The notes beneath the pieces were generated by a model that made no database searches, was not told the origin of the DNA, and saw only the letters and a list, made by a program, of their open reading frames with translations. Shown here piece by piece: positions 1 to 64,000 of a DNA stretch of 64,000 nucleotides (position 1 is its first letter; each line of letters opens with the position of its first letter). The DNA is taken from NCBI RefSeq assembly GCF_007049795.1, contig NZ_SCFY01000004.1, forward strand, positions 1 to 64,000, in the 5' to 3' direction. The translations under genes and the position numbers were made by a program. Source of the DNA: Ectopseudomonas mendocina. Its GTDB lineage: Bacteria > Pseudomonadota > Gammaproteobacteria > Pseudomonadales > Pseudomonadaceae.

Positions 1-1
1 T

Positions 2-36
2 AATGCCAGTCAGTTAAGCTGACTGGCATTTTTATT
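2..36. terminator. 29-base palindrome with T-rich flank
   Basis: AATGCCAGTCAG, a 5-base loop and CTGACTGGCATT form a perfect 12-bp stem (2-30), followed by TTTATTT on the plus strand. It looks like an intrinsic terminator. It overlaps the stop codon of the putative transposase remnant, so it may instead be the end of the insertion sequence. Confidence 0.5.
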
Positions 37-98
37 TCTGGTCGGATACTTGGACGGCTTGGGTTTGACCGCCCGCGGATAACTGCGATCCTCACGAA
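10..98 (-). pseudogene. 3' remnant of a probable IS4-family transposase
   Basis: Reading the minus strand from about 98 down to a TGA at 10-12 gives a short basic C-terminal tail containing REDRSYPRAVKPKPSKYP. A tail of the form RSYPRAVK followed by a Lys/Pro-rich stretch is how I remember many gammaproteobacterial IS4-family transposases ending. Only about 29 codons are present. The frame then runs into adapter-like sequence at 99-123, so nothing upstream is transposase. This is either a contig-end fragment of an insertion sequence or a chimeric join. The family call is recollection only, because no catalytic residues lie in this scrap. Confidence 0.4.
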
Positions 99-123
99 GC
101 TCGGAGAGGTGTATAAGAGACAG
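99..123 (+). other. Nextera (Tn5 mosaic-end) adapter sequence left in assembly
   Basis: The 19 bases at 105-123 match the Tn5 mosaic end AGATGTGTATAAGAGACAG at 18 of 19 positions (T to G at 108). The preceding GCTCGG (99-104) continues the match into the Nextera read-2 adapter. Natural Pseudomonas DNA would not be expected to carry this, so it is most simply a library adapter carried into the assembly. Sequence to its left may not be contiguous with groES in the genome. Confidence 0.85.
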
Positions 124-275
124 ATGTAGCAGTCACCGCAAGGTGCCTGCCCTCTGAGGCAGTCCAACTTTCGCGGTGCGCCCAGCGTGCCGCACCCGGC
201 CTAGCCGGATTTTACAAACCCGCCGACCACTCAAGAGTCGGCAAGTTGGCCATCAATTGTTAGGAGAGATCGACA
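124..275 (+). promoter_or_regulatory. groES leader region
   Basis: This holds the ribosome binding site AGGAGA (262-267) and a hairpin, GCCGAC / GTCGGC, at 222-227 and 237-242. A second small hairpin is CTGCC / GGCAG within about 148-163. I could not find a convincing sigma-32 heat-shock promoter (CTTGAAA with CCCCAT). It may lie upstream of the adapter junction and so be missing from this assembly. Confidence 0.4.
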
Positions 276-569
276 ATGAAGCTTCGTCCTCTGCATGACC
301 GCGTCGTGATCCGTCGCAGCGAAGAAGAGACCAAAACCGCAGGCGGCATCGTGCTGCCGGGTTCGGCCGCCGAGAAGCCGAACCAGGGTGAAGTCGTTGC
401 CGTCGGTACCGGTAAGGTTCTGGATAACGGCGAAGTCCGTCCGCTGGCCGTCAAGGTCGGTGACAAAGTGGTATTCGGCCCTTACTCCGGCAGCAACACC
501 GTCAAAGTCGACGGCGAAGACCTGCTGGTAATGGGCGAGAACGAAATCCTCGCTGTCATCGAAGCCTGA
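276..569 (+). CDS. groES: Co-chaperonin GroES
   Basis: Seven-subunit lid of the GroEL folding chamber in the cytoplasm. The 97-residue product has the normal family length. It starts [14 protein letters not shown] and carries the mobile-loop region [20 protein letters not shown], which contacts GroEL, followed by the GEVVAVG strand and the [19 protein letters not shown]-terminus. ATG 276 follows a strong AGGAGA with a suitable spacing of 8. groEL follows after 48 bases, so the two form the classic bicistronic operon. Codon use matches the neighbouring chromosome. Confidence 0.98.
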
Positions 570-605
570 TTCCCACGAATCTCCGTTTAACCTTCAAAAA
601 TTTGA

Positions 606-2264
<1,659 letters not shown>

Positions 2265-2291
2265 GCCGACCGGCTCCCACGCAGCACAAAG

Positions 2292-2320
2292 AACCCCGCG
2301 CCCGTCGCGGGGTTTTTTAT
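2292..2320 (+). terminator. Rho-independent terminator of groESL
   Basis: AACCCCGCG, a short loop and CGCGGGGTT form a GC-rich stem, followed by TTTTTTAT. It lies 28 bases past the groEL stop and ends the operon. Confidence 0.9.
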
Positions 2321-2472
2321 TGCTCGCGAAGCAGCCAGACCGATCGGAAGTTCACCGACATTTCCTGTGGACTCAGGAACGTTGTTTGCTTATGTTTTGT
2401 TACAAGCCTGAACAACGTAGTAAGCGTTCACGAGACGAGCACTGCGCAAACCTCCAATAGAAGAAGAAAAAC

Positions 2473-3177
2473 ATGGCCCTTTGCAGCACGAGCGAAATCC
2501 CTCAGCAGGCATTCCAACACTGGTGGCAACAGCAAGGTGATTGGGTCGAAGAGCCCAACGTTCGTCGCGGCGGCGAAAGTGGTGTGCAGCGTCTGCTGGA
2601 TGAAACCGGCGTGCTCTACGCCAAGAAACAGATCGGCCATATCTACCGCAGCCTGCTGCACCCGCAGGGGCGGCCCACCGTCCTGCGCGAACGCAAAGCC
2701 CTGCAGGCCCTGCCCTCTCTGGGCGTGATGGTGCCGCGGATGATCTATTGCGGTATCGATTATGACCAGCAGCAAGGCTGGCGCGGCCTGCTGGTAACCG
2801 AGGCATTGGAAGGCTTCGAGAACGTCGAGCTCTGGTATGCCCAGGGCGGCCGTGAAGCGTGCGGCGAGGCAGTGCATGCCCAGTTGCTGCAACTGGTTGG
2901 TGCAACCCTGGCGCGCATGCACCTGGGACGCTGGCAGCACGGCTGCCTGTACGCCAAACACATCTTCGTGCGCATCAACGGCGAAACGCCGCAGGTGGCC
3001 CTGCTCGATCTGGAAAAAAGCCGTCGCCGCCTGACCCGCCTCCAGGCCGCTCAGCACGACCTGCCGCAACTACGACGCCATAGCCCCTGGTCCGACGCCG
3101 ACTGGCAACAACTGTTGCAGGGCTATCGCCAGATATTCGCCGATGGCGCCAAAGGTCTCGGCACAGCTATTGCCTGA
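2473..3177 (+). CDS. inaA: InaA-family lipopolysaccharide-kinase-like protein
   Basis: A 234-residue cytoplasmic protein of the InaA/WaaP (Kdo kinase-like) fold. Visible kinase-like elements are the Lys-bearing YAKKQIGHIYRSL strand (~residues 49-61), RERKALQAL (~74-82) and the HGCLYAKHIFVR / LLDLEKSRRR catalytic and metal-binding region (~156-189). InaA-type proteins are stress- or acid-induced in Pseudomonas and Escherichia; the substrate is not established. The start follows AGAAGAA, a modest binding site. It lies 208 bases beyond the groESL terminator, so it is probably a separate transcript. The symbol reflects the family and is not proof of function. Confidence 0.75.
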   Translation: MALCSTSEIPQQAFQHWWQQQGDWVEEPNVRRGGESGVQRLLDETGVLYAKKQIGHIYRSLLHPQGRPTVLRERKALQALPSLGVMVPRMIYCGIDYDQQQGWRGLLVTEALEGFENVELWYAQGGREACGEAVHAQLLQLVGATLARMHLGRWQHGCLYAKHIFVRINGETPQVALLDLEKSRRRLTRLQAAQHDLPQLRRHSPWSDADWQQLLQGYRQIFADGAKGLGTAIA

Positions 3178-3535
3178 GTAAATGGCTGCCGGCCCAGTGC
3201 CGGCAGTGCTTTATCCGCAACACCTCGCTCCATCCGCATTACCCCCACCAGGAAGTGGCTCTACCTCGCACCTTTTCGCCAGGTAACGAGAAAGGCTGCA
3301 GGCGACTGCACCTGCCAAGGCCGGCTGTTACACAGCGCCGTGACCGGCACCTAAGGTTACGTTAAGACGTTACCTGCACCATTGTTGAACCAACCGACCA
3401 GGCCCGAGTCCCAGCACAGCCCCGGCTGATGCCAGCTACACGCTAAGACCGTTCGTCGCATGAGACGACGACGAGGCAATGGGTGATCTAGGTTTAGCGA
3501 ACAGCGTTTGGCAGTGCTTTCAAGGGGTTAGCAAA
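3178..3535. other. Intergenic region with terminator-like hairpin
   Basis: A stem CTGCCGGC / GCCGGCAG lies at 3186-3206, ten bases after inaA, followed by TGCTTTAT, and probably terminates that gene. The rest contains a short TCGTC / GACGA palindrome near 3454-3473 but no gene, tRNA or recognisable repeat that I can support. Confidence 0.4.
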
Positions 3536-3772
3536 ATGAAATTAGAAATAGCACGAGGTTTTTTCCTTGCCCTCGCACTCAGCGTAACGGCAATCGCCGC
3601 CGCAGCCTGGCAGGAGCCCGGCCCACGCGTACTGGAAGCGCAAGCCTGCACCGCTGTGGAACCCTGTCCAACCGCGCCTTTGCGCAAGCAGGTACAGCCC
3701 GCAGCCAACCCGGACGCCAATCTGCTGGTGCTAATGTTCGGCCTCAGCGGCGCGATGAAGGGCGAGCAGTAA
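3536..3772 (+). CDS. Small secreted protein of unknown function
   Basis: I do not recognise this 78-residue protein. It begins MKLEIARGFFLALALSVTAI with a clear hydrophobic signal peptide that is probably cut after the run of alanines near residue 24. The mature part is short and Pro/Ala-rich with two cysteines. ATG 3536 is preferred over the upstream ATG at 3479 because it follows AAGGGG (3519-3524) and puts the signal peptide at the N-terminus. It stands alone between inaA and nat. A real gene is likely but unproven. Confidence 0.45.
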   Translation: MKLEIARGFFLALALSVTAIAAAAWQEPGPRVLEAQACTAVEPCPTAPLRKQVQPAANPDANLLVLMFGLSGAMKGEQ

Positions 3773-3945
3773 CGGCATACGCTCAGCCACTACTCGCGAA
3801 ACGGGCCTACCAGTATTACCGGACGGCCCGCCATAGGAGTCCTCCGCGCAGTTCGAGCAATCTCCTCCTGCTTACCAGCATCACTTGCAAGCACCTAGAT
3901 CCCCACTTGCTAATCGCTACCTGCAATATCGAGTGATGGCTAATA

Positions 3946-3975
3946 TCGCTTCGCAGCTAAAGCCCCTCCTACAAG
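3946..3975. repeat. Degenerate REP element
   Basis: The sequence cgcttcgcagctaaagcccctcctac is a mutated copy of the REP palindrome found elsewhere in the window. It sits just beyond the nat stop codon. Confidence 0.45.
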
Positions 3976-4002
3976 AACGTGGCGATACCAGCGGCCTTGC
4001 CT

Positions 4003-4830
4003 TCACACCCCCGCAATCAACCGCTCGATGATCTCCCGCCGCTCAGGATGCTCCGGCACCTGAATGCCAAACTCCTCGCGCAACACCCTGAGCACCTCAT
4101 CGACCCCCTGCAACTGCACCCGCTCACTCGCCTGCCCCAGGCGGTGGATGGCGAAGCTGCCATTGTTCAACGTCTTGCGCAGGCCGGACCCGGTGCGCGC
4201 GGCGATCATCTGGCCGAGGAAGGGCGAATCCGGGTGGGTGCACACGTACCAGTTACCCACCACGTAATCGATATCCGCCACCTGCTGCAGATCGAACACA
4301 TACATCGCCCGCCAGCTGCCGGCGACCAATGCGCGCAGGGTGTAGGTGCCATCCCCCAACGTCAGGCGATAGGGCTCATGCGGTGTGGCCTGCTCAGCCT
4401 CGCTGTCGAGCAGCAGTGGGCCGGTCGGCACCATACCGCCGAAGCCGACGTCGCTGATGTAGCGCACGCCATCGATGGTCACCAGCACCAGCATATGGGT
4501 GCGTGCCGGCAGGGCGTCTTCCGGGCCACCCATCACTACGCGGCCGGTCAGCCCGCGCGCGTCGAAGCCCAGCGCCTGCAACAGCAGCAGGTACAGGCGG
4601 TTGAGTTCGAAGCAGTAACCGCCACGGCCCTGGCGTAGCAGCTTGTCCTGGATCGCGGCGGGCTCGACCTCCACCGGCACGCGCAGCATGCTGGCCAGGG
4701 TTTCGAAGGGGAATTCGGCAGTGTGTCGCGCCTGCAGCTCACGCAGGGTCTCGAGGCTCGGCGGCGGCGCCGACGCGTAACCCAGGCGCCCGAGGTAGGT
4801 GTGTAGATCCAGCATGAATGGCTCGGTCAT
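4003..4830 (-). CDS. nat: Arylamine N-acetyltransferase
   Basis: A cytoplasmic 275-residue enzyme transferring acetyl from acetyl-CoA to arylamines, hydrazines or arylhydroxylamines. The Cys-His-Asp triad is visible: Cys73 in RGGYCFELN, His112 in ARTHMLVL and Asp127 in ISDVGFGG. The length matches bacterial NATs. Start 4830 is preceded on the minus strand by GGGAG at good spacing. It appears monocistronic, convergent with the small upstream secreted-protein gene and divergent from the lipoprotein gene at 5008. Confidence 0.93.
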   Translation of the reverse strand: MTEPFMLDLHTYLGRLGYASAPPPSLETLRELQARHTAEFPFETLASMLRVPVEVEPAAIQDKLLRQGRGGYCFELNRLYLLLLQALGFDARGLTGRVVMGGPEDALPARTHMLVLVTIDGVRYISDVGFGGMVPTGPLLLDSEAEQATPHEPYRLTLGDGTYTLRALVAGSWRAMYVFDLQQVADIDYVVGNWYVCTHPDSPFLGQMIAARTGSGLRKTLNNGSFAIHRLGQASERVQLQGVDEVLRVLREEFGIQVPEHPERREIIERLIAGV

Positions 4831-5007
4831 CGTGCATCTCCCTTTCTACTGCCGGCTGTTTTACCAGAGGGCGGGGATAGACGATATGCGATGAGCCGCA
4901 TGGCGTGCTCGAGTCAGCGCTTTCGGTTTGCGGCAGTCGGCACACACAAATCGACAGAAATGCGCCAATCTATTGTTCATCGTACGAGCTTGCCCGAGGA
5001 CTCCATG

Positions 5008-5211
5008 ATGCACCTGCGCCGTTTCTGCACGCTTTCCCTGTTACTCATCTTGAGCGGCTGCGGCGCCGGTGAGACGGCCGCCACGGCGACACTGCAGGCT
5101 GAGCAGGCCAAACAGGCTCAGCAGCAAATGGAGCAGCTCAAGCAGCAGATTGACCAAGCCAATGCAGCGAACACCCAACGCCTGCAGGAGGCCATCGATC
5201 AGGCGCAGTGA
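5008..5211 (+). CDS. Small coiled-coil lipoprotein
   Basis: About 67 residues. The signal peptide MHLRRFCTLSLLLI ends in the lipobox LSGC, so the mature protein starts at a lipidated Cys. The rest (AEQAKQAQQQMEQLKQQID and on) is Gln/Ala-rich with heptad-like spacing, suggesting a helical or coiled-coil rod. There are two adjacent ATGs (5005, 5008) after GAGGA at 4996; 5008 gives the better spacing. Function is unknown. It resembles Lpp-like small outer-membrane lipoproteins in architecture only. A terminator follows at 5291. Confidence 0.7.
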   Translation: MHLRRFCTLSLLLILSGCGAGETAATATLQAEQAKQAQQQMEQLKQQIDQANAANTQRLQEAIDQAQ

Positions 5212-5290
5212 GCGTCGCCTCCTGCAGGGCGCCTATCCATACAGCGGCAAGCTGCTTGCCGCGAACAATGCGCTGCCTGAAAACAGGGAG

Positions 5291-5318
5291 GCCGGTCACA
5301 AGACCGGCCTTTTTCCTT
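5291..5318 (+). terminator. Rho-independent terminator
   Basis: GGCCGGTC ACAA GACCGGCC followed by TTTTTCCTT: an 8-bp perfect stem downstream of the small lipoprotein gene. Confidence 0.85.
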
Positions 5319-5425
5319 GATGCCCTGCCGTTATCCGCGCGTACTGGACATTCGGCACTTCCCTGATGGCGATAAGCCTTTATAGTACGCGCCCCTATCA
5401 GCACTACGACAAGGATGTAATCCGG

Positions 5426-5821
5426 ATGTCTTCCCTCAAGTCTGCCGCCATGCTGGCAGCTGCACTCATCGTCAGTGGTTGTTCCACCGCCACCTGGGTC
5501 AAGCTCCCCGACGACAGCGCGCTCATCGTCAACGAGCGCCCGACGCTTCACAAACAAGGCCTGATCAAGACTCGCCCATTTTCATGGGGTGCCGCAGCAG
5601 GCGTTCCTTATCGTCTGGAGGACAGGCAATCCCATGTCATCCAGAGCGGCCGCCTGAAAACACGCTTTCGCGTTGCCTCGATCTTCTGGCCACCGGTCGG
5701 CATAGCCTATTGGCCGATGGGCTTCGGCCAGCGTTGCTACGACCTGACCGGTCCGGCGCCACAGACCTGTACTCATCAGGATCTGATCGACCTGCGCAGG
5801 AACCATCGCCTCTCCCGCTGA
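5426..5821 (+). CDS. Lipoprotein of unknown function
   Basis: A 131-residue predicted lipoprotein. The signal peptide MSSLKSAAMLAAALIVSGCS has the lipobox VSGC. The mature part contains Trp/Pro-rich stretches (FWPPVGIAYWPMGFGQ) and two further cysteines near the C-terminus (RCYD, TCTH) that could form a disulphide. ATG 5426 was chosen over 5366 because it gives an N-terminal signal peptide and follows an AAGGA. I do not recognise the family. A terminator follows directly. Confidence 0.7.
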   Translation: MSSLKSAAMLAAALIVSGCSTATWVKLPDDSALIVNERPTLHKQGLIKTRPFSWGAAAGVPYRLEDRQSHVIQSGRLKTRFRVASIFWPPVGIAYWPMGFGQRCYDLTGPAPQTCTHQDLIDLRRNHRLSR

Positions 5822-5828
5822 CGAAAAC

Positions 5829-5852
5829 GGGGAGCCAATGGCTCCCCTTTTT
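5829..5852 (+). terminator. Rho-independent terminator
   Basis: GGGGAGCC AAT GGCTCCCC then TTTTTT, eight bases after the lipoprotein stop codon. Confidence 0.9.
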
Positions 5853-5930
5853 TCTACCCACTCGAATCAACGATTGCTACCAGCGCCGTAGGGTTGGTCA
5901 GGTATTGCGTCGCCGGTGCTTGCACGTTCA

Positions 5931-5955
5931 TTCGCGGCTGAGGCCGCTCCTACGA
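5931..5955. repeat. REP element
   Basis: ttcgcggctgaggccgctcc plus tac: one copy of the Pseudomonas REP palindrome that recurs throughout the window. Confidence 0.8.
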
Positions 5956-5978
5956 GAAGCCCGAGCACCGCGACCAAG

Positions 5979-6008
5979 AAAAAGGCCGATCACGTGATCG
6001 GCCTTTTC
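5979..6008 (-). terminator. Bidirectional terminator after mmsA
   Basis: The perfect palindrome GGCCGATCACGTGATCGGCC (5983-6002) has an A run on its left and TTTTC on its right, so it can end transcription in either direction. It lies 18 bases past the mmsA stop. Confidence 0.85.
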
Positions 6009-6026
6009 GTTAGCGCTTCAACTCAC

Positions 6027-7523
6027 TCAGCCATTGCTGGGGAAGGCGAACTGCGCGGCCTCGTGGCTCTTGCGTGCCGGCCAGCGTTGGGTGATGGCCT
6101 TCTTGCGGGTGTAGAAGCGCACGCCATCCGGGCCGTAAGCATGCAGGTCGCCGAACAGCGAACGCTTCCAGCCGCCGAAGCTGTGGTAAGCCACCGGTAC
6201 CGGCAGCGGCACGTTGACGCCGACCATGCCGACTTCGATCTCGTCGCAGAACAGGCGAGCGGCTTCACCGTCACGGGTGAAGATGCAGGTGCCGTTGCCG
6301 TACTCGTGATCGTTGATCAGCTGCATGGCTTCTTCCAGGCTGCCGACGCGGACGATGCACAGCACCGGGCCGAAGATTTCGTCGGTGTAGATGGTCATCT
6401 CCGGTGTCACCTTGTCGAACAGGGTGCCGCCGACGAAGTAACCGTTCTCGTTGCCAGCGACCACTAGGTCGCGGCCATCGACCACCAGCTTGGCGCCCTG
6501 CTCGACCCCGGCGTCGATGTAGCCCTTGACCTTGTCGCGCGCTGCAGCGGTGACCAGCGGGCCCATGTCGAGGCCGCAAGAGGTACCGGCACCGATCTTC
6601 AGCGCCTGGATCTGCGGGACGATCTTCTCGACCAGCGCATCGGCGATCTGGTCACCCACGCACACGGCCACGGAGATGGCCATGCAGCGCTCGCCGCAGG
6701 AGCCGTAGGCCGCGCCCATCAGTGCGCTGACGGCATTGTCCAGGTCGGCATCGGGCATCAGCACGGCGTGGTTCTTGGCGCCGCCCAGGGCCTGCACGCG
6801 TTTGCCACGCTTGGTGCCTTCGCTGTAGATGTACTCGGCGATCGGCGTCGAACCGACGAAGCTCAGGGCCTTGACCTCGGGCGCTTCGATCAGCGCGTCG
6901 ACCGCGTCCTTGTCGCCGTTGACCACGTTCAGCACGCCCTTGGGCAGGCCGGCCTGGTTCAGCAGTTCGGCGATGAACAGGGTGGAGCTGGGGTCGCGCT
7001 CGGACGGCTTCAAGATGAAGCAGTTACCACAGACGATGGCCAGCGGGTACATCCACAGCGGCACCATGGCCGGGAAGTTGAACGGGGTAATTCCTGCCAC
7101 GACACCAATGGGTTGCAGGTCGGTCCAGGCGTCGATGTTCGGGCCGACGTTGCGGCTGTATTCGCCCTTGAGAATGTCCGGGGCGGCGCAGGCGAACTCG
7201 ACGTTCTCGATGCCGCGCTTGAGTTCACCGACGGCGTCTTCGAGGGTCTTGCCATGCTCGGCGCTGATCAGTGCGGCGATTTCGTTCTCGTTCTGCTCCA
7301 GCAACTGCCTGAAGCGGAACATGATCTGCGCACGCTTGGCCGGCGGGGTGTTGCGCCAGGCCGGGAAGGCAGCCTTGGCGGCGTCGATGGCCAGTTGCAT
7401 GGTGGCGCGATCAGCCAGGCCGACGGCGCTGGTGGAGTCGCCGGTGGACGGGTTGTACACCGGGGCGCTGCGACCGTTGCCGGCAACGCGTTCGCCGTTG
7501 ATCAGGTGCGGGATGTGGCTCAT
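6027..7523 (-). CDS. mmsA: CoA-acylating (methyl)malonate-semialdehyde dehydrogenase
   Basis: A cytoplasmic NAD-dependent aldehyde dehydrogenase converting malonate semialdehyde (and methylmalonate semialdehyde) to acetyl-CoA (propionyl-CoA). It has 498 residues. The substrate-channel motif GITPFNFPAMVPLWM spans ~144-158, the NAD-fold motif FVGSTPIAEY ~222-231, and the catalytic Cys is Cys280 in GSCGERCMA. Like other CoA-acylating members it lacks the usual general-base Glu context (ALGGAKNH). ATG 7523 follows GGAGA; an upstream in-frame ATG at 7568 lies inside an inverted repeat and is unlikely. Placed downstream of bauA, it corresponds to P. aeruginosa bauC in beta-alanine catabolism. Valine catabolism (mmsAB) is the alternative role. 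Confidence 0.93.
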   Translation of the reverse strand: MSHIPHLINGERVAGNGRSAPVYNPSTGDSTSAVGLADRATMQLAIDAAKAAFPAWRNTPPAKRAQIMFRFRQLLEQNENEIAALISAEHGKTLEDAVGELKRGIENVEFACAAPDILKGEYSRNVGPNIDAWTDLQPIGVVAGITPFNFPAMVPLWMYPLAIVCGNCFILKPSERDPSSTLFIAELLNQAGLPKGVLNVVNGDKDAVDALIEAPEVKALSFVGSTPIAEYIYSEGTKRGKRVQALGGAKNHAVLMPDADLDNAVSALMGAAYGSCGERCMAISVAVCVGDQIADALVEKIVPQIQALKIGAGTSCGLDMGPLVTAAARDKVKGYIDAGVEQGAKLVVDGRDLVVAGNENGYFVGGTLFDKVTPEMTIYTDEIFGPVLCIVRVGSLEEAMQLINDHEYGNGTCIFTRDGEAARLFCDEIEVGMVGVNVPLPVPVAYHSFGGWKRSLFGDLHAYGPDGVRFYTRKKAITQRWPARKSHEAAQFAFPSNG

Positions 7524-7543
7524 GGGGTTCTCCAAGGTCAGGC

Positions 7544-7620
7544 GTAGGGTGGATGACGCTCTTTTCATCCACCTTGGGGATTCGATGATTGGTGGATGGG
7601 AAAAGCGCCATCCACCCTAC
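7544..7620. repeat. Long inverted repeat between bauA and mmsA
   Basis: Arms GTAGGGTGGATGACGCT... (7544-7573) and ...GCCATCCACCCTAC (7591-7620) pair over about 30 bp. It belongs to the same family as 24011-24089. A stem of this size between two co-oriented genes could attenuate read-through or stabilise the upstream message. Confidence 0.75.
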
Positions 7621-7623
7621 GGT

Positions 7624-8970
7624 TCAATCCAGTTTGTTCAGGACATCGCCAACGGCATTGAAGACGCGGTCGAGGTCTTCGATCTTGGCGTTGAAGGTTG
7701 GGCCGAACTGCAGGGTGTCGCCACCGAAGCGCACGTAGAAACCGGCCTTCCAAAGAGCCATGCCGGCCTCGAACGGACGGATCACCGCGTCACCGTCACG
7801 CGGGGCGATCTGCAGGGCGCCAGCCAGGCCGCAGTTGCGAATATCGATTATGTGCTTGGTACCCTTCAGGCCATGCAGCGCGGCCTCGAACTTCGGCGCC
7901 AACTCGGCGGACTGCTGGATCAGATTCTCGCGTTTGAGCAGCTCCAGCGTCGCCAGACCGGCGGCGCAGGCCACCGGGTGCGCCGAGTAGGTGTAGCCGT
8001 GGGTGAACTCGATCATGTGCTCCGGCGACGGCTGTTGCATGAAGGTGTTGTAGATCTCACTGCTGGCGATCACCGCACCCAGCGGGATGGCGCCGTTGGT
8101 GATCTGCTTGGCGACGTTCATCAGGTCCGGGGTCACGCCGAAGAACTCCGCGCCGCTCCACTTGCCCATGCGGCCGAAGCCGGTGATGACTTCGTCGAAG
8201 ATCAGCAGGATGTTGTGCTGGGTGCAGATTTCGCGCAGGCGCTGCAGGTAGCCCACCGGCGGCACGAGGGCGCCGGCCGAGCCGGACATCGGCTCGACGA
8301 TCACCGCGGCAATGTTGGAAGCGTCGTGCAACTCGATCAGCTTGAGCAGTTCGTTGGCCAGCTCCACGCCGCCGGTCTCGGCCATGCCTTTGGTAAAAGC
8401 CATGCCCGGTTGCAGGGTGTGCGGCAGGTGGTCGGCGTCCATCAATTGGCCGTACATCTTGCGGTTACCACCGATGCCGCCGAGGGCGGTGCCGGCGATG
8501 TTGACGCCGTGGTAGCCACGGGCACGACCGATGAAGCGGGTCTTGGAGGCCTGGCCTTTGAGGCGCCAGTAGGCCTTGGCCATCTTCACCGCGGTGTCGG
8601 CGCACTCGGAGCCAGAGCCGGTGAAGAACACGTGGTTGAGGTCGCCCGGCATCAGGTCGGCGACCTGCTCGGCCAGCTTGAACGACAGGGGGTGGCCGTA
8701 CTGGAAGCCCGGCGAATAGTCGAGGGTGCCGAGCTGCTTGGCCACGGCCTCCTGGATTTCCTTGCGCGAGTGGCCGGCGCCGCAGGTCCACAGACCGGAC
8801 AGGCTGTCGTAGACCTTACGGCCCTGGTCGTCGGTCAGCCAGCTGCCTTCGGCACCGACGATCAGACGCGGGTCGCGCTGGAAGTTGCGGTTGGCGGAGA
8901 ACGGCATCCAGTGCGCATCCAGCTTGAGCTGGCTGGCCAGGGACGGGGTTGCGGTCTGCGGCATGTTCAT
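7624..8970 (-). CDS. bauA: Beta-alanine:pyruvate aminotransferase
   Basis: Class III PLP-dependent omega-aminotransferase, 448 residues, moving the amino group of beta-alanine to pyruvate to give malonate semialdehyde and alanine. The PLP lysine is Lys288 (AKQITNGAIPLG) and the cofactor-binding Asp is Asp259 in IFDEVITGFGRMG; GSGSECADTAVKMA (~118-131) is the phosphate-binding loop. ATG 8970 (MNMPQTATPS) gives the family length; the in-frame ATG at 9018 adds an unlikely basic extension. It is followed by mmsA, which uses its product, and is divergent from the LysR gene bauR. Confidence 0.95.
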   Translation of the reverse strand: MNMPQTATPSLASQLKLDAHWMPFSANRNFQRDPRLIVGAEGSWLTDDQGRKVYDSLSGLWTCGAGHSRKEIQEAVAKQLGTLDYSPGFQYGHPLSFKLAEQVADLMPGDLNHVFFTGSGSECADTAVKMAKAYWRLKGQASKTRFIGRARGYHGVNIAGTALGGIGGNRKMYGQLMDADHLPHTLQPGMAFTKGMAETGGVELANELLKLIELHDASNIAAVIVEPMSGSAGALVPPVGYLQRLREICTQHNILLIFDEVITGFGRMGKWSGAEFFGVTPDLMNVAKQITNGAIPLGAVIASSEIYNTFMQQPSPEHMIEFTHGYTYSAHPVACAAGLATLELLKRENLIQQSAELAPKFEAALHGLKGTKHIIDIRNCGLAGALQIAPRDGDAVIRPFEAGMALWKAGFYVRFGGDTLQFGPTFNAKIEDLDRVFNAVGDVLNKLD

Positions 8971-9152
8971 CGGAGGAGCCTCGAGCTGGCAGCGTTTGGG
9001 AGATTTGTAGTCCGACAAGCCATATAGGCACCATGCGAATCGCGGCTAAAGCCGCTCCTACAAAAACCTGTCTGTTGCCAGCAAAGGTGCCACGGGTATA
9101 GAGTCAGTAAAACAGTACTCTTCTTATCTTCAGTTCAAGGCTTACTAAACAA
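8971..9152. promoter_or_regulatory. bauA-bauR divergent promoter region
   Basis: A 182-base divergent intergenic region that should carry both promoters and the LysR binding sites. It includes a REP element (9037-9066) and CAGTA repeats near 9104-9118. I could not assign -35/-10 boxes with confidence. On the minus strand a TGGCACC...TTTGC pair has the wrong spacing for sigma-54. Confidence 0.45.
9037..9066. repeat. REP element
   Basis: gaatcgcggctaaagccgct continuing cctacaaaaa: a REP copy inside the bauA-bauR divergent region. Confidence 0.8.
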
Positions 9153-10070
9153 ATGAGCAGCCGCCGTCCCGATCCGCTGGCCCAGGTCAGCGACTTTGAA
9201 ATCCGCCTGCTCAAGCTGTTTCGCAGCGTGGTGGAATGCGGCGGTTTTTCCGCAGCCGAAAGCGCCCTGGGCATCGGCCGCTCGGCCATCAGCCAGCAGA
9301 TGAGCGACCTCGAACAACGCCTCGGCCTGCGCCTGTGCCAGCGCGGCCGCGCCGGTTTCGCCCTGACCGAGGAAGGCCGCGAGGTGTACCAGAGCACCCT
9401 GCAATTGCTGGCGGCGCTGGAAAGCTTTCGCACCGAGGTCAACGGCCTGCACCAGCACCTGCGTGGCGAGCTGAACATCGGCCTGACCGACAACCTGGTG
9501 ACCATCCCGCACATGCGCATCACCAACGCCCTGGCGCGGCTCAAGGTGCAGGGACCGGACGTGCGCATCAATATCCGCATGACGCCGCCGTCGGAGGTGG
9601 AACAGGGTGTGCTCGATGGCCGCCTGCATATCGGCGTGGTGCCGCAGGTAGGCGCCCTCTCCGGTCTGGAATACCAGGCGCTGTACGACGAGCGCTCGCT
9701 ACTCTACTGCGCGGTCGGCCACCCGCTGTTCTATGTCGATGACCAGCAGCTTGAAGACCAACGTCTCAACGCTCAGGAGGCCATCGCCCCGACCTTCCGT
9801 GTGCCCCCCGAGGTGCAGAGCCACTACCAGGCGCTGAACTGCACGGCCAGCGCCTCGGACCGCGAAGGCATGGCCTTCCTTATTCTCACCGGGCGCTATA
9901 TCGGCTACCTGCCGGACCACTATGCCCAGGCCTGGGTACAGCAGGGTCGCCTACGCGCGCTCAAGGCCAGCAGCCGCTTCTACGACATCAACCTGGCAGC
10001 GGTCACGCGCAAAGGCCGCCGTGCGCACCTGGTGCTGGAGAGCTTTCTCGAGGCCCTGGCTGAGGCCTGA
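9153..10070 (+). CDS. bauR: LysR-family regulator of beta-alanine catabolism
   Basis: A 305-residue LysR-type regulator. The N-terminal winged helix-turn-helix is seen at residues ~12-70 (FEIRLLKLFRSVVECGGFSAAESALGIGRS..., then AISQQMSDLEQRLGLRLCQR), followed by a periplasmic-binding-like effector domain. It is divergent from bauA, the usual layout for a LysR activator and its target, and I recall PA0133 (bauR) in the same position. The inducer is presumably beta-alanine. The ribosome binding site before ATG 9153 is weak. Confidence 0.82.
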   Translation: MSSRRPDPLAQVSDFEIRLLKLFRSVVECGGFSAAESALGIGRSAISQQMSDLEQRLGLRLCQRGRAGFALTEEGREVYQSTLQLLAALESFRTEVNGLHQHLRGELNIGLTDNLVTIPHMRITNALARLKVQGPDVRINIRMTPPSEVEQGVLDGRLHIGVVPQVGALSGLEYQALYDERSLLYCAVGHPLFYVDDQQLEDQRLNAQEAIAPTFRVPPEVQSHYQALNCTASASDREGMAFLILTGRYIGYLPDHYAQAWVQQGRLRALKASSRFYDINLAAVTRKGRRAHLVLESFLEALAEA

Positions 10071-10302
10071 GCGCGCACCAAAAAAGCGCTCAGGCACCAA
10101 TAACGGGCAAGTCCTTAGTCCCTGCGGCGCCCGATCAACCCAGTCGAAACCAGACTTATCGGTGCAGAACGCCGATATCATGTCGCCATATTAATGACGG
10201 CAAGTTTCTTGCTGGCAAATCGCCAGGGCGATGATCGCACTGCGCTTACTCCCTTCGCATGGCCGGCCACTCGGCTGTCGTTACTCCTGGTTCTCGAGGC
10301 TC

Positions 10303-12303
10303 ATGATGTTCTTCTTCAAACCGGTTCTGGCGTTGATGAACCGCGCGCGTTACGCCCACAAATTCCTGCTGATCTTTACTGTGTTCATGCTGCCCTACTG
10401 CTGGCTATCCGTGAGCAAGCTGCTCGACGTCAACGCCACGCTGGAGCAGTCGCAGCACGAGCTACAAGGCCTGCAGACCATCGAGCACTACCTGCCGGTG
10501 TATCGCCAGGCCCTGGAGCAGGCCGGCATGCATGTGATCGGCTATGCGCGTAACAAGGACGACGCCAAGCAGGAGATCGAGCGCCGCAGCCAGAGCTTCG
10601 TCGCGGCCATCGCGGAACTCAATGCCAGCCTCGATAGCGGCGTGTTCGCCGACATGAAACTGGCCGAAAGCGACCCCGGGTTCAACGCCGACAAGAAACT
10701 CTCGGTGCAGGGCCTCAGCTCGCAGATGATCGAGCACGCCGCCTCGGTGCACGACCTGAGCGCCAACATGCGCGAGATCGCCGCCTTGTCCAAGTTGAGC
10801 CAGGACAGCAACCCGCGCATCTACCGCAACGTAGACCTGCTGCTCAATCAACTGCTGCCGCTGTACGAAGTGCTGACCCAGACCCGCACCTATGCTGGCT
10901 ACATGACTGCCTACGGCTTCCTCGAATCCTCGTCGCGTTCGGCCATCACCAACCAGCTCAGCACTCTGCAACGCTACGCCGGCGGCATCGAGGCCAAGGG
11001 CAACGCCGAGGCCCAGCAGTTGATGACGAGCGCCGCGCGAGATGCCGCCGAGCAATACAAGCGCGAGATCGTCGATATCTATACCCGGAGCGGCTACTTC
11101 GACCAGAACGCGGTGGAACACTGGCTGCAGCGCTACGAATCCTATGCGCCGCAGGCAGCCGAGCTGGACAAGGCCGCGAGCCTGCTGCTGGAGGAAACTG
11201 CCGGACTGCTGCAGGCTCGCACCGACGCCGACCTGCGCGAACTGGTGCTGTGGGCTGGCACCCTGCTGGTGGTGATCGCCTTGCTGGTGTACCTGTTCGT
11301 TGGTTTCTACCTGTCAGTGCGCGGCGCCATTCGCGACCTGACCAATGCCACCCGACGCATGGCAGAAGGTGACCTGCGTCAAAGCGTGAAGACCGCTGCG
11401 CGTGACGAGCTGGGCGACCTGGCCCAGGACTTCAACGAGATGCAGACGCGCATGAGCGAGCTGATCGCCCAGGTCGCACGCTTCTCCGAAACCACCCTGG
11501 ACAAGGCGCAGAGCGTCAGCGACAGCGCCTCCACCAGCCAGCGCAGCGTCGAGCGTCAGGCCAATGAACTGGAGCTGATCGCCACCTCGATGAGCGAGCT
11601 GGTCAGCAACGTTCAGGAGGTCAGCCAGAACTCCCACGTGACTGCCGACAAGGCCAATACCGCGGGCGAGAAATGCCGCGAAGGCCGCGTGCAGGTCGAT
11701 CACGCCGTGTCGCGCATCAACCAGCTGTTCAGCGAGATGGACGACTCCATCGGTGCCATCACCTCGGTAGAAAAGGAAAGTGAGGAGATCGCCAAGGCCG
11801 TCGACCTGATCAAGAGCGTCGCCGAGCAGACCAACCTGCTCGCCCTCAACGCCGCCATCGAGGCCGCACGTGCTGGCGAACAGGGCCGCGGCTTTGCCGT
11901 GGTCGCCGACGAAGTACGCAGCCTGGCTATTCGCTCCCACGAGCTCACCGGCGAGATCGACCAGACCATCGGTCGCCTGCGCCAGCAAGTCGGCAGCGCG
12001 GTGAAGACCATTCGTGGCAGCCACCAGAGCGCGGCGCAGAGCGTCGAGCAGATCACCCTGACGGCGAACATCTTCGAGCAGATCACCGGCAGCATGGATC
12101 AGATCATCGACCACAACATCCAGATCGCCTCGGCCGCCGAGCAGCAGGCTGCGGTGGTTCAGGGCGTCGAGCAGAACACCCTGGAGATCAAGAGCCTCAG
12201 CGACAGCAACGCCCATGAAGCGCAGAGCACGGTGAACGTCAGCGACGAGCTGACCGGCATGACCCGCAACCTGCACAGCCTGATTGCCAACTTCAAGGTA
12301 TGA
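10303..12303 (+). CDS. Methyl-accepting chemotaxis protein
   Basis: A transmembrane chemoreceptor of ~666 residues. TM1 is [18 protein letters not shown] (~20-37). A long helical periplasmic sensor of about 280 residues follows, then TM2 [20 protein letters not shown], a HAMP linker ([19 protein letters not shown]) and a cytoplasmic signalling domain with the invariant hairpin tip [18 protein letters not shown]. Starts at 10303 or 10306 are equally possible after GAGG (10296); the further-upstream ATG at 10231 is unlikely. The large helical sensor suggests a bimodular helical ligand-binding domain. The ligand is unknown. No che genes are adjacent, so it is an orphan receptor. Confidence 0.93.
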
Positions 12304-12455
12304 CCCGCGTGGCCGTCAGCGAGACCCGATCACGGCCGGCCTGGGGTGACGCAGCCGACGCAAACGGGCTTTTTCACGCCGTAATGCTTGTCACCCAGGC
12401 GGTGCTGGGGTATCTGTGCAAACGCCCCGCTCCCTGATCAGTCCGGAATCGCCTC

Positions 12456-13118
12456 ATGACCTTCGAAGTCCCCGCCCACAGCGCCAACGACAAGCCCGCC
12501 GGACGCATCCGCCAGAAGAACGAAGAAGCCATCATCAAGGCTGCCGAGGAAGAATTCGCCCGGCACGGCTTCAAGGGCACCAGCATGAATACCATCGCGC
12601 AGAACGTCGGCCTGCCCAAGGCCAACCTGCACTACTACTTCAACAACAAGCTGGGGCTGTACCTGGCCGTGCTGAGCAACATCCTCGAACTGTGGGACAG
12701 CACCTTCAATAATCTGAGCGTCGATGACGACCCGGCCGAAGCGCTGGAACGTTACATCCGCGCCAAGATGGAATTCTCCCGGCGCCAGCCGAAGGCTTCG
12801 CGCATCTTCGCCATGGAAGTGATCAGCGGTGGCGACTGCCTGTCGCAGTACTTCAATCAAAACTACCTGGACTGGTTCCGTGGCCGTGCTGCGGTGTTCG
12901 AAGGCTGGATCGCCGCCGGCAAGATGGACCCGGTCGACCCGATCCACCTGATCTTCCTGCTATGGAGCAGCACCCAGCACTACGCCGACTTCGCCTCGCA
13001 GATCTGCCGCGTGAAGCAGAGCTCGCGCCTGACCAAACAGGACTTCGAGCAAGCCTCCGATCAACTGGTGCAGATCATCCTCAAGGGCTGCGGCCTGACG
13101 CCTGCTGCCAAAGCCTGA
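12456..13118 (+). CDS. TetR-family regulator, RutR-like
   Basis: 220 residues. The N-terminal TetR helix-turn-helix lies at ~18-65 (IRQKNEEAIIKAAEEEFARHG ... LPKANLHYYFNNKLGLY). The C-terminal part (FAMEVISGGDCLSQYF ... LIFLLWSSTQHYADF) resembles the YcdC/RutR ligand domain, which in RutR senses uracil or thymine. Its TGA overlaps the ATG of the next gene (TGATG), so the two are translationally coupled. A pyrimidine- or purine-linked role would fit the salvage genes 3 kb downstream, but this is inference. Confidence 0.8.
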   Translation: MTFEVPAHSANDKPAGRIRQKNEEAIIKAAEEEFARHGFKGTSMNTIAQNVGLPKANLHYYFNNKLGLYLAVLSNILELWDSTFNNLSVDDDPAEALERYIRAKMEFSRRQPKASRIFAMEVISGGDCLSQYFNQNYLDWFRGRAAVFEGWIAAGKMDPVDPIHLIFLLWSSTQHYADFASQICRVKQSSRLTKQDFEQASDQLVQIILKGCGLTPAAKA

Positions 13119-13702
13119 TGGCCTTCACCCTGCTCGGCCCTTGTGAATACCGCGAGGAGATTCGCAAGAGCCGCTTCATCGTCCTCGCCGCACCGATTGC
13201 CAGCGCGGCCGAAGCACAAGCCTTCATCGACAGCCGCAGCGACCTGGCGGCCTCGCACAACTGCTGGGCATGGAAGGTCGGCAACCAATATCGCTTCAAC
13301 GACGACGGCGAACCGGGCGGCACCGCGGGCAGGCCGATCCTCGCGGCCATCGAAGGGCAGGACTGCGATCAGGTCGTGGTGCTGGTGATTCGCTGGTACG
13401 GCGGCATCCAGCTCGGCACCGGCGGCCTGGCCCGCGCCTACGGCGGCAGCGCGGCGAAATGCCTGCAGGCCGGCGAGCGCCGCGAACTGGTGCTGCGCCA
13501 ATCCTTCACCTGTCATTTGCAGTTCGCCGAACTGCCGGTGTTCAAGGCGCGTCTGAACGAGTTCGACAGCCTGATCGAGCGCGAGGATTACGACGCCACC
13601 GGCGCATGCCTGCACCTGGCCGTGGCGCCGGCCGAGCGCGCCGCGATGGAGCGCTTGCTTGGCGATATCAGTCGCGGCCGCGAAAGCCTGAGGGCGCCAT
13701 GA
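13118..13702 (+). CDS. yigZ: YigZ/IMPACT-family protein
   Basis: 194 residues. The N-terminal UPF0029/IMPACT domain has the signature NDDGEPGGTAGRPIL (~63-77) and IRWYGGIQLGTGGLARAY (~90-107); the C-terminal half is a DUF1949-like domain. Proteins of this family are related to the eukaryotic translation regulator IMPACT; the bacterial role is unsettled. The start codon overlaps the TetR stop, and its own stop overlaps the start of the next gene (ATGA), so the three genes form one coupled operon. Confidence 0.9.
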   Translation: MAFTLLGPCEYREEIRKSRFIVLAAPIASAAEAQAFIDSRSDLAASHNCWAWKVGNQYRFNDDGEPGGTAGRPILAAIEGQDCDQVVVLVIRWYGGIQLGTGGLARAYGGSAAKCLQAGERRELVLRQSFTCHLQFAELPVFKARLNEFDSLIEREDYDATGACLHLAVAPAERAAMERLLGDISRGRESLRAP

Positions 13703-14265
13703 AGCGGACGACTACTGCACTGCTGCCGCTGCTATGGCTAGCCCTGCCGGCCCTGGCCGAAGTCCAGGAGCAGTTGCAGGAGCATTACTACGACCTGCAG
13801 GTGGCGTCTGGCGAGTCCCTCAGCCGCGCCATCGACCAGGCCTCGCCGATTCGCCAGAACGGTCAGATCTATCACGCCTATACCCGCTGGAAGGCCCAGT
13901 GGAATTTCTGGTGGCGCGAGCAACGCGACGGTCGCTGCCAGATCGACCTCACCCGCACCCGGTTGAGCGCCACCATCACCCTGCCCCGCCTCGGTGGCGG
14001 CGACGCACAGCAGCGCCAGCGTTTCGAACAGTACCTGGGCGCACTGCGCGAACATGAGCTGGGCCACTACCGCATCGGCCAGGCTGCCGCCGCCGAGATC
14101 GACACCGCCCTGCTGCAAACGCCCGAATACCCCAGTTGCGCCGAGCTGCAACAACAGGCCAATCAGCGCGCCAATGCCATCCTGCAGCGACATGCCGAGC
14201 AGGAGCGGCAGTACGACCAGCAGACCGGACATGGTCGTAGCCAGGGCGCCTGGTTGACGGAATAA
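13699..14265 (+). CDS. DUF922 secreted zinc-protease-like protein
   Basis: 188 residues with signal peptide MKRTTTALLPLLWLALPALA, so periplasmic. It carries EHELGHYRIG (~115-124), an HExxH zinc-metallopeptidase-type motif characteristic of DUF922, and two cysteines. The proteolytic activity is assumed from the motif and not demonstrated for the family in general. ATG 13699 overlaps the yigZ stop and follows GAGGG. Confidence 0.85.
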   Translation: MKRTTTALLPLLWLALPALAEVQEQLQEHYYDLQVASGESLSRAIDQASPIRQNGQIYHAYTRWKAQWNFWWREQRDGRCQIDLTRTRLSATITLPRLGGGDAQQRQRFEQYLGALREHELGHYRIGQAAAAEIDTALLQTPEYPSCAELQQQANQRANAILQRHAEQERQYDQQTGHGRSQGAWLTE

Positions 14266-14278
14266 CACTGCAGCAAAA

Positions 14279-14360
14279 ATGTAGGAGCGGCGCCCCGCCG
14301 CGAATAGTGGCTGGACGCACTCGAAAAGCTTTGCCCCGGGGCGGGCTCCTACAAGGGATT
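14279..14360. repeat. REP-like inverted pair
   Basis: gtaggagcggcgccccgccg and a facing copy ggggcgggctcctacaa form an inverted pair of GC-rich REP variants between the DUF922 gene and the SDR gene. Confidence 0.65.
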
Positions 14361-14429
14361 GCCGTGCCGGGCTTATCGGATCGGCATTCGCTATGCTGAT
14401 CTTCTTTCTCATCCGCAATGGAGCCTGAC

Positions 14430-15116
14430 ATGACTGCCCCCCGATCCATCCTGATCATCGGTGCCTCACGTGGCCTCGGCCTTGGTCTGGCCGGTGAATT
14501 CGCCGCCCAGGGCTGGGCCGTGACCGCCACCGTGCGCAGCGCCGCGCAACAAGCGCCGCTGCAGGCACTGCCCGGCGTGCGCGTAGAGCAACTGGAGATG
14601 ACTGATCCGGACAGCCTCGAGCAGTTGGCCAACCGCCTAAGCGACCAGCGCTTCGACGTCATCTTCGTCAATGCCGGGGTCGCCGGCCCCGAGCACCACA
14701 GCACTGCACAGGCCAGCGCCGAGGAAATGGGTCAGCTGTTCCTGACCAACGCCGTCGCCCCGCTGCGCGTGGCCGAGCGCCTGCTGCCGAACCTGGCCGC
14801 CGAGCATGGGCTGATCGTGTTCATGAGCTCGATCCTCGGCAGCATCGAGGCGGGTGCCGGCCTGGGCATGCCGCTATATGGCGCCAGCAAGGCTGCGCTC
14901 AACCACCTCGTGCAGTGCTTCGTGCGCACTCAGGACAACCCAAAACTCGGCGTGCTGCTGATGCACCCAGGCTGGGTACGCACCGACATGGGCGGCGCCG
15001 ACGCCCCGCTGGATATCGACAGCAGTTGCAAGGGCATGGTCGAACAGGTCAGCGCTGCCGTCGGCCGGCCAGGCCTGCGTTACCTCGACTACCAGGGCAA
15101 TGCGCTGCCCTGGTAA
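14430..15116 (+). CDS. Short-chain dehydrogenase/reductase
   Basis: 228-residue classical SDR. The NAD(P)-binding motif GASRGLGLGL lies at ~11-20, NAG in FVNAGVAG at ~82, and the catalytic YxxxK in PLYGASKAALNHL at ~150-154 with Ser in MSSILGS. The substrate cannot be told from sequence. ATG 14430 was preferred to 14418 because GGAG (14420-14423) is correctly placed for it. It stands alone between repeat-rich spacers. Confidence 0.88.
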   Translation: MTAPRSILIIGASRGLGLGLAGEFAAQGWAVTATVRSAAQQAPLQALPGVRVEQLEMTDPDSLEQLANRLSDQRFDVIFVNAGVAGPEHHSTAQASAEEMGQLFLTNAVAPLRVAERLLPNLAAEHGLIVFMSSILGSIEAGAGLGMPLYGASKAALNHLVQCFVRTQDNPKLGVLLMHPGWVRTDMGGADAPLDIDSSCKGMVEQVSAAVGRPGLRYLDYQGNALPW

Positions 15117-15443
15117 GCCTCACTGCGACCCGATCGATATTGGTCCGTGTCATGTGGCCAATATGCAATCGATGGGTTGAGCTTGGCGAAACCCATCAAT
15201 CGTTCCCCGGGTTTCGCTGCGTTCTACCCAGGCTACTTGCTGGGGCTTCGAGCAAAACCCAAGGCATTGGAGTTACGAATCGCGGCTGAAGCCGCTCCTA
15301 CACGAATGCCGCCCTATATACCGTAGTAGCACGCGCGAATACGGTGCATTGTGCACAGCGCACGGAGAGACGCGCACCAATGGCAGGCATTGCAGTGCGC
15401 TCGGCCATAGGCGAGAGCCCATAAAATGGATTTTCTGACTCAC
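15117..15443. other. Intergenic spacer with inverted repeats and a REP
   Basis: Contains an inverted repeat ATATTGG / CCAATAT (15137-15164, flanked by ATCGAT), a dispersed repeat with GATGGGTTGAGC...GAAACCCATC (15171-15197) and a REP copy (15277-15304). There is no coding region I can support. The downstream end leads into a sigma-54-like promoter. Confidence 0.5.
15277..15304. repeat. REP element
   Basis: cgaatcgcggctgaagccgc continuing tcctacac: a near-consensus copy. Confidence 0.85.
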
Positions 15444-15459
15444 TGGCCAAGTTTTTGCT
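15444..15459 (+). promoter_or_regulatory. Candidate sigma-54 promoter for nucleobase transporter operon
   Basis: TGGCCAAGTTTTTGCT matches the RpoN -24/-12 consensus at the invariant GG (15445-15446) and GC (15457-15458) with exactly ten bases between. It also matches TGGC and TTGC(T). Transcription would start near 15470, about 25 bases before the ATPase start codon. Nitrogen control would suit a nucleobase uptake operon. Confidence 0.6.
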
Positions 15460-15494
15460 TTATCCCCGCTCAGTCATGTTCATGAGCGCTTCCC

Positions 15495-17042
15495 ATGTCC
15501 GCCCCACCCGCTTCCCCACGCCTGCAGCTGACCGCCATCAGCAAGCAATACCCCGGCTGTCTGGCCAACGACCGTATCGACCTGACCATCGCCCCCGGTG
15601 AGATCCGCGCCCTGCTCGGCGAGAACGGTGCCGGCAAGAGCACCCTGATGAAGATCATCTACGGCGTGACCCAGCCCAGCAGCGGCGAGATTCGTTGGCA
15701 GGGCCAGGCCCTGAAGATGCGCGATCCGGCCATGGCGCGCGGCCTGGGCATCGGCATGGTGTTCCAGCATTTCTCCTTGTTCGAGACCCTGAGCGTGGCC
15801 GAGAACATCGCCCTGGCCATGGGCGCGGGCGCCGGTACGCCGAAGCAACTGGAGCCGAAAATTCGCGAGGTGTCGCAGCGCTACGGCATGGCGCTGGAGC
15901 CGACGCGTCTGGTCCACAGCCTGTCCATCGGCGAACGCCAGCGGGTGGAGATCGTCCGTTGCCTAATGCAGGACATCAAACTGCTGATCCTCGACGAGCC
16001 CACTTCGGTGCTCACCCCGCAGGAGGCCGACGAGCTGTTCGTCACCCTGCGCCGCCTGGCCGCCGAGGGCTGCAGCATCCTCTTTATCAGCCACAAGCTC
16101 GGCGAGGTACGCGCGCTATGCCAGAGCGCCACGGTGCTGCGTGGCGGCCGCGTATCCGGCCATTGCGTACCGGCCGAGTGCAGCGACCTGGAGCTGGCGC
16201 GGCTGATGGTCGGCGATGCCGAGGGGCTGGAAAGCAGCTACCCGAAAGTCAGCGGCGGTCTGCCACGGCTGCGCGTCGATGACCTCAGTTGGCACAACCC
16301 CGACCCGTTCGGCTGCTCGCTCGAACGCCTTCGCCTGGAGGTGCGCAGCGGCGAGATCGTCGGCATCGCTGGCGTGGCCGGCAATGGCCAGGATGAGCTG
16401 CTCGCCCTGCTCAGCGGCGAAACCCGCCTGCCACGCGGTGAGCGTGAGCGGGTCAGCATCGATGCCGCGCCAGTGGCCAATCTGCATCCCGATGCGCGGC
16501 GCGGGCTGGGCCTGGCCTTCGTCCCCGCCGAACGCCTCGGCCATGGCGCGGTGCCGGAGATGAGCCTGGTGGACAACGCCCTGCTCACTGCCTTCGGCCA
16601 GGGCTTGGTCAAGGACGGCCTGGTGCAGCGCGGCAAGGTGCGAGCGCTGGCCGAGCAGATCATCCAGCGCTTCGCGGTGAAGACGCCGGATGCCGACACG
16701 GCGGCGCGCAGCCTGTCCGGCGGCAATCTGCAGAAATTCATCCTGGGACGCGAGATTCTGCAGAACCCGAAACTGCTGGTGGCCGCGCACCCGACCTGGG
16801 GCGTGGACGTTGGCGCCGCTGCGGCCATCCACCGTGCGCTGATCGCCCTGCGCGATGCCGGCGCGGCGATCCTGGTGATCTCCGAAGACCTCGACGAGCT
16901 GTTCCAGATCAGCGACCGCATCGGCGCACTGTGCAGCGGGCGGCTGTCGCCGCTGGCCGAGACAGCGCAGGTGTCCACCGTGGAAGTCGGCCGCTGGATG
17001 GCCGGTGAATTCGATCAACCCGCCGCCGCTGCGGCCTGCTGA
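15495..17042 (+). CDS. ABC transporter ATPase, nucleoside/nucleobase (BMP) type
   Basis: A 515-residue ATPase with two fused nucleotide-binding domains, as in sugar and YufO-type nucleoside importers. The first half has Walker A GENGAGKST (42-50), signature LSIGERQRVEI and Walker B LLILDEPTS. The second half has a degenerate Walker A (GVAGNGQDE, no Lys) and signature LSGGNLQKFILG, a usual asymmetry in this family. It energises uptake by the two permeases that follow (next start 10 bases after this stop) and presumably the binding protein at 21632. The leader has only a weak binding site. Confidence 0.93.
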   Translation: MSAPPASPRLQLTAISKQYPGCLANDRIDLTIAPGEIRALLGENGAGKSTLMKIIYGVTQPSSGEIRWQGQALKMRDPAMARGLGIGMVFQHFSLFETLSVAENIALAMGAGAGTPKQLEPKIREVSQRYGMALEPTRLVHSLSIGERQRVEIVRCLMQDIKLLILDEPTSVLTPQEADELFVTLRRLAAEGCSILFISHKLGEVRALCQSATVLRGGRVSGHCVPAECSDLELARLMVGDAEGLESSYPKVSGGLPRLRVDDLSWHNPDPFGCSLERLRLEVRSGEIVGIAGVAGNGQDELLALLSGETRLPRGERERVSIDAAPVANLHPDARRGLGLAFVPAERLGHGAVPEMSLVDNALLTAFGQGLVKDGLVQRGKVRALAEQIIQRFAVKTPDADTAARSLSGGNLQKFILGREILQNPKLLVAAHPTWGVDVGAAAAIHRALIALRDAGAAILVISEDLDELFQISDRIGALCSGRLSPLAETAQVSTVEVGRWMAGEFDQPAAAAAC

Positions 17043-17052
17043 CGGAGCCGTC

Positions 17053-18150
17053 ATGTTGTTATCCCTGGAACCGCGCGGCCAGGAGTCGCGCCCCATGCTC
17101 TGGCTGTCGCCGCTGTTGGCCGCCGTACTGACGCTGCTGAGCGGCATGCTGCTGTTTACCCTGCTCGGCCATGACCCGCTGGAAACCCTGCACACTCTGC
17201 TGATCGCCCCGGTCAGCGACTGGTACGGCGTCTCCGAACTGCTGGTCAAGGCGCTGCCGATCCTGCTCTGTGCCCTGGGCCTGGCAGTCGCCTACCAGGC
17301 GCGCATCTGGAACATCGGCGCCGAAGGCCAGTTGCTGTTCGGCGCACTGGCCGGCAGCGCCATGGCCCTGCAACTGATCGACTGGGAAAGCCGCTGGGCA
17401 CTGGTTTGGGTGGTGCTCGCCGGCACCTGCGCCGGTGCGGCCTGGGCCGGGCTTACCGCCTGGCTGCGCACGCAGTTCAACGCCAACGAAATCCTTACCA
17501 GCATCATGCTCAACTACATCGCGTTGAACCTGCTGTTGTTCTTCGTGCATGGGCCGCTGAAAGACCCGGCCGGTTTCAACTTCCCTGAGTCGGCCATGTT
17601 CGGCGATGCCAGCCGCCTGCCACTGGTCAGCGAGGACGGGCGCCTGCACGGCGGCCTGTACCTGGCGCTGCTGGCTCTGGTGGCGGTGTGGGTGCTGCTG
17701 CACAAGAGCTTTCTCGGCTTCCAGATCAAGGTGCTCGGCCTGGACAAGCGCGCCGCCGGGTTCGTCGGTTTTCGCGAGAAGCGCCTGGTGTGGTTCGCAC
17801 TGCTGGTCAGCGGCGCGCTGGCTGGCATGGCGGGCGTCGGCGAAGTGGCCGGGCCGATTGGCCAGTTGGTGCCGCAGGTGTCGCCGGGCTACGGCTATGC
17901 GGCGATCACCGTGGCCTTTCTCGGCCGTCTCAATCCGCTCGGCATTCTGTTTGCCAGCCTGTTGATGGCGCTGCTGTACCTGGGTGGCGAGAACGCGCAG
18001 ATGAACCTCAATCTGCCGCAGGCGATCACCCAGTTGTTCCAGGGAATGATGCTGTTCTACCTGCTGGCCTGCGACGTGCTGATCCTCTACCGGCCCCGGC
18101 TGAAGTGGAAATGGGCGAAGCGCGAGCGCCTCGCAGAAGCGACCACCTGA
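17053..18150 (+). CDS. ABC transporter permease, nucleoside/nucleobase type
   Basis: A 365-residue inner-membrane permease of the branched-chain/BMP superfamily (YufP-like), with about eight to ten hydrophobic segments starting LLAAVLTLLSGMLLFTLLG. The typical RIWNIGAEGQLLFGALAG motif is present (~86-103). ATG 17053 follows GGAG and is 10 bases after the ATPase stop; an in-frame ATG at 17005 would overlap the ATPase. It pairs with the next permease to form the channel. Confidence 0.92.
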   Translation: MLLSLEPRGQESRPMLWLSPLLAAVLTLLSGMLLFTLLGHDPLETLHTLLIAPVSDWYGVSELLVKALPILLCALGLAVAYQARIWNIGAEGQLLFGALAGSAMALQLIDWESRWALVWVVLAGTCAGAAWAGLTAWLRTQFNANEILTSIMLNYIALNLLLFFVHGPLKDPAGFNFPESAMFGDASRLPLVSEDGRLHGGLYLALLALVAVWVLLHKSFLGFQIKVLGLDKRAAGFVGFREKRLVWFALLVSGALAGMAGVGEVAGPIGQLVPQVSPGYGYAAITVAFLGRLNPLGILFASLLMALLYLGGENAQMNLNLPQAITQLFQGMMLFYLLACDVLILYRPRLKWKWAKRERLAEATT

Positions 18151-18162
18151 ACCCTATTTTCC

Positions 18163-18236
18163 TGTGGGAGTGGCTGGGCGGCATTGCGCTTTAGCCACGA
18201 CAAAAGCTCGCCGCTGAAGCGCCTCCCACAAAGAGC
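18163..18236. repeat. REP pair inside the transporter operon
   Basis: gtgggagtggctgggcggca and the facing ctcgccgctgaagcgcctcc lie in the 106-base gap between the two permease genes, so the operon is interrupted by a REP hairpin. Confidence 0.65.
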
Positions 18237-18256
18237 CTGACTGCAAAGGAAACCCC

Positions 18257-19183
18257 ATGGATCTCGATCTGTTGACCAATATTTTCTACGCCATGGTGCG
18301 CACCGGCACACCGCTGCTATTGGTGGCCTTGGGCGAGGTGGCGTGCGAGAAGAGCGGCGTGCTCAACCTCGGCCAGGAAGGCATGATGCTGTTTGGCGCA
18401 GTGATCGGCTTCATCGTCGCCTTCAGCACCGGCAGCCTGTGGCTTGGCGTGTTGCTGGCCATCATCGCCGGCATGCTGCTGTCGCTGCTGTTCGCTGCCG
18501 TGGCGCTGGGCTTCAACGCCAACCAGGTGGCCACCGGCCTGGCCCTGACCATCTTCGGCGTCGGCCTGTCCACCTTCGTCGGCGCCGCCTGGGTCGGCAA
18601 GCCGCTGACCGGCTTCGAGCCCGTCGTTGTCCCGCTGCTGTCTGACATCCCGCTGATCGGACGCATGCTGTTCGCTCAGGACGTGCTGATCTACCTGTCC
18701 TTCGCCCTCTTCGCCCTAGTGGCCTGGGTGCTGCTGAAAAGCCGTGTCGGCCTGATCATCCAGGCCGTCGGCGAGAACCCGGACGCCGCCAGCGCCATGG
18801 GCCTGCCGGTGCTGCGCGTGCGTACCCTGGCGGTGCTGTTCGGCGGCGCCATGGCCGGCCTGGCGGGCGGTTACCTGTCGCTGGCCTACACGCCGATGTG
18901 GGCAGAAAATATGACCGCCGGCCGCGGCTGGATCGCCCTGGCGCTGGTGGTGTTCGCCAGTTGGCGCGTATTCCGTGTGCTGCTCGGCGCCTACCTGTTC
19001 GGCCTGGCCAGCATCCTCCACCTGGTGGCGCAGGGCATTGGCCTGTCGATCCCGTCGAACCTGCTGGCGATGCTGCCTTACGTCGCCACCATCGTGGTGC
19101 TGGTGCTGCTCTCGCGCGATGCGATCAAGACCCGGCTGTATGCGCCAGTGTCGCTGGGCCAGCCTTGGCAGCCGGGGCATTGA
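18257..19183 (+). CDS. ABC transporter permease, nucleoside/nucleobase type (second subunit)
   Basis: A 308-residue inner-membrane permease (YufQ-like). The N-terminal GTPLLLVALGEVACEKSGVL and NLGQEGMMLFGAVIGF correspond to the NIGAEGQ region of the partner, and FNANQVATGLALTIFG is the usual cytoplasmic-loop motif. The RBS AAAGGAAA (18245-18252) precedes the ATG. It is the last gene of the transporter operon before a REPIN and the RAYT gene. Confidence 0.92.
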   Translation: MDLDLLTNIFYAMVRTGTPLLLVALGEVACEKSGVLNLGQEGMMLFGAVIGFIVAFSTGSLWLGVLLAIIAGMLLSLLFAAVALGFNANQVATGLALTIFGVGLSTFVGAAWVGKPLTGFEPVVVPLLSDIPLIGRMLFAQDVLIYLSFALFALVAWVLLKSRVGLIIQAVGENPDAASAMGLPVLRVRTLAVLFGGAMAGLAGGYLSLAYTPMWAENMTAGRGWIALALVVFASWRVFRVLLGAYLFGLASILHLVAQGIGLSIPSNLLAMLPYVATIVVLVLLSRDAIKTRLYAPVSLGQPWQPGH

Positions 19184-19195
19184 TGCCCCCATAAA

Positions 19196-19257
19196 TCGCG
19201 GCTGAAGCCCCTCCTACAGGGTGTGCGTCGCTTGTGTAGGAGCGGCTTCAGCCGCGA
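19196..19257. repeat. REPIN (left of RAYT)
   Basis: Two REP copies in inverted orientation: tcgcggctgaagcccctcct (19196 on) and gtaggagcggcttcagccgc (19237 on), separated by about 18 bases. The unit lies just past the stop codon of the transposase gene. Confidence 0.88.
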
Positions 19258-19263
19258 TAAGCT

Positions 19264-19728
19264 CTACAGCCACACCGCATCCCATAGCGGGTAATCCGCT
19301 ACCCGTTTCACCAGGCCTGCCCGCACAGGATTGGCAATCACGTAACGCGCAACAGCTCGTAAATCCTCTTCCTGACGCACAGCCCGATCATGAAAGCCGG
19401 GCTGCCATAACGGGCCAACCCGAGACAAACGCTGATTGATCTGCCGTGAGCTGCGGCCTTTCACCTGGCGCATCAGCTCATTCAAGGTGGCGCTCTCCAG
19501 CTGCACTAGCCAATGAAGATGATCAGGCATCACCACCCATGCCAGCGAGTGCACTAGTCCGGTCTCATGAGCCTCGCGAAGCTCGGCGACCAATAGTCGC
19601 CCGAGAGAGAAATCCTGGAGAAGCGCTTCTCGGCCATACAGTACGGCCGTCAGTAAATAGATCCGACCAGTTTCGGAATAACGTCCACGGCGTAGTGCTC
19701 CTGCATGTGGTTTGTCTGAACGAAGCAT
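19264..19728 (-). CDS. REP-associated tyrosine transposase (RAYT, Y1_Tnp)
   Basis: A 154-residue Y1/HUH single-strand DNA transposase. The HUH motif is His70-Leu71-His72 in VMPDHLHWLV and the nucleophile is Tyr129 in VARYVIANPVRAGLV; the conserved WQPGFHDR lies at 109-116. RAYTs are domesticated IS200/IS605-like enzymes thought to move or maintain REP sequences. Here the gene is bracketed by two REPINs (19196-19257 and 19771-19832). ATG 19728 follows GGAGG on the minus strand. It appears complete. Confidence 0.95.
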   Translation of the reverse strand: MLRSDKPHAGALRRGRYSETGRIYLLTAVLYGREALLQDFSLGRLLVAELREAHETGLVHSLAWVVMPDHLHWLVQLESATLNELMRQVKGRSSRQINQRLSRVGPLWQPGFHDRAVRQEEDLRAVARYVIANPVRAGLVKRVADYPLWDAVWL

Positions 19729-19770
19729 TCCTTTGCCTCCTGATCGTGATTGGTTCTGTATAGCAGTTGA

Positions 19771-19832
19771 TCGCGGCTGAAGCCGCTCCTACAAAAACAC
19801 CGCGCGCCGTGTAGGAGCGGCTTCAGCCGCGA
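19771..19832. repeat. REPIN (right of RAYT)
   Basis: tcgcggctgaagccgctcct and gtaggagcggcttcagccgc in inverted orientation about 18 bases apart. It is a near-perfect counterpart of the left REPIN and lies upstream of the transposase start. Confidence 0.9.
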
Positions 19833-19840
19833 CAGGCTTG

Positions 19841-19869
19841 TTGCCCCTGACTCCAGAGTCAGCTATCTT
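19841..19869 (+). promoter_or_regulatory. Candidate promoter with operator palindrome in spacer
   Basis: TTGCCC (19841-19846), 17 bases, then TATCTT (19864-19869) forms a plausible sigma-70 promoter. The spacer is almost filled by the perfect palindrome CTGACTC CA GAGTCAG (19847-19862), a good position for a repressor or MerR-type operator. It would drive the deaminase gene at 19960. Confidence 0.45.
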
Positions 19870-19959
19870 CCGCGCACGTCATTTCCGACGCACCTGGATC
19901 AGCAGACAGGGTCAACACTGAGCTGGCTTACCTGACATCAACCTCAGAGGAGCCTGCTC

Positions 19960-21315
19960 ATGGCAGCTACCCGTATCTGGATCAAGAACCCCCTTGCCAT
20001 CTTCACCGCCAATGACCTGGACGCTTCCGGCGGCCTGGTGATCGAGGATGGCCGTATCGTCGAAGTGCTCAGCAAAGGCCAGCAACCTGCCGCGCCCTGC
20101 CAGCAAGTGTTCGACGCCCGCGAGCACGTGGTGCTGCCAGGCCTGATCAATACCCACCATCACTTCTACCAGACCCTCACCCGCGCCTGGGCGCCGGTGG
20201 TCAACCAGCCGCTATTCCCCTGGCTGAAGACGCTCTATCCGGTCTGGGCACGCCTCACTCCCGAGAAGCTCGCCCTGGCCAGCAAAGTGGCACTGGCCGA
20301 ACTGCTGCTGTCCGGCTGCAGCACCGCGGCCGATCACCATTACCTGTTCCCCGGCGGCCTGGAGAACGCCATCGACGTGCAGGTCGAGGCAGTACGCGAA
20401 CTGGGTATGCGCGCCATGCTCACCCGCGGTTCGATGAGCCTGGGCGAAGCTGACGGTGGCCTGCCGCCGCAGCAAACGGTGCAGCAGGGTGAGGTGATCC
20501 TGGCGGACAGCCAGCGCCTGATCGGCCAGTACCACGAGCGCGGCGAAGGCGCGCAGATCCAGATCGCCCTGGCGCCCTGCTCGCCCTTCTCGGTGACTCA
20601 GGAAATCATGCGCCAGAGCGCCGAACTGGCCGAGGAGCTGGACGTGCGCCTGCATACCCACCTGGCCGAAACCCTCGACGAGGAAGACTTCTGCCTGCAG
20701 CGCTTTGGCCTGCGCACCGTGGATTACCTGGACAGCGTCGGCTGGCTCGGCTCGCGCACCTGGCTGGCACATGGCATTCATTTCAACCCTGACGAGATCA
20801 CCCGTCTGGGCGCTGCCGGCACCGGCATCTGTCATTGCCCCAGCTCCAACATGCGCCTGGCTTCGGGCATCTGCCCCAGCGTCGAGCTGGAAGCCGCCGG
20901 TGCGCCGCTGGGCCTGGGCGTCGATGGCTCTGCCTCCAACGATGCCTCGAACATGATCCTCGAAGCGCGCCAGGCGCTGTACATCCAGCGCCTGCGCTAC
21001 GGCGCCGAGCAGATCACCCCGCAGCGCGTGCTTGGCTGGGCCAGCAAGGGCTCGGCGAAACTGCTGGGGCGCAGCGACATCGGTGAACTGGCTGTAGGCA
21101 AGCAGGCCGACCTGGCGCTGTTCAAGCTCAATGAGCTGCGCTTCTCCGGCAGTCACGATCCACTCTCCGCACTGCTGCTGTGCGGCGCCGACCGCGCCGA
21201 CCGGATGATGATCGGCGGCACCTGGCGCGTTATCGATGGGCAGATCGAAGGGCTCGATGTGGCGCAGCTGATCGCCGATCACCGCCAGGCGGCGCGTGAG
21301 CTGATCGCGGGCTGA
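19960..21315 (+). CDS. 8-oxoguanine deaminase-like amidohydrolase
   Basis: A 451-residue cytoplasmic metal-dependent hydrolase. Metal-binding elements of the amidohydrolase barrel are visible: HHHF after LPGLINT (~64-67), HLAETLDEEDF (~231), HCPSSN (~290) and VDGSASND (~324). The closest described enzyme I recall is P. aeruginosa PA0142, which deaminates 8-oxoguanine to urate; guanine or atrazine-type deaminases are the alternatives. The RBS AGAGGAG (19947-19953) is strong. Its neighbours are purine transport and adenine deamination genes, which supports a purine substrate. Confidence 0.85.
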   Translation: MAATRIWIKNPLAIFTANDLDASGGLVIEDGRIVEVLSKGQQPAAPCQQVFDAREHVVLPGLINTHHHFYQTLTRAWAPVVNQPLFPWLKTLYPVWARLTPEKLALASKVALAELLLSGCSTAADHHYLFPGGLENAIDVQVEAVRELGMRAMLTRGSMSLGEADGGLPPQQTVQQGEVILADSQRLIGQYHERGEGAQIQIALAPCSPFSVTQEIMRQSAELAEELDVRLHTHLAETLDEEDFCLQRFGLRTVDYLDSVGWLGSRTWLAHGIHFNPDEITRLGAAGTGICHCPSSNMRLASGICPSVELEAAGAPLGLGVDGSASNDASNMILEARQALYIQRLRYGAEQITPQRVLGWASKGSAKLLGRSDIGELAVGKQADLALFKLNELRFSGSHDPLSALLLCGADRADRMMIGGTWRVIDGQIEGLDVAQLIADHRQAARELIAG

Positions 21316-21556
21316 TATCGATTGCGATGCCCCAGCAGGCCGAAATTCGCGGCGGGGCGCCGCTCCTACAAAACCGCAGGCCTCGACATGACGTGTGCTA
21401 TCAGTTGCCTGACTCAATTGTAGGAGCCCCGCCTCGGGGCGAAGCACTGCCTGTGACGCACCACAACACGGCACCTCACAACACCGCGCACCAATCCAGC
21501 TCCAGCATCGAGCCAGGCAAGCAGCCAGAACGGCAGCAGTACGCCTATCTGTCCTG
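21316..21556. other. Spacer with inverted REP-like pair
   Basis: REP-like copies face each other at 21346-21371 (attcgcggcggggcgccgct) and 21419-21444 (gtaggagccccgcctcgggg). The remainder leads into the sigma-54-like element. No gene is seen. Confidence 0.55.
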
Positions 21557-21557
21557 T

Positions 21558-21573
21558 TGGTCAGCTTTTTGCA
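21558..21573 (+). promoter_or_regulatory. Candidate sigma-54 promoter for binding-protein gene
   Basis: TGGTCAGCTTTTTGCA has the invariant GG (21559-21560) and GC (21571-21572) exactly ten bases apart, and ends TTGCA as in the RpoN consensus; only the C after TGG is changed. Transcription would start near 21584, 48 bases before the ATG. Confidence 0.6.
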
Positions 21574-21631
21574 GTCATGGGATCAGCCAACCAACAGCTA
21601 TCCCAAACACAAGACTGGAGTTCCACCGATC

Positions 21632-22714
21632 ATGTTCGAGAAGAGCAAGAAACCGCTGCTGCGCACCCTCGTCGCCGCCCTGGGCTTGGGCGCCATGCTC
21701 AGCGCCTCCGCCGCCGATCCCTTGAAAGTCGGCTTCGTCTACATCGGCCCCATCGGCGACCACGGCTGGACTTACCAGCACGAACAAGGCCGGCAAATGC
21801 TGATCAAGGAAATGGGCGACAAGGTCACCACCAGCTTCGTCGAGAACGTGCCGGAAGGTGCCGACGCCGAGCGGGTGATCCGCAACATGGCCAACGGCGG
21901 TTTCGACCTGATCTTCACCACCTCCTTCGGCTACATGAACCCGACCATCAAGGTGGCCAAGCAATTCCCCAAGGTGACCTTCGAGCACGCCACCGGCTAC
22001 AAGCAGGACAAGAACGTCGGCACCTACCTGTCGCGCTCCTATGAGGGTCGCTACGTTGGCGGCTTCCTCGCGGCGAAGATGACCAAGACCAAGAAAGTCG
22101 GCTACATCGCCTCCTTCCCGATCCCCGAGGTGATCCGCGACATCAACGCCATCCAGCTGGCGCTGGACAAGTACAACCCGGGCACCGAGATCAAGGTGGT
22201 GTGGGTGAACACCTGGTTCGATCCGGGCAAGGAATCCGACGCTGCCAACGCGTTGATCGATCAGGGTGTGGACGTGATGTTCCAGCACACCGACAGCCCG
22301 GCACCGATCCAGACCGCCGAGCGCCGTGGCATCTACTCCGTCGGCTACGCCTCGGACATGGCCCACTTCGGGCCCAAGGCCGTGCTCACCTCCATCGTCA
22401 ACGACTGGGGCCCGCATTACGTCAAATCCACCCAAGCAGTGATCGACGGCACCTGGCAGCCGCAGGACTTCTGGGGTGGCCTGGCCGAGGACACCATCGA
22501 ACTGCCGATCAGCGACCTGGTGCCGGCTGACGTGAAGAGCGAAGCCGAGCAGATCATCGCCGACATTCGCAGCGGCGCGTTCCACCCCTTCACCGGCCCG
22601 ATCAAGGACCAAAGTGGCGCGGTACGCATCGCCGAGGGCGTGAGCGCGACCAACGCCGAGCTGGCCTCGATGAACTACTACGTGGAAAACGTGAAGGCCG
22701 AAATACCGAAGTAA
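21632..22714 (+). CDS. BMP-family periplasmic substrate-binding protein
   Basis: A 360-residue nucleoside/nucleobase-binding protein of the Bmp/Med family. The signal peptide MFEKSKKPLLRTLVAALGLG ... SASA is probably cut before ADPLKVGF. There is no lipobox Cys, so it is predicted soluble in the periplasm, unlike the lipoprotein members of Gram-positives. Family motifs include VGFVYIGPIGDHGWTYQH and FDLIFTTSFGYMNP. ATG 21632 gives the signal peptide; ATG 21557 overlaps the promoter. It presumably feeds the ABC transporter at 15495-19183, from which it is separated by the RAYT and the deaminase. Confidence 0.92.
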   Translation: MFEKSKKPLLRTLVAALGLGAMLSASAADPLKVGFVYIGPIGDHGWTYQHEQGRQMLIKEMGDKVTTSFVENVPEGADAERVIRNMANGGFDLIFTTSFGYMNPTIKVAKQFPKVTFEHATGYKQDKNVGTYLSRSYEGRYVGGFLAAKMTKTKKVGYIASFPIPEVIRDINAIQLALDKYNPGTEIKVVWVNTWFDPGKESDAANALIDQGVDVMFQHTDSPAPIQTAERRGIYSVGYASDMAHFGPKAVLTSIVNDWGPHYVKSTQAVIDGTWQPQDFWGGLAEDTIELPISDLVPADVKSEAEQIIADIRSGAFHPFTGPIKDQSGAVRIAEGVSATNAELASMNYYVENVKAEIPK

Positions 22715-22735
22715 TTGGCTGGCGGGTTGCACCCG

Positions 22736-22791
22736 CCCTACGGACTGAAGCCGCTCCCACACCTGTAGGAGCTGCTTCAGCCGCGATAATT
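22736..22791. repeat. REP pair
   Basis: gactgaagccgctcccacac followed by the inverted tgtaggagctgcttcagccg: a REPIN-like unit after the binding-protein gene. Confidence 0.75.
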
Positions 22792-22914
22792 TGGAAATCA
22801 CCGATGCCGTCCCTGCTTATCTCAGCAGAACCGCATCACCGTGGCGCCGGCCTTTGGTGCCACGCATCGCTGCCCTGGGTACGAGAAGACTCGCAGCAAC
22901 ATCCCGGAGCTTTT

Positions 22915-23880
22915 ATGAACAGCCTGCCCATCATCGACATCGCCCCGCTCTACGCCGACGACGCTTCGGCCTGGCCTGCCGTCGCCGAGCAGATCGACCG
23001 CGCCTGCCGCGACTGGGGCTTCTTCTACATCGTCGGTCACCCTATCGGCGCCGAGCGCATCGACGCCCTGCTCAGTGCGGCGAAGACCTTCTTCGCACTG
23101 CCCGCCGAAGAGAAACTCAGGATCGATATCACCCAGACCGCCCACCATCGTGGCTACGGCGCCATCGCCACCGAGCAGCTCGACCCGAGCAAGCCGAGCG
23201 ACCTCAAGGAAACCTTCGACATGGGTTTTCACATGCCCGCCGATCACCCCGAGGTGCTGGCCGGCAAACCCTTGCGCGGGCCGAACCGTCACCCGGATAT
23301 GCCAGGCTGGGCTGTGCTGATGGAACAGCATTACGCCGACATGCAGGACCTGGCCAAGACCCTGCTGCGCGCCATGGCCATGGCGCTGGAGATCGAGCAC
23401 GACTTCTTCGACGCACGCTTCCATGAGCCGATCAGCGTGCTGCGCATGATCCATTACCCGCCGCGCCACACCGCCACCAGCAGTGATCAGCAAGGCGCTG
23501 GCGCACACACCGATTACGGCTGCATCACCCTGCTCTATCAGGACGATGCCGGCGGCCTGCAGGTGCGTGCACGCGATGGCGAGTGGATCGACGCGCCGCC
23601 GATTGCCGGCAGCTTCGTGGTCAACATCGGCGACATGATGGCGCGCTGGAGCAACGACCGTTACACCTCGACGCCGCATCGCGTGATCAGCCCGCAGGGG
23701 GTGGATCGCTACTCCATGCCGTTCTTCGCCGAACCGCATCCAGACACACTGATCGACTGCCTGCCGAACTGCTCCAGCGCGGATGACCCGGCCAAGTACA
23801 CACCGGTGACCAGCGCCGAGTACCTGCTGTCGCGCTTCGCCGATACCTATGCCTATCGGCGTGAGGAGATGCAGGGCTGA
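22915..23880 (+). CDS. 2-oxoglutarate/Fe(II)-dependent dioxygenase
   Basis: A 321-residue member of the isopenicillin-N-synthase-like family. The N-terminal DIOX_N domain (LPIIDIAPLY ... WGFFYIVGH) precedes the double-stranded beta-helix with the iron ligands H-x-D in GAHTDYGCITLL (~200-202) and the distal His in TPHRVI (~256), and RYSMPFF, whose Arg and Ser bind 2-oxoglutarate. I recall PA0147 next to the adenine deaminase PA0148 in P. aeruginosa. The substrate is unknown. The location between a purine-binding protein and adenine deaminase suggests a purine or purine derivative. ATG 22915 follows CGGAGC. Confidence 0.88.
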   Translation: MNSLPIIDIAPLYADDASAWPAVAEQIDRACRDWGFFYIVGHPIGAERIDALLSAAKTFFALPAEEKLRIDITQTAHHRGYGAIATEQLDPSKPSDLKETFDMGFHMPADHPEVLAGKPLRGPNRHPDMPGWAVLMEQHYADMQDLAKTLLRAMAMALEIEHDFFDARFHEPISVLRMIHYPPRHTATSSDQQGAGAHTDYGCITLLYQDDAGGLQVRARDGEWIDAPPIAGSFVVNIGDMMARWSNDRYTSTPHRVISPQGVDRYSMPFFAEPHPDTLIDCLPNCSSADDPAKYTPVTSAEYLLSRFADTYAYRREEMQG

Positions 23881-23896
23881 AGCCGCCGTCGCCGCC

Positions 23897-23950
23897 AACT
23901 GTAGGAGTGGCTTCAGTCGCGAAATTCGCGGATGAATCCGCTCCTACAGG
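23897..23950. repeat. REP pair
   Basis: ctgtaggagtggcttcagtc and the inverted ttcgcggatgaatccgctcc form a diverged REPIN just after the dioxygenase stop. Confidence 0.7.
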
Positions 23951-24010
23951 AGACTCAAGACACGACCGGCATAATGATGGCTCCCGCGCCCCGAGTGGGA
24001 GAACAGCCGC

Positions 24011-24089
24011 GGGTGGATGACACTTTTTTCATCCACCGTTTCAACATCGGAGCCTGCACATCGGTGGACATGAAAAGCGATGTCCACCC
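24011..24089. repeat. Inverted repeat, GGGTGGATG family
   Basis: Arms GGGTGGATGACAC...CATCCACCG (24011-24038) and CGGTGGACATG...GTCCACCC (24062-24089). It is the same family as 7544-7620 and lies in the spacer before the adenine deaminase gene. Confidence 0.7.
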
Positions 24090-24159
24090 TAAGCAGCCGG
24101 CCATGCGGCGCAGCACGATCCTGTCCCAAGGGTTAAACTTTGCCGTTACCCAAGCCTGA

Positions 24160-25122
<963 letters not shown>

Positions 25123-25128
25123 GCAAGG

Positions 25129-25195
25129 CTCATCGCGGCTAAAGCCCTCCCACGGAGCGCGAGTACTGTGGGAGGGGCTTCAGCCGCGACTGTAG
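25129..25195. repeat. REPIN between convergent genes
   Basis: catcgcggctaaagccctcc and the inverted gtgggaggggcttcagccgc sit between the convergent adenine deaminase and cytochrome b561 genes, where they may serve as a bidirectional terminator. Confidence 0.8.
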
Positions 25196-25197
25196 TA

Positions 25198-25734
25198 TCA
25201 GTGTTCCGAGAGCTTGCGCCGCTTGCCAGTCACCATCGACAACGGCAGGTTCTCGCGCAGCCGATAGCTCTCGAACAAGGCGGCGGCGATATGCAGACCG
25301 ACCAACGCCATCAGGCCGTTGGCACAGAATTCGTGGATTTCCAGCGGCAGATCCGCGCCCCAGAAATAATCGACCTCCTCCATCAGAAAGCCGGTCACAC
25401 CCAGGCCGAGCATCAACCCCATCATCAGGATCATCACTAGGGCACCCAACGGCGAATGACCCATGCGGTGATACGGCTGCCCGGAAATCAAGACGCGCAG
25501 GTGCTCGCTCAAACGCGCACGGCAGGGCCAGAAATCCGCCCAGCGCGCCGCCGGCGTACCGACGAAACCCCACACCAGGCGGATCGCCAGCCAGGCCACC
25601 GCGTAGTAGCCGAACCAGCGATGCCAGTCCTCGCCTTCTTCAGTGAAGAAGTAGTTGGCCAGGAAAGCGCCGGCCAGGGACCAGTGGAACACACGCACCA
25701 CTGGATCCCACAAGCGCACGGTCGAGGTGCTCAT
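25198..25734 (-). CDS. Cytochrome b561-family membrane protein
   Basis: 178 residues with four hydrophobic segments (FHWSLAGAFLANYFF, YYAVAWLAIRLVWGFVG, LGALVMILMMGLMLGLGVTG, ALVGLHIAAALFE) and the histidines expected to bind two b haems (His17, a His near 38, and His in IHEF and GLHIAA). Such proteins carry electrons from the quinone pool. The start overlaps the stop of the upstream PepSY gene (ATGA), so the pair is a coupled two-gene operon, a common pairing of PepSY protein and diheme cytochrome b. Confidence 0.88.
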   Translation of the reverse strand: MSTSTVRLWDPVVRVFHWSLAGAFLANYFFTEEGEDWHRWFGYYAVAWLAIRLVWGFVGTPAARWADFWPCRARLSEHLRVLISGQPYHRMGHSPLGALVMILMMGLMLGLGVTGFLMEEVDYFWGADLPLEIHEFCANGLMALVGLHIAAALFESYRLRENLPLSMVTGKRRKLSEH

Positions 25735-26000
25735 CAGCCTTCCACGTTGCTCTTGACCGGCTTGCCGCTGACCGGATCGAAGTAGACCTCGACCTTCTTG
25801 CCATCCTTGTCATGGCCGTAGATCTCGTAGCAGTTGCCACCAGTGACCTTGAACTTCTTGATCTCGTAGCCCTGGGCTTTCAGGTCAGCCTGGAACTTGT
25901 CCTGATCCTGCCACTGGGCCTTGTCGGCGGTGGTGCATTCGGTGGCAGCGAAGGTCAGCGGGCTGGCCAGGGCCAGAGACAGCAGAAGCAGTTTGCGCAT
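25734..26000 (-). CDS. Small periplasmic PepSY-domain protein
   Basis: 88 residues. The signal peptide MRKLLLLSLALASPLTFA is followed by one PepSY domain (KFQADLKAQGYEIKKFKV ... YEIYGHDKDGKKVEVYFDP ... SGKPV). Two cysteines could form a disulphide. Its stop overlaps the start of the cytochrome b561 gene. A role as accessory or regulator of that cytochrome is inferred from the pairing alone. Confidence 0.88.
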   Translation of the reverse strand: MRKLLLLSLALASPLTFAATECTTADKAQWQDQDKFQADLKAQGYEIKKFKVTGGNCYEIYGHDKDGKKVEVYFDPVSGKPVKSNVEG

Positions 26001-26087
26001 GGTGAAGTCCTCTCGGATGCAGGGGGAAGTTGTGTCTGCGGGGACTACTTTCGCGCCGCAACCTTAAGGCCGTATTAGCACGCGAAA

Positions 26088-26180
26088 AATCGTAGCCCGG
26101 AGGCAATCCGGCAAGGTCGGCAGAGGTCCCCTCTCCCCAGCCCCTCTCCCATGAATGGGAGAGGGGAGCAACAGCACTGA
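26088..26180. repeat. Dispersed repeat and terminator-like inverted repeat
   Basis: cgtagcccggaggcaatccg (26091 on) is a copy of a repeat also seen at about 44478. CCCCTCTCCCATGAATGGGA with gaggggag around 26144-26168 forms a strong stem downstream of oprC on the minus strand and upstream of nothing on the plus strand. It probably ends the oprC transcript. Confidence 0.5.
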
Positions 26181-26184
26181 GGCG

Positions 26185-28275
26185 TCAGAAGTCGAAATCG
26201 ACCTTGGCCCAGAGGGTACGACCCGGCTCGTCGATACGGGTGTCAGCCGGGAAGCCGAAGCCAGCATCACCCGCCAGATTGAGGTGCTCGGCGTAGTTCT
26301 TGTCGAGCAGGTTATCCACACCGGCACTGAGCTTGACCTGCTTGCTCACGCGGTAGGCACCGTTGAGCGAGAGCACGCCGAAGCCGGCACTGTCACCAAA
26401 GTCCTGCCCCACCACATTGCCGCGCCCTTCGGCGATGCGCCCCTGACCATCGACCACACGCCACAGGGCGCCGACGCTCCAGTCATCACGCGCATAGGTC
26501 AAGCCCAGGCGCGCCTCCAGTGGCGGCATCTGCGGCAGAGCCTCGCCGTCACTGCTGTTCTTACCCCAGGCGTAGGCCAGGGTCGCGTCGGCCTTCCAGT
26601 TGGAATCGAAGGCATAGGCCACGCCCAGTTCACCGCCCATGATGCGTGCGTCGACATTGTCAGCTTGCGTGTTCATGCCCCGGTAGTCGAACAGGATGTA
26701 GTCGCGGATCTGCCCGGCATAGGCCGAGGCCCAGGCCTGCAGCTTGTCGTCCTGGTACTGGATGCCGATATCGAGCTGGGTGGTCTTCTCCGGCTCGATG
26801 CCGTCGAAGGCGTTGTCCGCGCCGGCTGGGCCATTGAGACCGGCGGAGAACAGCTCCCAGTAATCGGGGAAACGCTGCACGTGGCCGATGCCGGCATAGA
26901 CAGTGGTCGGCGAGGCGGACAGGTCGTGCTCGTAGCGCACGAAACCGCTGGGCAAGGTATCGGCACGGGTCTCGCCCGCCGTCGGGTTGGGCGTGGTCAT
27001 GCCCATCATGCTGGTGAAATTCTGCCGGTAGTCCTTGGCCGAGGCGCGATCCAGGCGTGCGCCGGAGATCAGCCGATCACGCTCGGCCAGGCTCCAGGTG
27101 GCTTCGGCGAACACGCCGTAGTTGTGCATCAGCGCGTCCTTGTCCCAGGGGAAGCGATCAGCGTCGACATAGGGCATGCCCATCATGCCGCCGCTAGAGC
27201 TGCGCTGGCGGTGTTCGCTGCGCTGCGCATCGACGCCGGTGATCAGCTCGACGTTGTCCCACTTCCAGGTCGCGGCCAGGCGTGCGCCGAGAGTGCGACG
27301 GTCGACCTGCGCCGCCATCGGCCCGGCCATCATGCTGCTTGGGTCCGGCACGCGCAGACGGAAGTTGTCCATGATGTGGTCGGCGTAGTTGTAGTAGACC
27401 TTGGCCTCGACCTTATCCAGCACGCCACCGAGGTTACTGCGCTCGATGCGCAGGCCGAGGCTTTCGCGCTTGAACTGAGTGCCGTCCATGCCACGGCCAC
27501 CGTAACGCGCTTCGCCATCGCCACGGCCAGCCGTGAGTTCGATCAGGGTATCGGCATCCGGGGTCCAGCCCAGGGCCACGTCGCCATTCCACTTGTCCCA
27601 GCGCGAGGCGATGGTGTCGCCGTCACCGTTGTCGTAATCGTCCGACTGCGAGCGGTTGCCCATCACCCGCAGGTAGCCCTGCTCGCTGCCCACGGCTCCA
27701 TCCAGGGTTCGGTCGAAACGGCCATTGGAGCCGGCCAGCACACTGGCATGCAGGCGCGCGCCCAGCTCACCGAAACGCTCCGGCTCGCGGTCAAAACGCA
27801 CCACCCCAGCCGAAGCACCCGGCCCCCAGATCACGGTTTGCGGGCCCTTGGTAACAGTTAGCCGATCGAAGGTTTCTGGCGAAATGTAGGAACTGGGTGC
27901 GTCCATCCGCCCCGGGCAGGCGCCGATCATCTGCCCGCCATCGGTGAGCAGCAGCAGGCGCGAGCCAAACAGCCCGCGCAACACCGGGTCACTGTTGCTG
28001 CCACCGCTACGAATCGCGGAGAAACCGGGAATGGTCTTGAGGTAGTCGGCCGCATCGCTGGCCGGCACCGGCTGGCGTGGGTCCTTGGGGTCGGCCACCA
28101 CGGTCAGCGGCGAGCTTTGCTGGATCGCCGTGATCACCGTGGGTGGCAGTTCGTGCACATGCTCCTCGGCAGCCTGCAATGCAGTCATGGAGCACAGGCC
28201 ACAGGCGACGGCCAGGGCGGACAAGGGAAAACGAGGGGGCACGGAAGCAGCGCCCGAAACGAAGGAAACGGACAT
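26185..28275 (-). CDS. oprC: TonB-dependent copper receptor OprC
   Basis: A 696-residue outer-membrane TonB-dependent receptor of the OprC/NosA family. A signal peptide of ~36 residues ends at ALQAAEEHVHELP. The plug domain contains the copper-site motif GACPGRMDAP (Cys and Met ligands), and the 22-strand barrel ends LWAKVDFDF with a terminal Phe. Met-rich stretches (TSMMGMTTPNP, GGMMGMPYVD, PSSMMAGPM) fit copper handling. The upstream DUF2946 and PCu(A)C genes lie on the same strand, consistent with a copper uptake operon. The binding site before ATG 28275 is weak. Confidence 0.93.
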   Translation of the reverse strand: MSVSFVSGAASVPPRFPLSALAVACGLCSMTALQAAEEHVHELPPTVITAIQQSSPLTVVADPKDPRQPVPASDAADYLKTIPGFSAIRSGGSNSDPVLRGLFGSRLLLLTDGGQMIGACPGRMDAPSSYISPETFDRLTVTKGPQTVIWGPGASAGVVRFDREPERFGELGARLHASVLAGSNGRFDRTLDGAVGSEQGYLRVMGNRSQSDDYDNGDGDTIASRWDKWNGDVALGWTPDADTLIELTAGRGDGEARYGGRGMDGTQFKRESLGLRIERSNLGGVLDKVEAKVYYNYADHIMDNFRLRVPDPSSMMAGPMAAQVDRRTLGARLAATWKWDNVELITGVDAQRSEHRQRSSSGGMMGMPYVDADRFPWDKDALMHNYGVFAEATWSLAERDRLISGARLDRASAKDYRQNFTSMMGMTTPNPTAGETRADTLPSGFVRYEHDLSASPTTVYAGIGHVQRFPDYWELFSAGLNGPAGADNAFDGIEPEKTTQLDIGIQYQDDKLQAWASAYAGQIRDYILFDYRGMNTQADNVDARIMGGELGVAYAFDSNWKADATLAYAWGKNSSDGEALPQMPPLEARLGLTYARDDWSVGALWRVVDGQGRIAEGRGNVVGQDFGDSAGFGVLSLNGAYRVSKQVKLSAGVDNLLDKNYAEHLNLAGDAGFGFPADTRIDEPGRTLWAKVDFDF

Positions 28276-28336
28276 GCGAATACCTGAAAAGTCGATTGGC
28301 GAAGAGGCTTGGTAATTGCCTCATGGATTAGTGACT

Positions 28337-28711
28337 TCAGGCGCGCATGGGCGGTGCGCGTGACAACGCATGAGGGTAATGAGCGCAAGGCAGCGACTGC
28401 GTCGGCCGCACGTTGCCAGTGTGATCAAGCGGCCCCTGCCACCGCATCGCCGACCAAGTGTCGTCGGCCAGCACCGGGCAGTGGGAGAACAACGAGCAGT
28501 AGCCGCAGGCGTCCGCCTGTAGCACCGGCTGGCTCTTGTCGAGCGAGACCGGCACGCTACCTGCCCCGTCATGACAGCTGAGCTCGCTCAGCCAGCGCCA
28601 GTCAGCCGGCTCGGCACGCAGCTGCGACGCCAGTGGCGCCAGCATGATGAGGACGAACGTCAGCAGCCCAAGCTGGGCGGCGAACGTGCGCCTGCGTGCC
28701 GTGAACAGCAT
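28337..28711 (-). CDS. DUF2946 protein (copper-linked)
   Basis: 124 residues with an N-terminal hydrophobic segment (LGLLTFVLIMLAPLASQL) that may be a signal anchor. A Cys/His-containing region follows: SCHDGAG, ADACGYCSLFSHCPVL. CGYC and the paired His/Cys residues could bind copper. Genes of this family commonly accompany copper receptors. Its start overlaps the PCu(A)C stop at 28711 and it precedes oprC by about 60 bases, so the three are probably co-transcribed. Confidence 0.8.
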   Translation of the reverse strand: MLFTARRRTFAAQLGLLTFVLIMLAPLASQLRAEPADWRWLSELSCHDGAGSVPVSLDKSQPVLQADACGYCSLFSHCPVLADDTWSAMRWQGPLDHTGNVRPTQSLPCAHYPHALSRAPPMRA

Positions 28712-29205
28712 CAGTGCTGGTGCTTGCCGTGGTCGTGAGCGTCGCCATGATCATGGCCTGCCGGTGCCTCTTTCTGCACCGCCACCTCGACCTCGACGGC
28801 CCCGGCTTTCTCGAAGGTCAGGGTCAGCGGGAAGCGCTCACCGTCCTTGGCCTGCTGTTTCAGGTTGAACAGCATGACGTGATAGCCCATGGGCTCGAAC
28901 TTCACCTCACCACCAGCGGGGATGGCCACGTCCTGCACCTGCTGCATTTTCATCACGCCACCTTCGTGCACATGCTCATGCAACTCGGCCTTGCCGGCCA
29001 CAGGCGTGCTGGCGCCTAGCAGACGATCGGCTTCACTGCCCTTGTTGTGGACAACGAAATAAGCGGCAGCAGTCGGCGCCACCGGCGGCATCTCGCGCGA
29101 CCAGGGGTGATCGATGTGCAGTTGACCGGCTTCGTACTCGTGGGCCTGTACCAACAGCGACGGCAGCAGCAGGGTGAGGCCGAGCAGGGTTTTCTTCAGG
29201 GTCAT
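28711..29205 (-). CDS. PCu(A)C-type periplasmic copper chaperone
   Basis: 164 residues with signal peptide MTLKKTLLGLTLLLPSLLVQA. The Cu(I)-binding pattern of the family is seen in HEHVHEGGVMKM followed by FEPMGYHVMLF. The C-terminus is a His/Asp-rich tail (GHDHGDAHDHGKHQH) that could bind further metal. These chaperones deliver copper to cytochrome oxidase or to copper uptake systems. The RBS AGGAGG is strong. First gene of the likely PCu(A)C-DUF2946-oprC operon. Confidence 0.93.
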   Translation of the reverse strand: MTLKKTLLGLTLLLPSLLVQAHEYEAGQLHIDHPWSREMPPVAPTAAAYFVVHNKGSEADRLLGASTPVAGKAELHEHVHEGGVMKMQQVQDVAIPAGGEVKFEPMGYHVMLFNLKQQAKDGERFPLTLTFEKAGAVEVEVAVQKEAPAGHDHGDAHDHGKHQH

Positions 29206-29278
29206 GGGTGTTGCCTCCTGGTTTGGAATCGAATCATGGGTCGAGCGTACAACGTCTTGCGACGATCAAGCTGTTAGT

Positions 29279-30652
29279 TCATGCCTGCGGTTGGGCCGCT
29301 GGCCGTAGTTGGCGGTAGCGTGCGAGCAGCCAGTCGAACGCGAGGAGCAGCAGCAGCGAAGCGCCGACCAGTGGGAAGATCACGCCGAGCACGATCATCA
29401 CGCCGATGGCGGTCTTCCAGCGCGGCAGGTCGTGGCGCAGCGGCGGCACGCCCAAGCGTCCGGCAGGGCGGCGTTTCCACCACAGCACCAGACCGCTGAC
29501 GGAGCTGAAGATGATCAGCAGGCACACCGCCGCCATCAGCAGTTGGTTGGCCAGGCCAAACAGCTTGCCTTCGTGCAGCATCACCCCGGTTTCAACGGTT
29601 TTCGCCACCGGGCCGTAGTCCTGCCAGCGCACGTCGGCGAGTACCGCACCGCTGTATTGATCGAAGTGCAACGTGGCGTCGTTGCGCGGGTCGTCAGCGA
29701 ACAACGCGACGGTGTAAACGCCCTGCTCGCCTTTCGGCAGGCTGATGCTGTAGCCGGGCTGGACACCACGCTCGGCGGCGCTGTCGACCACATGCTGCAG
29801 CAAGTTGGCGGAGGTAGCTGCAGGTTGATGCCCGGCATGGCCGTGATGCGCGGCATGCGGGTCGGAAGCCGGCAGCGGCGTGACTTCCACCGCCCAGGCC
29901 ACGGTCTGCTGGCTGCTGCTATTGAGGCTGCCGGTCAGCTGCCCGGATTTGGGCACGTCATCCCACATCGCGGCAGGAAAGTGATTCCAGGCGCCGGCGA
30001 ACTGCGCACCCCAGTAGCCCGTCCAGGTCATGCCGGTGAGCAGCATGAACAGCAGCAATGCGCTACCCCAGAAGCCGGTCACCGCATGCAGGTCGCGCCA
30101 CCACAGGCGGCCACGCGCGCTCAGGCGCGGCCACAGCACACCCGCCCCGCTGCTGCCGCGCGGCCACCACAGGTACAGGCCGGATACCACCAAGACGATG
30201 CCCCAGCCCGCGGCCAGTTCGATCAGCCGGTCGCCGACGGTGCCGATCAGCAGATCACCGTGCAACTTGCGCACTACCGCCTGCAGATTCCACAACGCAT
30301 CCTGGGTGCCGAGCAGGCTGCCATTGTAAGGATCGATGAACAGGATCAGCTCCTGGCCGTCCTGATTGATCACGAACTGCGCGCTGCGATCCTGCGCAGC
30401 GGGCGGCAGGTATTTGCTGACCGCCGCCTGCGGGTAGGCTTCGCGGACGATGGCCAGTTGCTGATCAGCACTCAGGCGCTGCTCGGCGACCGGCACCTGC
30501 AGCAGGTCGGCGTACATCCAGGTATCGAGCTGCGGTTTGAACAGGTAGATGATCCCGGTGACCGACAGCAGGATCATGAACGGAATGACGAACAGCCCGG
30601 CATAGAAGTGCCAGCGCCAGGCCAGGTTGTAGAACGAGGTGGACTCACGCAT
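29279..30652 (-). CDS. PepSY-associated membrane protein
   Basis: A 457-residue inner-membrane protein with a PepSY_TM architecture: TM1 FYAGLFVIPFMILLSVTGII near the N-terminus, a periplasmic PepSY-type region, middle TMs (ELAAGWGIVLVVSGLYLWWP, GFWGSALLLFMLLTGMTWTG) and C-terminal TMs. A His-rich loop (HAAHHGHAGH) may bind metal. Such proteins are linked to siderophore or metal reduction in the periplasm. ATG 30652 (MRESTSF) follows GGAGG and is preferred over 30679. It lies downstream of another PepSY protein and a TonB receptor. Confidence 0.85.
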   Translation of the reverse strand: MRESTSFYNLAWRWHFYAGLFVIPFMILLSVTGIIYLFKPQLDTWMYADLLQVPVAEQRLSADQQLAIVREAYPQAAVSKYLPPAAQDRSAQFVINQDGQELILFIDPYNGSLLGTQDALWNLQAVVRKLHGDLLIGTVGDRLIELAAGWGIVLVVSGLYLWWPRGSSGAGVLWPRLSARGRLWWRDLHAVTGFWGSALLLFMLLTGMTWTGYWGAQFAGAWNHFPAAMWDDVPKSGQLTGSLNSSSQQTVAWAVEVTPLPASDPHAAHHGHAGHQPAATSANLLQHVVDSAAERGVQPGYSISLPKGEQGVYTVALFADDPRNDATLHFDQYSGAVLADVRWQDYGPVAKTVETGVMLHEGKLFGLANQLLMAAVCLLIIFSSVSGLVLWWKRRPAGRLGVPPLRHDLPRWKTAIGVMIVLGVIFPLVGASLLLLLAFDWLLARYRQLRPAAQPQA

Positions 30653-30688
30653 GGCAGGTGCCTCCATCAGGGGTTTCATGAAAGGGGT

Positions 30689-32187
30689 TCACAACGACCC
30701 TCCTTCGTTTCGCAGGAGCGCGTTTCTGCGCTTCGGCACTCGTGCACGACGTAAACGTCGCCAGCCCAGCACCGTGCCGCTGAGGCAGATCACCAAACCG
30801 CCAAGGCTGAAGGCGATGATCAGGGCTTCGCGCAGCAACGGGCGCTCCAGTAGCGGCGGCCAGTCCCAGCTGTGCAGCAGGTTGAACAGCCAGCGGCCGA
30901 CCCGCTGGCGCTGGTCATGCCGCGCGACCATCTCGCCGCTGGCCGGGTCGAGGTAGACCCAGGTCTGCTCAGGGTCATCGAAGCGCACCCGCAGCACCGG
31001 CAGCGGTCGGTTCTGCGAGCCGTACATGCTTTGCGCATCGCGGGCGAAGTAGTAGGTATCGAAGCGCTCCAGCCACTCGCTTTGCAGTGCCGCAGCTGGC
31101 GCCATAAGGTGGGCCGTATCGAGCAGTTGTTCGCGGGGCAGCTGACACAGCAAGGTCTCGCCGTGCAGCATGCGGCTCTCGCCGCTCGTGCCACCAGATA
31201 GGTGCTGCCATCGAGGCGACGCCATTCCAGCTCGACCACATCCAGCTCGGTGCGCAGCAGTTGCAGTGCGCTGCTGACGGAAAGCGAGATATCCGCCGCC
31301 CGTAACTCGCCGCCCTGCATCAGCGCAGCGTCGAGGCGCGAACGGCTGTCGGTGGCGCCCCAGGGCCGCATGGACATCAGGCCACTGAAGATCCACGCCA
31401 CCAGCACGACGCCGAACAGCAGGCCGCCGATATGGTGCCAACGCAACCAGCCACCGGAGTATGGGCTGCGGGAACCGTTGCGATAGGGCTTGCGAAAACG
31501 CCAGCGCATCAGACCAACCACCATGCCCAGTGCGGCCATGGCCGTGCCCAGCAGGGACAGGCCGATCACCAGTACGCGCCAACCATTGTCGAAACCGAAG
31601 CCACTACGTAGCGGATAGAGCCAGTGCAACCAGGCACCCAGCCAATTCCAGCGCCGCTCCTGCAGGCTGGCATCACGCACTACTTCGCCAGTCTTGCCCG
31701 ACAGGTAAAGCCAGGTACGCTCGGCATCGCCCAGCTCGACCAGATGCAATGGGCGCTCGGTATCCAGCGCACGTGAATGCGTCCAGACATCTTCCTCGAA
31801 CTGGCCGCGATAGCGCAGCGGCACGTCGCCGGCATATTGCCGGGCGCCAGCCAGCGCCCAGGCTTCGTCGGCGCGCGCCAGGGGCTCACCTCTGAGCGCA
31901 TCGAGGGTCACGCGGCGCCCGTCGGCCAGCTCCAGCAGATAGAACGGCTGGCCGCCCAGGCTGCTCAGGCGCAGCCGCTGCAACGGCAGCTGCGCCCATT
32001 GCGCCGGCACCTCGGCGCAGCAGCTCGTGGGCAGTGCCGGTAGATGCCCGAGGCGCTCGCTGCCGGTCAGCTTGGGGTAGCCGACATACAGCATCACCAC
32101 CCCGGAGACGAACCACAGCGCCATCAGCAGGCACAGGCTGATACCCAGCCAGCGATGCCAGAGGTACAGCTGGCGTTTCAGCGCCAT
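30689..32187 (-). pseudogene. PepSY-domain membrane protein, frameshifted
   Basis: An N-terminal part starting MALKRQLYLWHRWLGISLCL (32187) reads well through two TM segments and PepSY-type regions to STYLVAR at about 31188. There the frame changes: SGESRMLHGETLL continues in another frame to the stop at 30689. Removal of one base in a CGx-AGC junction near 31186-31188 would explain it. Rejoined, the product would be about 500 residues. Either an inactivated gene or a base-call error. Its start overlaps the stop of the TonB receptor gene (TGATG), so it was translationally coupled to it. Confidence 0.8.
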
Positions 32188-34343
32188 CAGTAACGCCACT
32201 GCACAGCCACTTCCAGGCTGCGTGGCTCGCCCAGGTAGTACTGGGTGTTGCTCTGGTGGATGAAGCGGGCGTAGGTCTCGTCGGTGAGATTGCGCAGCCG
32301 CGCGCTGAGCTCGGTGTGAGCATCCAGATCGTGCTTGAGGAACAGCCCGTAGACCGTGTACGACGGCACCCACATGGTGTTGGCGGTATTGGCGTAGACC
32401 GAGGAGACATAACGCGCATCGGCCCCCACCTGCCAGTCCGGCGCAACGTCATAGGTCAGCCAGAGGTTGGCCACGCGCTCGGGAATGTTCACCGGGTTCT
32501 TGCCTTTGCGCGATACCGCCACACCGCCGACGTTTTCGTTGAACTCGTCGTATTCGGCACGTACCCAGGCGACGTTACCGGCGGCGAGCAACTGCGGGGT
32601 GATCTTGAACGAAGCAGCCAGTTCGACACCGGTGGAGGTCTGCTGCCCGGCCTGCTCGGTGGTATTTGGCACACTGGAAGATGGCACCGAAATGTTCTTG
32701 CGCACGATACGGTAGGCCGCCGCTGTCGCCGAGCCGCGCCCATCGAGGAAGTCGAACTTGCTGCCCACTTCCACCTGGCGTCCGGTGCTCAGGTCGAAAT
32801 CGGCGACCTGGGCGACCGAGGCGCTGGTCAGCGTGCCACCTGGCGGCTCGGCCGAGGTGCTGTATTGGCTGTAAAGGCTGATGGCATCGGTGAGGTCATA
32901 GACCAGACCGACACGCCCGGTGAAGGCATCCCAGCGGCGATCCAGCTCGACGCGGGTCGCATGCTCGACCACCTCGAAGTCGATATGGTCGTAGCGCAGC
33001 GCAGTGATCAGAGCCAGACGATCGGTCAGCCGGGTACGGTTCTCGACAAAGGCAGAGGAGGTATCGGTCCAGGTACTGCGGCCCTTGGTACGTGGGGCGT
33101 CCATGCCTGGGATGTCGAGAAACTTGCCCGGGTCGAAACCGTTGGGGTCGACCGTGTCGAAGTTCGCCGAGATCGACAGCGGGTAGTTGGTCTGCTGGTT
33201 GCGGCTGTACTCCAGACCGAAGGCCCAGTCGCTGGCCCGGCCGAACAGATCGCCGGCATGGGTCAGCTCGAAACGGTCGCCATTGACCTCTTGATCATGC
33301 CGTTGGCGATAAGCTGCCAAGCGCGAGACTTCGGTACCCGCGGCGTTGTAGATGTAACGCTCGAGATTGCGGTAATCGCGCTGACCCTTGTAGTGGTAGA
33401 AGGTGTTGCGCAACTGGGTAGAGTCGTCGAGGCGGTAGTCGGTGATCGAGCGCAGCCAGCGAGTGCGTTGCTCGTAGCGGCCATCCTCGACGTTGTAGTT
33501 GTTGAAACGGTTGTGTTTGTCGATACGCAGTTTGCCACTCAACGGCTGCAACACCGGCGAGCCCCAATACGGGCTGTCTTCCTGCTCCTCCAGGTACTCG
33601 ATGGCCAGAGTGTGGGAGAGCTGGTCGTTGATATCGCTGAGCAGGGAAAAGGCCAGATTGCCGGCCCCATTTTCCTGGCGGTCGATATAGCCATTAGTGT
33701 GAGTGCGGCTGTAATCCAGGCGCGCATAATGCCGCGGCCCGTCGCCCTGATTGAGCGCCTGATTGACGCCGATGGCGGTTTCCCAGGTGTCGTAGCGCGA
33801 GTAGCTGACGCGCCCTTCCAGGCTGTCCTTGTCACGGCTGGCAAGCTTGGTGATGTAGTTCAGGCTGCCGCCCACCGCGCCACTGCCATTGAGGAAGGAC
33901 GACGGCCCACCAAGCAGTTCGACTCGGTCGTAGATCCAGGCGCCAACAGGACGCGCCGAACCGCCGTACTGCAGGTTGATGCCATTGAACAGTTGGCCGA
34001 TCTGCGCGCCATTGAAGCCCCGATAGGCTACGTAACCGCCCCAGCCGGGCGGTGCTGAGGCGTTCACGCCGGGCAAGGCATTGGCGGCATCTTGAAAGTT
34101 GCGTACGCCCAGGCGCTCCATGGTCGCCCGATCCGCCACGCTGACCGAGGCCGGATTTTCACGAACGCTGAGATTTAGGCGCGAGCCGCTCTCGATGGTT
34201 TTGTCCAGGTTGATGCCAGTAGCCTCGTCGGGCTCGGCAGCAACGGCAGATACGGTGCTGGCAGGCAGCGTCAGGGCGTCATCTTGCGCCCAGGAAAGGG
34301 AGGCACTGCAGGCGAGCAGCGCCAGGGTAGTCATGCGAAACAT
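32187..34343 (-). CDS. TonB-dependent siderophore-type receptor
   Basis: A 718-residue outer-membrane receptor. The signal peptide MFRMTTLALLACSASLSWA is followed by the plug domain (SVRENPASVSVADRATMERLG ... GAVGGSLNYITK) and a beta-barrel ending SLEVAVQWRY. The sequence is of the ferric-siderophore receptor class; the ligand cannot be assigned. No signalling-domain extension is present, so it is not a FecA-type transducer. Start 34343 gives the signal peptide and follows GGAAG. It is coupled to the PepSY gene downstream, and a DUF2946 gene lies 72 bases upstream. I found no clear Fur box. Confidence 0.9.
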   Translation of the reverse strand: MFRMTTLALLACSASLSWAQDDALTLPASTVSAVAAEPDEATGINLDKTIESGSRLNLSVRENPASVSVADRATMERLGVRNFQDAANALPGVNASAPPGWGGYVAYRGFNGAQIGQLFNGINLQYGGSARPVGAWIYDRVELLGGPSSFLNGSGAVGGSLNYITKLASRDKDSLEGRVSYSRYDTWETAIGVNQALNQGDGPRHYARLDYSRTHTNGYIDRQENGAGNLAFSLLSDINDQLSHTLAIEYLEEQEDSPYWGSPVLQPLSGKLRIDKHNRFNNYNVEDGRYEQRTRWLRSITDYRLDDSTQLRNTFYHYKGQRDYRNLERYIYNAAGTEVSRLAAYRQRHDQEVNGDRFELTHAGDLFGRASDWAFGLEYSRNQQTNYPLSISANFDTVDPNGFDPGKFLDIPGMDAPRTKGRSTWTDTSSAFVENRTRLTDRLALITALRYDHIDFEVVEHATRVELDRRWDAFTGRVGLVYDLTDAISLYSQYSTSAEPPGGTLTSASVAQVADFDLSTGRQVEVGSKFDFLDGRGSATAAAYRIVRKNISVPSSSVPNTTEQAGQQTSTGVELAASFKITPQLLAAGNVAWVRAEYDEFNENVGGVAVSRKGKNPVNIPERVANLWLTYDVAPDWQVGADARYVSSVYANTANTMWVPSYTVYGLFLKHDLDAHTELSARLRNLTDETYARFIHQSNTQYYLGEPRSLEVAVQWRY

Positions 34344-34415
34344 GTAAGGCTTCCAGGCTTTTGTTAGATAAGCCCGCACTCGACCTGGCCTCAAAGCCAG
34401 GTCGAACGGGCGATT

Positions 34416-34811
34416 TCAGAGCGCAGGAAGCAGGGAGGGAGAAGCGCGAGGGTTGGCGGGAGGCCAGCGATAGCGGGAAAGACGCGGGATATGCAGGGCT
34501 GGCAGCGGACGCACGCGTTCTGCAGCGAGCAGACCGAGCAGCCCGAAGAACGCCGCCAGGATGATCGCACTGAACAGGCTGGCCAGGGCGCAGCCCGTGC
34601 CGGTGGCCGGGTTCGGCGCGACGATGCCGGAACCATCGAGGTTAGCGCCCGCGCCAAAATTGCCATCGAACGAGCAGTACTGGCCGTCCAGACCGCTGAG
34701 TTGCATGCCGGCCATCTGGCCGTGGCTGATCGCGCAGACGAACGCACTGAACAGGATGCTGAAGTACAGCACCCAGGCAGTCAGTGAGCGGTCTTTTCGG
34801 GCCAGTTTCAT
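34416..34811 (-). CDS. DUF2946-like protein
   Basis: 131 residues. MKLARKDRSLTAWVLYFSIL begins a TM helix; HGQMAGMQLSGLDGQYCSFDG is the His/Met/Cys region and a second TM (ALASLFSAIILAAFFGLLGLL) follows. The pattern matches the DUF2946 family that accompanies metal receptors. It precedes the TonB receptor and is the first gene of that operon. It differs from the other DUF2946 protein at 28337, so the cluster holds two paralogues. Confidence 0.75.
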   Translation of the reverse strand: MKLARKDRSLTAWVLYFSILFSAFVCAISHGQMAGMQLSGLDGQYCSFDGNFGAGANLDGSGIVAPNPATGTGCALASLFSAIILAAFFGLLGLLAAERVRPLPALHIPRLSRYRWPPANPRASPSLLPAL

Positions 34812-34917
34812 GGGGCGCGACTCTAAACAGAGGATGGCAGCGCGACACTGCGGTGCGTTGCCGCAGGCGTTTGATGCAGGAGTCTAGCAGAGGCTCATGT
34901 CTTTATCGCGATGAGTG

Positions 34918-35838
34918 TTAACACCACGGCGCAACGTCCAGCAAACGCTGGCAACGCAGTTGCACGAATTCGCGCAGCAGATGCACCGCCTTGCTCAGCT
35001 GAGCACGGTGCGCACACACCAGATACAGAGGCGTCGGCTCGCCCAGCCAGTTCGGCAGCAGCACCTGCAGGCGCCCTTCGCACACGTCTTCGGCGACATC
35101 CAGCCAGGACTTGTACACCACACCCCGCCCGGCCACGGCCCAGCGCCGGGTGACATCGGCATCGTCGCAGACCCGGTCACCCGCGACATTCATCAGCACC
35201 TCGCGCTTGCCATCCTGAAAGTGCCAACGATCATAAGCACGGCCATGCAACATATAGAGCAGGCAGTTGTGCTGATGCAGCTCCTCTACGCTCTGCGGCG
35301 AACCGTGCTGGGCGATATAGGAAGGCGAAGCGCAGAGCACTCGACGATTATCCGGTGCCACCGGCAGCGCCACCAGGCTGGAATCCTCCGGGGCGCCGTA
35401 GCGCAGGGCGATGTCCACCGGCTCACGAAACAGATCGGTCACCCGATCTGCCAGCAGCAGGCGCAGCTGCAGTTGTGGATGCTCGCTCTGGAACTCGTCG
35501 AGCCAGGGCAGCAGCGTATTGCGCCCCAGATCCGAGGGCGCCGACAACTGCAGCACACCGCGAATCCCTTCCTGGCTGCCAACCAGTTGCTGGCGCCCTT
35601 CCTCCAGGCTCTGCAGCGCCAGCCGGGCATGCACCAGATACAGCTCGCCCTCGGGCGTCAGGCGCAGGCTGCGCGTCGAACGTGCCAACAGGCGCACCTG
35701 TAGTTGCTGCTCCAGACGCTTGAGGGCGGCGCTGGCCACGGCTGGCGACACATCCAGCAGCCGCGCCGCAGCGGAAAGGCTGCCGGTTTCGGCGGTACGC
35801 ACGAAGAGTTGCAGGTCGTCGAAGCGAAGCATGGTCAT
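34918..35838 (-). CDS. LysR-family regulator
   Basis: 306 residues. The winged helix-turn-helix at ~5-65 (FDDLQLFVRTAETGSLSAAA ... PAVASAALKRLEQQLQVRL) is followed by the substrate-binding-like domain. It is divergent from the monooxygenase/oxidoreductase pair at 35939-37286, its likely target. Starts at 35838 or 35832 are possible. A palindrome overlapping its own leader (35842-35862) suggests autoregulation. Confidence 0.9.
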   Translation of the reverse strand: MTMLRFDDLQLFVRTAETGSLSAAARLLDVSPAVASAALKRLEQQLQVRLLARSTRSLRLTPEGELYLVHARLALQSLEEGRQQLVGSQEGIRGVLQLSAPSDLGRNTLLPWLDEFQSEHPQLQLRLLLADRVTDLFREPVDIALRYGAPEDSSLVALPVAPDNRRVLCASPSYIAQHGSPQSVEELHQHNCLLYMLHGRAYDRWHFQDGKREVLMNVAGDRVCDDADVTRRWAVAGRGVVYKSWLDVAEDVCEGRLQVLLPNWLGEPTPLYLVCAHRAQLSKAVHLLREFVQLRCQRLLDVAPWC

Positions 35839-35841
35839 TTA

Positions 35842-35862
35842 CTTTCAAAAAAATGATGAAAG
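35842..35862. promoter_or_regulatory. Candidate LysR operator
   Basis: CTTTCA, nine bases, TGAAAG: an inverted repeat containing a T-N11-A core, four bases upstream of the LysR start and about 77 bases from the divergent gene. Confidence 0.4.
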
Positions 35863-35938
35863 AGACTCTATTACCAGCCTATTTTTCTTGCCACACAAAT
35901 AAACGAACATAGCTCCACTACCTCCACCGGAGCCAACC

Positions 35939-36232
35939 ATGACCACCGCTCTCACACTGATCGCCACCATCAAGGCCCTGCCAGGACATGCCGAGGCAGT
36001 GGCCGCGGGCCTGCAACGTCTGGTCACGGCCACTTGCGCCGAGCCAGGCTGCCTGCAGTACGCACTGCACCGCAACAAGGAGGACTCGCACCAGTTCGTG
36101 ATGATCGAACAATGGCGCGACGCCGAGGCACTGGACCAGCACCGCGCAGCGCCTCACTTCGTACATTTCACCAACACATTCGGCGAGCGGCTTGCGGGCA
36201 TCGATCTGCTCCCTCTGCAACCCCTTACCTGA
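35939..36232 (+). CDS. Antibiotic-biosynthesis-monooxygenase (ABM) domain protein
   Basis: 97 residues forming one dimeric ferredoxin-like ABM domain (LTLIATIKALPGHAEAVAAG ... QFVMIEQWRDAEALDQHRAA ... HFVHFTNTFG). Such proteins include quinol monooxygenases such as YgiN. ATG 35939 follows GGAG. The oxidoreductase gene starts 22 bases later, so the two are probably co-transcribed under the LysR regulator; a quinone redox pair is plausible. Confidence 0.88.
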   Translation: MTTALTLIATIKALPGHAEAVAAGLQRLVTATCAEPGCLQYALHRNKEDSHQFVMIEQWRDAEALDQHRAAPHFVHFTNTFGERLAGIDLLPLQPLT

Positions 36233-36254
36233 TTTCTCACAGAGGACCATTTCC

Positions 36255-37286
36255 ATGAAAGCCGTCGCTTACTACCAATCCCTGCCTGCCGAGCATCCCG
36301 AAGCGCTGCAGGACGTGCAGCTGGCCGATCCCACTCCGGGCCCGCACGATCTGCTGGTCGAGGTTCGAGCCATCTCGGTCAACCCGGTCGACACCAAGAT
36401 CCGCCATGGCGTTATCCGCCTTGGCGATGCGCCGGACAACGGTGCCGCCAAGGTGCTCGGTTGGGATGCAACCGGCGTCGTCAAAGCTGTGGGCAGCGAG
36501 GTCAGCCTGTTCCAGCCCGGCGACCGAGTGTTCTATGCCGGCGCCATCGACCGTGCTGGTGCCAACAGCGAACTGCACCTGGTCGATGAACGCATCGTTG
36601 GCCATATGCCGGGCAGCCTGTCTTTCGCTGAAGCTGCCGCCCTGCCACTGACTGCCATCACTGCCTGGGAACTGCTGTTCGAGCGCCTGCAAGTCGCCGA
36701 GGGCTCGGTAGACCAGGGCCAGAGCCTGCTGATCGTCGGCGCCGCCGGTGGCGTCGGTTCGATCCTCACCCAACTGGCGCGCCACTTGACCGGCCTGACC
36801 GTGATCGGCACTGCCTCGCGCCCGGAAACCCAGGCCTGGGTTCGTGATCTGGGCGCACATCATGTGATCGATCACAGCAAGCCGCTGAGCGAGGAACTGG
36901 CGCGCATTGGCATCGGCCAGGTCACCCATGTCGCCAGCCTGACCCAGACCGACCAGCACTACGCGCAACTGGTCGAGTGCCTGGCGCCGCAGGGGCGTCT
37001 GGCGCTGATCGACGACCCGCTGCAACCGCTGGACGTGATGCAGCTCAAGCTCAAGAGCCTGTCGCTGCACTGGGAGCTGATGTTCACCCGTTCGCTGTAC
37101 CAGACCGCAGACATGATCAAGCAGCATCGTCTGCTGGAGCGGGTCTCCGAGCTGGTCGACGCCGGCGTGCTCAAGACCACCCTCGGTGAGCATTTCGGCA
37201 CCATCAATGCCGCCAACCTGCGTCGCGCCCATGCGTTGCTGGAGAGTGGCAAGGCCAAGGGCAAGATCGTACTCGAAGGGTTCTGA
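36255..37286 (+). CDS. Zinc-independent alcohol dehydrogenase / quinone oxidoreductase (MDR)
   Basis: A 343-residue medium-chain dehydrogenase/reductase. The N-terminal GroES-like domain (AVAYYQSLPAEHPEALQ ... VNPVDTKIRHG ... GWDATGVV) lacks the catalytic-zinc Cys/His set, and the NADPH-binding loop is GAAGGVGSILTQLA (~157-170). Members reduce quinones or enals. ATG 36255 follows GAGGA. Partner of the ABM protein; the LysR gene is divergent. Confidence 0.9.
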   Translation: MKAVAYYQSLPAEHPEALQDVQLADPTPGPHDLLVEVRAISVNPVDTKIRHGVIRLGDAPDNGAAKVLGWDATGVVKAVGSEVSLFQPGDRVFYAGAIDRAGANSELHLVDERIVGHMPGSLSFAEAAALPLTAITAWELLFERLQVAEGSVDQGQSLLIVGAAGGVGSILTQLARHLTGLTVIGTASRPETQAWVRDLGAHHVIDHSKPLSEELARIGIGQVTHVASLTQTDQHYAQLVECLAPQGRLALIDDPLQPLDVMQLKLKSLSLHWELMFTRSLYQTADMIKQHRLLERVSELVDAGVLKTTLGEHFGTINAANLRRAHALLESGKAKGKIVLEGF

Positions 37287-37385
37287 GGCCCGATGGTGTG
37301 GTGGGCTGAAGCGGATCGTCGCCCGGCCCATCCGACAAACCACGGCACTCCCTTAAGGTGGGCGTAGGGTGGGCTTCAGCCCGCC
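37287..37385. repeat. Inverted repeat of GTAGGGTGGGCT family
   Basis: ggtgtggtgggctgaagcgg (37299 on) and gcgtagggtgggcttcagcc (37363 on) are related to the larger repeat at 51825-51958. The spacer continues to the small gene at 37546 with no other gene seen. Confidence 0.5.
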
Positions 37386-37545
37386 AGCTCTTGCATCCAG
37401 CCCCGTCATCACGCTGCTTATCGCAAAGCGTTCTTAACGCTGGTCGACCCTTTGACCCACGTCAGAATAAGGTCATGTGAGCGGACTATCCTGACTTTCC
37501 CCAAGTAGCGTCGACGACTCGTCGCAGCTCAAGGAGGTGGTCAAC

Positions 37546-37728
37546 ATGAAGATTGTCGTCCAACCGCAGAATCAGGGTGGCGAATGCCTGTGGCAGGTGC
37601 GCCTGGATCAGCATTGCGTGAGTTTTCGCAGCGAAGAAGAGGCGCAGCAGTTCGTTGCCAAGCTCGAAGCGCGGCTGCGCGCGCCGCATAACCTGCCCGA
37701 CTGGCCCGTGCAGCGTCAGGCAAGCTGA
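37546..37728 (+). CDS. Small conserved-looking cytoplasmic protein
   Basis: 60 residues, MKIVVQPQNQGGECLWQVRL and on, mixed alpha/beta in appearance with no signal peptide or TM segment. A near-perfect Shine-Dalgarno AAGGAGG (37530-37536) precedes ATG 37546 and is the main reason to trust it. I believe similar short proteins occur in other Pseudomonas, but the function is unknown. Confidence 0.7.
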   Translation: MKIVVQPQNQGGECLWQVRLDQHCVSFRSEEEAQQFVAKLEARLRAPHNLPDWPVQRQAS

Positions 37729-37762
37729 ACCTCAGCCCTGATTGCAATGACGCTGGATGTGC

Positions 37763-37815
37763 TGTGCGCACCGAAAAAAACGGGCTAGCCCTCGGTGTGC
37801 ACGGCGCACCCTACC
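37763..37815. repeat. Degenerate GTAGGGTGCGCC inverted repeat
   Basis: tgtgcgcaccg and cggtgtgcacggcgcaccct face each other. This is the same family as 53491-53552, and it lies over the 3' end of the TetR gene. Confidence 0.5.
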
Positions 37816-38458
37816 TCGCCAGGCCGCCAGTCATCAGGCGCAACGCCGGGCTGCGCAACATATCCAACACAGTGTCGACCAGCGCAGGCGCCTGCTGCGC
37901 CAGGTCGAAATTGGGCACCAGTAGCCAGTTGGCCTCAATGCCTTCCATATAGGCATGCAGGCACACGGCCGCTCGCGCGCAATCCAGATCCTCGGGCAAC
38001 TGGCCCTTGTTGACTGCATTGCCCAATGCCTTGGCGATACGTTGATCGCACTCCAGGCTCAGCGCCTGCATGCGTTCACGCAGTCCAAGCAGCTCACCGG
38101 TGTATTCGCATTTGTAGCGCAGGATGTCATGGGTGCGGTGAGTCTGTGGCTCACAAGCCAGCCGTGTCAGCGCCGTGATCAGCAATTCACGCATGCAGCC
38201 CAGCGGGTCGGGCTCGTCCTCACTCTCGCTGGCACGCGCCAGTTCCTCGAGCGGCAGGCGCAGGCGTTCGAGCATCGCCTGAAACAGGTCTATCTTGTTC
38301 TCGAAATGCCAATAGATGGCGCCGCGACTGACGCCGGCTTCTTTCGCCACTTCGGCCAGCGACGCACGGGAAACGCCCTGGGCATGGAACACCCGCTCAG
38401 CAGCATCGAGTATTTGCACCCGCGTCGCCTGCGCTTCCTCTTTGGTCCTTCTGGCCAT
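37811..38458 (-). CDS. ttgR: TetR-family repressor of the RND pump (TtgR/AcrR-like)
   Basis: 215 residues. The DNA-binding domain at ~10-56 (ATRVQILDAAERVFHAQGVS ... VSRGAIYWHFENKIDLF) is followed by a TetR_C_2-type multidrug-sensing domain with conserved LRYKCEYTGEL. It is divergent from the MFP-RND-OMF pump genes, and the intergenic region carries a sequence close to the P. putida TtgR operator as I remember it. It should repress the pump until drugs or plant antimicrobials bind. NalC/ArpR-type names are alternatives. Confidence 0.87.
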   Translation of the reverse strand: MARRTKEEAQATRVQILDAAERVFHAQGVSRASLAEVAKEAGVSRGAIYWHFENKIDLFQAMLERLRLPLEELARASESEDEPDPLGCMRELLITALTRLACEPQTHRTHDILRYKCEYTGELLGLRERMQALSLECDQRIAKALGNAVNKGQLPEDLDCARAAVCLHAYMEGIEANWLLVPNFDLAQQAPALVDTVLDMLRSPALRLMTGGLAR

Positions 38459-38533
38459 TTGTCACCTACTTTTGCCTTGCAGTAATCCTTCGGTAAGGAA
38501 GGACGGGCGAGAGTATGCAGGCAGCTTTAGGCA

Positions 38534-38565
38534 TTTACAAACATTCACGTACGTAAGTATATTCC
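38534..38565 (+). promoter_or_regulatory. TtgR-type operator overlapping pump promoter
   Basis: The 32 bases from TTTACAAACATTC through GTAAGTATATTCC resemble the ttgR-ttgA operator of P. putida from memory. They also contain a -35 (TTTACA, 38534) and a -10 (TATATT, 38558-38563) with an 18-base spacer, so bound repressor would block the pump promoter. Confidence 0.65.
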
Positions 38566-38637
38566 TCCATCGATTTTTTCCCCTGCCTTCGTACCCTTCG
38601 CCCCTTGGGCCATGATTCGATAAAACGAGGTTCTCAG

Positions 38638-39786
38638 ATGCACTCGAAGCCAGCCTTCGCTGTCTTGGTTTCCGCCATCGCCGTGGCAATGCTCAGTCTT
38701 ACCGGCTGCCAGGAATCCAGCGCCCCCCAGACCCAGCAAACGCCGCAAGTCGGAGTGATTACGCTCGAGGCCAAACCCTTCACCCTGACCAGTGAAGTGC
38801 CAGGTCGTACCAGCGCCTATCGCATCGCCGAGGTGCGCCCTCAGGTCAACGGCATCATTCAGAAGCGTCTGTTCACCGAAGGCAGCGAGGTCAAGGCAGG
38901 TCAGCAGCTGTACCAGATCGACCCCGCCACCTACGAAGCGGCATACAAGAGCGCCCAGGCCACGCAGCTGTCCGCCAAATCGCTGTCTGATCGCTACAAG
39001 CTGCTGGTCAACGACAAAGCCGTCAGCCAGCAGGCCTACGACGAAGCCCGCGCCGCCAGCCTGCAGGCCGACGCCGCACTGGAGCAGGCGCGTATCGACC
39101 TGCGCTACACCAAGGTGATGGCGCCGATCAGCGGGCGCATCGGCCGTTCCGCAGTGACCGAAGGCGCGCTGGTCAGCAACGGCCAAGCCAACGCCATGGC
39201 CACCATCCAGCAACTCGACCCGATCTACGTCGACGTCACCCAGTCGAGCAAGGAACTGCTGCGCCTGCGCCGCGACATGGCCGAAGGCCGTCTGCAGAAG
39301 GCTAGCGAGAACGCCGCCAAGGTCGCGCTGAAGCTGGAGGACGGCAGCCGCTACGCCCATGAAGGCACCCTCGAATTCTCCGAAGTCGCGGTGGACGAAA
39401 GCACCGGCTCGGTGACCCTGCGCGCCGTTTTCCCCAATCCGGACCATCTGCTGCTTCCGGGCATGTTCGTGCATGCCGAGCTGCTTTCCGGGGTCAAGCA
39501 AAACGCCATCCTCGCCCCGCAGCAGGGTGTGACCCGCAACCAGCGCGGCGAGCCGACAGCGATGGTGGTGGGCGCCGACAACAAGGTGGAGCAGCGTGTG
39601 CTCAAGGCCGATCGCACCGCCGGCAGCGCCTGGCTGGTCGAGGATGGCCTGCAGGAAGGCGACCGCCTGATCACCGAAGGCCTGCAGTTCGTGCAGCCTG
39701 GCGCCGAGGTGAAGGCCGTGCCGGCGACGAACGTCAAGACCGAACAGCCTGCCCAAGACGCCGAACAAGCCAACGGCCAGGACTAA
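38638..39786 (+). CDS. ttgA: RND efflux periplasmic adaptor (MexA/TtgA type)
   Basis: A 382-residue membrane-fusion lipoprotein. The signal peptide MHSKPAFAVLVSAIAVAMLS ends in the lipobox LTGC. Then come a lipoyl half-motif (PQVNGIIQKRLFTEGSEVKAG), an alpha-hairpin, a second lipoyl half (VMAPISGRIGRSAVTEGALV) and beta-barrel domains. It links the inner-membrane pump to the outer-membrane channel. ATG 38638 follows GAGG. First gene of the three-gene operon; the transporter starts 14 bases downstream. Confidence 0.95.
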   Translation: MHSKPAFAVLVSAIAVAMLSLTGCQESSAPQTQQTPQVGVITLEAKPFTLTSEVPGRTSAYRIAEVRPQVNGIIQKRLFTEGSEVKAGQQLYQIDPATYEAAYKSAQATQLSAKSLSDRYKLLVNDKAVSQQAYDEARAASLQADAALEQARIDLRYTKVMAPISGRIGRSAVTEGALVSNGQANAMATIQQLDPIYVDVTQSSKELLRLRRDMAEGRLQKASENAAKVALKLEDGSRYAHEGTLEFSEVAVDESTGSVTLRAVFPNPDHLLLPGMFVHAELLSGVKQNAILAPQQGVTRNQRGEPTAMVVGADNKVEQRVLKADRTAGSAWLVEDGLQEGDRLITEGLQFVQPGAEVKAVPATNVKTEQPAQDAEQANGQD

Positions 39787-39800
39787 CGGAGAAGTACTGA

Positions 39801-42800
39801 ATGTCCAGATTCTTTATCGACCGGCCGATCTTCGCCTGGGTGATCGCCCTGGTGATCATGCTGGCGGGTGGCCTGTCCATCCTCAAGCTGCCGATCAACC
39901 AGTATCCAAGCATCGCGCCGCCCGCCGTTTCCATCCAGGTCAGCTACCCGGGCGCCTCCGCGCAGACGGTGCAGGACACCGTGGTGCAGGTGATCGAACA
40001 GCAGCTTAATGGTATCGACGGGCTGCGCTATGTCAGCTCGGCCAGCAACTCCGACGGCAGCATGGAAATCGTCGTGACCTTCGAACAGGGGGTCAACCCG
40101 GACATCGCTCAGGTCCAGGTGCAGAATAAACTGCAACTGGCCACTCCGTTGTTGCCGCAGGAAGTGCAGCAACAGGGCATCCGCGTGACCAAGTCGGTGA
40201 AGAACTTCCTCATGGTCATCGGCGTGGTGTCGAAAGACGGCAGCATGACCCGTGAGGACCTCTCCGACTACATCGTTTCCAACCTGCAGGACCCGATCTC
40301 GCGGACCAAGGGCGTCGGTGACTTCCAGGTGTTCGGCGCGCAGTACGCCATGCGCATCTGGCTCGATCCGGCCAAGCTCAACAGTTTCCAACTGACCCCG
40401 GTCGATGTGCGCAGCGCCATCCAGGCGCAGAACGTGCAAATTTCCTCCGGCCAGTTCGGCGGCCTGCCCGCCTCGCCGGGCAACCAGCTCAACGCCACCA
40501 TCATCGGCAAGACCCGCCTGCAGAGCCCGGAAGAGTTCCGCAAGATCCTCCTCAAGGTGCAGACCGATGGTTCCCAGGTGCGCCTGGGCGACGTGGCCAA
40601 GGTCGAGCTCGGCGGCGAGAACTACGCGATCAACGCGCAGTTCAACGGCCTGCCGGCCTCCGGCCTGGCGGTTCGCCTGGCCACTGGCGCCAACGCCCTG
40701 GACACTGCCAAGGCGGTACGTGAAACCATCGCCAATCTCGAGCCGTTCTTCCCGGCCGGCATGGAAGTGGTCTTCCCCTATGACACCACGCCGGTTATTT
40801 CGGCTTCCATCGAAGGGGTGGTACACACCCTGTTCGAAGCCATCGTGCTGGTGTTCCTGGTGATGTTCCTGTTCCTGCAGAACCTGCGCGCCACCATCAT
40901 CCCGACCATGGCGGTGCCGGTGGTACTGCTGGGAACCTTCGGTGTGCTCGCCGCGTTCGGCTTCTCCATCAACACCTTGACCATGTTCGCCATGGTGTTG
41001 GCCATCGGCCTGCTGGTGGACGACGCCATCGTGGTGGTGGAGAACGTCGAGCGAGTGATGCGCGAGGATGGCCTGTCGCCCAAGGAGGCGACCAAGAAAT
41101 CCATGGGCCAGATCCAGGGTGCGCTGGTCGGTATCGCCCTGGTGCTGTCGGCGGTGTTCCTGCCAATGGCCTTCTTCGGCGGCTCCACCGGGGTGATCTA
41201 CCGGCAGTTCTCCATCACCATCGTCTCGGCCATGGCACTGTCGGTGCTGGTGGCGCTGGTCTTCACCCCGGCGCTGTGCGCCACCCTGCTCAAGCCCATC
41301 GACAGTGACCACCACGAAGCCAAACGCGGCTTCTTCGGCTGGTTCAACCGCACCTTCGAGCGCGGCAGCAATGCCTATCAGCGCGGTGTTGCGGGCATGA
41401 TCAAACGCAAGGCGCCGTACCTGATCCTGTATCTGGTCATCATCGCCATCATGGCCTGGATGTTCACTCGCATCCCCACCGCGTTTCTGCCCGAGGAAGA
41501 CCAGGGCGTATTGTTCGCCCAGGTGCAGACGCCGTCCGGCTCCAGCGCCGAACGTACCCAGGTGGTGGTCGACGAGATGCGTGAATACCTGCTCAACGAC
41601 GAGGCCAGCACGGTCAAATCGGTATTCACCGTTACCGGCTTCAACTTCGCCGGCCGCGGCCAGAGCTCCGGTATGGCCTTCATCATGCTCAAGCCCTGGG
41701 GCGAACGTCCGGGTGAGGAGAATGGCGTAGCCGCACTGGCGCAACGGGCGCAGATGCACTTCTTCAGCTTCCGTGATGCGATGGTGTTCGCCTTCGCCCC
41801 GCCGGCGGTGATGGAGATGGGTAACGCCACCGGTTTCAACTTCTTCCTGCAGGACCAGGCTGGCGTCGGTCACCAGGTGATGAACGAAGCACGCGACAAG
41901 TTCCTGCAGCTGGCCAACCAGCATCCGGTGCTCGACAGCGTGCGCGCCAACGGCCTGCGCGACGAAGCGCAGTACCAGCTGCTGATCGACGACGAGCGCG
42001 CCCGCGCCCTCGGCCTCTCGCTGTCGGACATCAACAGCACCCTGTCGATCGCCTGGGGTGCCAGTTACGTCAACGACTTCATCGACCGCGGTCGGGTGAA
42101 GAAGGTCTACCTGCAGGGCGTGGCCGACGCACGTATGGCCCCGGAAGACCTGAACAAGTGGTACGTGCGCAACGACCAGGGCCGCATGGTGCCGTTCAGC
42201 GCCTTCGCCAGTGGCGAGTGGACTTACGGCCCGCCCAAGCTGGCGCGCTATAACGGCGTGTCGGCGGTGGAAATCCTCGGTGCGCCGGCGCCCGGCTACA
42301 GCACCGGTGATGCCATGGCTGCCGTCGAGGAAATCGCCTCGCAACTGCCGCAGGGCGTCGGCTACTCCTGGACCGGTCTGTCCTACGAGGAGCGCCTGGC
42401 CGGCTCGCAGACCACGGCATTGTTCGTGATCTCGGCCATCGTCGTGTTCCTCTGCCTGGCAGCGCTGTACGAGAGCTGGTCGATCCCGTTCTCGGTGATG
42501 CTGGTGGTGCCGCTGGGGATCATCGGCGCGCTGCTGTTCACCGAGCTGCGCGGGCTGTCCAACGACGTGTTCTTCAAGGTCGGCCTGCTCACCACCATTG
42601 GTCTGTCGGCGCGTAACGCGATCCTTATCGTCGAGTTTGCCAAGGCGCAGTACGAACAGGGCATGACCTTCGCCGAAGCGGCCATCGAAGCCTGCCGCAT
42701 GCGTCTGCGCCCGATCATCATGACCTCGCTGGCGTTCATCCTCGGCTGTCTGCCGCTGGCCATCGCCAGTGGTGCCGGCGCGGGCAGCAAGCACGCCATC

Positions 42801-42944
42801 GGCACCGGGGTGATCGGCGGCATGCTCAGCGCGATGATCCTGGCGATCTTCTGGATTCCGCTGTTCTACGTAGTGGTCTGCTCGATTTTCGAGAAGAAGC
42901 GCCCCGAGCCGGCCAGTGAAAACGAGAAGGAGGTACTGCAATGA
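39801..42944 (+). CDS. ttgB: RND multidrug efflux transporter (MexB/TtgB type)
   Basis: A 1047-residue inner-membrane proton/drug antiporter of the HAE1 family. The N-terminus [16 protein letters not shown] is typical. TM4 has the proton-relay pair in [20 protein letters not shown], and large periplasmic porter loops alternate with two six-helix blocks. The C-terminal half contains [15 protein letters not shown] with the conserved Lys. It takes substrates from periplasm or membrane and exports them through TtgC. Its stop overlaps the ttgC start (ATGA). Confidence 0.97.
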
Positions 42945-44374
42945 GGCAGTCCCTGTTGTCCCTGGCCGTGGCCGCTGCTCTGCTCAGCGGCTGCAGCCTG
43001 ATTCCCAACTATGAACGCCCTGACGCTCCGGTGGCCGCAGACTGGCCGCAAGGCGAGGCCTATGGCAACGCCGCCAGCGAGGGCAGCCGCTCCGCAGCAG
43101 ACCTGCAATGGCGCGAGTTCTTCCGCGACCCGGCACTGCAGCGACTGGTGCAGGTGGCGCTGGAGAACAACCGCGACCTGCGCGTCGCCGCACTGAACGT
43201 CGAGGCCTACCGCGCGCTGTACCGCATCCAGCGCGCCGACCTGCTGCCCTCGGTGTCCGCTGACGGCGCCGGCACGCGCCAGCGCCTGCCGGCCGATCTG
43301 AACCAGACCGGCGAAGCCCGCACCAGCGGCCAGTACAGCGCGACCCTGGGCGTCAACGCCTGGGAGCTGGATTTCTTTGGCCGTATCCGCAGCCTCAGCG
43401 AGCAGGCCCTGCAGCAGTACCTGGCTACCGAACAGGCGCAGCGCAGCACGCAGATCAGCCTGGTGGCCAGCGTCGCCAACGCCTACCTGCAATGGCAGGC
43501 AGATCAGGCGCTGCTGCAGCTGACCCAGGACACCCTGAAGACCTTCGAAGAAAGCTACCAGCTGACCCAACGCAGCTTCGACGTCGGCGTCGCCGACGCC
43601 CTGGCCCTGAGCCAGGCGCGCAGCTCGGTGGACAGCGCCCGCGTCAGCCTGGCCCAGTACCAGCGCCTGGTCGCCCAGGATCGCAACGCCCTGACCCAAC
43701 TGCTCGGCACCGGCCTGCCGGCCGACCTGCCGCAGGGCCTGGCGCTCAATGCCGAACTGCTGGAACAGGTTCCTGCCGGCTTGCCCGCCGACCTGCTGCA
43801 GCGTCGCCCCGACCTGCTGCAGGCCGAGTACCAGCTCAAGGCGGCCAACGCCAATATCGGCGCAGCGCGCGCGGCGTTCTTCCCCAGCATCAGCCTGACC
43901 GCCAATGCCGGCACCGCCAGCAGCCAACTGTCCGGCCTGTTCGACAGCGGCTCGGGCACCTGGCTGTTCCAGCCGCAGATCAGCCTGCCGATCTTCAACG
44001 CCGGCCGCCTGCGCGCCAACCTCGACTATGCCGAGCTGCAAAGCGATATCCGCGTCGCCGAGTATGAGAAAGCCATCCAGGTGGCCTTCCAGGAAGTCGC
44101 TGACCGCCTCGCCGCACGCACCACCTATCGCCAACAGCTGGACGCCCAACGCGCCCTGCTGGAGACCACCGAGACCTACTACGACTTGGCCGAGCGCCGC
44201 TACCGCACGGGTGTGGACAGCTATCTGACCCTGCTCGATGCCCAGCGCCAGCTGTTCAGCGTGCGCCAGCAGCTGATCACCGACCGCCTGGCCCAGCTCA
44301 GCAGCGAAGTCGAGCTGTACAAGGCCCTGGGTGGTGGCTGGAGCGATACGGGGAGCAATGCTCCACAAGGTTGA
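42941..44374 (+). CDS. ttgC: Outer-membrane efflux channel (OprM/TtgC type)
   Basis: A 477-residue TolC-like outer-membrane lipoprotein. The signal peptide [19 protein letters not shown] has a lipobox. Two structural repeats are present; [20 protein letters not shown] and [15 protein letters not shown] are characteristic of OprM-family channels. ATG 42941 overlaps the ttgB stop and follows a strong AAGGAGG. It completes the tripartite pump and is followed by a terminator. Confidence 0.96.
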
Positions 44375-44416
44375 CCGCGCGTAACCCGCTTCAAGGACGA
44401 CCTTCCCCAACGCGCC

Positions 44417-44447
44417 GCCCCCGCAGTCTTTGCGGGGGCGTTTTTTT
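44417..44447 (+). terminator. Rho-independent terminator of the RND operon
   Basis: GCCCCCGCA, short loop, TGCGGGGGC and seven Ts, about 40 bases past the ttgC stop. Confidence 0.92.
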
Positions 44448-44727
44448 GTACGAGTTCTGACGGACTGACGCCGCACCGTAGCCCGGATGAAATCCGGGAC
44501 CCTGAGGCTTGGCGATAGCTGTATGGCGGCAATTCGGATGCGGCCTGAAGTTCGCTTTCGCGAATGAATTCGCTCCTACAGAAATCTGAAGCCGCATGAT
44601 TCAGTGGCAGACACCCGAGGCCTCCGAGAACGTTGAAGGCGACTGCTGCGCAGTGCCCTCTCTGTAGGAGCGAATTCATTCGCGATCCGCTCGCCCCGAT
44701 TTCGCCCTAAGAGCGCCGTGCCGCCAC
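44448..44727. repeat. Repeat-rich spacer with wide REP pair
   Basis: Contains cgtagcccggatgaaatccg (44478 on), a copy of a dispersed repeat. It also has two facing AT-rich REP variants, ttcgcgaatgaattcgctcc (44557 on) and tgtaggagcgaattcattcg (44662 on), about 80 bases apart. It separates the convergent RND and HAD operons. No gene is seen. Confidence 0.65.
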
Positions 44728-45321
44728 TCAGGCCAACGCAGCCAGCAGCTGCGCGCAATCCTGCGCATGCAACTCGGTCAGCTCCGGCCAGGGGTTGTCC
44801 GGCAGGTTGACCAGTACGCCGCGCGCGCCCGCAGCCTGGGCGCATTCGAGGTCGAAGCGGTAGTCGCCGACCATCACCAGTTCCTGCGGTTTGACCGCCC
44901 AGCGCTCGGCCAGATGCAGCAAACCGCCCGGGTGCGGTTTGGGCGGTGCCTCGTCGCGGCCGAGGATATCGGCCGTGGCGAAGCAGTCATCGAGGCCTAT
45001 GGCCTGCAGGGTCAGCAGGGCCAACGGATGGGCATTGCGAGTCAGGATGCCGAGCTGGCAGCCGCGCTCGCACAGCGCCCTCACCAGCTCGATGGCCCCT
45101 GGTGCCGGGCGTGAGGCCACTGCCAGCTCGCGTTCGTGCTCCAGCAGCCAGGCATGCTTGGCTGCTGCCTCGTCTGCCGGTAGCGCCGCCAGGTGGTGGA
45201 GGATGTCGTCTTCCTGAGGAATGCCCAGCGCCCGCTTGATCGCCGGGAAATCATGCACCGCCAGGGTCAGGGTGCCGTCCATGTCGAACACCCAGTGACG
45301 TGCTTCGCGCAGTACCTTCAC
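44728..45321 (-). CDS. HAD-superfamily hydrolase
   Basis: A 197-residue cytoplasmic phosphatase-like protein. Motif I is FDMDGTLT (~12-19), motif II TRN (~90), motif III Lys in PPKPHPG and motif IV GDYRFDLECA. A GTG start at 45321 is chosen: it overlaps the tesB stop (GTGA), follows GAGGA and places motif I near the N-terminus. Longer readings would run far into tesB. Last gene of the four-gene coupled operon. The substrate is unknown; phosphoglycolate- or nucleotide-type phosphatases are near relatives. Confidence 0.88.
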   Translation of the reverse strand: MKVLREARHWVFDMDGTLTLAVHDFPAIKRALGIPQEDDILHHLAALPADEAAAKHAWLLEHERELAVASRPAPGAIELVRALCERGCQLGILTRNAHPLALLTLQAIGLDDCFATADILGRDEAPPKPHPGGLLHLAERWAVKPQELVMVGDYRFDLECAQAAGARGVLVNLPDNPWPELTELHAQDCAQLLAALA

Positions 45322-46187
45322 TTCCAGTCCTCGCGCACGCGCGTCAGCCCCTCCTGAGCCACCGACGCGACCAGCTCGCCCTGGCGGTTGTAGATGCTGG
45401 CGCGGGAGAAACCACGAGCATTGCCCGCCCAGGGGCTGTCCATGGCATACAGCAACCAGTCGTCCATGCGCAGGTTGCGGTGGAACCACAGCGAATGGTC
45501 GAGACTCGCCACCTGCATGAATTTCTGGAACACCGACACGCCATGCGGCTGCATCGAGGTGGTCAGCAGATTGAAGTCACTGGCATAGGCCAGCAGGTAC
45601 TTGTGCAACTGCGGGTCGTCCGGCAGGTCGCCAGCGGCGCGGAACCACACGTACTTGACCGGTTCGCAAGGCTGCGGAGCAAAGGGGTTGATCAGGGTGA
45701 CCGGGCGAATCTCGATGGGTTTGTCGCTGATCGCACGCTCGCGCATGCGCTCGGGGATCATTGGTGCCACCATCCGCGCCAGATCGGTTTCCGACTTCAA
45801 GCCCTCGGGGCCGGGTACGTCCGGCATCTGACTCTGGTGGTGGAAGCCCTCTTCTTCATATTGAAACGACGCACTGCAGAAGAAGATCGGCTTGCCCTTC
45901 TGCACCGCCACCACGCGACGGGTGCTGAAGCTGCCACCATCGCGGGTACGCTCGACCTGATAGACCACCGGCAGGCTGGCATCGCCAGGGCGCAGGAAGT
46001 AGCCGTGCATGGAATGCACGTGACGCGCTTCCTCGACCGTCTGGCTGGCAGCGGAGATGCACTGGCCAAGCACCTGGCCGCCGAACAGCTGGCGAAAACC
46101 AAGATCCTGGCTGCGGCCACGGAACAGGTTTTCCTCGATCTGCTCCAGGCTGAGCAGCGCCACCAGATCATCGAGAACCTGAGTCAT
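45318..46187 (-). CDS. tesB: Acyl-CoA thioesterase II
   Basis: A 289-residue double-hotdog thioesterase hydrolysing medium- and long-chain acyl-CoA to free fatty acid and CoA. Family landmarks are GGQVLGQCISAASQTV (~36-51), HSMHGYFLRPGDAS, FSTRRVVAVQKGKPIF, and the C-terminal YASDFNLL with the catalytic Asp and LDHSLWFHR. Its 5' end overlaps the SagB-like gene by 20 bases and its stop overlaps the HAD start, so it is translationally coupled in the middle of the operon. Confidence 0.95.
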   Translation of the reverse strand: MTQVLDDLVALLSLEQIEENLFRGRSQDLGFRQLFGGQVLGQCISAASQTVEEARHVHSMHGYFLRPGDASLPVVYQVERTRDGGSFSTRRVVAVQKGKPIFFCSASFQYEEEGFHHQSQMPDVPGPEGLKSETDLARMVAPMIPERMRERAISDKPIEIRPVTLINPFAPQPCEPVKYVWFRAAGDLPDDPQLHKYLLAYASDFNLLTTSMQPHGVSVFQKFMQVASLDHSLWFHRNLRMDDWLLYAMDSPWAGNARGFSRASIYNRQGELVASVAQEGLTRVREDWK

Positions 46188-47790
46188 GGGGTGTCGTCTC
46201 CTTGCATGGGGGTATACGCAATTGCGGGTAGGCCGGCAGCGATGTCAGGCGTTCATCCCAAACGGCGCGGCCAAGGGTGAAATGGTAAAGACTTTGCAGC
46301 CCGCTGTCGGCATCTCCAAGCAACTCGCGCAAAGCATCGTCGAAATAGCAACCGATGCCCGTACCGGAAAGCCCTGCCGCTTCGGCTTCCAGATAGAGCA
46401 ACTGACCGATCTGGCCACACTCCCAATAGAGCCTGGGATAGCGCCAGGTGCCATTGGCCAGGGCGCGCTCCACCCGCGCCAGCATGGCCAAGGCCACGCA
46501 GCCATCGGCGGCGATGTCCTGGTCGCAACTGAGAAATCCCGCCAGACCACGGGCATCGCCTTCGAGCAGGCGGTACAGCGGCAGCTCGGCATCCACTCGC
46601 TGCCATTGGTAATCCTCGCGTAGCGGCTGTACACCGTTGCCCGTGCGATCCAGCCAATACAACCCCGGCGCCAGCCCCTGCACGCGGTGCACGAAGAGCA
46701 GCAGATCGATCTCGCTCGGCTCGGCGCTCACGGCGAAGGTTACCGGCGAGTGCTGCGGCAGCAGGCGGCGCAGCCAGGCCAGCAGCAGTTCGGCCTGGAT
46801 GCCGCTGCGGCCGTCCATGGCCTGCGCACTGCGCCGGCGATGCAGGATCGGCCGCAGCGGCAGGCCGGGGTTGTCATTGCGAGCGCTGGCTGCCTCCGCG
46901 CTCCAGGCAGCACGCGCACGCGCCGGCGCGCGGCACAGTGCGTGTACGCGTTGCAACTCGGGCCAGTGGCGATACTCGCGCGACAGACGATTGGGCGCCC
47001 CAATCCGCTCGAGGTGCGCCAACCCGTTCAGCAGGGTTTCGGGCAGCGCGAACTCCATCGCTTGCGCCGGGCCGATCCACAGCAGGCAGTCGCCGTGTTC
47101 GGCCTCATGAAAGTCGTCTCCGTCCAGTCCCAGCAGGCCGTCCAGACGAGCCTCGGCCACGCCATGCAGCATGCGCACCTGCCACCCCTGCACGCTAGCG
47201 GCGATGGCTAGCGCCGCCAGGGCATGCCCCAGGTCGTGCTGGCAGTAACGGTAGGCGCGCTCACCATACTTCCAGGCCTCGCGCCAGACGATGCTGCTCA
47301 GCCCCAGGAGAAAGCCACCGGGCGGCAGACTGTCGGCAAGCTGCCGGCCAAGCGGCGGCGGTAGCTCGCTGCGCACCTCCAGCGCATGCATATCCGGCGC
47401 GTAGTGGGCCAGCACACCGCCCTCATCCACGCCCCCCGGCGGCAGCAACAGATAGGCCTCGGTCGGGTGCAGATTGCCGGATGACGGGTTGACCCGCAGC
47501 GCCCAGCGGCTGCCGCCAGCCTCCTTCCAGGCGGAGATAGCCAGGCTGTCGTACAGCAGCTGCGAGATGCTGGCCAGATCCACTGGCGCGGGTGCTGCCT
47601 GCGGACCGGCGAATACAGTGTCGTACGCTGGCCCCTCTTCCATCGGGCGGTGGTACAGCTCGATCAGCCGTGCGCCCTCGTAGCGGCGAAACGGCGCGGG
47701 CTGAGTCGCCCAATCCAGACGTCCCGGCCCCGGCGCGAAACGTTCAGGCTCATGCTTGCTGAGCTGGTGATAGGCAAGCACCTCGCTCAT
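46168..47790 (-). CDS. SagB/ThcOx-type tandem nitroreductase-fold oxidase
   Basis: About 540 residues with two nitroreductase-like halves. The first contains SRWALRVNPSSGNLHPTEAYL and a late PGGFLLGLSSIVWRE; the second contains LRPILHRRRSAQAMD, then YWECGQIGQLLYLEAEAAGLSGTGIGCYFDD. SagB-type enzymes are FMN oxidases, best known for making azole rings in peptide natural products. No precursor peptide or cyclodehydratase is visible nearby, so this is an orphan whose substrate is unknown. ATG 47790 overlaps the GNAT stop (ATGA); its 3' end overlaps tesB. Confidence 0.85.
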   Translation of the reverse strand: MSEVLAYHQLSKHEPERFAPGPGRLDWATQPAPFRRYEGARLIELYHRPMEEGPAYDTVFAGPQAAPAPVDLASISQLLYDSLAISAWKEAGGSRWALRVNPSSGNLHPTEAYLLLPPGGVDEGGVLAHYAPDMHALEVRSELPPPLGRQLADSLPPGGFLLGLSSIVWREAWKYGERAYRYCQHDLGHALAALAIAASVQGWQVRMLHGVAEARLDGLLGLDGDDFHEAEHGDCLLWIGPAQAMEFALPETLLNGLAHLERIGAPNRLSREYRHWPELQRVHALCRAPARARAAWSAEAASARNDNPGLPLRPILHRRRSAQAMDGRSGIQAELLLAWLRRLLPQHSPVTFAVSAEPSEIDLLLFVHRVQGLAPGLYWLDRTGNGVQPLREDYQWQRVDAELPLYRLLEGDARGLAGFLSCDQDIAADGCVALAMLARVERALANGTWRYPRLYWECGQIGQLLYLEAEAAGLSGTGIGCYFDDALRELLGDADSGLQSLYHFTLGRAVWDERLTSLPAYPQLRIPPCKETTPHDSGSR

Positions 47791-48347
47791 TGCTGCGCCT
47801 GCCACTGCTCACGGCGGATGCGATAGAGCACGTGAGGTTGCATCGGGTGGCCATCCGGCACACGCGGATGGAGAAAATCGCCACTTTCGTCACGCTGCAT
47901 GCCGATACTGCGCATCACCGCCTGCGACGGCAGGTTGGCAGGCACGGTAAAGCTCACCACCTCGTCCAGCGCGAGGCGTTCGAACGCCACAGCCAGTGCC
48001 GCACGCGCCGCCTCGCTGGCATAGCCCTGGCGCCAGTGCGCCCGAGCAAGACGCCAGCCAATTTCCACAGCCGGTACGAAGGGCGCCTCGAAACCGACCT
48101 GAGCCAGACCGGTGAAACCGATCAGCTCGCCGTCGTCGCGCCGCTCCAGTGCCCAGAAGGTGAACCCATGTTGCTCGTGATGTGCACGCAAGCGCGCCAG
48201 CAACTGGGCACTCTGCTCGGCATCCAGCGGCTCAGGGAAATGGCGCATCACCTCGATATCGGCATTCAGCGCGACCAGCGCCGGCAGATCACTGTCGCGC
48301 CAGGCGCGCAGCAGCAGGCGTTCGGTGGAGGTTTCGATCAGGGGCAT
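47787..48347 (-). CDS. GNAT N-acetyltransferase (RimJ/RimL type)
   Basis: 186 residues. ETSTERLLLRAWRDSDLPAL opens the fold, and the acetyl-CoA motif region is EIGWRLARAHWRQGYASEAA (~97-116), followed by NLPSQAVMRSIGMQRDE. RimL-like members acetylate protein N-termini or small molecules; the target is unknown. First gene of the overlapping GNAT-SagB-TesB-HAD operon; divergent from the deacetylase-like gene at 48406. Confidence 0.9.
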   Translation of the reverse strand: MPLIETSTERLLLRAWRDSDLPALVALNADIEVMRHFPEPLDAEQSAQLLARLRAHHEQHGFTFWALERRDDGELIGFTGLAQVGFEAPFVPAVEIGWRLARAHWRQGYASEAARAALAVAFERLALDEVVSFTVPANLPSQAVMRSIGMQRDESGDFLHPRVPDGHPMQPHVLYRIRREQWQAQQ

Positions 48348-48405
48348 GGCAGTTGTCTCGATTGGCTGCGACCATAAGCCGTCAATTCGCTTGAGTCGTC
48401 ATTGT

Positions 48406-49326
48406 ATGCCGCTACCGCTGGTCTACCACGAGGATTACAGCCCGCCCTTCCCGGCCGGGCATCGCTTCCCCATGAAGAAATTCCGCCTGCTGCGCGATCA
48501 CCTGGTCGATAGCGGCCTGACCAGCGATGCCGAACTGCAACGCCCGGAGCTGTGCCCGGCGGAGATTCTCGCCCTGGTTCATTGCCCGGACTACATCGCC
48601 CGCTACATGGCCGGCGAGCTGCCCTCCGAGGATCAGCGCCGCCTCGGCCTGCCCTGGAGCGAAGCGCTGGCGCAGCGCACCGTGCGCGCCGTGGGCGGCT
48701 CGTTGCTGACCGCCGAACTGGCCCTGCGCCACGGCCTGGCCTGCCACCTGGCTGGCGGCACGCACCATGCGCACTATGACTTTCCCTCGGGTTTCTGCAT
48801 CTTCAACGACCTGGCGGTGATCGCCCGTTACCTGCTCGAAGCGGGTCGCGTGCACCGCGTGCTGATCTTCGACTGCGACGTGCACCAGGGCGACGGCACC
48901 GCACGGCTGCTGGAAAACGAGCCGGACGCGATCACCGTATCGCTGCACTGCGAACAGAACTTCCCGGCGCGCAAGGCGCAGAGCGACTGGGACATCCCCC
49001 TGCCACGCGGCATGGGCGACGCCGATTACCTGAAAGTGGTGGACGACACGCTGAACTACCTGCTGCCGATCTACCAGCCGGACCTAGTGCTCTACGACGC
49101 AGGTGTCGACGTGCATAAAGACGATGCCCTGGGCTACCTGCAACTCACCGACGACGGCCTGGCCGCCCGCGATGAAGCCGTGCTGCAGCACTGCCTGGGG
49201 CGCGACATTCCGGTGCTGGGGGTGATAGGCGGCGGTTACTCGAAGGATCACGTCGCCCTCGCCCGCCGCCACGGCATCCTCCATCACAGCGCCGCAAGGG
49301 TGTGGGCGGCGCGAGGGTTGCGCTAA
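48406..49326 (+). CDS. Class IV histone-deacetylase-like hydrolase
   Basis: A 306-residue zinc deacetylase-fold protein (AcuC/HDAC family, HDAC11-like). The paired histidines are His120-His121 in GGTHHAHYD. Metal ligands are Asp158 and His160 in FDCDVHQGDG and Asp235 in YDAGVDVH, and GGGYSKD closes the site. In bacteria such enzymes act on acetylated amines, polyamines or proteins. ATG 48406 (MPLPLVYHED) gives the family start; the upstream in-frame ATG at 48325 would overlap the divergent GNAT gene. Its pairing with a divergent acetyltransferase is notable but may be chance. Confidence 0.9.
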   Translation: MPLPLVYHEDYSPPFPAGHRFPMKKFRLLRDHLVDSGLTSDAELQRPELCPAEILALVHCPDYIARYMAGELPSEDQRRLGLPWSEALAQRTVRAVGGSLLTAELALRHGLACHLAGGTHHAHYDFPSGFCIFNDLAVIARYLLEAGRVHRVLIFDCDVHQGDGTARLLENEPDAITVSLHCEQNFPARKAQSDWDIPLPRGMGDADYLKVVDDTLNYLLPIYQPDLVLYDAGVDVHKDDALGYLQLTDDGLAARDEAVLQHCLGRDIPVLGVIGGGYSKDHVALARRHGILHHSAARVWAARGLR

Positions 49327-49329
49327 GGA

Positions 49330-50463
49330 TCAGCCGGCCTGCACCTTGTCCAACGCCTGCTCCAGTGTGGTCACGGTGCGGTCGATGTTGCCCAGTTTGT
49401 CCAAGCCGAACAGACCAAGGCGGAAAGTCTGGAAGTCCGCCGGCTCGTCGCACTGCAGCGGTACGCCGGCAGCGATCTGCAGGCCAATGGCGGCGAACTT
49501 GGCGCCGGTCTTGATCTGCGCATCGTCGGTGTAGCAGACCACCACGCCCGGCGCCTCGAAGCCCTTGGCAGCAACGCTCCTGAAGCCGCGCGCAGCCAGT
49601 AGTGCACGAACCCGGTCACCGAGCTCCTGCTGTTGCTCACGTACCTTCGCGAAGCCGAGGGCCTTGGCCTCCAGCATGGCATCGCGGAAACGCGCCAGGG
49701 CATCGCTGGGCATGGTGGCGTGGTAGGCATGACCGCCCTGCTCGTAGGCCTGCATGATCTGCAGCCACTTCTTCAGGTCACAGGCGAAGCTGGTGCTCTG
49801 GGTCGCCTCGACACGCGCCTGGGCTGCCTCGCTCAGCATCACCAGGGCGCAGCAGGGCGAGGCGCTCCAGCCCTTCTGCGGGGCGCTGATCAGCACATCG
49901 ATGCCACAGGCCCGCATGTCCACCCAGAGGGTGCCGGAGGCGATGCAGTCGAGCACGAACAGGCCACCGACGGCATGTACCGCATCGCTCACCGCGCGCA
50001 GGTAATCATCCGGCAGGATCATCCCCGAAGAGGTTTCCACGTGCGGGGCGAACACCACCTGTGGTTTCTCGGCGGCGATGGTGGCCAGCACCTCGTCCAG
50101 CGGCGCCGGCGCGAAGGCAGCCTGAGGGCCATCGGCGACCGGGCGCGCCTTGAGCACCTGGGCCTCGGCTGGAATGCGGCCCATGTCGAAAATCTGCGTC
50201 CAGCGGTAGCTGAACCAGCCGTTGCGGATCACCAGGCACTTCTGCTCGGTCGCCAGTTGCCGTGCAACCGCTTCCATGCCATAGGTGCCGCTTCCCGGTA
50301 CCACCGCCACGGCATGGGCGTTGTAGACCTGTTTCAGGGTGGCGGAGATATCGCGCATCACACCCTGGAACGACTGCGACATATGGTTCAGCGAGCGGTC
50401 GGTGTAGACCACCGAATATTCGATCAGGCCATCGGGATCGATGTCGGGACAGATTTGGGACAT
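49330..50463 (-). CDS. Class V PLP-dependent aminotransferase (AGXT-like)
   Basis: 377 residues. The N-terminal VVYTDRSLNHMSQSFQGVM and PGSGTYGMEAVARQLA (~60-75) bind PLP phosphate, DCIASGTLWVDM has the cofactor Asp, and the Schiff-base Lys lies in SAPQKGWSASPCC. The family includes alanine-glyoxylate, serine-pyruvate and 2-aminoethylphosphonate aminotransferases; which one this is cannot be told. ATG 50463 follows GGAG. It is convergent with the deacetylase gene, three bases from its stop, and divergent from the flavoprotein gene. Confidence 0.88.
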   Translation of the reverse strand: MSQICPDIDPDGLIEYSVVYTDRSLNHMSQSFQGVMRDISATLKQVYNAHAVAVVPGSGTYGMEAVARQLATEQKCLVIRNGWFSYRWTQIFDMGRIPAEAQVLKARPVADGPQAAFAPAPLDEVLATIAAEKPQVVFAPHVETSSGMILPDDYLRAVSDAVHAVGGLFVLDCIASGTLWVDMRACGIDVLISAPQKGWSASPCCALVMLSEAAQARVEATQSTSFACDLKKWLQIMQAYEQGGHAYHATMPSDALARFRDAMLEAKALGFAKVREQQQELGDRVRALLAARGFRSVAAKGFEAPGVVVCYTDDAQIKTGAKFAAIGLQIAAGVPLQCDEPADFQTFRLGLFGLDKLGNIDRTVTTLEQALDKVQAG

Positions 50464-50577
50464 GGCAGGCTCCAGCCGAAAAAGGTTCGAACAGAACCTG
50501 CCCCAACCCCGAGCAAATGACAAGGCCGCAAGGCTCTCGGGTAGAATGCGCAGCCTTTCTCGGACCGTTCCGCCGCC

Positions 50578-51816
50578 ATGACCACACGCACGTCCCCCAA
50601 CGCTCATCACGTTGCCATTATCGGCGGCGGCCCTGCCGGGCTGATGGCTGCCGAAGTGCTGGCGCAAGTCGGCGTGTGCGTGGAGCTGTTCGATGCCATG
50701 CCCTCGGTGGGGCGCAAGTTCCTGCTGGCGGGCGTTGGCGGCATGAACATCACCCACTCCGAGCCCAAGGACGCCTTTATCGGCCGTTACGGCGAGCGCC
50801 AGGGCGAGGTCGCGGCGCTGCTGCGTGAGTTCGATGCCGATGCCCTGCGTGCCTGGATTCATGGCCTGGGCATCGACACCTTCGTCGGCACCTCCGGCCG
50901 CGTGTTCCCCAGCGACATGAAGGCCGCGCCGTTGCTGCGCGCCTGGCTGCGCCGCCTGCGCGAGCTGGGCGTGGTGATCCACACCCGCAGCCGCTGGCTG
51001 GGCTGGAACGAAGATGGCAGCCTGCGCATCGCCGGGCCGGACGGCGAACGCGCCATAGTCAGCGATGCCTGCCTGCTGGCACTGGGCGGCGGCAGCTGGG
51101 CGCGCCTGGGCTCAGACGGCGCCTGGGTACCGCTGTTGCAGGCGCGCGGCATCGAAGTGGCGGCGTTGAAACCGAGCAACTGCGGTTTCGAGGTCGCCGG
51201 CTGGAGCGACTACCTGCGCGACAAGTTCGCCGGCGCGCCACTGAAGAACGTCGCCCTCGCTTTGCCCGATCAGCCCGCGCGTATCGGCGAGTTCGTGCTG
51301 ACGGCTGGCGGTATCGAAGGCAGCCTGGTGTACGCCTTTTCCGCCGACATCCGCCGCGCCATCGAGGCCGATGGCCAGGCGCTGATCCACCTCGATCTGC
51401 TGCCGCAGATGCCACTGACCAAGGTGCAACAGGCGCTGGCCAAGCCGCGTGGCAAGCACTCGTTGGCCAAGCACCTGCATCGCCAGGCGGGACTCGACGG
51501 CGTGAAGGCCGCGCTATTGCGCGAGCTGGCACCTGCTGCTGCCTTTGCCGAGCCGGCCGATCTGGCGCCCTGGATCAAGGCGCTGCCGATTACCCTGTTG
51601 CACCCCCGGCCGTTGGATGAGGCAATCAGCAGCGCCGGCGGCGTGCCCTTCGCGGCACTGGATGACGGTCTGATGCTCAAGGCACTGCCCGGCGTGTTCT
51701 GCGCCGGCGAGATGCTCGACTGGGAAGCGCCCACCGGCGGCTATCTACTCACTGCGTGTTTCGCCAGCGGGCGGGTCGCGGCGCAGGGCGTACTCGACTG
51801 GTTACAAGCCGTGTAG
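50578..51816 (+). CDS. HI0933/BaiN-like flavoprotein (TIGR03862 type)
   Basis: A 412-residue FAD-binding protein. The dinucleotide motif VAIIGGGPAGLMAAEVLAQ lies at ~12-30, with GRKFLLAGVGGMNITHSE typical of the HI0933 family, LALGGGSWARLGSDG in the middle and FCAGEMLDWEAPTGGYLL near the C-terminus. These are predicted NAD(P)-dependent oxidoreductases; the substrate is unknown. It appears monocistronic and ends before a long repeat region. Confidence 0.88.
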   Translation: MTTRTSPNAHHVAIIGGGPAGLMAAEVLAQVGVCVELFDAMPSVGRKFLLAGVGGMNITHSEPKDAFIGRYGERQGEVAALLREFDADALRAWIHGLGIDTFVGTSGRVFPSDMKAAPLLRAWLRRLRELGVVIHTRSRWLGWNEDGSLRIAGPDGERAIVSDACLLALGGGSWARLGSDGAWVPLLQARGIEVAALKPSNCGFEVAGWSDYLRDKFAGAPLKNVALALPDQPARIGEFVLTAGGIEGSLVYAFSADIRRAIEADGQALIHLDLLPQMPLTKVQQALAKPRGKHSLAKHLHRQAGLDGVKAALLRELAPAAAFAEPADLAPWIKALPITLLHPRPLDEAISSAGGVPFAALDDGLMLKALPGVFCAGEMLDWEAPTGGYLLTACFASGRVAAQGVLDWLQAV

Positions 51817-51824
51817 TTGTGGTG

Positions 51825-51958
51825 GGCCGGGCGGCGCTCCACTTCAGCCCACCAAAGCTGGCCGCTGTCGGTGGGCTGAAGCCCACCCTACGGACTGGCT
51901 AAGGCCGTAGGGCGGGTGCAACCCGCCATATCCGGTTGGCGGGTTTAACCCGCCCTAC
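51825..51958. repeat. Tandem dispersed inverted repeats
   Basis: Two units follow each other: a GGTGGGC / GCCCACC type (51825-51893, including gtgggctgaagcccacccta) and a GTAGGGCGGGT type (51908-51957, gtagggcgggtgcaacccgc with the facing gcgggtttaacccgccctac). Each is a hairpin-forming unit. They separate the flavoprotein gene from the response-regulator gene. Confidence 0.7.
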
Positions 51959-52047
51959 GCCTGAAAAACCGCTGAAACCACTGTGACGCCGCACGGGCTG
52001 CGACTATGCTGAGCTTCAGCGCTCTCCCACACAGGTAATCCCCCGCC

Positions 52048-53049
52048 GTGATCCCGCTGCTGGTCTGCGACGACTCCAATATGGCGCGCAAGCAATTGAT
52101 CCGCGCCTTGCCGGCTGAATGGCCGGTTTCCCTCAGTCAGGCGAGCAACGGCGAGGAGGCGCTGGCGCTGATCCGACAGGGCCTGGGCCAGGTCATGCTG
52201 CTCGACCTGACCATGCCGGTGCTCGACGGCTACCAGACCCTCGCGGCGCTGCGCGCCGAAGCGCTCAAGAGCCAGGTCATCGTGGTGTCCGGCGACGTGC
52301 AGGAAGAAGCCGTGCGTCGCGTACGCGAACTGGGTGCGCTGGCATTCATCAAGAAACCAGCCGATCCGGAAATCCTGCGCCAGACGCTGATCGATCTGAA
52401 ACTGTTCGACCCTCAGGCCACACCGGCCGCGCAGGCCCAGGCTGCGGCATTGTCGGAGTTCAAGGTCAGCTTCCGTGATGCCCTGCGCGAGGTGAGCAAC
52501 GTCGCCATGGGCCGCGCCGCTGCGCTGCTGGCCAAGGTGCTCGGAGTATTCGTGCAGCTGCCGGTGCCACAGGTGAACATCTTCGAAGTCAGCGAACTGC
52601 ACATGACCCTGCTCGACGCCCAGCGCGGCGAGCGCTTCAGCGCCATCTGCCAGGGCTTCATCGGCGAAGCCATCGCCGGCGAAGCGCTGCTGCTGTTCCA
52701 TGATTCGGAAGTGAACGACATGGCGCGCCTGCTCGGCTGGCAGCCAAAGAACGAAGCGCAAACCTCGGAGATGCTCCTGGACCTGGCCAGTATCCTGATC
52801 GGTGCTTGCCTGGCCGGCGTTGCCGAGCAACTCGACCTGCGCTTTTCCCAGGGCCACCCGCAGCTACTGGGCCAGCATGCCAGCCTTGACCAGCTCATCC
52901 AGGTCAACCGCCAGCGCTGGCGCAAGACCCTGGCCGTGGAGATCAGCTACAGCCTGGAGGGCCACGCCATTCATTTCGACCTGCTGCTGTTGTTCACCGA
53001 AGACTCGATCAAGCGCCTGACCGCCAAGATCGGCTACCTGATGGAGTAA
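52048..53049 (+). CDS. Response regulator with CheC-type phosphatase domain
   Basis: A 333-residue cytoplasmic protein. The receiver domain (1-115) has acidic Asp8-Asp9, phospho-acceptor Asp53 (LLDLTMP), Ser81 and Lys102. A CheC/CheX-type domain follows with the phosphatase signature DxxxExxN at Asp144, Glu148 and Asn151, and Pro174 exactly 22 residues on. The second potential site (SEMLLDLAS) lacks the Glu and Asn. The start is GTG 52048 with a weak binding site. The fusion suggests a regulator that dephosphorylates CheY-like proteins, switched by its own phosphorylation. The PAS gene starts 4 bases after its stop. Confidence 0.9.
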   Translation: MIPLLVCDDSNMARKQLIRALPAEWPVSLSQASNGEEALALIRQGLGQVMLLDLTMPVLDGYQTLAALRAEALKSQVIVVSGDVQEEAVRRVRELGALAFIKKPADPEILRQTLIDLKLFDPQATPAAQAQAAALSEFKVSFRDALREVSNVAMGRAAALLAKVLGVFVQLPVPQVNIFEVSELHMTLLDAQRGERFSAICQGFIGEAIAGEALLLFHDSEVNDMARLLGWQPKNEAQTSEMLLDLASILIGACLAGVAEQLDLRFSQGHPQLLGQHASLDQLIQVNRQRWRKTLAVEISYSLEGHAIHFDLLLLFTEDSIKRLTAKIGYLME

Positions 53050-53053
53050 GGCC

Positions 53054-53479
53054 ATGCCCGCGCAGATCGATATCAAGGAAGTCCACTGGCTGCTCGACAT
53101 CGTGCAGTGCATCGACGTCGGCGTGGTAGTGCTCGACCGCCAGTACCGCGTCGAGGTGTGGAACGCCTTTATGGAAAACCACTCGGGATTGGGCCCGGAT
53201 CAGGTACAGGGCCGCTCCTTGTTCGAGCTGTTCCCCGACATCGACCGCCCCTGGCTGGAGCGCAAGGTGGAAAGCGTGGTGCAACTGGGCACGCGTGCGT
53301 TCAGCCTGTGGCAGCAACGCCCCTACCTGATGCGTTTCAAAAGCTACCAGCCGATCACCGGCCAGGCCGACTTCATGTATCAGAACGTCACCCTGTTGCC
53401 GCTGGCGGGCCAGCCGGTGGAGCATGTGTGCCTGGTGATCTATGACATGACGGCGGCTGCCGTGGCCGCACAGGCTTGA
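53054..53479 (+). CDS. Stand-alone PAS-domain sensor
   Basis: A 141-residue protein consisting essentially of one PAS domain (DIVQCIDVGVVVLDRQYRVE ... NHSGLGPDQVQGRSLFELFP ... QNVTLLPLAG ... VCLVIYDMT), without kinase, cyclase or methyl-accepting output. It starts four bases after the response-regulator/CheC gene with AAGG in between, so the two are co-expressed. It probably senses a ligand or redox state and acts by binding the regulator or a kinase encoded elsewhere. Confidence 0.88.
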   Translation: MPAQIDIKEVHWLLDIVQCIDVGVVVLDRQYRVEVWNAFMENHSGLGPDQVQGRSLFELFPDIDRPWLERKVESVVQLGTRAFSLWQQRPYLMRFKSYQPITGQADFMYQNVTLLPLAGQPVEHVCLVIYDMTAAAVAAQA

Positions 53480-53490
53480 TCCGCTAAGCC

Positions 53491-53558
53491 GTAGGGTGCG
53501 CCGTGCGCACCAGCCAACCTCTTCTGAGTTCGGTGCGCATGGCGCACCCTACTTTTTT
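53491..53558 (+). terminator. Inverted-repeat terminator of the RR-PAS operon
   Basis: GTAGGGTGCGCCGTGCGCACC (53491-53511) pairs with the complementary arm at 53532-53552 and is followed by TTTTTT. The minus-strand helicase gene ends inside the right arm, so one repeat serves both convergent genes. Confidence 0.75.
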
Positions 53559-54892
53559 CCGCCCTTGGGCTTGCTGCCGAAGCTCGGCACCTTGCGCACC
53601 GCCTTGGCTTTGGGCTTGGCGTCCTCTTCCTCGAACCAGCGGCCGAGGTGGATATTGCCCTTGCCCGCCGGCTTGGCGGCACCGGGAATCAGTTTCTGCT
53701 TGGGCTTCTTCGGTTTTTTCAGGACCTGGCCACCCACCGCCGTCTGCGGTACGCGGTGATCTGGAATGAAGTCCGGCTCGTCGACACGCTTGATCAACTG
53801 CTGGGTCAGGTTCTCGATCGCCGCCAGTTGATCCACCTCGTCGGCGCAGACCAGGGAGATCGCCTCGCCCGTGCTACCGGCGCGGCCGGTTCGGCCGATG
53901 CGGTGCACGTAGTCCTCGGCGTTAATCGGCAGGTCGAGGTTGACCACCAGCGGCAGGTCATCAATATCCAGGCCGCGCGCGGCCACGTCGGTGGCCACCA
54001 GTATCTGCACCTCGCCAGCCTTGAAGCGTTCCAGTGCACGCAGGCGACTCGGCTGTGGCTTGTCGCCGTGGATCGAGTCGGCTGCCACGCCCATGGCCAG
54101 CAGCTCCTGTTCGAGCTGGTCGACGCCCTTGCGGGTCTTGGCGAAGACCAGCACCTGGCCCCAGCGTTTTTCTTGCAGCAGGTGCAGGAACAGCTCGCTC
54201 TTGCGCTTCTTGTCCACCGGGATCAGCCATTGCTTGACGGTCTTGGCGGCGGCGTTGCGCGGGCTCACTTCCACCGATAGCGGGTCACGCAGCAACTCGC
54301 CAGCCATCTGCCGAATGGCATCGGAGAAGGTGGCGGAGAACAGCAAGGTCTGGCGCTTTTTCGGCAGCGCGCTGAACAGCTCATCCAGCTCGCGGGCAAA
54401 ACCCAGGTCGAGCATGCGGTCGGCTTCATCCAGCACCAGGGTCTGCAGTTGGGAGAACTTCACGGCGTTCTGTCGATACAGGTCGAGCAACCGACCTGGC
54501 GTGGCCACCAGCACGTCGACACCCTTGCGCAGCTTCATCATCTGCGGGTTGATGCTGACCCCGCCGTACACCGCGTAGCTGCTCAACGGCAGGTGCTGGC
54601 CGTAGGTCAGGAAGCTCTGCAGCACCTGCTCGGCCAGTTCGCGGGTCGGCGTCAGCACCAGCGCACGCACGCTGTTGCTGGTGACCTGCGGGCCTTCCAG
54701 AGTCAGGCGTTGTAGCACCGGCAGGGCAAAACCGGCGGTCTTGCCGGTGCCGGTCTGCGCGGCAGCCATCAGGTCGCGGCCCTTGAGCACAGCGGGAATG
54801 GCCTGGCTCTGCACCGGGGTCGGCGTCTGGTAGTCGAGGTCAGCAAGGGTGCGCAGCAGCGGCTCGATCAAACCGAGGGAAGCGAAGGTCAT
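53549..54892 (-). CDS. rhlE: DEAD-box RNA helicase, RhlE-like
   Basis: A 447-residue ATP-dependent RNA helicase. The Q motif (FASLGL ... TPTPVQSQAIP), motif I AQTGTGKT, Ia PTRELAEQ, II DEAD in VLDEADRMLDLG, III SAT, V ATDVAARGLDID and VI HRIGRTGRAG are all intact. A Lys-rich C-terminal tail (KKPKKPKQK, SKPKGGKK) likely contacts RNA. RhlE-type helicases act in ribosome assembly and mRNA turnover, often in the cold. Its stop lies in the inverted repeat at 53532-53552. Confidence 0.93.
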   Translation of the reverse strand: MTFASLGLIEPLLRTLADLDYQTPTPVQSQAIPAVLKGRDLMAAAQTGTGKTAGFALPVLQRLTLEGPQVTSNSVRALVLTPTRELAEQVLQSFLTYGQHLPLSSYAVYGGVSINPQMMKLRKGVDVLVATPGRLLDLYRQNAVKFSQLQTLVLDEADRMLDLGFARELDELFSALPKKRQTLLFSATFSDAIRQMAGELLRDPLSVEVSPRNAAAKTVKQWLIPVDKKRKSELFLHLLQEKRWGQVLVFAKTRKGVDQLEQELLAMGVAADSIHGDKPQPSRLRALERFKAGEVQILVATDVAARGLDIDDLPLVVNLDLPINAEDYVHRIGRTGRAGSTGEAISLVCADEVDQLAAIENLTQQLIKRVDEPDFIPDHRVPQTAVGGQVLKKPKKPKQKLIPGAAKPAGKGNIHLGRWFEEEDAKPKAKAVRKVPSFGSKPKGGKK

Positions 54893-54948
54893 GGAGGGTA
54901 ACCGCAGGAAGTAGAAGAACTGGCGCGTAGTTTACCCGTTCACACCAT

Positions 54949-55073
54949 TCGTAGGAGCGGCTGGGCGGCATTACGTTTCAGCCGCAAAATTCTGACGGCA
55001 AACCAACCAACCGTAGGAGCGGCTTTAGCCGCGATAAAAAGCTCGCGGCTGAAGCCGCTCCTACAGACACGAG
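54949..55073. repeat. Cluster of three REP elements
   Basis: cgtaggagcggctgggcggc (54950 on), cgtaggagcggctttagccg (55012 on) and the inverted ctcgcggctgaagccgctcc (55044 on) lie between the exonuclease and helicase genes. The last two form a compact REPIN. Confidence 0.85.
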
Positions 55074-55079
55074 GCAAAC

Positions 55080-55682
55080 TCAGCTGGCAGTGGCCAGCAA
55101 CGCCCGCACCTTGGCCGCCGAAAGGTTCTGCAACTGGCAAAGAAAGGCATGATCGGCCTGGTGCCGGCCATGGCGCTCACGCAGTAGGCCGAACAGGTGC
55201 AACGTCAGGTTCGCGGCCATCTCGGCATCGGCCAGCGCACGGTGAGCACGGCCGGTGTCAGGCAAGCCGGCCCAGGCGTTGAGGTTGCCCAGTTTGTGGC
55301 TGGGCGCCTCCGGTAGCAGGCGCCGCGACAGCAGCAGCGAGCAGGCGAAAGGCTGCAAGCGACGACGACGCACCCGAGCCAGTTCGGCGTCCCAGAACTT
55401 CTGGTCGAAGGAGGCATTGTGCGCCAGCAGCGGCCGCTCGCCGATGAAGTCGGCCACCTCGTTCATCACCTGATCGGACGGCGGCGCCTTGCGCAGCATG
55501 GCGTTGCTGATGCCGGTGAGCTGCTCGATGAACGGTGGCACCCAGGCGCCACTGTTCATCAGACTCTGGTAGCGGTCGACGATGCGCCCGTCCTCGATGA
55601 TCGCCACGCCGATTTCGGTGGCGCGCGCCTGGCTCGGCGATACGCCAGTGGTTTCGAAGTCGATGACGGCGATGGATTCCAC
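55080..55682 (-). CDS. DEDDh 3'-5' exonuclease (DnaQ-like)
   Basis: A 200-residue exonuclease. Exo I is Asp8 and Glu10 in VIDFETTG, Exo II is HNASFD (~94-99) and Exo III is HRALADAEM (~151-159) with the catalytic His and Asp. There is no polymerase or helicase domain, so it is a stand-alone exonuclease related to the DNA Pol III epsilon subunit. It starts 8 bases after the stop of the NYN nuclease gene and is probably co-transcribed with it. Confidence 0.92.
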   Translation of the reverse strand: MESIAVIDFETTGVSPSQARATEIGVAIIEDGRIVDRYQSLMNSGAWVPPFIEQLTGISNAMLRKAPPSDQVMNEVADFIGERPLLAHNASFDQKFWDAELARVRRRRLQPFACSLLLSRRLLPEAPSHKLGNLNAWAGLPDTGRAHRALADAEMAANLTLHLFGLLRERHGRHQADHAFLCQLQNLSAAKVRALLATAS

Positions 55683-55690
55683 GTAAAACC

Positions 55691-56170
55691 TCAGTTATTG
55701 CGTAGTAACAGTTCGCCCTCGATGGGCACATAAAGGCTGGCGGCGCGGATCAGCGACTGCGCCGTCAGCCCCGGCGCGCCGAAGGCGATGGCTTCGACGC
55801 CACGGCTTCTTACGCGTTCGAGCAGCAGGTCGAAATCGCCGTCGCCGGAGGCCAGCACGATCTCGTCGACGCGCTCAATGGCGTCGAGCACGTCGATGGT
55901 GATGCCGACGTCCCAGTCGCCCTTGGCCGAGCCGTCGGCACGCTGGATATAGGGTTTGAGCTTCACGGTGAAACCCAGCTTGCGCAGGATCTGCTGAAAC
56001 TGCTGCTGTTTGGCGTCACCCCGGTCGATGGCGTAGGCGTAGGCCTCGACGATCACCCCACGGCGGCTGACCTCGGCCCACAGCACGCTGTAGTCGAAAT
56101 GGCAGCCATGCACCTGGCGCACCGTGTAGTAGAGGTTCTGCACATCGGCGAATACGGCAATCTTCTTCAC
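55691..56170 (-). CDS. NYN-domain (LabA/DUF88) nuclease-like protein
   Basis: 159 residues. KKIAVFADVQNLYYTVRQ opens the PIN-like NYN fold with Asp9 and Asn12 as conserved active-site residues; KGDWDVGITIDVLDA and LASGDGDFDLLLERV carry further acidic residues. Family members are predicted RNases. The start follows a GGTGAA leader. Its pairing with a DEDDh exonuclease 8 bases downstream suggests joint RNA or DNA processing, but this is inference. Confidence 0.9.
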   Translation of the reverse strand: MKKIAVFADVQNLYYTVRQVHGCHFDYSVLWAEVSRRGVIVEAYAYAIDRGDAKQQQFQQILRKLGFTVKLKPYIQRADGSAKGDWDVGITIDVLDAIERVDEIVLASGDGDFDLLLERVRSRGVEAIAFGAPGLTAQSLIRAASLYVPIEGELLLRNN

Positions 56171-56271
56171 CTGGAGTCCTCGGGGGCGACGAAGGCGCCA
56201 GTATGCCAGAGCTGGGCGGCAGGCGCGCCCAGGGCTGGCCCGGGCGCGGCGCAGCCCCTATCCTTGGCGCC

Positions 56272-56757
56272 ATGACGCCTCTACAACAGCTGTGCCAGCG
56301 TAACCTCGACCTGCTCCAGCGCCAGGGAATAAGCCACCGCCTGGTCGAGCATGAGCCAGTGCTGGATTACCCCACCGCCCATGCCGTGCGCCCACGTTTC
56401 GGTCTGCGCGGAGTGGAGAGCAAGAGCCTGTTCCTGCGCAACGGTGCACAGCGCTACGCCATGCTGATCACCCTTGAAGGCGCCCGCGCCGACTGGGCCA
56501 GGCTCAAGACGCTGCTCGGCAGTCGCCCGCGCATCGCCAGCGACGAGGAACTGATCGAGCAAACCGGCTGCGTTCCGATGTGCGCCTGCCCGTTCGGTCA
56601 TGACGCCAGCATCACCCTGCTGATCGACCGCGCGGTGCTGACCTGCGAATTTCTGCTGTATTCGCCCGGCCCGCCCGAACTGACCCTGGAAGTGCCCGGC
56701 GGCGAACTGCCGCGTCTGCTCAAGGCGCAGCCCAACGCGCAGCTGGAGTACTCTTGA
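56272..56757 (+). CDS. YbaK/ProX-type aminoacyl-tRNA deacylase
   Basis: 161 residues of the YbaK/prolyl-tRNA editing fold, which removes mischarged amino acids from tRNA in trans. Visible elements are the N-terminal helix, GVESKSLFLRNG (~43-54) with the family Lys, and GCVPMCACPFGHDASITLLIDRAV. ATG 56272 was chosen over 56203, which overlaps the divergent NYN gene's promoter region. A small membrane protein gene follows 63 bases later. Confidence 0.85.
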   Translation: MTPLQQLCQRNLDLLQRQGISHRLVEHEPVLDYPTAHAVRPRFGLRGVESKSLFLRNGAQRYAMLITLEGARADWARLKTLLGSRPRIASDEELIEQTGCVPMCACPFGHDASITLLIDRAVLTCEFLLYSPGPPELTLEVPGGELPRLLKAQPNAQLEYS

Positions 56758-56820
56758 ACCCACTCGACTGCCCCGGCGAACGGCCACAGCGCCCACGCCC
56801 CCATACTTGGTGACCTGCCG

Positions 56821-57489
56821 ATGAAGCCTCTGTCCGTCCTGCGTGACGCCTGGTTTTTCTCCAGCCACAACCTGGCGGCCATTGCCCGCCTGACCCTGCC
56901 ACTGTTGCTACTCGAAGCAATCGCCCAAACGTTGCTCGCCGCCCAGCTCGGCGAAGGCGCCAACCCGGCCTATGGCGTGCTGCTCGGCATTCTCTTCTAC
57001 CCGCTGTACGCCGCGCCGCTAATTCTCTTCCTGCACGCCCGCAGCATCGGTCAGACGCCCGGCAATGCGCAGCTGTTCGCGGCGGGCCTGCAGTTGTGGC
57101 CGACCTTCGCCCTGATGGCGGGGCTGAGCACCCTGGCAATCATGCTCGGGCTGTCGATGTTCATCGTACCGGGCATCTGGATCATGATGCGCCTGGCCTT
57201 CTCCGAACTGATCCTGGTGCTGCGCCAGGAGCCACCGCTACGCGCACTGCAGGCCAGCTTCACGATGACCGAAGGGCGCTTCTGGCCGGTATTCGCCTGC
57301 CTGGCCAACGTGCTGGTACCGCTGTGGCTGCTCGACTGGTGGACGCAGCCGAGCCAGAGCGACACCCTGCTGTGGGTGCTGCATCAGGCCGGCAACGGCT
57401 TCCTGCAACTGTTCGCCATCGTCGTGCTGTTCCGCCTGTTCATGCTGCTCGAACCGCAGCCAGCGGCGAATGCCGAGAACAGTGACTAG
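56821..57489 (+). CDS. yciC: YciC-family inner-membrane protein
   Basis: A 222-residue membrane protein (UPF0259) with about five to six hydrophobic segments, including LTLPLLLLEAIAQTLLAA, ILFYPLYAAPLILFLHA, LSTLAIMLGLSMFIVPGIWI and FLQLFAIVVLFRLFMLL. The function is unknown; in other bacteria it is linked to envelope homeostasis. Its stop codon TAG (57487-57489) is supplied by the CTAG end of the MITE-like element that follows. Confidence 0.85.
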   Translation: MKPLSVLRDAWFFSSHNLAAIARLTLPLLLLEAIAQTLLAAQLGEGANPAYGVLLGILFYPLYAAPLILFLHARSIGQTPGNAQLFAAGLQLWPTFALMAGLSTLAIMLGLSMFIVPGIWIMMRLAFSELILVLRQEPPLRALQASFTMTEGRFWPVFACLANVLVPLWLLDWWTQPSQSDTLLWVLHQAGNGFLQLFAIVVLFRLFMLLEPQPAANAENSD

Positions 57490-57633
57490 CAGGCTGTTGA
57501 AAAACTACCTGCGTTGCCCTTGCTGCGTTAAAAACAGGCTCAAAATGCTCATTTACACCCCGTAAACTCCGCCTTTTCGCCTATTTTTGCCTTGCAATGG
57601 GTGCCTCGCCTACGTTTTTCAACGACCTGCTAG
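57486..57633. mobile_element. MITE-like element with 20-bp terminal inverted repeats
   Basis: A 148-base non-coding unit bounded by CTAGCAGGCTGTTGAAAAAC on the left and the near-complement of it on the right (18 of 20 positions match). No coding capacity is seen. The CTAG at each end may be a target duplication or part of the repeat. It carries internal symmetric stretches (GCGTTGCCCTTGCTGCGTT). I have the impression that this sequence recurs in Pseudomonas genomes but could not check. Confidence 0.7.
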
Positions 57634-57665
57634 GCTTGCAGCTTTGGCCGCGTAAGGAGAGCGCC

Positions 57666-58100
57666 ATGAGCGAAACGAACCCGAGCATCCTGTCCCACGT
57701 ATCGATCGGCACCAATGACTTCGACGCCGCCAGCGCCTTCTACGCCAAGGTGCTGGCGACCCTCGGTTGCCGGGAGATCATGCGCCACCCCGGTGCGGTG
57801 GCCTTCGGCCGCGAGTACCCGGAGTTCTGGGTGCAGACACCAATCAACGGCCAACCCGCAACACTAGGCAATGGCAGCCACTTCGGCTTCGTCGCTCCGG
57901 ACAAGGCCTCGGTGCATGCGTTTCACGAGGCGGCGTTGGCAGCCGGTGGCAAGGACGAAGGCCAGCCAGGGCCGCGCCCGGATTATGGCGAGCCCTACTA
58001 CGGGTGTTTCGTCAGAGATCTCGACGGCCACAAGATCGAGGCTGCCTTCTGGGACGTGGAACTCATGCTGGCGGGTGCGGCGCAACACGAGCACGGCTGA
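57666..58100 (+). CDS. VOC-family (glyoxalase/bleomycin-resistance fold) protein
   Basis: 144 residues of one vicinal-oxygen-chelate fold: ILSHVSIGTNDFDAASAFY (first metal-side strand with His), GNGSHFGFVAP and YYGCFVRDLDGHKIEAAFWD (with the conserved Glu). These act as glyoxalases, dioxygenases or resistance proteins; the substrate is unknown. ATG 57666 follows AAGGAG, and the longer reading would run into the MITE-like element. Confidence 0.88.
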   Translation: MSETNPSILSHVSIGTNDFDAASAFYAKVLATLGCREIMRHPGAVAFGREYPEFWVQTPINGQPATLGNGSHFGFVAPDKASVHAFHEAALAAGGKDEGQPGPRPDYGEPYYGCFVRDLDGHKIEAAFWDVELMLAGAAQHEHG

Positions 58101-58836
58101 GGTCGGCCTGGCCACCGCGGGCTGGTATCGCAGCGCGGCGTTGGCGACCCAGCCTGCGCGTAGCAACTCATCGAGCGCAGCAGCCAGCTCTGGCATACGC
58201 GCCAGGCGTTTGCGCGAGAAACCGATATAGAGTTCGGTGCGCGCCTCGGGTTGGTAGGCAGCCTTGGCGATTCGCCCGGCCAGCTTTGGATCGAGCAGGG
58301 AATAGTCGACCTGGCAATCGGTGCCGACCAGAACATCGATACGACCGCGCACCAGCATATCCAGCAGTTGCTGTTCGCTGCTGACACCGACCTTGTCCAG
58401 CGACCTGTCGTCGTCGAATGGCTGGAAGTACACCGACTCCAGCACGTAGCCGATGCGCAGGCCGCGCAACGAGGCGTAGTCGTTCAGCCAATGCCGGGCT
58501 GGCGTAGAAACGCGGGGAGCAGGCGTAGTAAGGCACGTCCAGATAGCGAATGTAGCGCTCCCGCTCGGGCGTCCTGGCCAGGCCGGTCATCAGGTCCGCA
58601 GAGCCCTATTCCAGCGCCGCCAGGCCTCGCGCCCAGGGCGCCCGCTGCACCTCGAAGTGCAGGCCGGTACGTCGTGACAACTCAGCGAGCAGATCGATAT
58701 ACAGCCCCTGCAACTGGCCATTCTCGTCTTCCATGCGAAAGGGTGGCCAAAGGTCGGTTATCACCCGCAAGGGCTCGGCTGCGCCGGCGCGGTACAGCGG
58801 CGCCAGCATCAACAGCACGAGCAGCCAGAGGCGCAT
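58101..58836 (-). pseudogene. Degraded periplasmic solute-binding protein (SBP_bac_3 type)
   Basis: MRLWLLVLLMLAPLYRAGAA (58836) is a good signal peptide. AEPLRVITDLWPPFRMEDEN starts an amino-acid-binding-protein-like domain that reaches LAALE, followed by an in-frame TAG at 58606-58608. The same frame resumes with GSADLMTGLARTPERERYI, then shifts frame near 58480-58500, after which LNDYASLRGLRIGYVLESV and the rest of lobe 2 are readable. No proper end is found before the convergent VOC gene. One nonsense and one frameshift mark it as a pseudogene. Its start overlaps the SDR stop (ATGA). Confidence 0.85.
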
Positions 58837-59681
58837 CAGTGGCGCCCCGAACCCTGCGGCCGCAAGCCGGACAGGCGTGGCAACAGCACGCGCTCGAACA
58901 GCCTCGGGAAGAAGCGCGCCAGCACCCGCGCGCGCCAATCGACATTCGACAGCACCAACAGACGTCGGCGCTTTAGCGCCCCCTGGTAGATGGCCTCCGC
59001 TACATCCTGCGGCGAGGCGACCTTACCCATCGCCAGCGGTGCCTGTGCGGCCACCGAGCCGTCGCCAACCAAGGCGTTCTTGCGCAGATCGGTAGCGGTG
59101 AAACCGGGGCACACCAGCATCACATTGACTCCCGAACCTTTGAGTTCGTAGCGCAGCGTCTCGAACATGCCATGCAGCGCATGCTTGCTGGCGTTGTAGG
59201 CACTGCGATAGAGCAACGGCGCGATGCCCGACAGCGAGCTGAGCACGATGACCTGGCCGCTGCGGGCGATCAAGCTCGGCAGCGCCGCCTGGGTACAGTG
59301 CAGCGCACCGAAATAGTTGACCGCCATGACCCGCTGGAAGACCTCCAGGCTGGTCTCGGCGAACGTGCTGCGGTGGGTGATGCCGGCGTTGTTGACCAGC
59401 ACGTCGATCCCACCGAAATGATCGACCGCCAGCGCCACGGCGCGCTGCACGGCCCCAGCATCGGCGACGTCACAGAGCAGACCGAGCGCTTCGGCGTTGT
59501 GGTGATCGGCCAGGTGCTGCACCAGACTGTCCAGCGCCGCCTGATTGAGGTCGAGAATCACCAGGCGCGCGCCCGCCTGTGCCAGGCGCATGGCCAACGC
59601 CCGGCCAATGCCAGCGCAGCCACCGGTGATCAGCACCACCTTGCGGTCGAATACCTTGTTGGCAAATACCTTGCGATACAT
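58836..59681 (-). CDS. Short-chain dehydrogenase/reductase
   Basis: 281-residue SDR. The NAD(P) motif is TGGCAGIGRAL (~19-29), NNAGITHRS is near 93, the catalytic Ser is in VLSSLSG (~146-150) and YNASK is near 160. The long C-terminus with RRRLLVLSNVDWRARVLARF is usual for membrane-associated lipid-type SDRs, but the substrate cannot be assigned. The stop overlaps the start of the broken binding-protein gene. Confidence 0.9.
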   Translation of the reverse strand: MYRKVFANKVFDRKVVLITGGCAGIGRALAMRLAQAGARLVILDLNQAALDSLVQHLADHHNAEALGLLCDVADAGAVQRAVALAVDHFGGIDVLVNNAGITHRSTFAETSLEVFQRVMAVNYFGALHCTQAALPSLIARSGQVIVLSSLSGIAPLLYRSAYNASKHALHGMFETLRYELKGSGVNVMLVCPGFTATDLRKNALVGDGSVAAQAPLAMGKVASPQDVAEAIYQGALKRRRLLVLSNVDWRARVLARFFPRLFERVLLPRLSGLRPQGSGRH

Positions 59682-59903
59682 GCACGGCTCCCCAAAGCCA
59701 AGTGTTGGCGACGCTGCCAGTCAGCATCCCGCATGACGGCCGACGGCACGGCCTGTCGAACCTTTCAGCATGGTACTGCAGCCCCTGGCCGCTGTCCCTG
59801 GCGGGCGAAACGGAGCGGGAACCGCTTAGCACTGCGCATGCCTGGGCCGATCCGACGCACTCGGGTATCCTCGCCTCCTTCCAGCATAGTCACCCGTTTC
59901 ATC

Positions 59904-60995
59904 ATGTCTCTGCATCGTCCGCTTCGCCTGCTCCTGCTCATCGCGCTGCCCTCGCTCGCCGTGCTGCTCGCGTTGGTCTACGCCCTGACCTGGCGCCCGC
60001 AACCCCATGAAGAGGCGGCCGTGTCGTGTAGCGGCCAGGTCGCACAACTGCAACCTGGCCAAGCGCTCAAGGTGATGACCTGGAACGTGCAATACCTGGC
60101 CGGCAAACGCTACGTGTTCTGGTACGACCTGCCCGGCGGCGATGGCCCGGACGAACGCCCGAGCAGCGAAGACCTGGCCCTGACGCTGGATGAAGTGGTG
60201 CGCATCCTGCGCGACGAAAAGCCGGACGTGGTGCTGCTGCAGGAGCTGCATGACAACGCCAGGGCCAGCGACTACCAGGACCAGTTGGCCCTGTTGCAGG
60301 CGCGCCTGGGCGATCTCTACCCCTGCAGTACTCAGGCGTTCTACTGGAAGGCCGGCTTCGTCCCGCACCCGCACATCCTGGGCAGCGTTGGCATGAAGCT
60401 CGGCACCCTCAGCCGCTTCCAGATCGCCCGCGCCGAGCGCCTGCAATTGCCCATGCTCGAAACGGATCTGCTGAGCCGTCAGTTTCAACTCAAGCGCGCG
60501 CTGCTGGTCAGCTACCTGCCGATTCGTGGGGGTGAAGAGTTGGTAGCGATCAACACCCATTTCGATGCCTTCGCTCAGGGCGCGGACATCATGCAGCGCC
60601 AGGTAGAGATGACCGACGGTCTGCTCCAGCAATTGCAAAACAGCGACAAACCCTGGGTGCTGGGCGGCGATCTCAACCTGCTGCCACCCGGTCAGTTTCA
60701 GCATCTTCCGGAGGATCAACGTAGCTGGTACGCCGCCGACAGCGAACTGCAGGACCTGGCCCGCCGCTACCCGATGATTCCCAGCCTGCAACAGGCCAGT
60801 GGTGACGACCAGGCCAGGTGGTACACCCATTACCCCAATGATCCGGCCGCCAGCGGCCCGGACCGCACCCTCGACTACCTGTTCTACAGCCCACGCCTGA
60901 CCCCACTCGCCAGCCAGGTTCGCCAACGCGATACCTTGGCCATCTCCGACCACCTGCCGGTCATAGGTCGCTTCTTTCTACCCAGCGAGGAATAA
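59904..60995 (+). CDS. Endonuclease/exonuclease/phosphatase-family protein
   Basis: 363 residues. An N-terminal signal or anchor LRLLLLIALPSLAVLLALVY places the enzyme outside the cytoplasm. The EEP fold shows MTWNVQYL (~50), LLQELHDN with the metal Glu (~113), INTHFDAF, GGDLNLLPPG and the terminal SDHLPVIG with the catalytic His. Secreted EEP proteins include phospholipases, sphingomyelinases and nucleases; the substrate here is unknown. ATG 59904 is the first that yields the signal segment. Confidence 0.88.
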   Translation: MSLHRPLRLLLLIALPSLAVLLALVYALTWRPQPHEEAAVSCSGQVAQLQPGQALKVMTWNVQYLAGKRYVFWYDLPGGDGPDERPSSEDLALTLDEVVRILRDEKPDVVLLQELHDNARASDYQDQLALLQARLGDLYPCSTQAFYWKAGFVPHPHILGSVGMKLGTLSRFQIARAERLQLPMLETDLLSRQFQLKRALLVSYLPIRGGEELVAINTHFDAFAQGADIMQRQVEMTDGLLQQLQNSDKPWVLGGDLNLLPPGQFQHLPEDQRSWYAADSELQDLARRYPMIPSLQQASGDDQARWYTHYPNDPAASGPDRTLDYLFYSPRLTPLASQVRQRDTLAISDHLPVIGRFFLPSEE

Positions 60996-61091
60996 CCGGG
61001 GCAGGGCTGGACAAGTCCACCGAGACTTGTCCATGCTCGGCGAGCGCCACTCGATAACAACGAAAAGACGGCGAAGAGCCGCGATACCCGA

Positions 61092-61826
61092 ATGCCAAGA
61101 CGCTTCTGCCTGATATTCATCGCCCTGCTTTGGTTACACGCCGCCCATGCTGCCGAAACCAGGCAACGCGTTCACGTCGGTTACTACGAGTTTCCACCCT
61201 ATTCCTATACCGACGCACAAGGCCAGCCCAGTGGTTCGGGCCTGGAGCTGACCGCCCGCCTGCTCGACGAGGCAGGATACCAGGCGGACTTTCGCTCCTA
61301 CCCCGGCGCCCGCCTCTACGGTGGCCTGCTCGACGGCAGCATCCAGCTCTGGGCCGGGGCATCCGGCAAGCCCGAGCTGGCCGGCCACACTCTGGAGAGC
61401 CGACACCTGCTGGGGGAAATCACCCTCAACCTGTACTTTCGCCTCGACACGCCGGCGCCCATCATTCCGGACGAGCTACAGGGCCGTGGGGTGATCATGA
61501 TCACTGGCTACAGCTACTGGCAGGACGTCAATCAATGGCTGGAAGATCCGGCGCGCAACATCATCCATCACCGCACCCGCAGCCATACCTCGGCTCTGGA
61601 AATGCTCCAGCGGCGGCGCGCCGATTACCTGCTGGACTACCGCGCCCCCGTCGAGCAGGCGATGCGCACGCTGGGCATGGACGAACTACCCTTCGTCGAA
61701 GTGCAACGCCTGCCGCTGAGGCTGATCTACTCTCGCCATGCACCAGGTGCCGAGCGCCTGCGCGACGACCTGGACAAGGTTTACCAGCGCTTGCAGGAGT
61801 CAGGCGAGAACCTGTGGCTTTACTGA
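61092..61826 (+). CDS. Periplasmic solute-binding protein (SBP_bac_3 type)
   Basis: 244 residues. The signal peptide MPRRFCLIFIALLWLHAAHA is followed by a two-lobed binding domain opening VHVGYYEFPPYSYTDAQGQP and containing a hinge-return GVIMITGYSYW and DYLLDYRAPVEQAM. No permease or ATPase is adjacent, so it may serve a distant transporter or act as a stand-alone sensor. It resembles the broken gene at 58101-58836 in type, though not closely enough for me to call a recent duplicate. Confidence 0.87.
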   Translation: MPRRFCLIFIALLWLHAAHAAETRQRVHVGYYEFPPYSYTDAQGQPSGSGLELTARLLDEAGYQADFRSYPGARLYGGLLDGSIQLWAGASGKPELAGHTLESRHLLGEITLNLYFRLDTPAPIIPDELQGRGVIMITGYSYWQDVNQWLEDPARNIIHHRTRSHTSALEMLQRRRADYLLDYRAPVEQAMRTLGMDELPFVEVQRLPLRLIYSRHAPGAERLRDDLDKVYQRLQESGENLWLY

Positions 61827-61830
61827 CCCT

Positions 61831-62637
61831 TCAATCGCCTCGCAGCCTGGCCAGCGCTCGCTCGAGACTCGCGTGCGACAGCTCGCCGAGATGGCTGCCA
61901 ATCTGCCGCCCCTCGGCGTCGTAGAACAGCGTGGTGGGCAGTGCACGCGAGCCCACCAGTAGCCCCAGCTTGACCTGTTCGTCGAGCAGCAAATTGCCCA
62001 GGCTAAGTTGCTGCGCAGCGATGAACTCGCTCACCAGCGCAGCGCTTTCTCCCTGATTGACGAAAAGAAAGGTGATTGCCGCCTCACGCTGCTGCGCCTG
62101 CATCAACACCGGCATCTCACGCCGACACGGCGGGCACCAGGTAGCCCATAGATTGACCACCAACGGCTGGCCCGCGTAGTTGCGCAGATTCACAGGATTA
62201 CCCTGCATATCCCGCACCTGCAGATCGGGCAGCCGCGTACCCTGCTCCAGCGCCTGCAGCACCAGGCTGCCGCCCAGCCATAGTGCCAGGCCAACACTCA
62301 TCGCCACCCCCAACGGTCGCCGCAGTTGTGCCCGATGCCAGAGATACCAGGCGCCCAGCATCAGCCCGGCGAGCACACCCGGCCAGGCGATGAAGCCTCC
62401 ATCACGGATGTCTACCACGCGCCACGGCTCATCGCGGTAGTAACCGGCATACATCAGCACGAAGGCCAGGCGCGCCACCAACAACCCCAGCATCAGCATG
62501 CGAAACAACTGACTTTCCGGGTTGCAGCCGTGGCGACGACCGATCAACCAGCCAATTAGTGTGGCCAGCAGCAGACTGCCCAACAGCAGCACATGGAATA
62601 CACCAAGGGCCAAAGGCCCGATGTTCAGCGTCAGCAT
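61831..62637 (-). CDS. Membrane-anchored TlpA-type thioredoxin with Lgt-like N-terminus
   Basis: 268 residues. The first ~130 hold four TM segments resembling part of prolipoprotein diacylglyceryl transferase (ALGVFHVLLLGSLLLATLIG, IGRRHG, RDGGFIAWPGVLAGLML). A periplasmic TlpA/ResA thioredoxin domain follows with the redox pair Cys168 and Cys171 in WATWCPPCRREMP and the cis-Pro region SRALPTTLFYD. It probably reduces periplasmic disulphides, for example in cytochrome maturation. ATG 62637 was preferred over 62682, which overlaps hrpB. Confidence 0.9.
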   Translation of the reverse strand: MLTLNIGPLALGVFHVLLLGSLLLATLIGWLIGRRHGCNPESQLFRMLMLGLLVARLAFVLMYAGYYRDEPWRVVDIRDGGFIAWPGVLAGLMLGAWYLWHRAQLRRPLGVAMSVGLALWLGGSLVLQALEQGTRLPDLQVRDMQGNPVNLRNYAGQPLVVNLWATWCPPCRREMPVLMQAQQREAAITFLFVNQGESAALVSEFIAAQQLSLGNLLLDEQVKLGLLVGSRALPTTLFYDAEGRQIGSHLGELSHASLERALARLRGD

Positions 62638-62644
62638 CGGCTTC

Positions 62645-64000
62645 TCATTTTCTTGGCTTGGCCCGCGCAGTGGGCTCGGCAATCAAGGGATCGTCCGGCC
62701 AGTAGTGCTTCGGATACCGGCCTTTCAAATCCTTCTTCACCTCGAGATAGGTATTGGCCCAGAAGCTGGCCAGATCCTGGGTCACTTGCACTGGGCGACG
62801 TGCCGGTGACAGCAGGTGCAGCTTGAGGCCCAAGCGACCACCAGCGATGCGCGGCGTGGCGGCCAGGCCGAACAACTCCTGCAGGCGCACGGCGAGCACC
62901 GGCGGACTTTCCGTGTAGTCGATGGCAATGCGCGAGCCTGACGGCACGCTCAGCGCGCGCGGTGCCAGTTCGTCGAGGCGTTGCGGCAACGGCCAGGGCA
63001 ACAGCGTCTGCAGGATCGAAGGCAGATCGAGGTTGGCGAAATGGCTGAGGCGATTGACCTTGCTCAAGACTGGCGTCAACCACTGATCGAGGCTGGCCAG
63101 CAGCGCGGCATCCGACAAGTCCGGCCATTCGCTTTGCCCCTGCTGCTGAATGTCCAGCTCGCGCAACAACGCCACACGCGCCTGCCACTGGCGCAACTCG
63201 GGCGTCCAGGGCAGTAACTCCAGCCCCTTGCGCCGCACCAGGCCGACCAATGCCCGGCCGCGCGCGGCCTCATCCAGCGCCGCCAGCGCCTGGCGTTCCA
63301 GCACCAGTTCGCCGACCTTGCGCTGGCGCTCGGCGCGCAGCACGCCCTCGCGCTCATCCCAGTCGAGCACCTCCAGCGTCTGCACCTGCTCGGCCAACTC
63401 CCCGACGAACAGCGCCGGGTCGAGATCGGCAGCCAGGTAGATGCGTTCCTCGCGCTGGCCCTGGCGACTGCCCAGGTCAGCGACCACCAACCATTCGTGC
63501 TTCATCAGGGCATCGGCTTCACCGAACTGCGCCGCGCGGCCATTGGCCAGGCGGTAATCGGCGCCACCGGCACGGCGCTGCTGGGCGATGCGATCCGGGT
63601 AGGCGAAAGCCAGCAGGCAGCCGAGCCAGCGTGGGTGCTCGGGGTCACTCACCGCCTGAGTCACCGGGCGATTCTTGATCAGCCCGTGAAACTGTTTCGC
63701 CAGTTGCCGCGCGCGCTGCACACCACCCTGGGCACTGCGCGCGGCGCGGCTTTCACCAGATAACAGGGTTAAGCGGCTGTGCAGATCAGCGCCACCGCCG
63801 CGCAGGATATCGCGCTCGGACAACAACGCCGCCAGGTCGCAGGCCAGCGTACCGAGGCCCAGCGCCTGGCCGCGCAGCAGCAGATGGGCGATGCGCGGAT
63901 GGCTCGGCAGCTCGGCCATGGCCTGGCCGTGGGCATTGAGTACGCCACGCTCGTCCAGCGCGCCGAGGCGACCGAGCAGATCCAGCGCCTGGGCGTAGGC
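62645..64000 (-). CDS. hrpB: ATP-dependent helicase HrpB (C-terminal part, runs off window)
   Basis: 452 codons of the C-terminal region of the DEAH-type helicase HrpB; the N-terminal helicase core lies beyond 64000. The visible part starts in the HA2-like region (LDLLGRLGALDERGVLNAHG), continues with MAELPSHPRIAHLLL and the HrpB-specific domain, and ends with the diagnostic LKGRYPKHYWPDDPL and basic ARAKPRK tail. The frame is open right to the window edge. Its stop is 8 bases from the start of the TlpA-like gene, so the two may be co-transcribed. Confidence 0.93.
   Translation of the reverse strand, partial: AYAQALDLLGRLGALDERGVLNAHGQAMAELPSHPRIAHLLLRGQALGLGTLACDLAALLSERDILRGGGADLHSRLTLLSGESRAARSAQGGVQRARQLAKQFHGLIKNRPVTQAVSDPEHPRWLGCLLAFAYPDRIAQQRRAGGADYRLANGRAAQFGEADALMKHEWLVVADLGSRQGQREERIYLAADLDPALFVGELAEQVQTLEVLDWDEREGVLRAERQRKVGELVLERQALAALDEAARGRALVGLVRRKGLELLPWTPELRQWQARVALLRELDIQQQGQSEWPDLSDAALLASLDQWLTPVLSKVNRLSHFANLDLPSILQTLLPWPLPQRLDELAPRALSVPSGSRIAIDYTESPPVLAVRLQELFGLAATPRIAGGRLGLKLHLLSPARRPVQVTQDLASFWANTYLEVKKDLKGRYPKHYWPDDPLIAEPTARAKPRK

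What the first reader, a model, noticed from the sequence alone, without database searches (positions are those of the whole stretch)
99..123. Library adapter embedded in the assembly
Bases 105-123 match the 19-base Tn5 mosaic end used in Nextera kits with one mismatch, and 99-104 extend the match into the read-2 adapter. The boundary between the transposase-like scrap and the groES leader falls exactly here. The first ~120 bases are therefore suspect, and statements about what lies upstream of groES in this genome should not be made from this assembly.
Basis: partly seen in the sequence, partly recalled or inferred. Interest (0 to 1): 0.75.

Follow-up and report, generated by a model that had tools for sequence, protein, structure and literature searches.

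The report
Sequencing adapter glued before groES
Bases 99-123 match the Nextera sequencing adapter with one mismatch, and bases 1-97 match a transposable-element end found elsewhere in the genome; the adapter is almost certainly a laboratory leftover and the join to the groES chaperone gene a likely assembly error, so this is very likely an artefact and not biology.

Summary
The window is the first 64 kb of contig C44 in a 58-contig draft genome (likely Pseudomonas, from its relatives). Bases 99-123 match the Nextera Tn5ME-B adapter at 24 of 25 bases. The same genome carries the mosaic end at three other places: C57 ends in the complete Tn5ME-A oligo plus seven index bases, C13 ends in the mosaic end, and C1 has the oligo and the same seven index bases inside the contig, at a likely false join. 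Bases 1-97 are an IS4-family element end shared exactly with C3's start and C20's end: a 97-base assembly overlap, not DNA next to groES. In 17 of 19 named Pseudomonas records the groES leader is preceded by GCCCAC. The upstream gene fxsA lies at the end of contig C38, whose genuine sequence stops 4 bases short of C44's on the closest relative. So C38 and C44 are almost certainly neighbours. One refinement: C44 alone says nothing about the DNA upstream of groES, but the assembly as a whole still does. No novel biology; low interest beyond data hygiene.

The parts
1..97 (-). Terminal 97 bases of an IS4-family insertion sequence (transposase C-terminus and terminal hairpin), read from the outer tip inwards; a likely de Bruijn k-mer overlap, not a true neighbour of groES
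   Evidence: 100% identical to C3:1-97, the last 97 bases of C20 and C3:157306-157402; the complete element on C3 encodes Nterm_IS4 + DDE_Tnp_1; in the four internal IS copies read, base 97 is followed by CGATGAGG, here by adapter
98..98 (.). Single base at the IS/adapter join; A here, G in the adapter
   Evidence: sequence against Tn5ME-B
99..104 (+). Last six bases of the read-2 (Tn5ME-B) tail, GCTCGG
   Evidence: oligo in PMC4248319
105..123 (+). Tn5/Nextera 19-base mosaic end, 18 of 19 (T to G at 108)
124..275 (+). Genuine groES leader; the tagmented insert likely starts here
   Evidence: 92% and 96% identical to two relatives by BLAST from 121 to 300; local alignment starts at 124; its first 20 bases are found in 19 named Pseudomonas records
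276..569 (+). groES (Cpn10)
   Evidence: Pfam PF00166
618..2264 (+). groEL (Cpn60)
   Evidence: Pfam PF00118

Best explanation
Bases 99-123 match the Nextera (Tn5 tagmentation) adapter at 24 of 25 bases and are almost certainly untrimmed library DNA, and bases 1-97 are an insertion-sequence end that the assembler likely attached by mistake at a coverage gap. Likely steps: (i) a tagmented fragment began at ATGTAG (124), so a read with untrimmed adapter ran ...GCTCGG-mosaic end-ATGTAG; (ii) coverage failed over a few bases in the groE promoter region, leaving two dead ends (C38's right end after fxsA, C44's left end before groES); (iii) the assembler, working with 97-base overlaps, carried the adapter into the dead end of C44 and joined both dead ends to k-mers of a multicopy IS4 element. 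Shown: both contigs carry these foreign ends, and their genuine parts lie 4 bases apart on the closest relative. Inferred: the coverage gap and the order of events inside the assembler.
For: Adapter: 24/25 over 99-123; 3 of 98 readable contig ends score 16 or more against the two oligos, the best of the other 95 scores 9, and bases 201-400 of the same ends reach at most 10. Library signature: full Tn5ME-A plus AGCTAGA at C57's end, and Tn5ME-A (one mismatch) plus AGCTAGAT inside C1; these seven bases are the reverse complement of the last seven of TTCTAGCT, which stands between the P5 tail and Tn5ME-A at three contig starts of another draft, G055, and is listed as index S515-C in a passage of PMC7589761 (there in primers with a different tail). 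Of 56 other genomes searched with up to 1 mismatch, only G055 has hits, 5 of 5 within 60 bases of a contig end. Overlap: 72 of 98 readable ends share an exact stretch of 40 or more bases with another end, and 67 of them share exactly 97. True upstream: on relative locus L006, C38's genuine sequence stops at base 1499 and C44's starts at 1504. Second example: C1's left part and C18's end abut within 3 bases in G012 and G008, inside an exonuclease VII gene, with adapter on one side and a foreign 97-mer on the other.
Against: Only six of the 15 read-2 tail bases are present; base 108 and base 98 differ from the adapter. Raw reads are not available, so absence of spanning reads is not shown. How dead ends became attached to IS k-mers was not reconstructed. 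The 4-base gap is counted on a relative (BLAST, letting CA of the adapter match by chance, gives 1 base), and on L007 the alignment of C38 stopped 77 bases earlier. 26 of 98 ends share no such overlap, C38's and C57's IS-capped ends among them.
Confidence: 0.97

Rival explanations
1. A real IS4-family insertion lies between fxsA and groES, and only the 25 adapter bases are artefact.
For: Both sides of the break carry IS4 ends: C38 ends in the left end and C44 starts with the right end.
Against: The ends are inside-out: the inner, transposase-gene side of each end faces the flank, whereas the four internal copies have their outer tips at the flanks. The same inside-out pair splits a DUF1631 gene between C3 and C57, at the same IS position on the C3/C44 side and one base apart on the C38/C57 side. 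The two further copies whose right ends are seen at C20's end and C38's start sit at terminator-like sites, with C43 likely between them (a 10-base duplication fits C43/C38, none is seen for C20/C43).
Confidence: 0.02
2. The 25 bases are natural bacterial DNA that resembles a Tn5 mosaic end by chance or is a native Tn5/IS50 end.
For: One mismatch from the mosaic end, and a transposase fragment next to it.
Against: 0.01 matches expected in the window and 0.0004 in the genome; none of the 19 named records has it before the leader, and none of the 35 same-genus genomes has it anywhere with up to 1 mismatch; the same genome has adapter with index bases at C57 and C1; the neighbouring IS4 element has other ends, TAATGCCAGTCA.
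Confidence: 0.005
3. A PCR or ligation chimera made in the library, rather than the assembler, joined the IS4 end to the adapter-bearing groES fragment.
For: IS, adapter and insert are contiguous, so one chimeric molecule would also give this sequence.
Against: The foreign part is exactly one 97-base overlap, and C3 and C44 leave the IS at the same base although their flanks are unrelated; independent chimeric molecules would be expected to break at different places.
Confidence: 0.2

Closest known systems
Nextera Tn5ME-B adapter oligo (GTCTCGTGGGCTCGG + 19-base mosaic end)
   Same: 24 of 25 bases at 99-123, in the orientation expected for an adapter preceding an insert
   Different: T to G at 108; only the last six bases of the 15-base tail are present
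Adapter-contaminated draft assemblies (here also genome G055)
   Same: mosaic ends, in part with index, at contig ends
   Different: in this genome the adapter also lies inside contigs: 99-123 of C44 behind an IS fragment, and C1:130123-130163 at a likely false join
IS4-family insertion sequence (Nterm_IS4 + DDE_Tnp_1)
   Same: 1-97 is 100% identical to the right end of the complete copy on C3
   Different: only 97 bases, inside-out relative to groES, no target duplication seen there

Membership tests
Nextera/Tn5 tagmentation adapter | 19-base mosaic end | tested here: met
   18 of 19 at 105-123; single hit in the window
Nextera/Tn5 tagmentation adapter | Read-1 or read-2 tail directly 5' of the mosaic end | tested here: met
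   GCTCGG at 99-104, six of the 15 tail bases; a full read-1 tail stands at C57
Nextera/Tn5 tagmentation adapter | Sample index next to the tail | tested here: inconclusive
   No index is visible at 99-123 itself; elsewhere in the same genome seven index bases follow the oligo at C57's end and in C1
Nextera/Tn5 tagmentation adapter | Reads soft-clip at the insert boundary | not testable with these tools
   no raw reads
Real IS4 insertion upstream of groES | Outer tip of the element faces the flank | tested here: not met
   inner side faces groES and fxsA
Real IS4 insertion upstream of groES | 10-base target duplication as in the C57 and C1 copies | tested here: inconclusive
   none seen between CCCTTGCCCGC and ATGTAGCAG; copies on C57 and C1 have one, but copies on C3 and C20 also lack it
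de Bruijn k-mer overlap | identical terminal stretch of fixed length shared by several contig ends | tested here: met
   97 bases shared by C44 start, C3 start and C20 end; 67 of 98 readable ends share exactly 97 with another end; other shared lengths seen run from 94 to 383

The most novel reading that the evidence does not exclude
At coverage gaps in a tagmentation-based draft, dead contig ends are systematically capped with inside-out insertion-sequence k-mers and adapter, which mimics IS insertions in essential promoters and genes and could be a general, detectable signature of false IS-gene junctions in public draft genomes.
Probability: 0.25. Interest if true: 0.3.

Novelty: not a real feature. 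Interest (0 to 1): 0.12.

Why it matters
Taken at face value the contig would place a transposase fragment directly upstream of an essential chaperone operon and hide its promoter. The same kind of break splits other genes in this assembly (a DUF1631 gene between C3 and C57; an exonuclease VII large-subunit gene between C1 and C18), and contig C1 likely joins regions that lie 1.93 Mb apart in relative G012. Anyone using this assembly for gene order, promoters or IS insertions should trim or break it at these places.

Tried and rejected
Chance match or native Tn5 end: rejected by counts and by index-bearing adapter elsewhere. Real IS insertion before groES: rejected by inside-out ends. A shared break motif: the groES break and the C1/C18 break both fall at GCCCGCCCAC in relative G012, but that 10-mer is assembled intact 14 times in this genome (19, 19, 24 and 14 times in four relatives), so it is not a general cause. 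A degenerate mosaic end at C14's start (12 of 15 by eye) was not among the 24 best rows of the scored scan and is not counted. A resemblance of ACGAAGCT at 94-101 to the adapter-index junction at C57 and C1 was noticed and not resolved. A plasmid-collection search with 1-300 gave 6 records, all matching only the IS part or its first bases. Paper searches for adapter-contaminated assemblies and for terminator-targeting IS4 elements were seen as listings with abstract starts only; none is used as evidence. Of two papers I saw single passages.

Full report
What was checked. The window is G000:C44:1-64000, the start of a 284,583-base contig in a 58-contig, 5,097,355-base draft. The genome itself is unnamed; the genus is taken from close relatives, all 19 named ones being Pseudomonas. 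Bases 105-123 match the Tn5 mosaic end at 18 of 19 positions, the only match in the window with up to 3 mismatches, with 0.01 expected. GCTCGG at 99-104 continues into the read-2 adapter, giving 24 of 25. Tn5ME-A and Tn5ME-B were confirmed in a passage of PMC4248319.

Adapter elsewhere in the genome. With up to 2 mismatches the whole genome holds 4 matches: C44:105-123; C57:218982-219000, followed by the rest of the complete Tn5ME-A oligo, AGCTAGA and the contig end; C13:74810-74828, one base from the contig end; and C1:130123-130141, inside the contig, followed by the Tn5ME-A tail and AGCTAGAT. Of 116 contig ends, 98 are readable (the 18 ends of C45-C53 read N). Three of the 98 (C57, C44, C13) score 16 or more against the oligos, the next best end scores 9, and bases 201-400 of the same ends reach 10. 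A search with up to 1 mismatch in the own genome and 56 others finds hits in the own genome and in G055 only. G055's five hits lie within 60 bases of a contig end (for C101 judged from the locus length), and the three of its contig starts that I read show part of the P5 tail, TTCTAGCT and Tn5ME-A. TTCTAGCT is listed as S515-C in a passage of PMC7589761, there in primers with a different tail. Its reverse complement is AGCTAGAA: C57 shows its first seven bases and then ends, C1 shows the same seven and then T instead of A. Seven index bases are thus shared by two unrelated loci of this genome.

What bases 1-97 are. They are identical to C3:1-97, to the last 97 bases of C20 and to the right end of a complete element at C3:157306-157402. 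That element encodes a 452-aa IS4-family transposase (Nterm_IS4 and DDE_Tnp_1). Of the 98 readable ends, 72 share an exact stretch of 40 or more bases with another end, 67 of them exactly 97 bases, as expected for an assembly with 97-base overlaps. In the four internal copies read, the IS continues after the base equivalent to 97 with CGATGAGG; C44 continues with adapter and C3 with a DUF1631 gene. So 1-97 is best read as an overlap node, not as neighbouring DNA.

What really lies upstream of groES. Homology to relatives G012 and G008 begins at 121 by BLAST and at 124 by local alignment. In 17 of 19 named Pseudomonas records the bases before ATGTAGCAG end in GCCCAC; P. jinjuensis and P. schmalbachii differ. 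CTTGAAA lies within 40 bases upstream in 18 of 19, and in the 19th (L206) the contig starts at TTGAAA. CTTGAAA and the C-rich element before CATGTA resemble a sigma-32 heat-shock promoter (consensus recalled, not tested). fxsA lies upstream of groES on the same strand in 43 of 48 relatives' loci; the other five (L206, L208, L210, L212, L214) hold at most 185 bases upstream of the leader, too little to reach it (at least one relative is among the 48 twice). In this genome fxsA (Pfam PF04186) sits on C38, whose genuine sequence ends after CCCTTGCCCGC; on L006 it stops at base 1499 and C44's starts at 1504, 4 bases between. BLAST puts 1 base between them because CA of the adapter matches by chance. 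On L007 the local alignment of C38 ended earlier, at 1425, so the count rests on L006. After CCCGC, C38 runs into the IS4 left end, inside-out.

The same pattern at other breaks. The DUF1631 gene is divided between C3 (residues 1-248) and C57, each capped with an IS4 end inside-out; the linker between them is too variable to count the gap. C1's sequence left of its adapter continues in G012 and G008 into C18's end: 1 and 3 bases apart by local alignment, 1 base apart and 1 base overlapping by BLAST. In G012 this point lies inside a 459-aa exonuclease VII large-subunit gene. C18 ends in a 97-mer shared with both ends of C11. Right of C1's adapter the first match in G012 starts about 455 bases away and lies 1.93 Mb from the left one, so C1 is likely a false join; a true rearrangement in this strain is not excluded by synteny alone, but adapter at the join makes it unlikely.

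Conclusion. The adapter identity is shown by sequence. Its origin as untrimmed library DNA follows from the index-bearing copies. The misjoin of the IS end is inferred from the 97-base overlap and the inside-out orientation. Raw reads were not available.

Noticed in passing
G000:C1:130123-130163 (L167 3124-3164): Adapter plus index bases inside contig C1; the left side abuts C18's end in two relatives, the right side matches 1.93 Mb away in G012, a likely false join that splits an exonuclease VII gene.
   Followed up: yes
L164 (C57 copy), L163 (C1 copy), C43 end / C38 start: IS4-family copies sit in what look like intrinsic terminators; copies on C57 and C1 have 10-base target duplications and C43/C38 fit one (GCCCTTCGGG), copies on C3 and C20 have none.
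   Followed up: partly
L162 (C20) and L163 (C1): Two 561-base internally deleted derivatives of the 1,426-base IS4 element, both ends kept.
   Followed up: partly
L225-L228 (G055 contig ends): A second draft genome of the same order carries Nextera adapter at contig ends, with index TTCTAGCT at the three contig starts read.
   Followed up: partly
L206 (NZ_QASO01000085.1): The P. indoloxydans contig also ends 23 bases upstream of the groES leader match, so this promoter may be hard to assemble in general; the other 18 named records read through.
   Followed up: no
window 94-101: ACGAAGCT also occurs where the adapter tail meets the index at C57 and C1; whether base 98 comes from the index is unresolved.
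   Followed up: no
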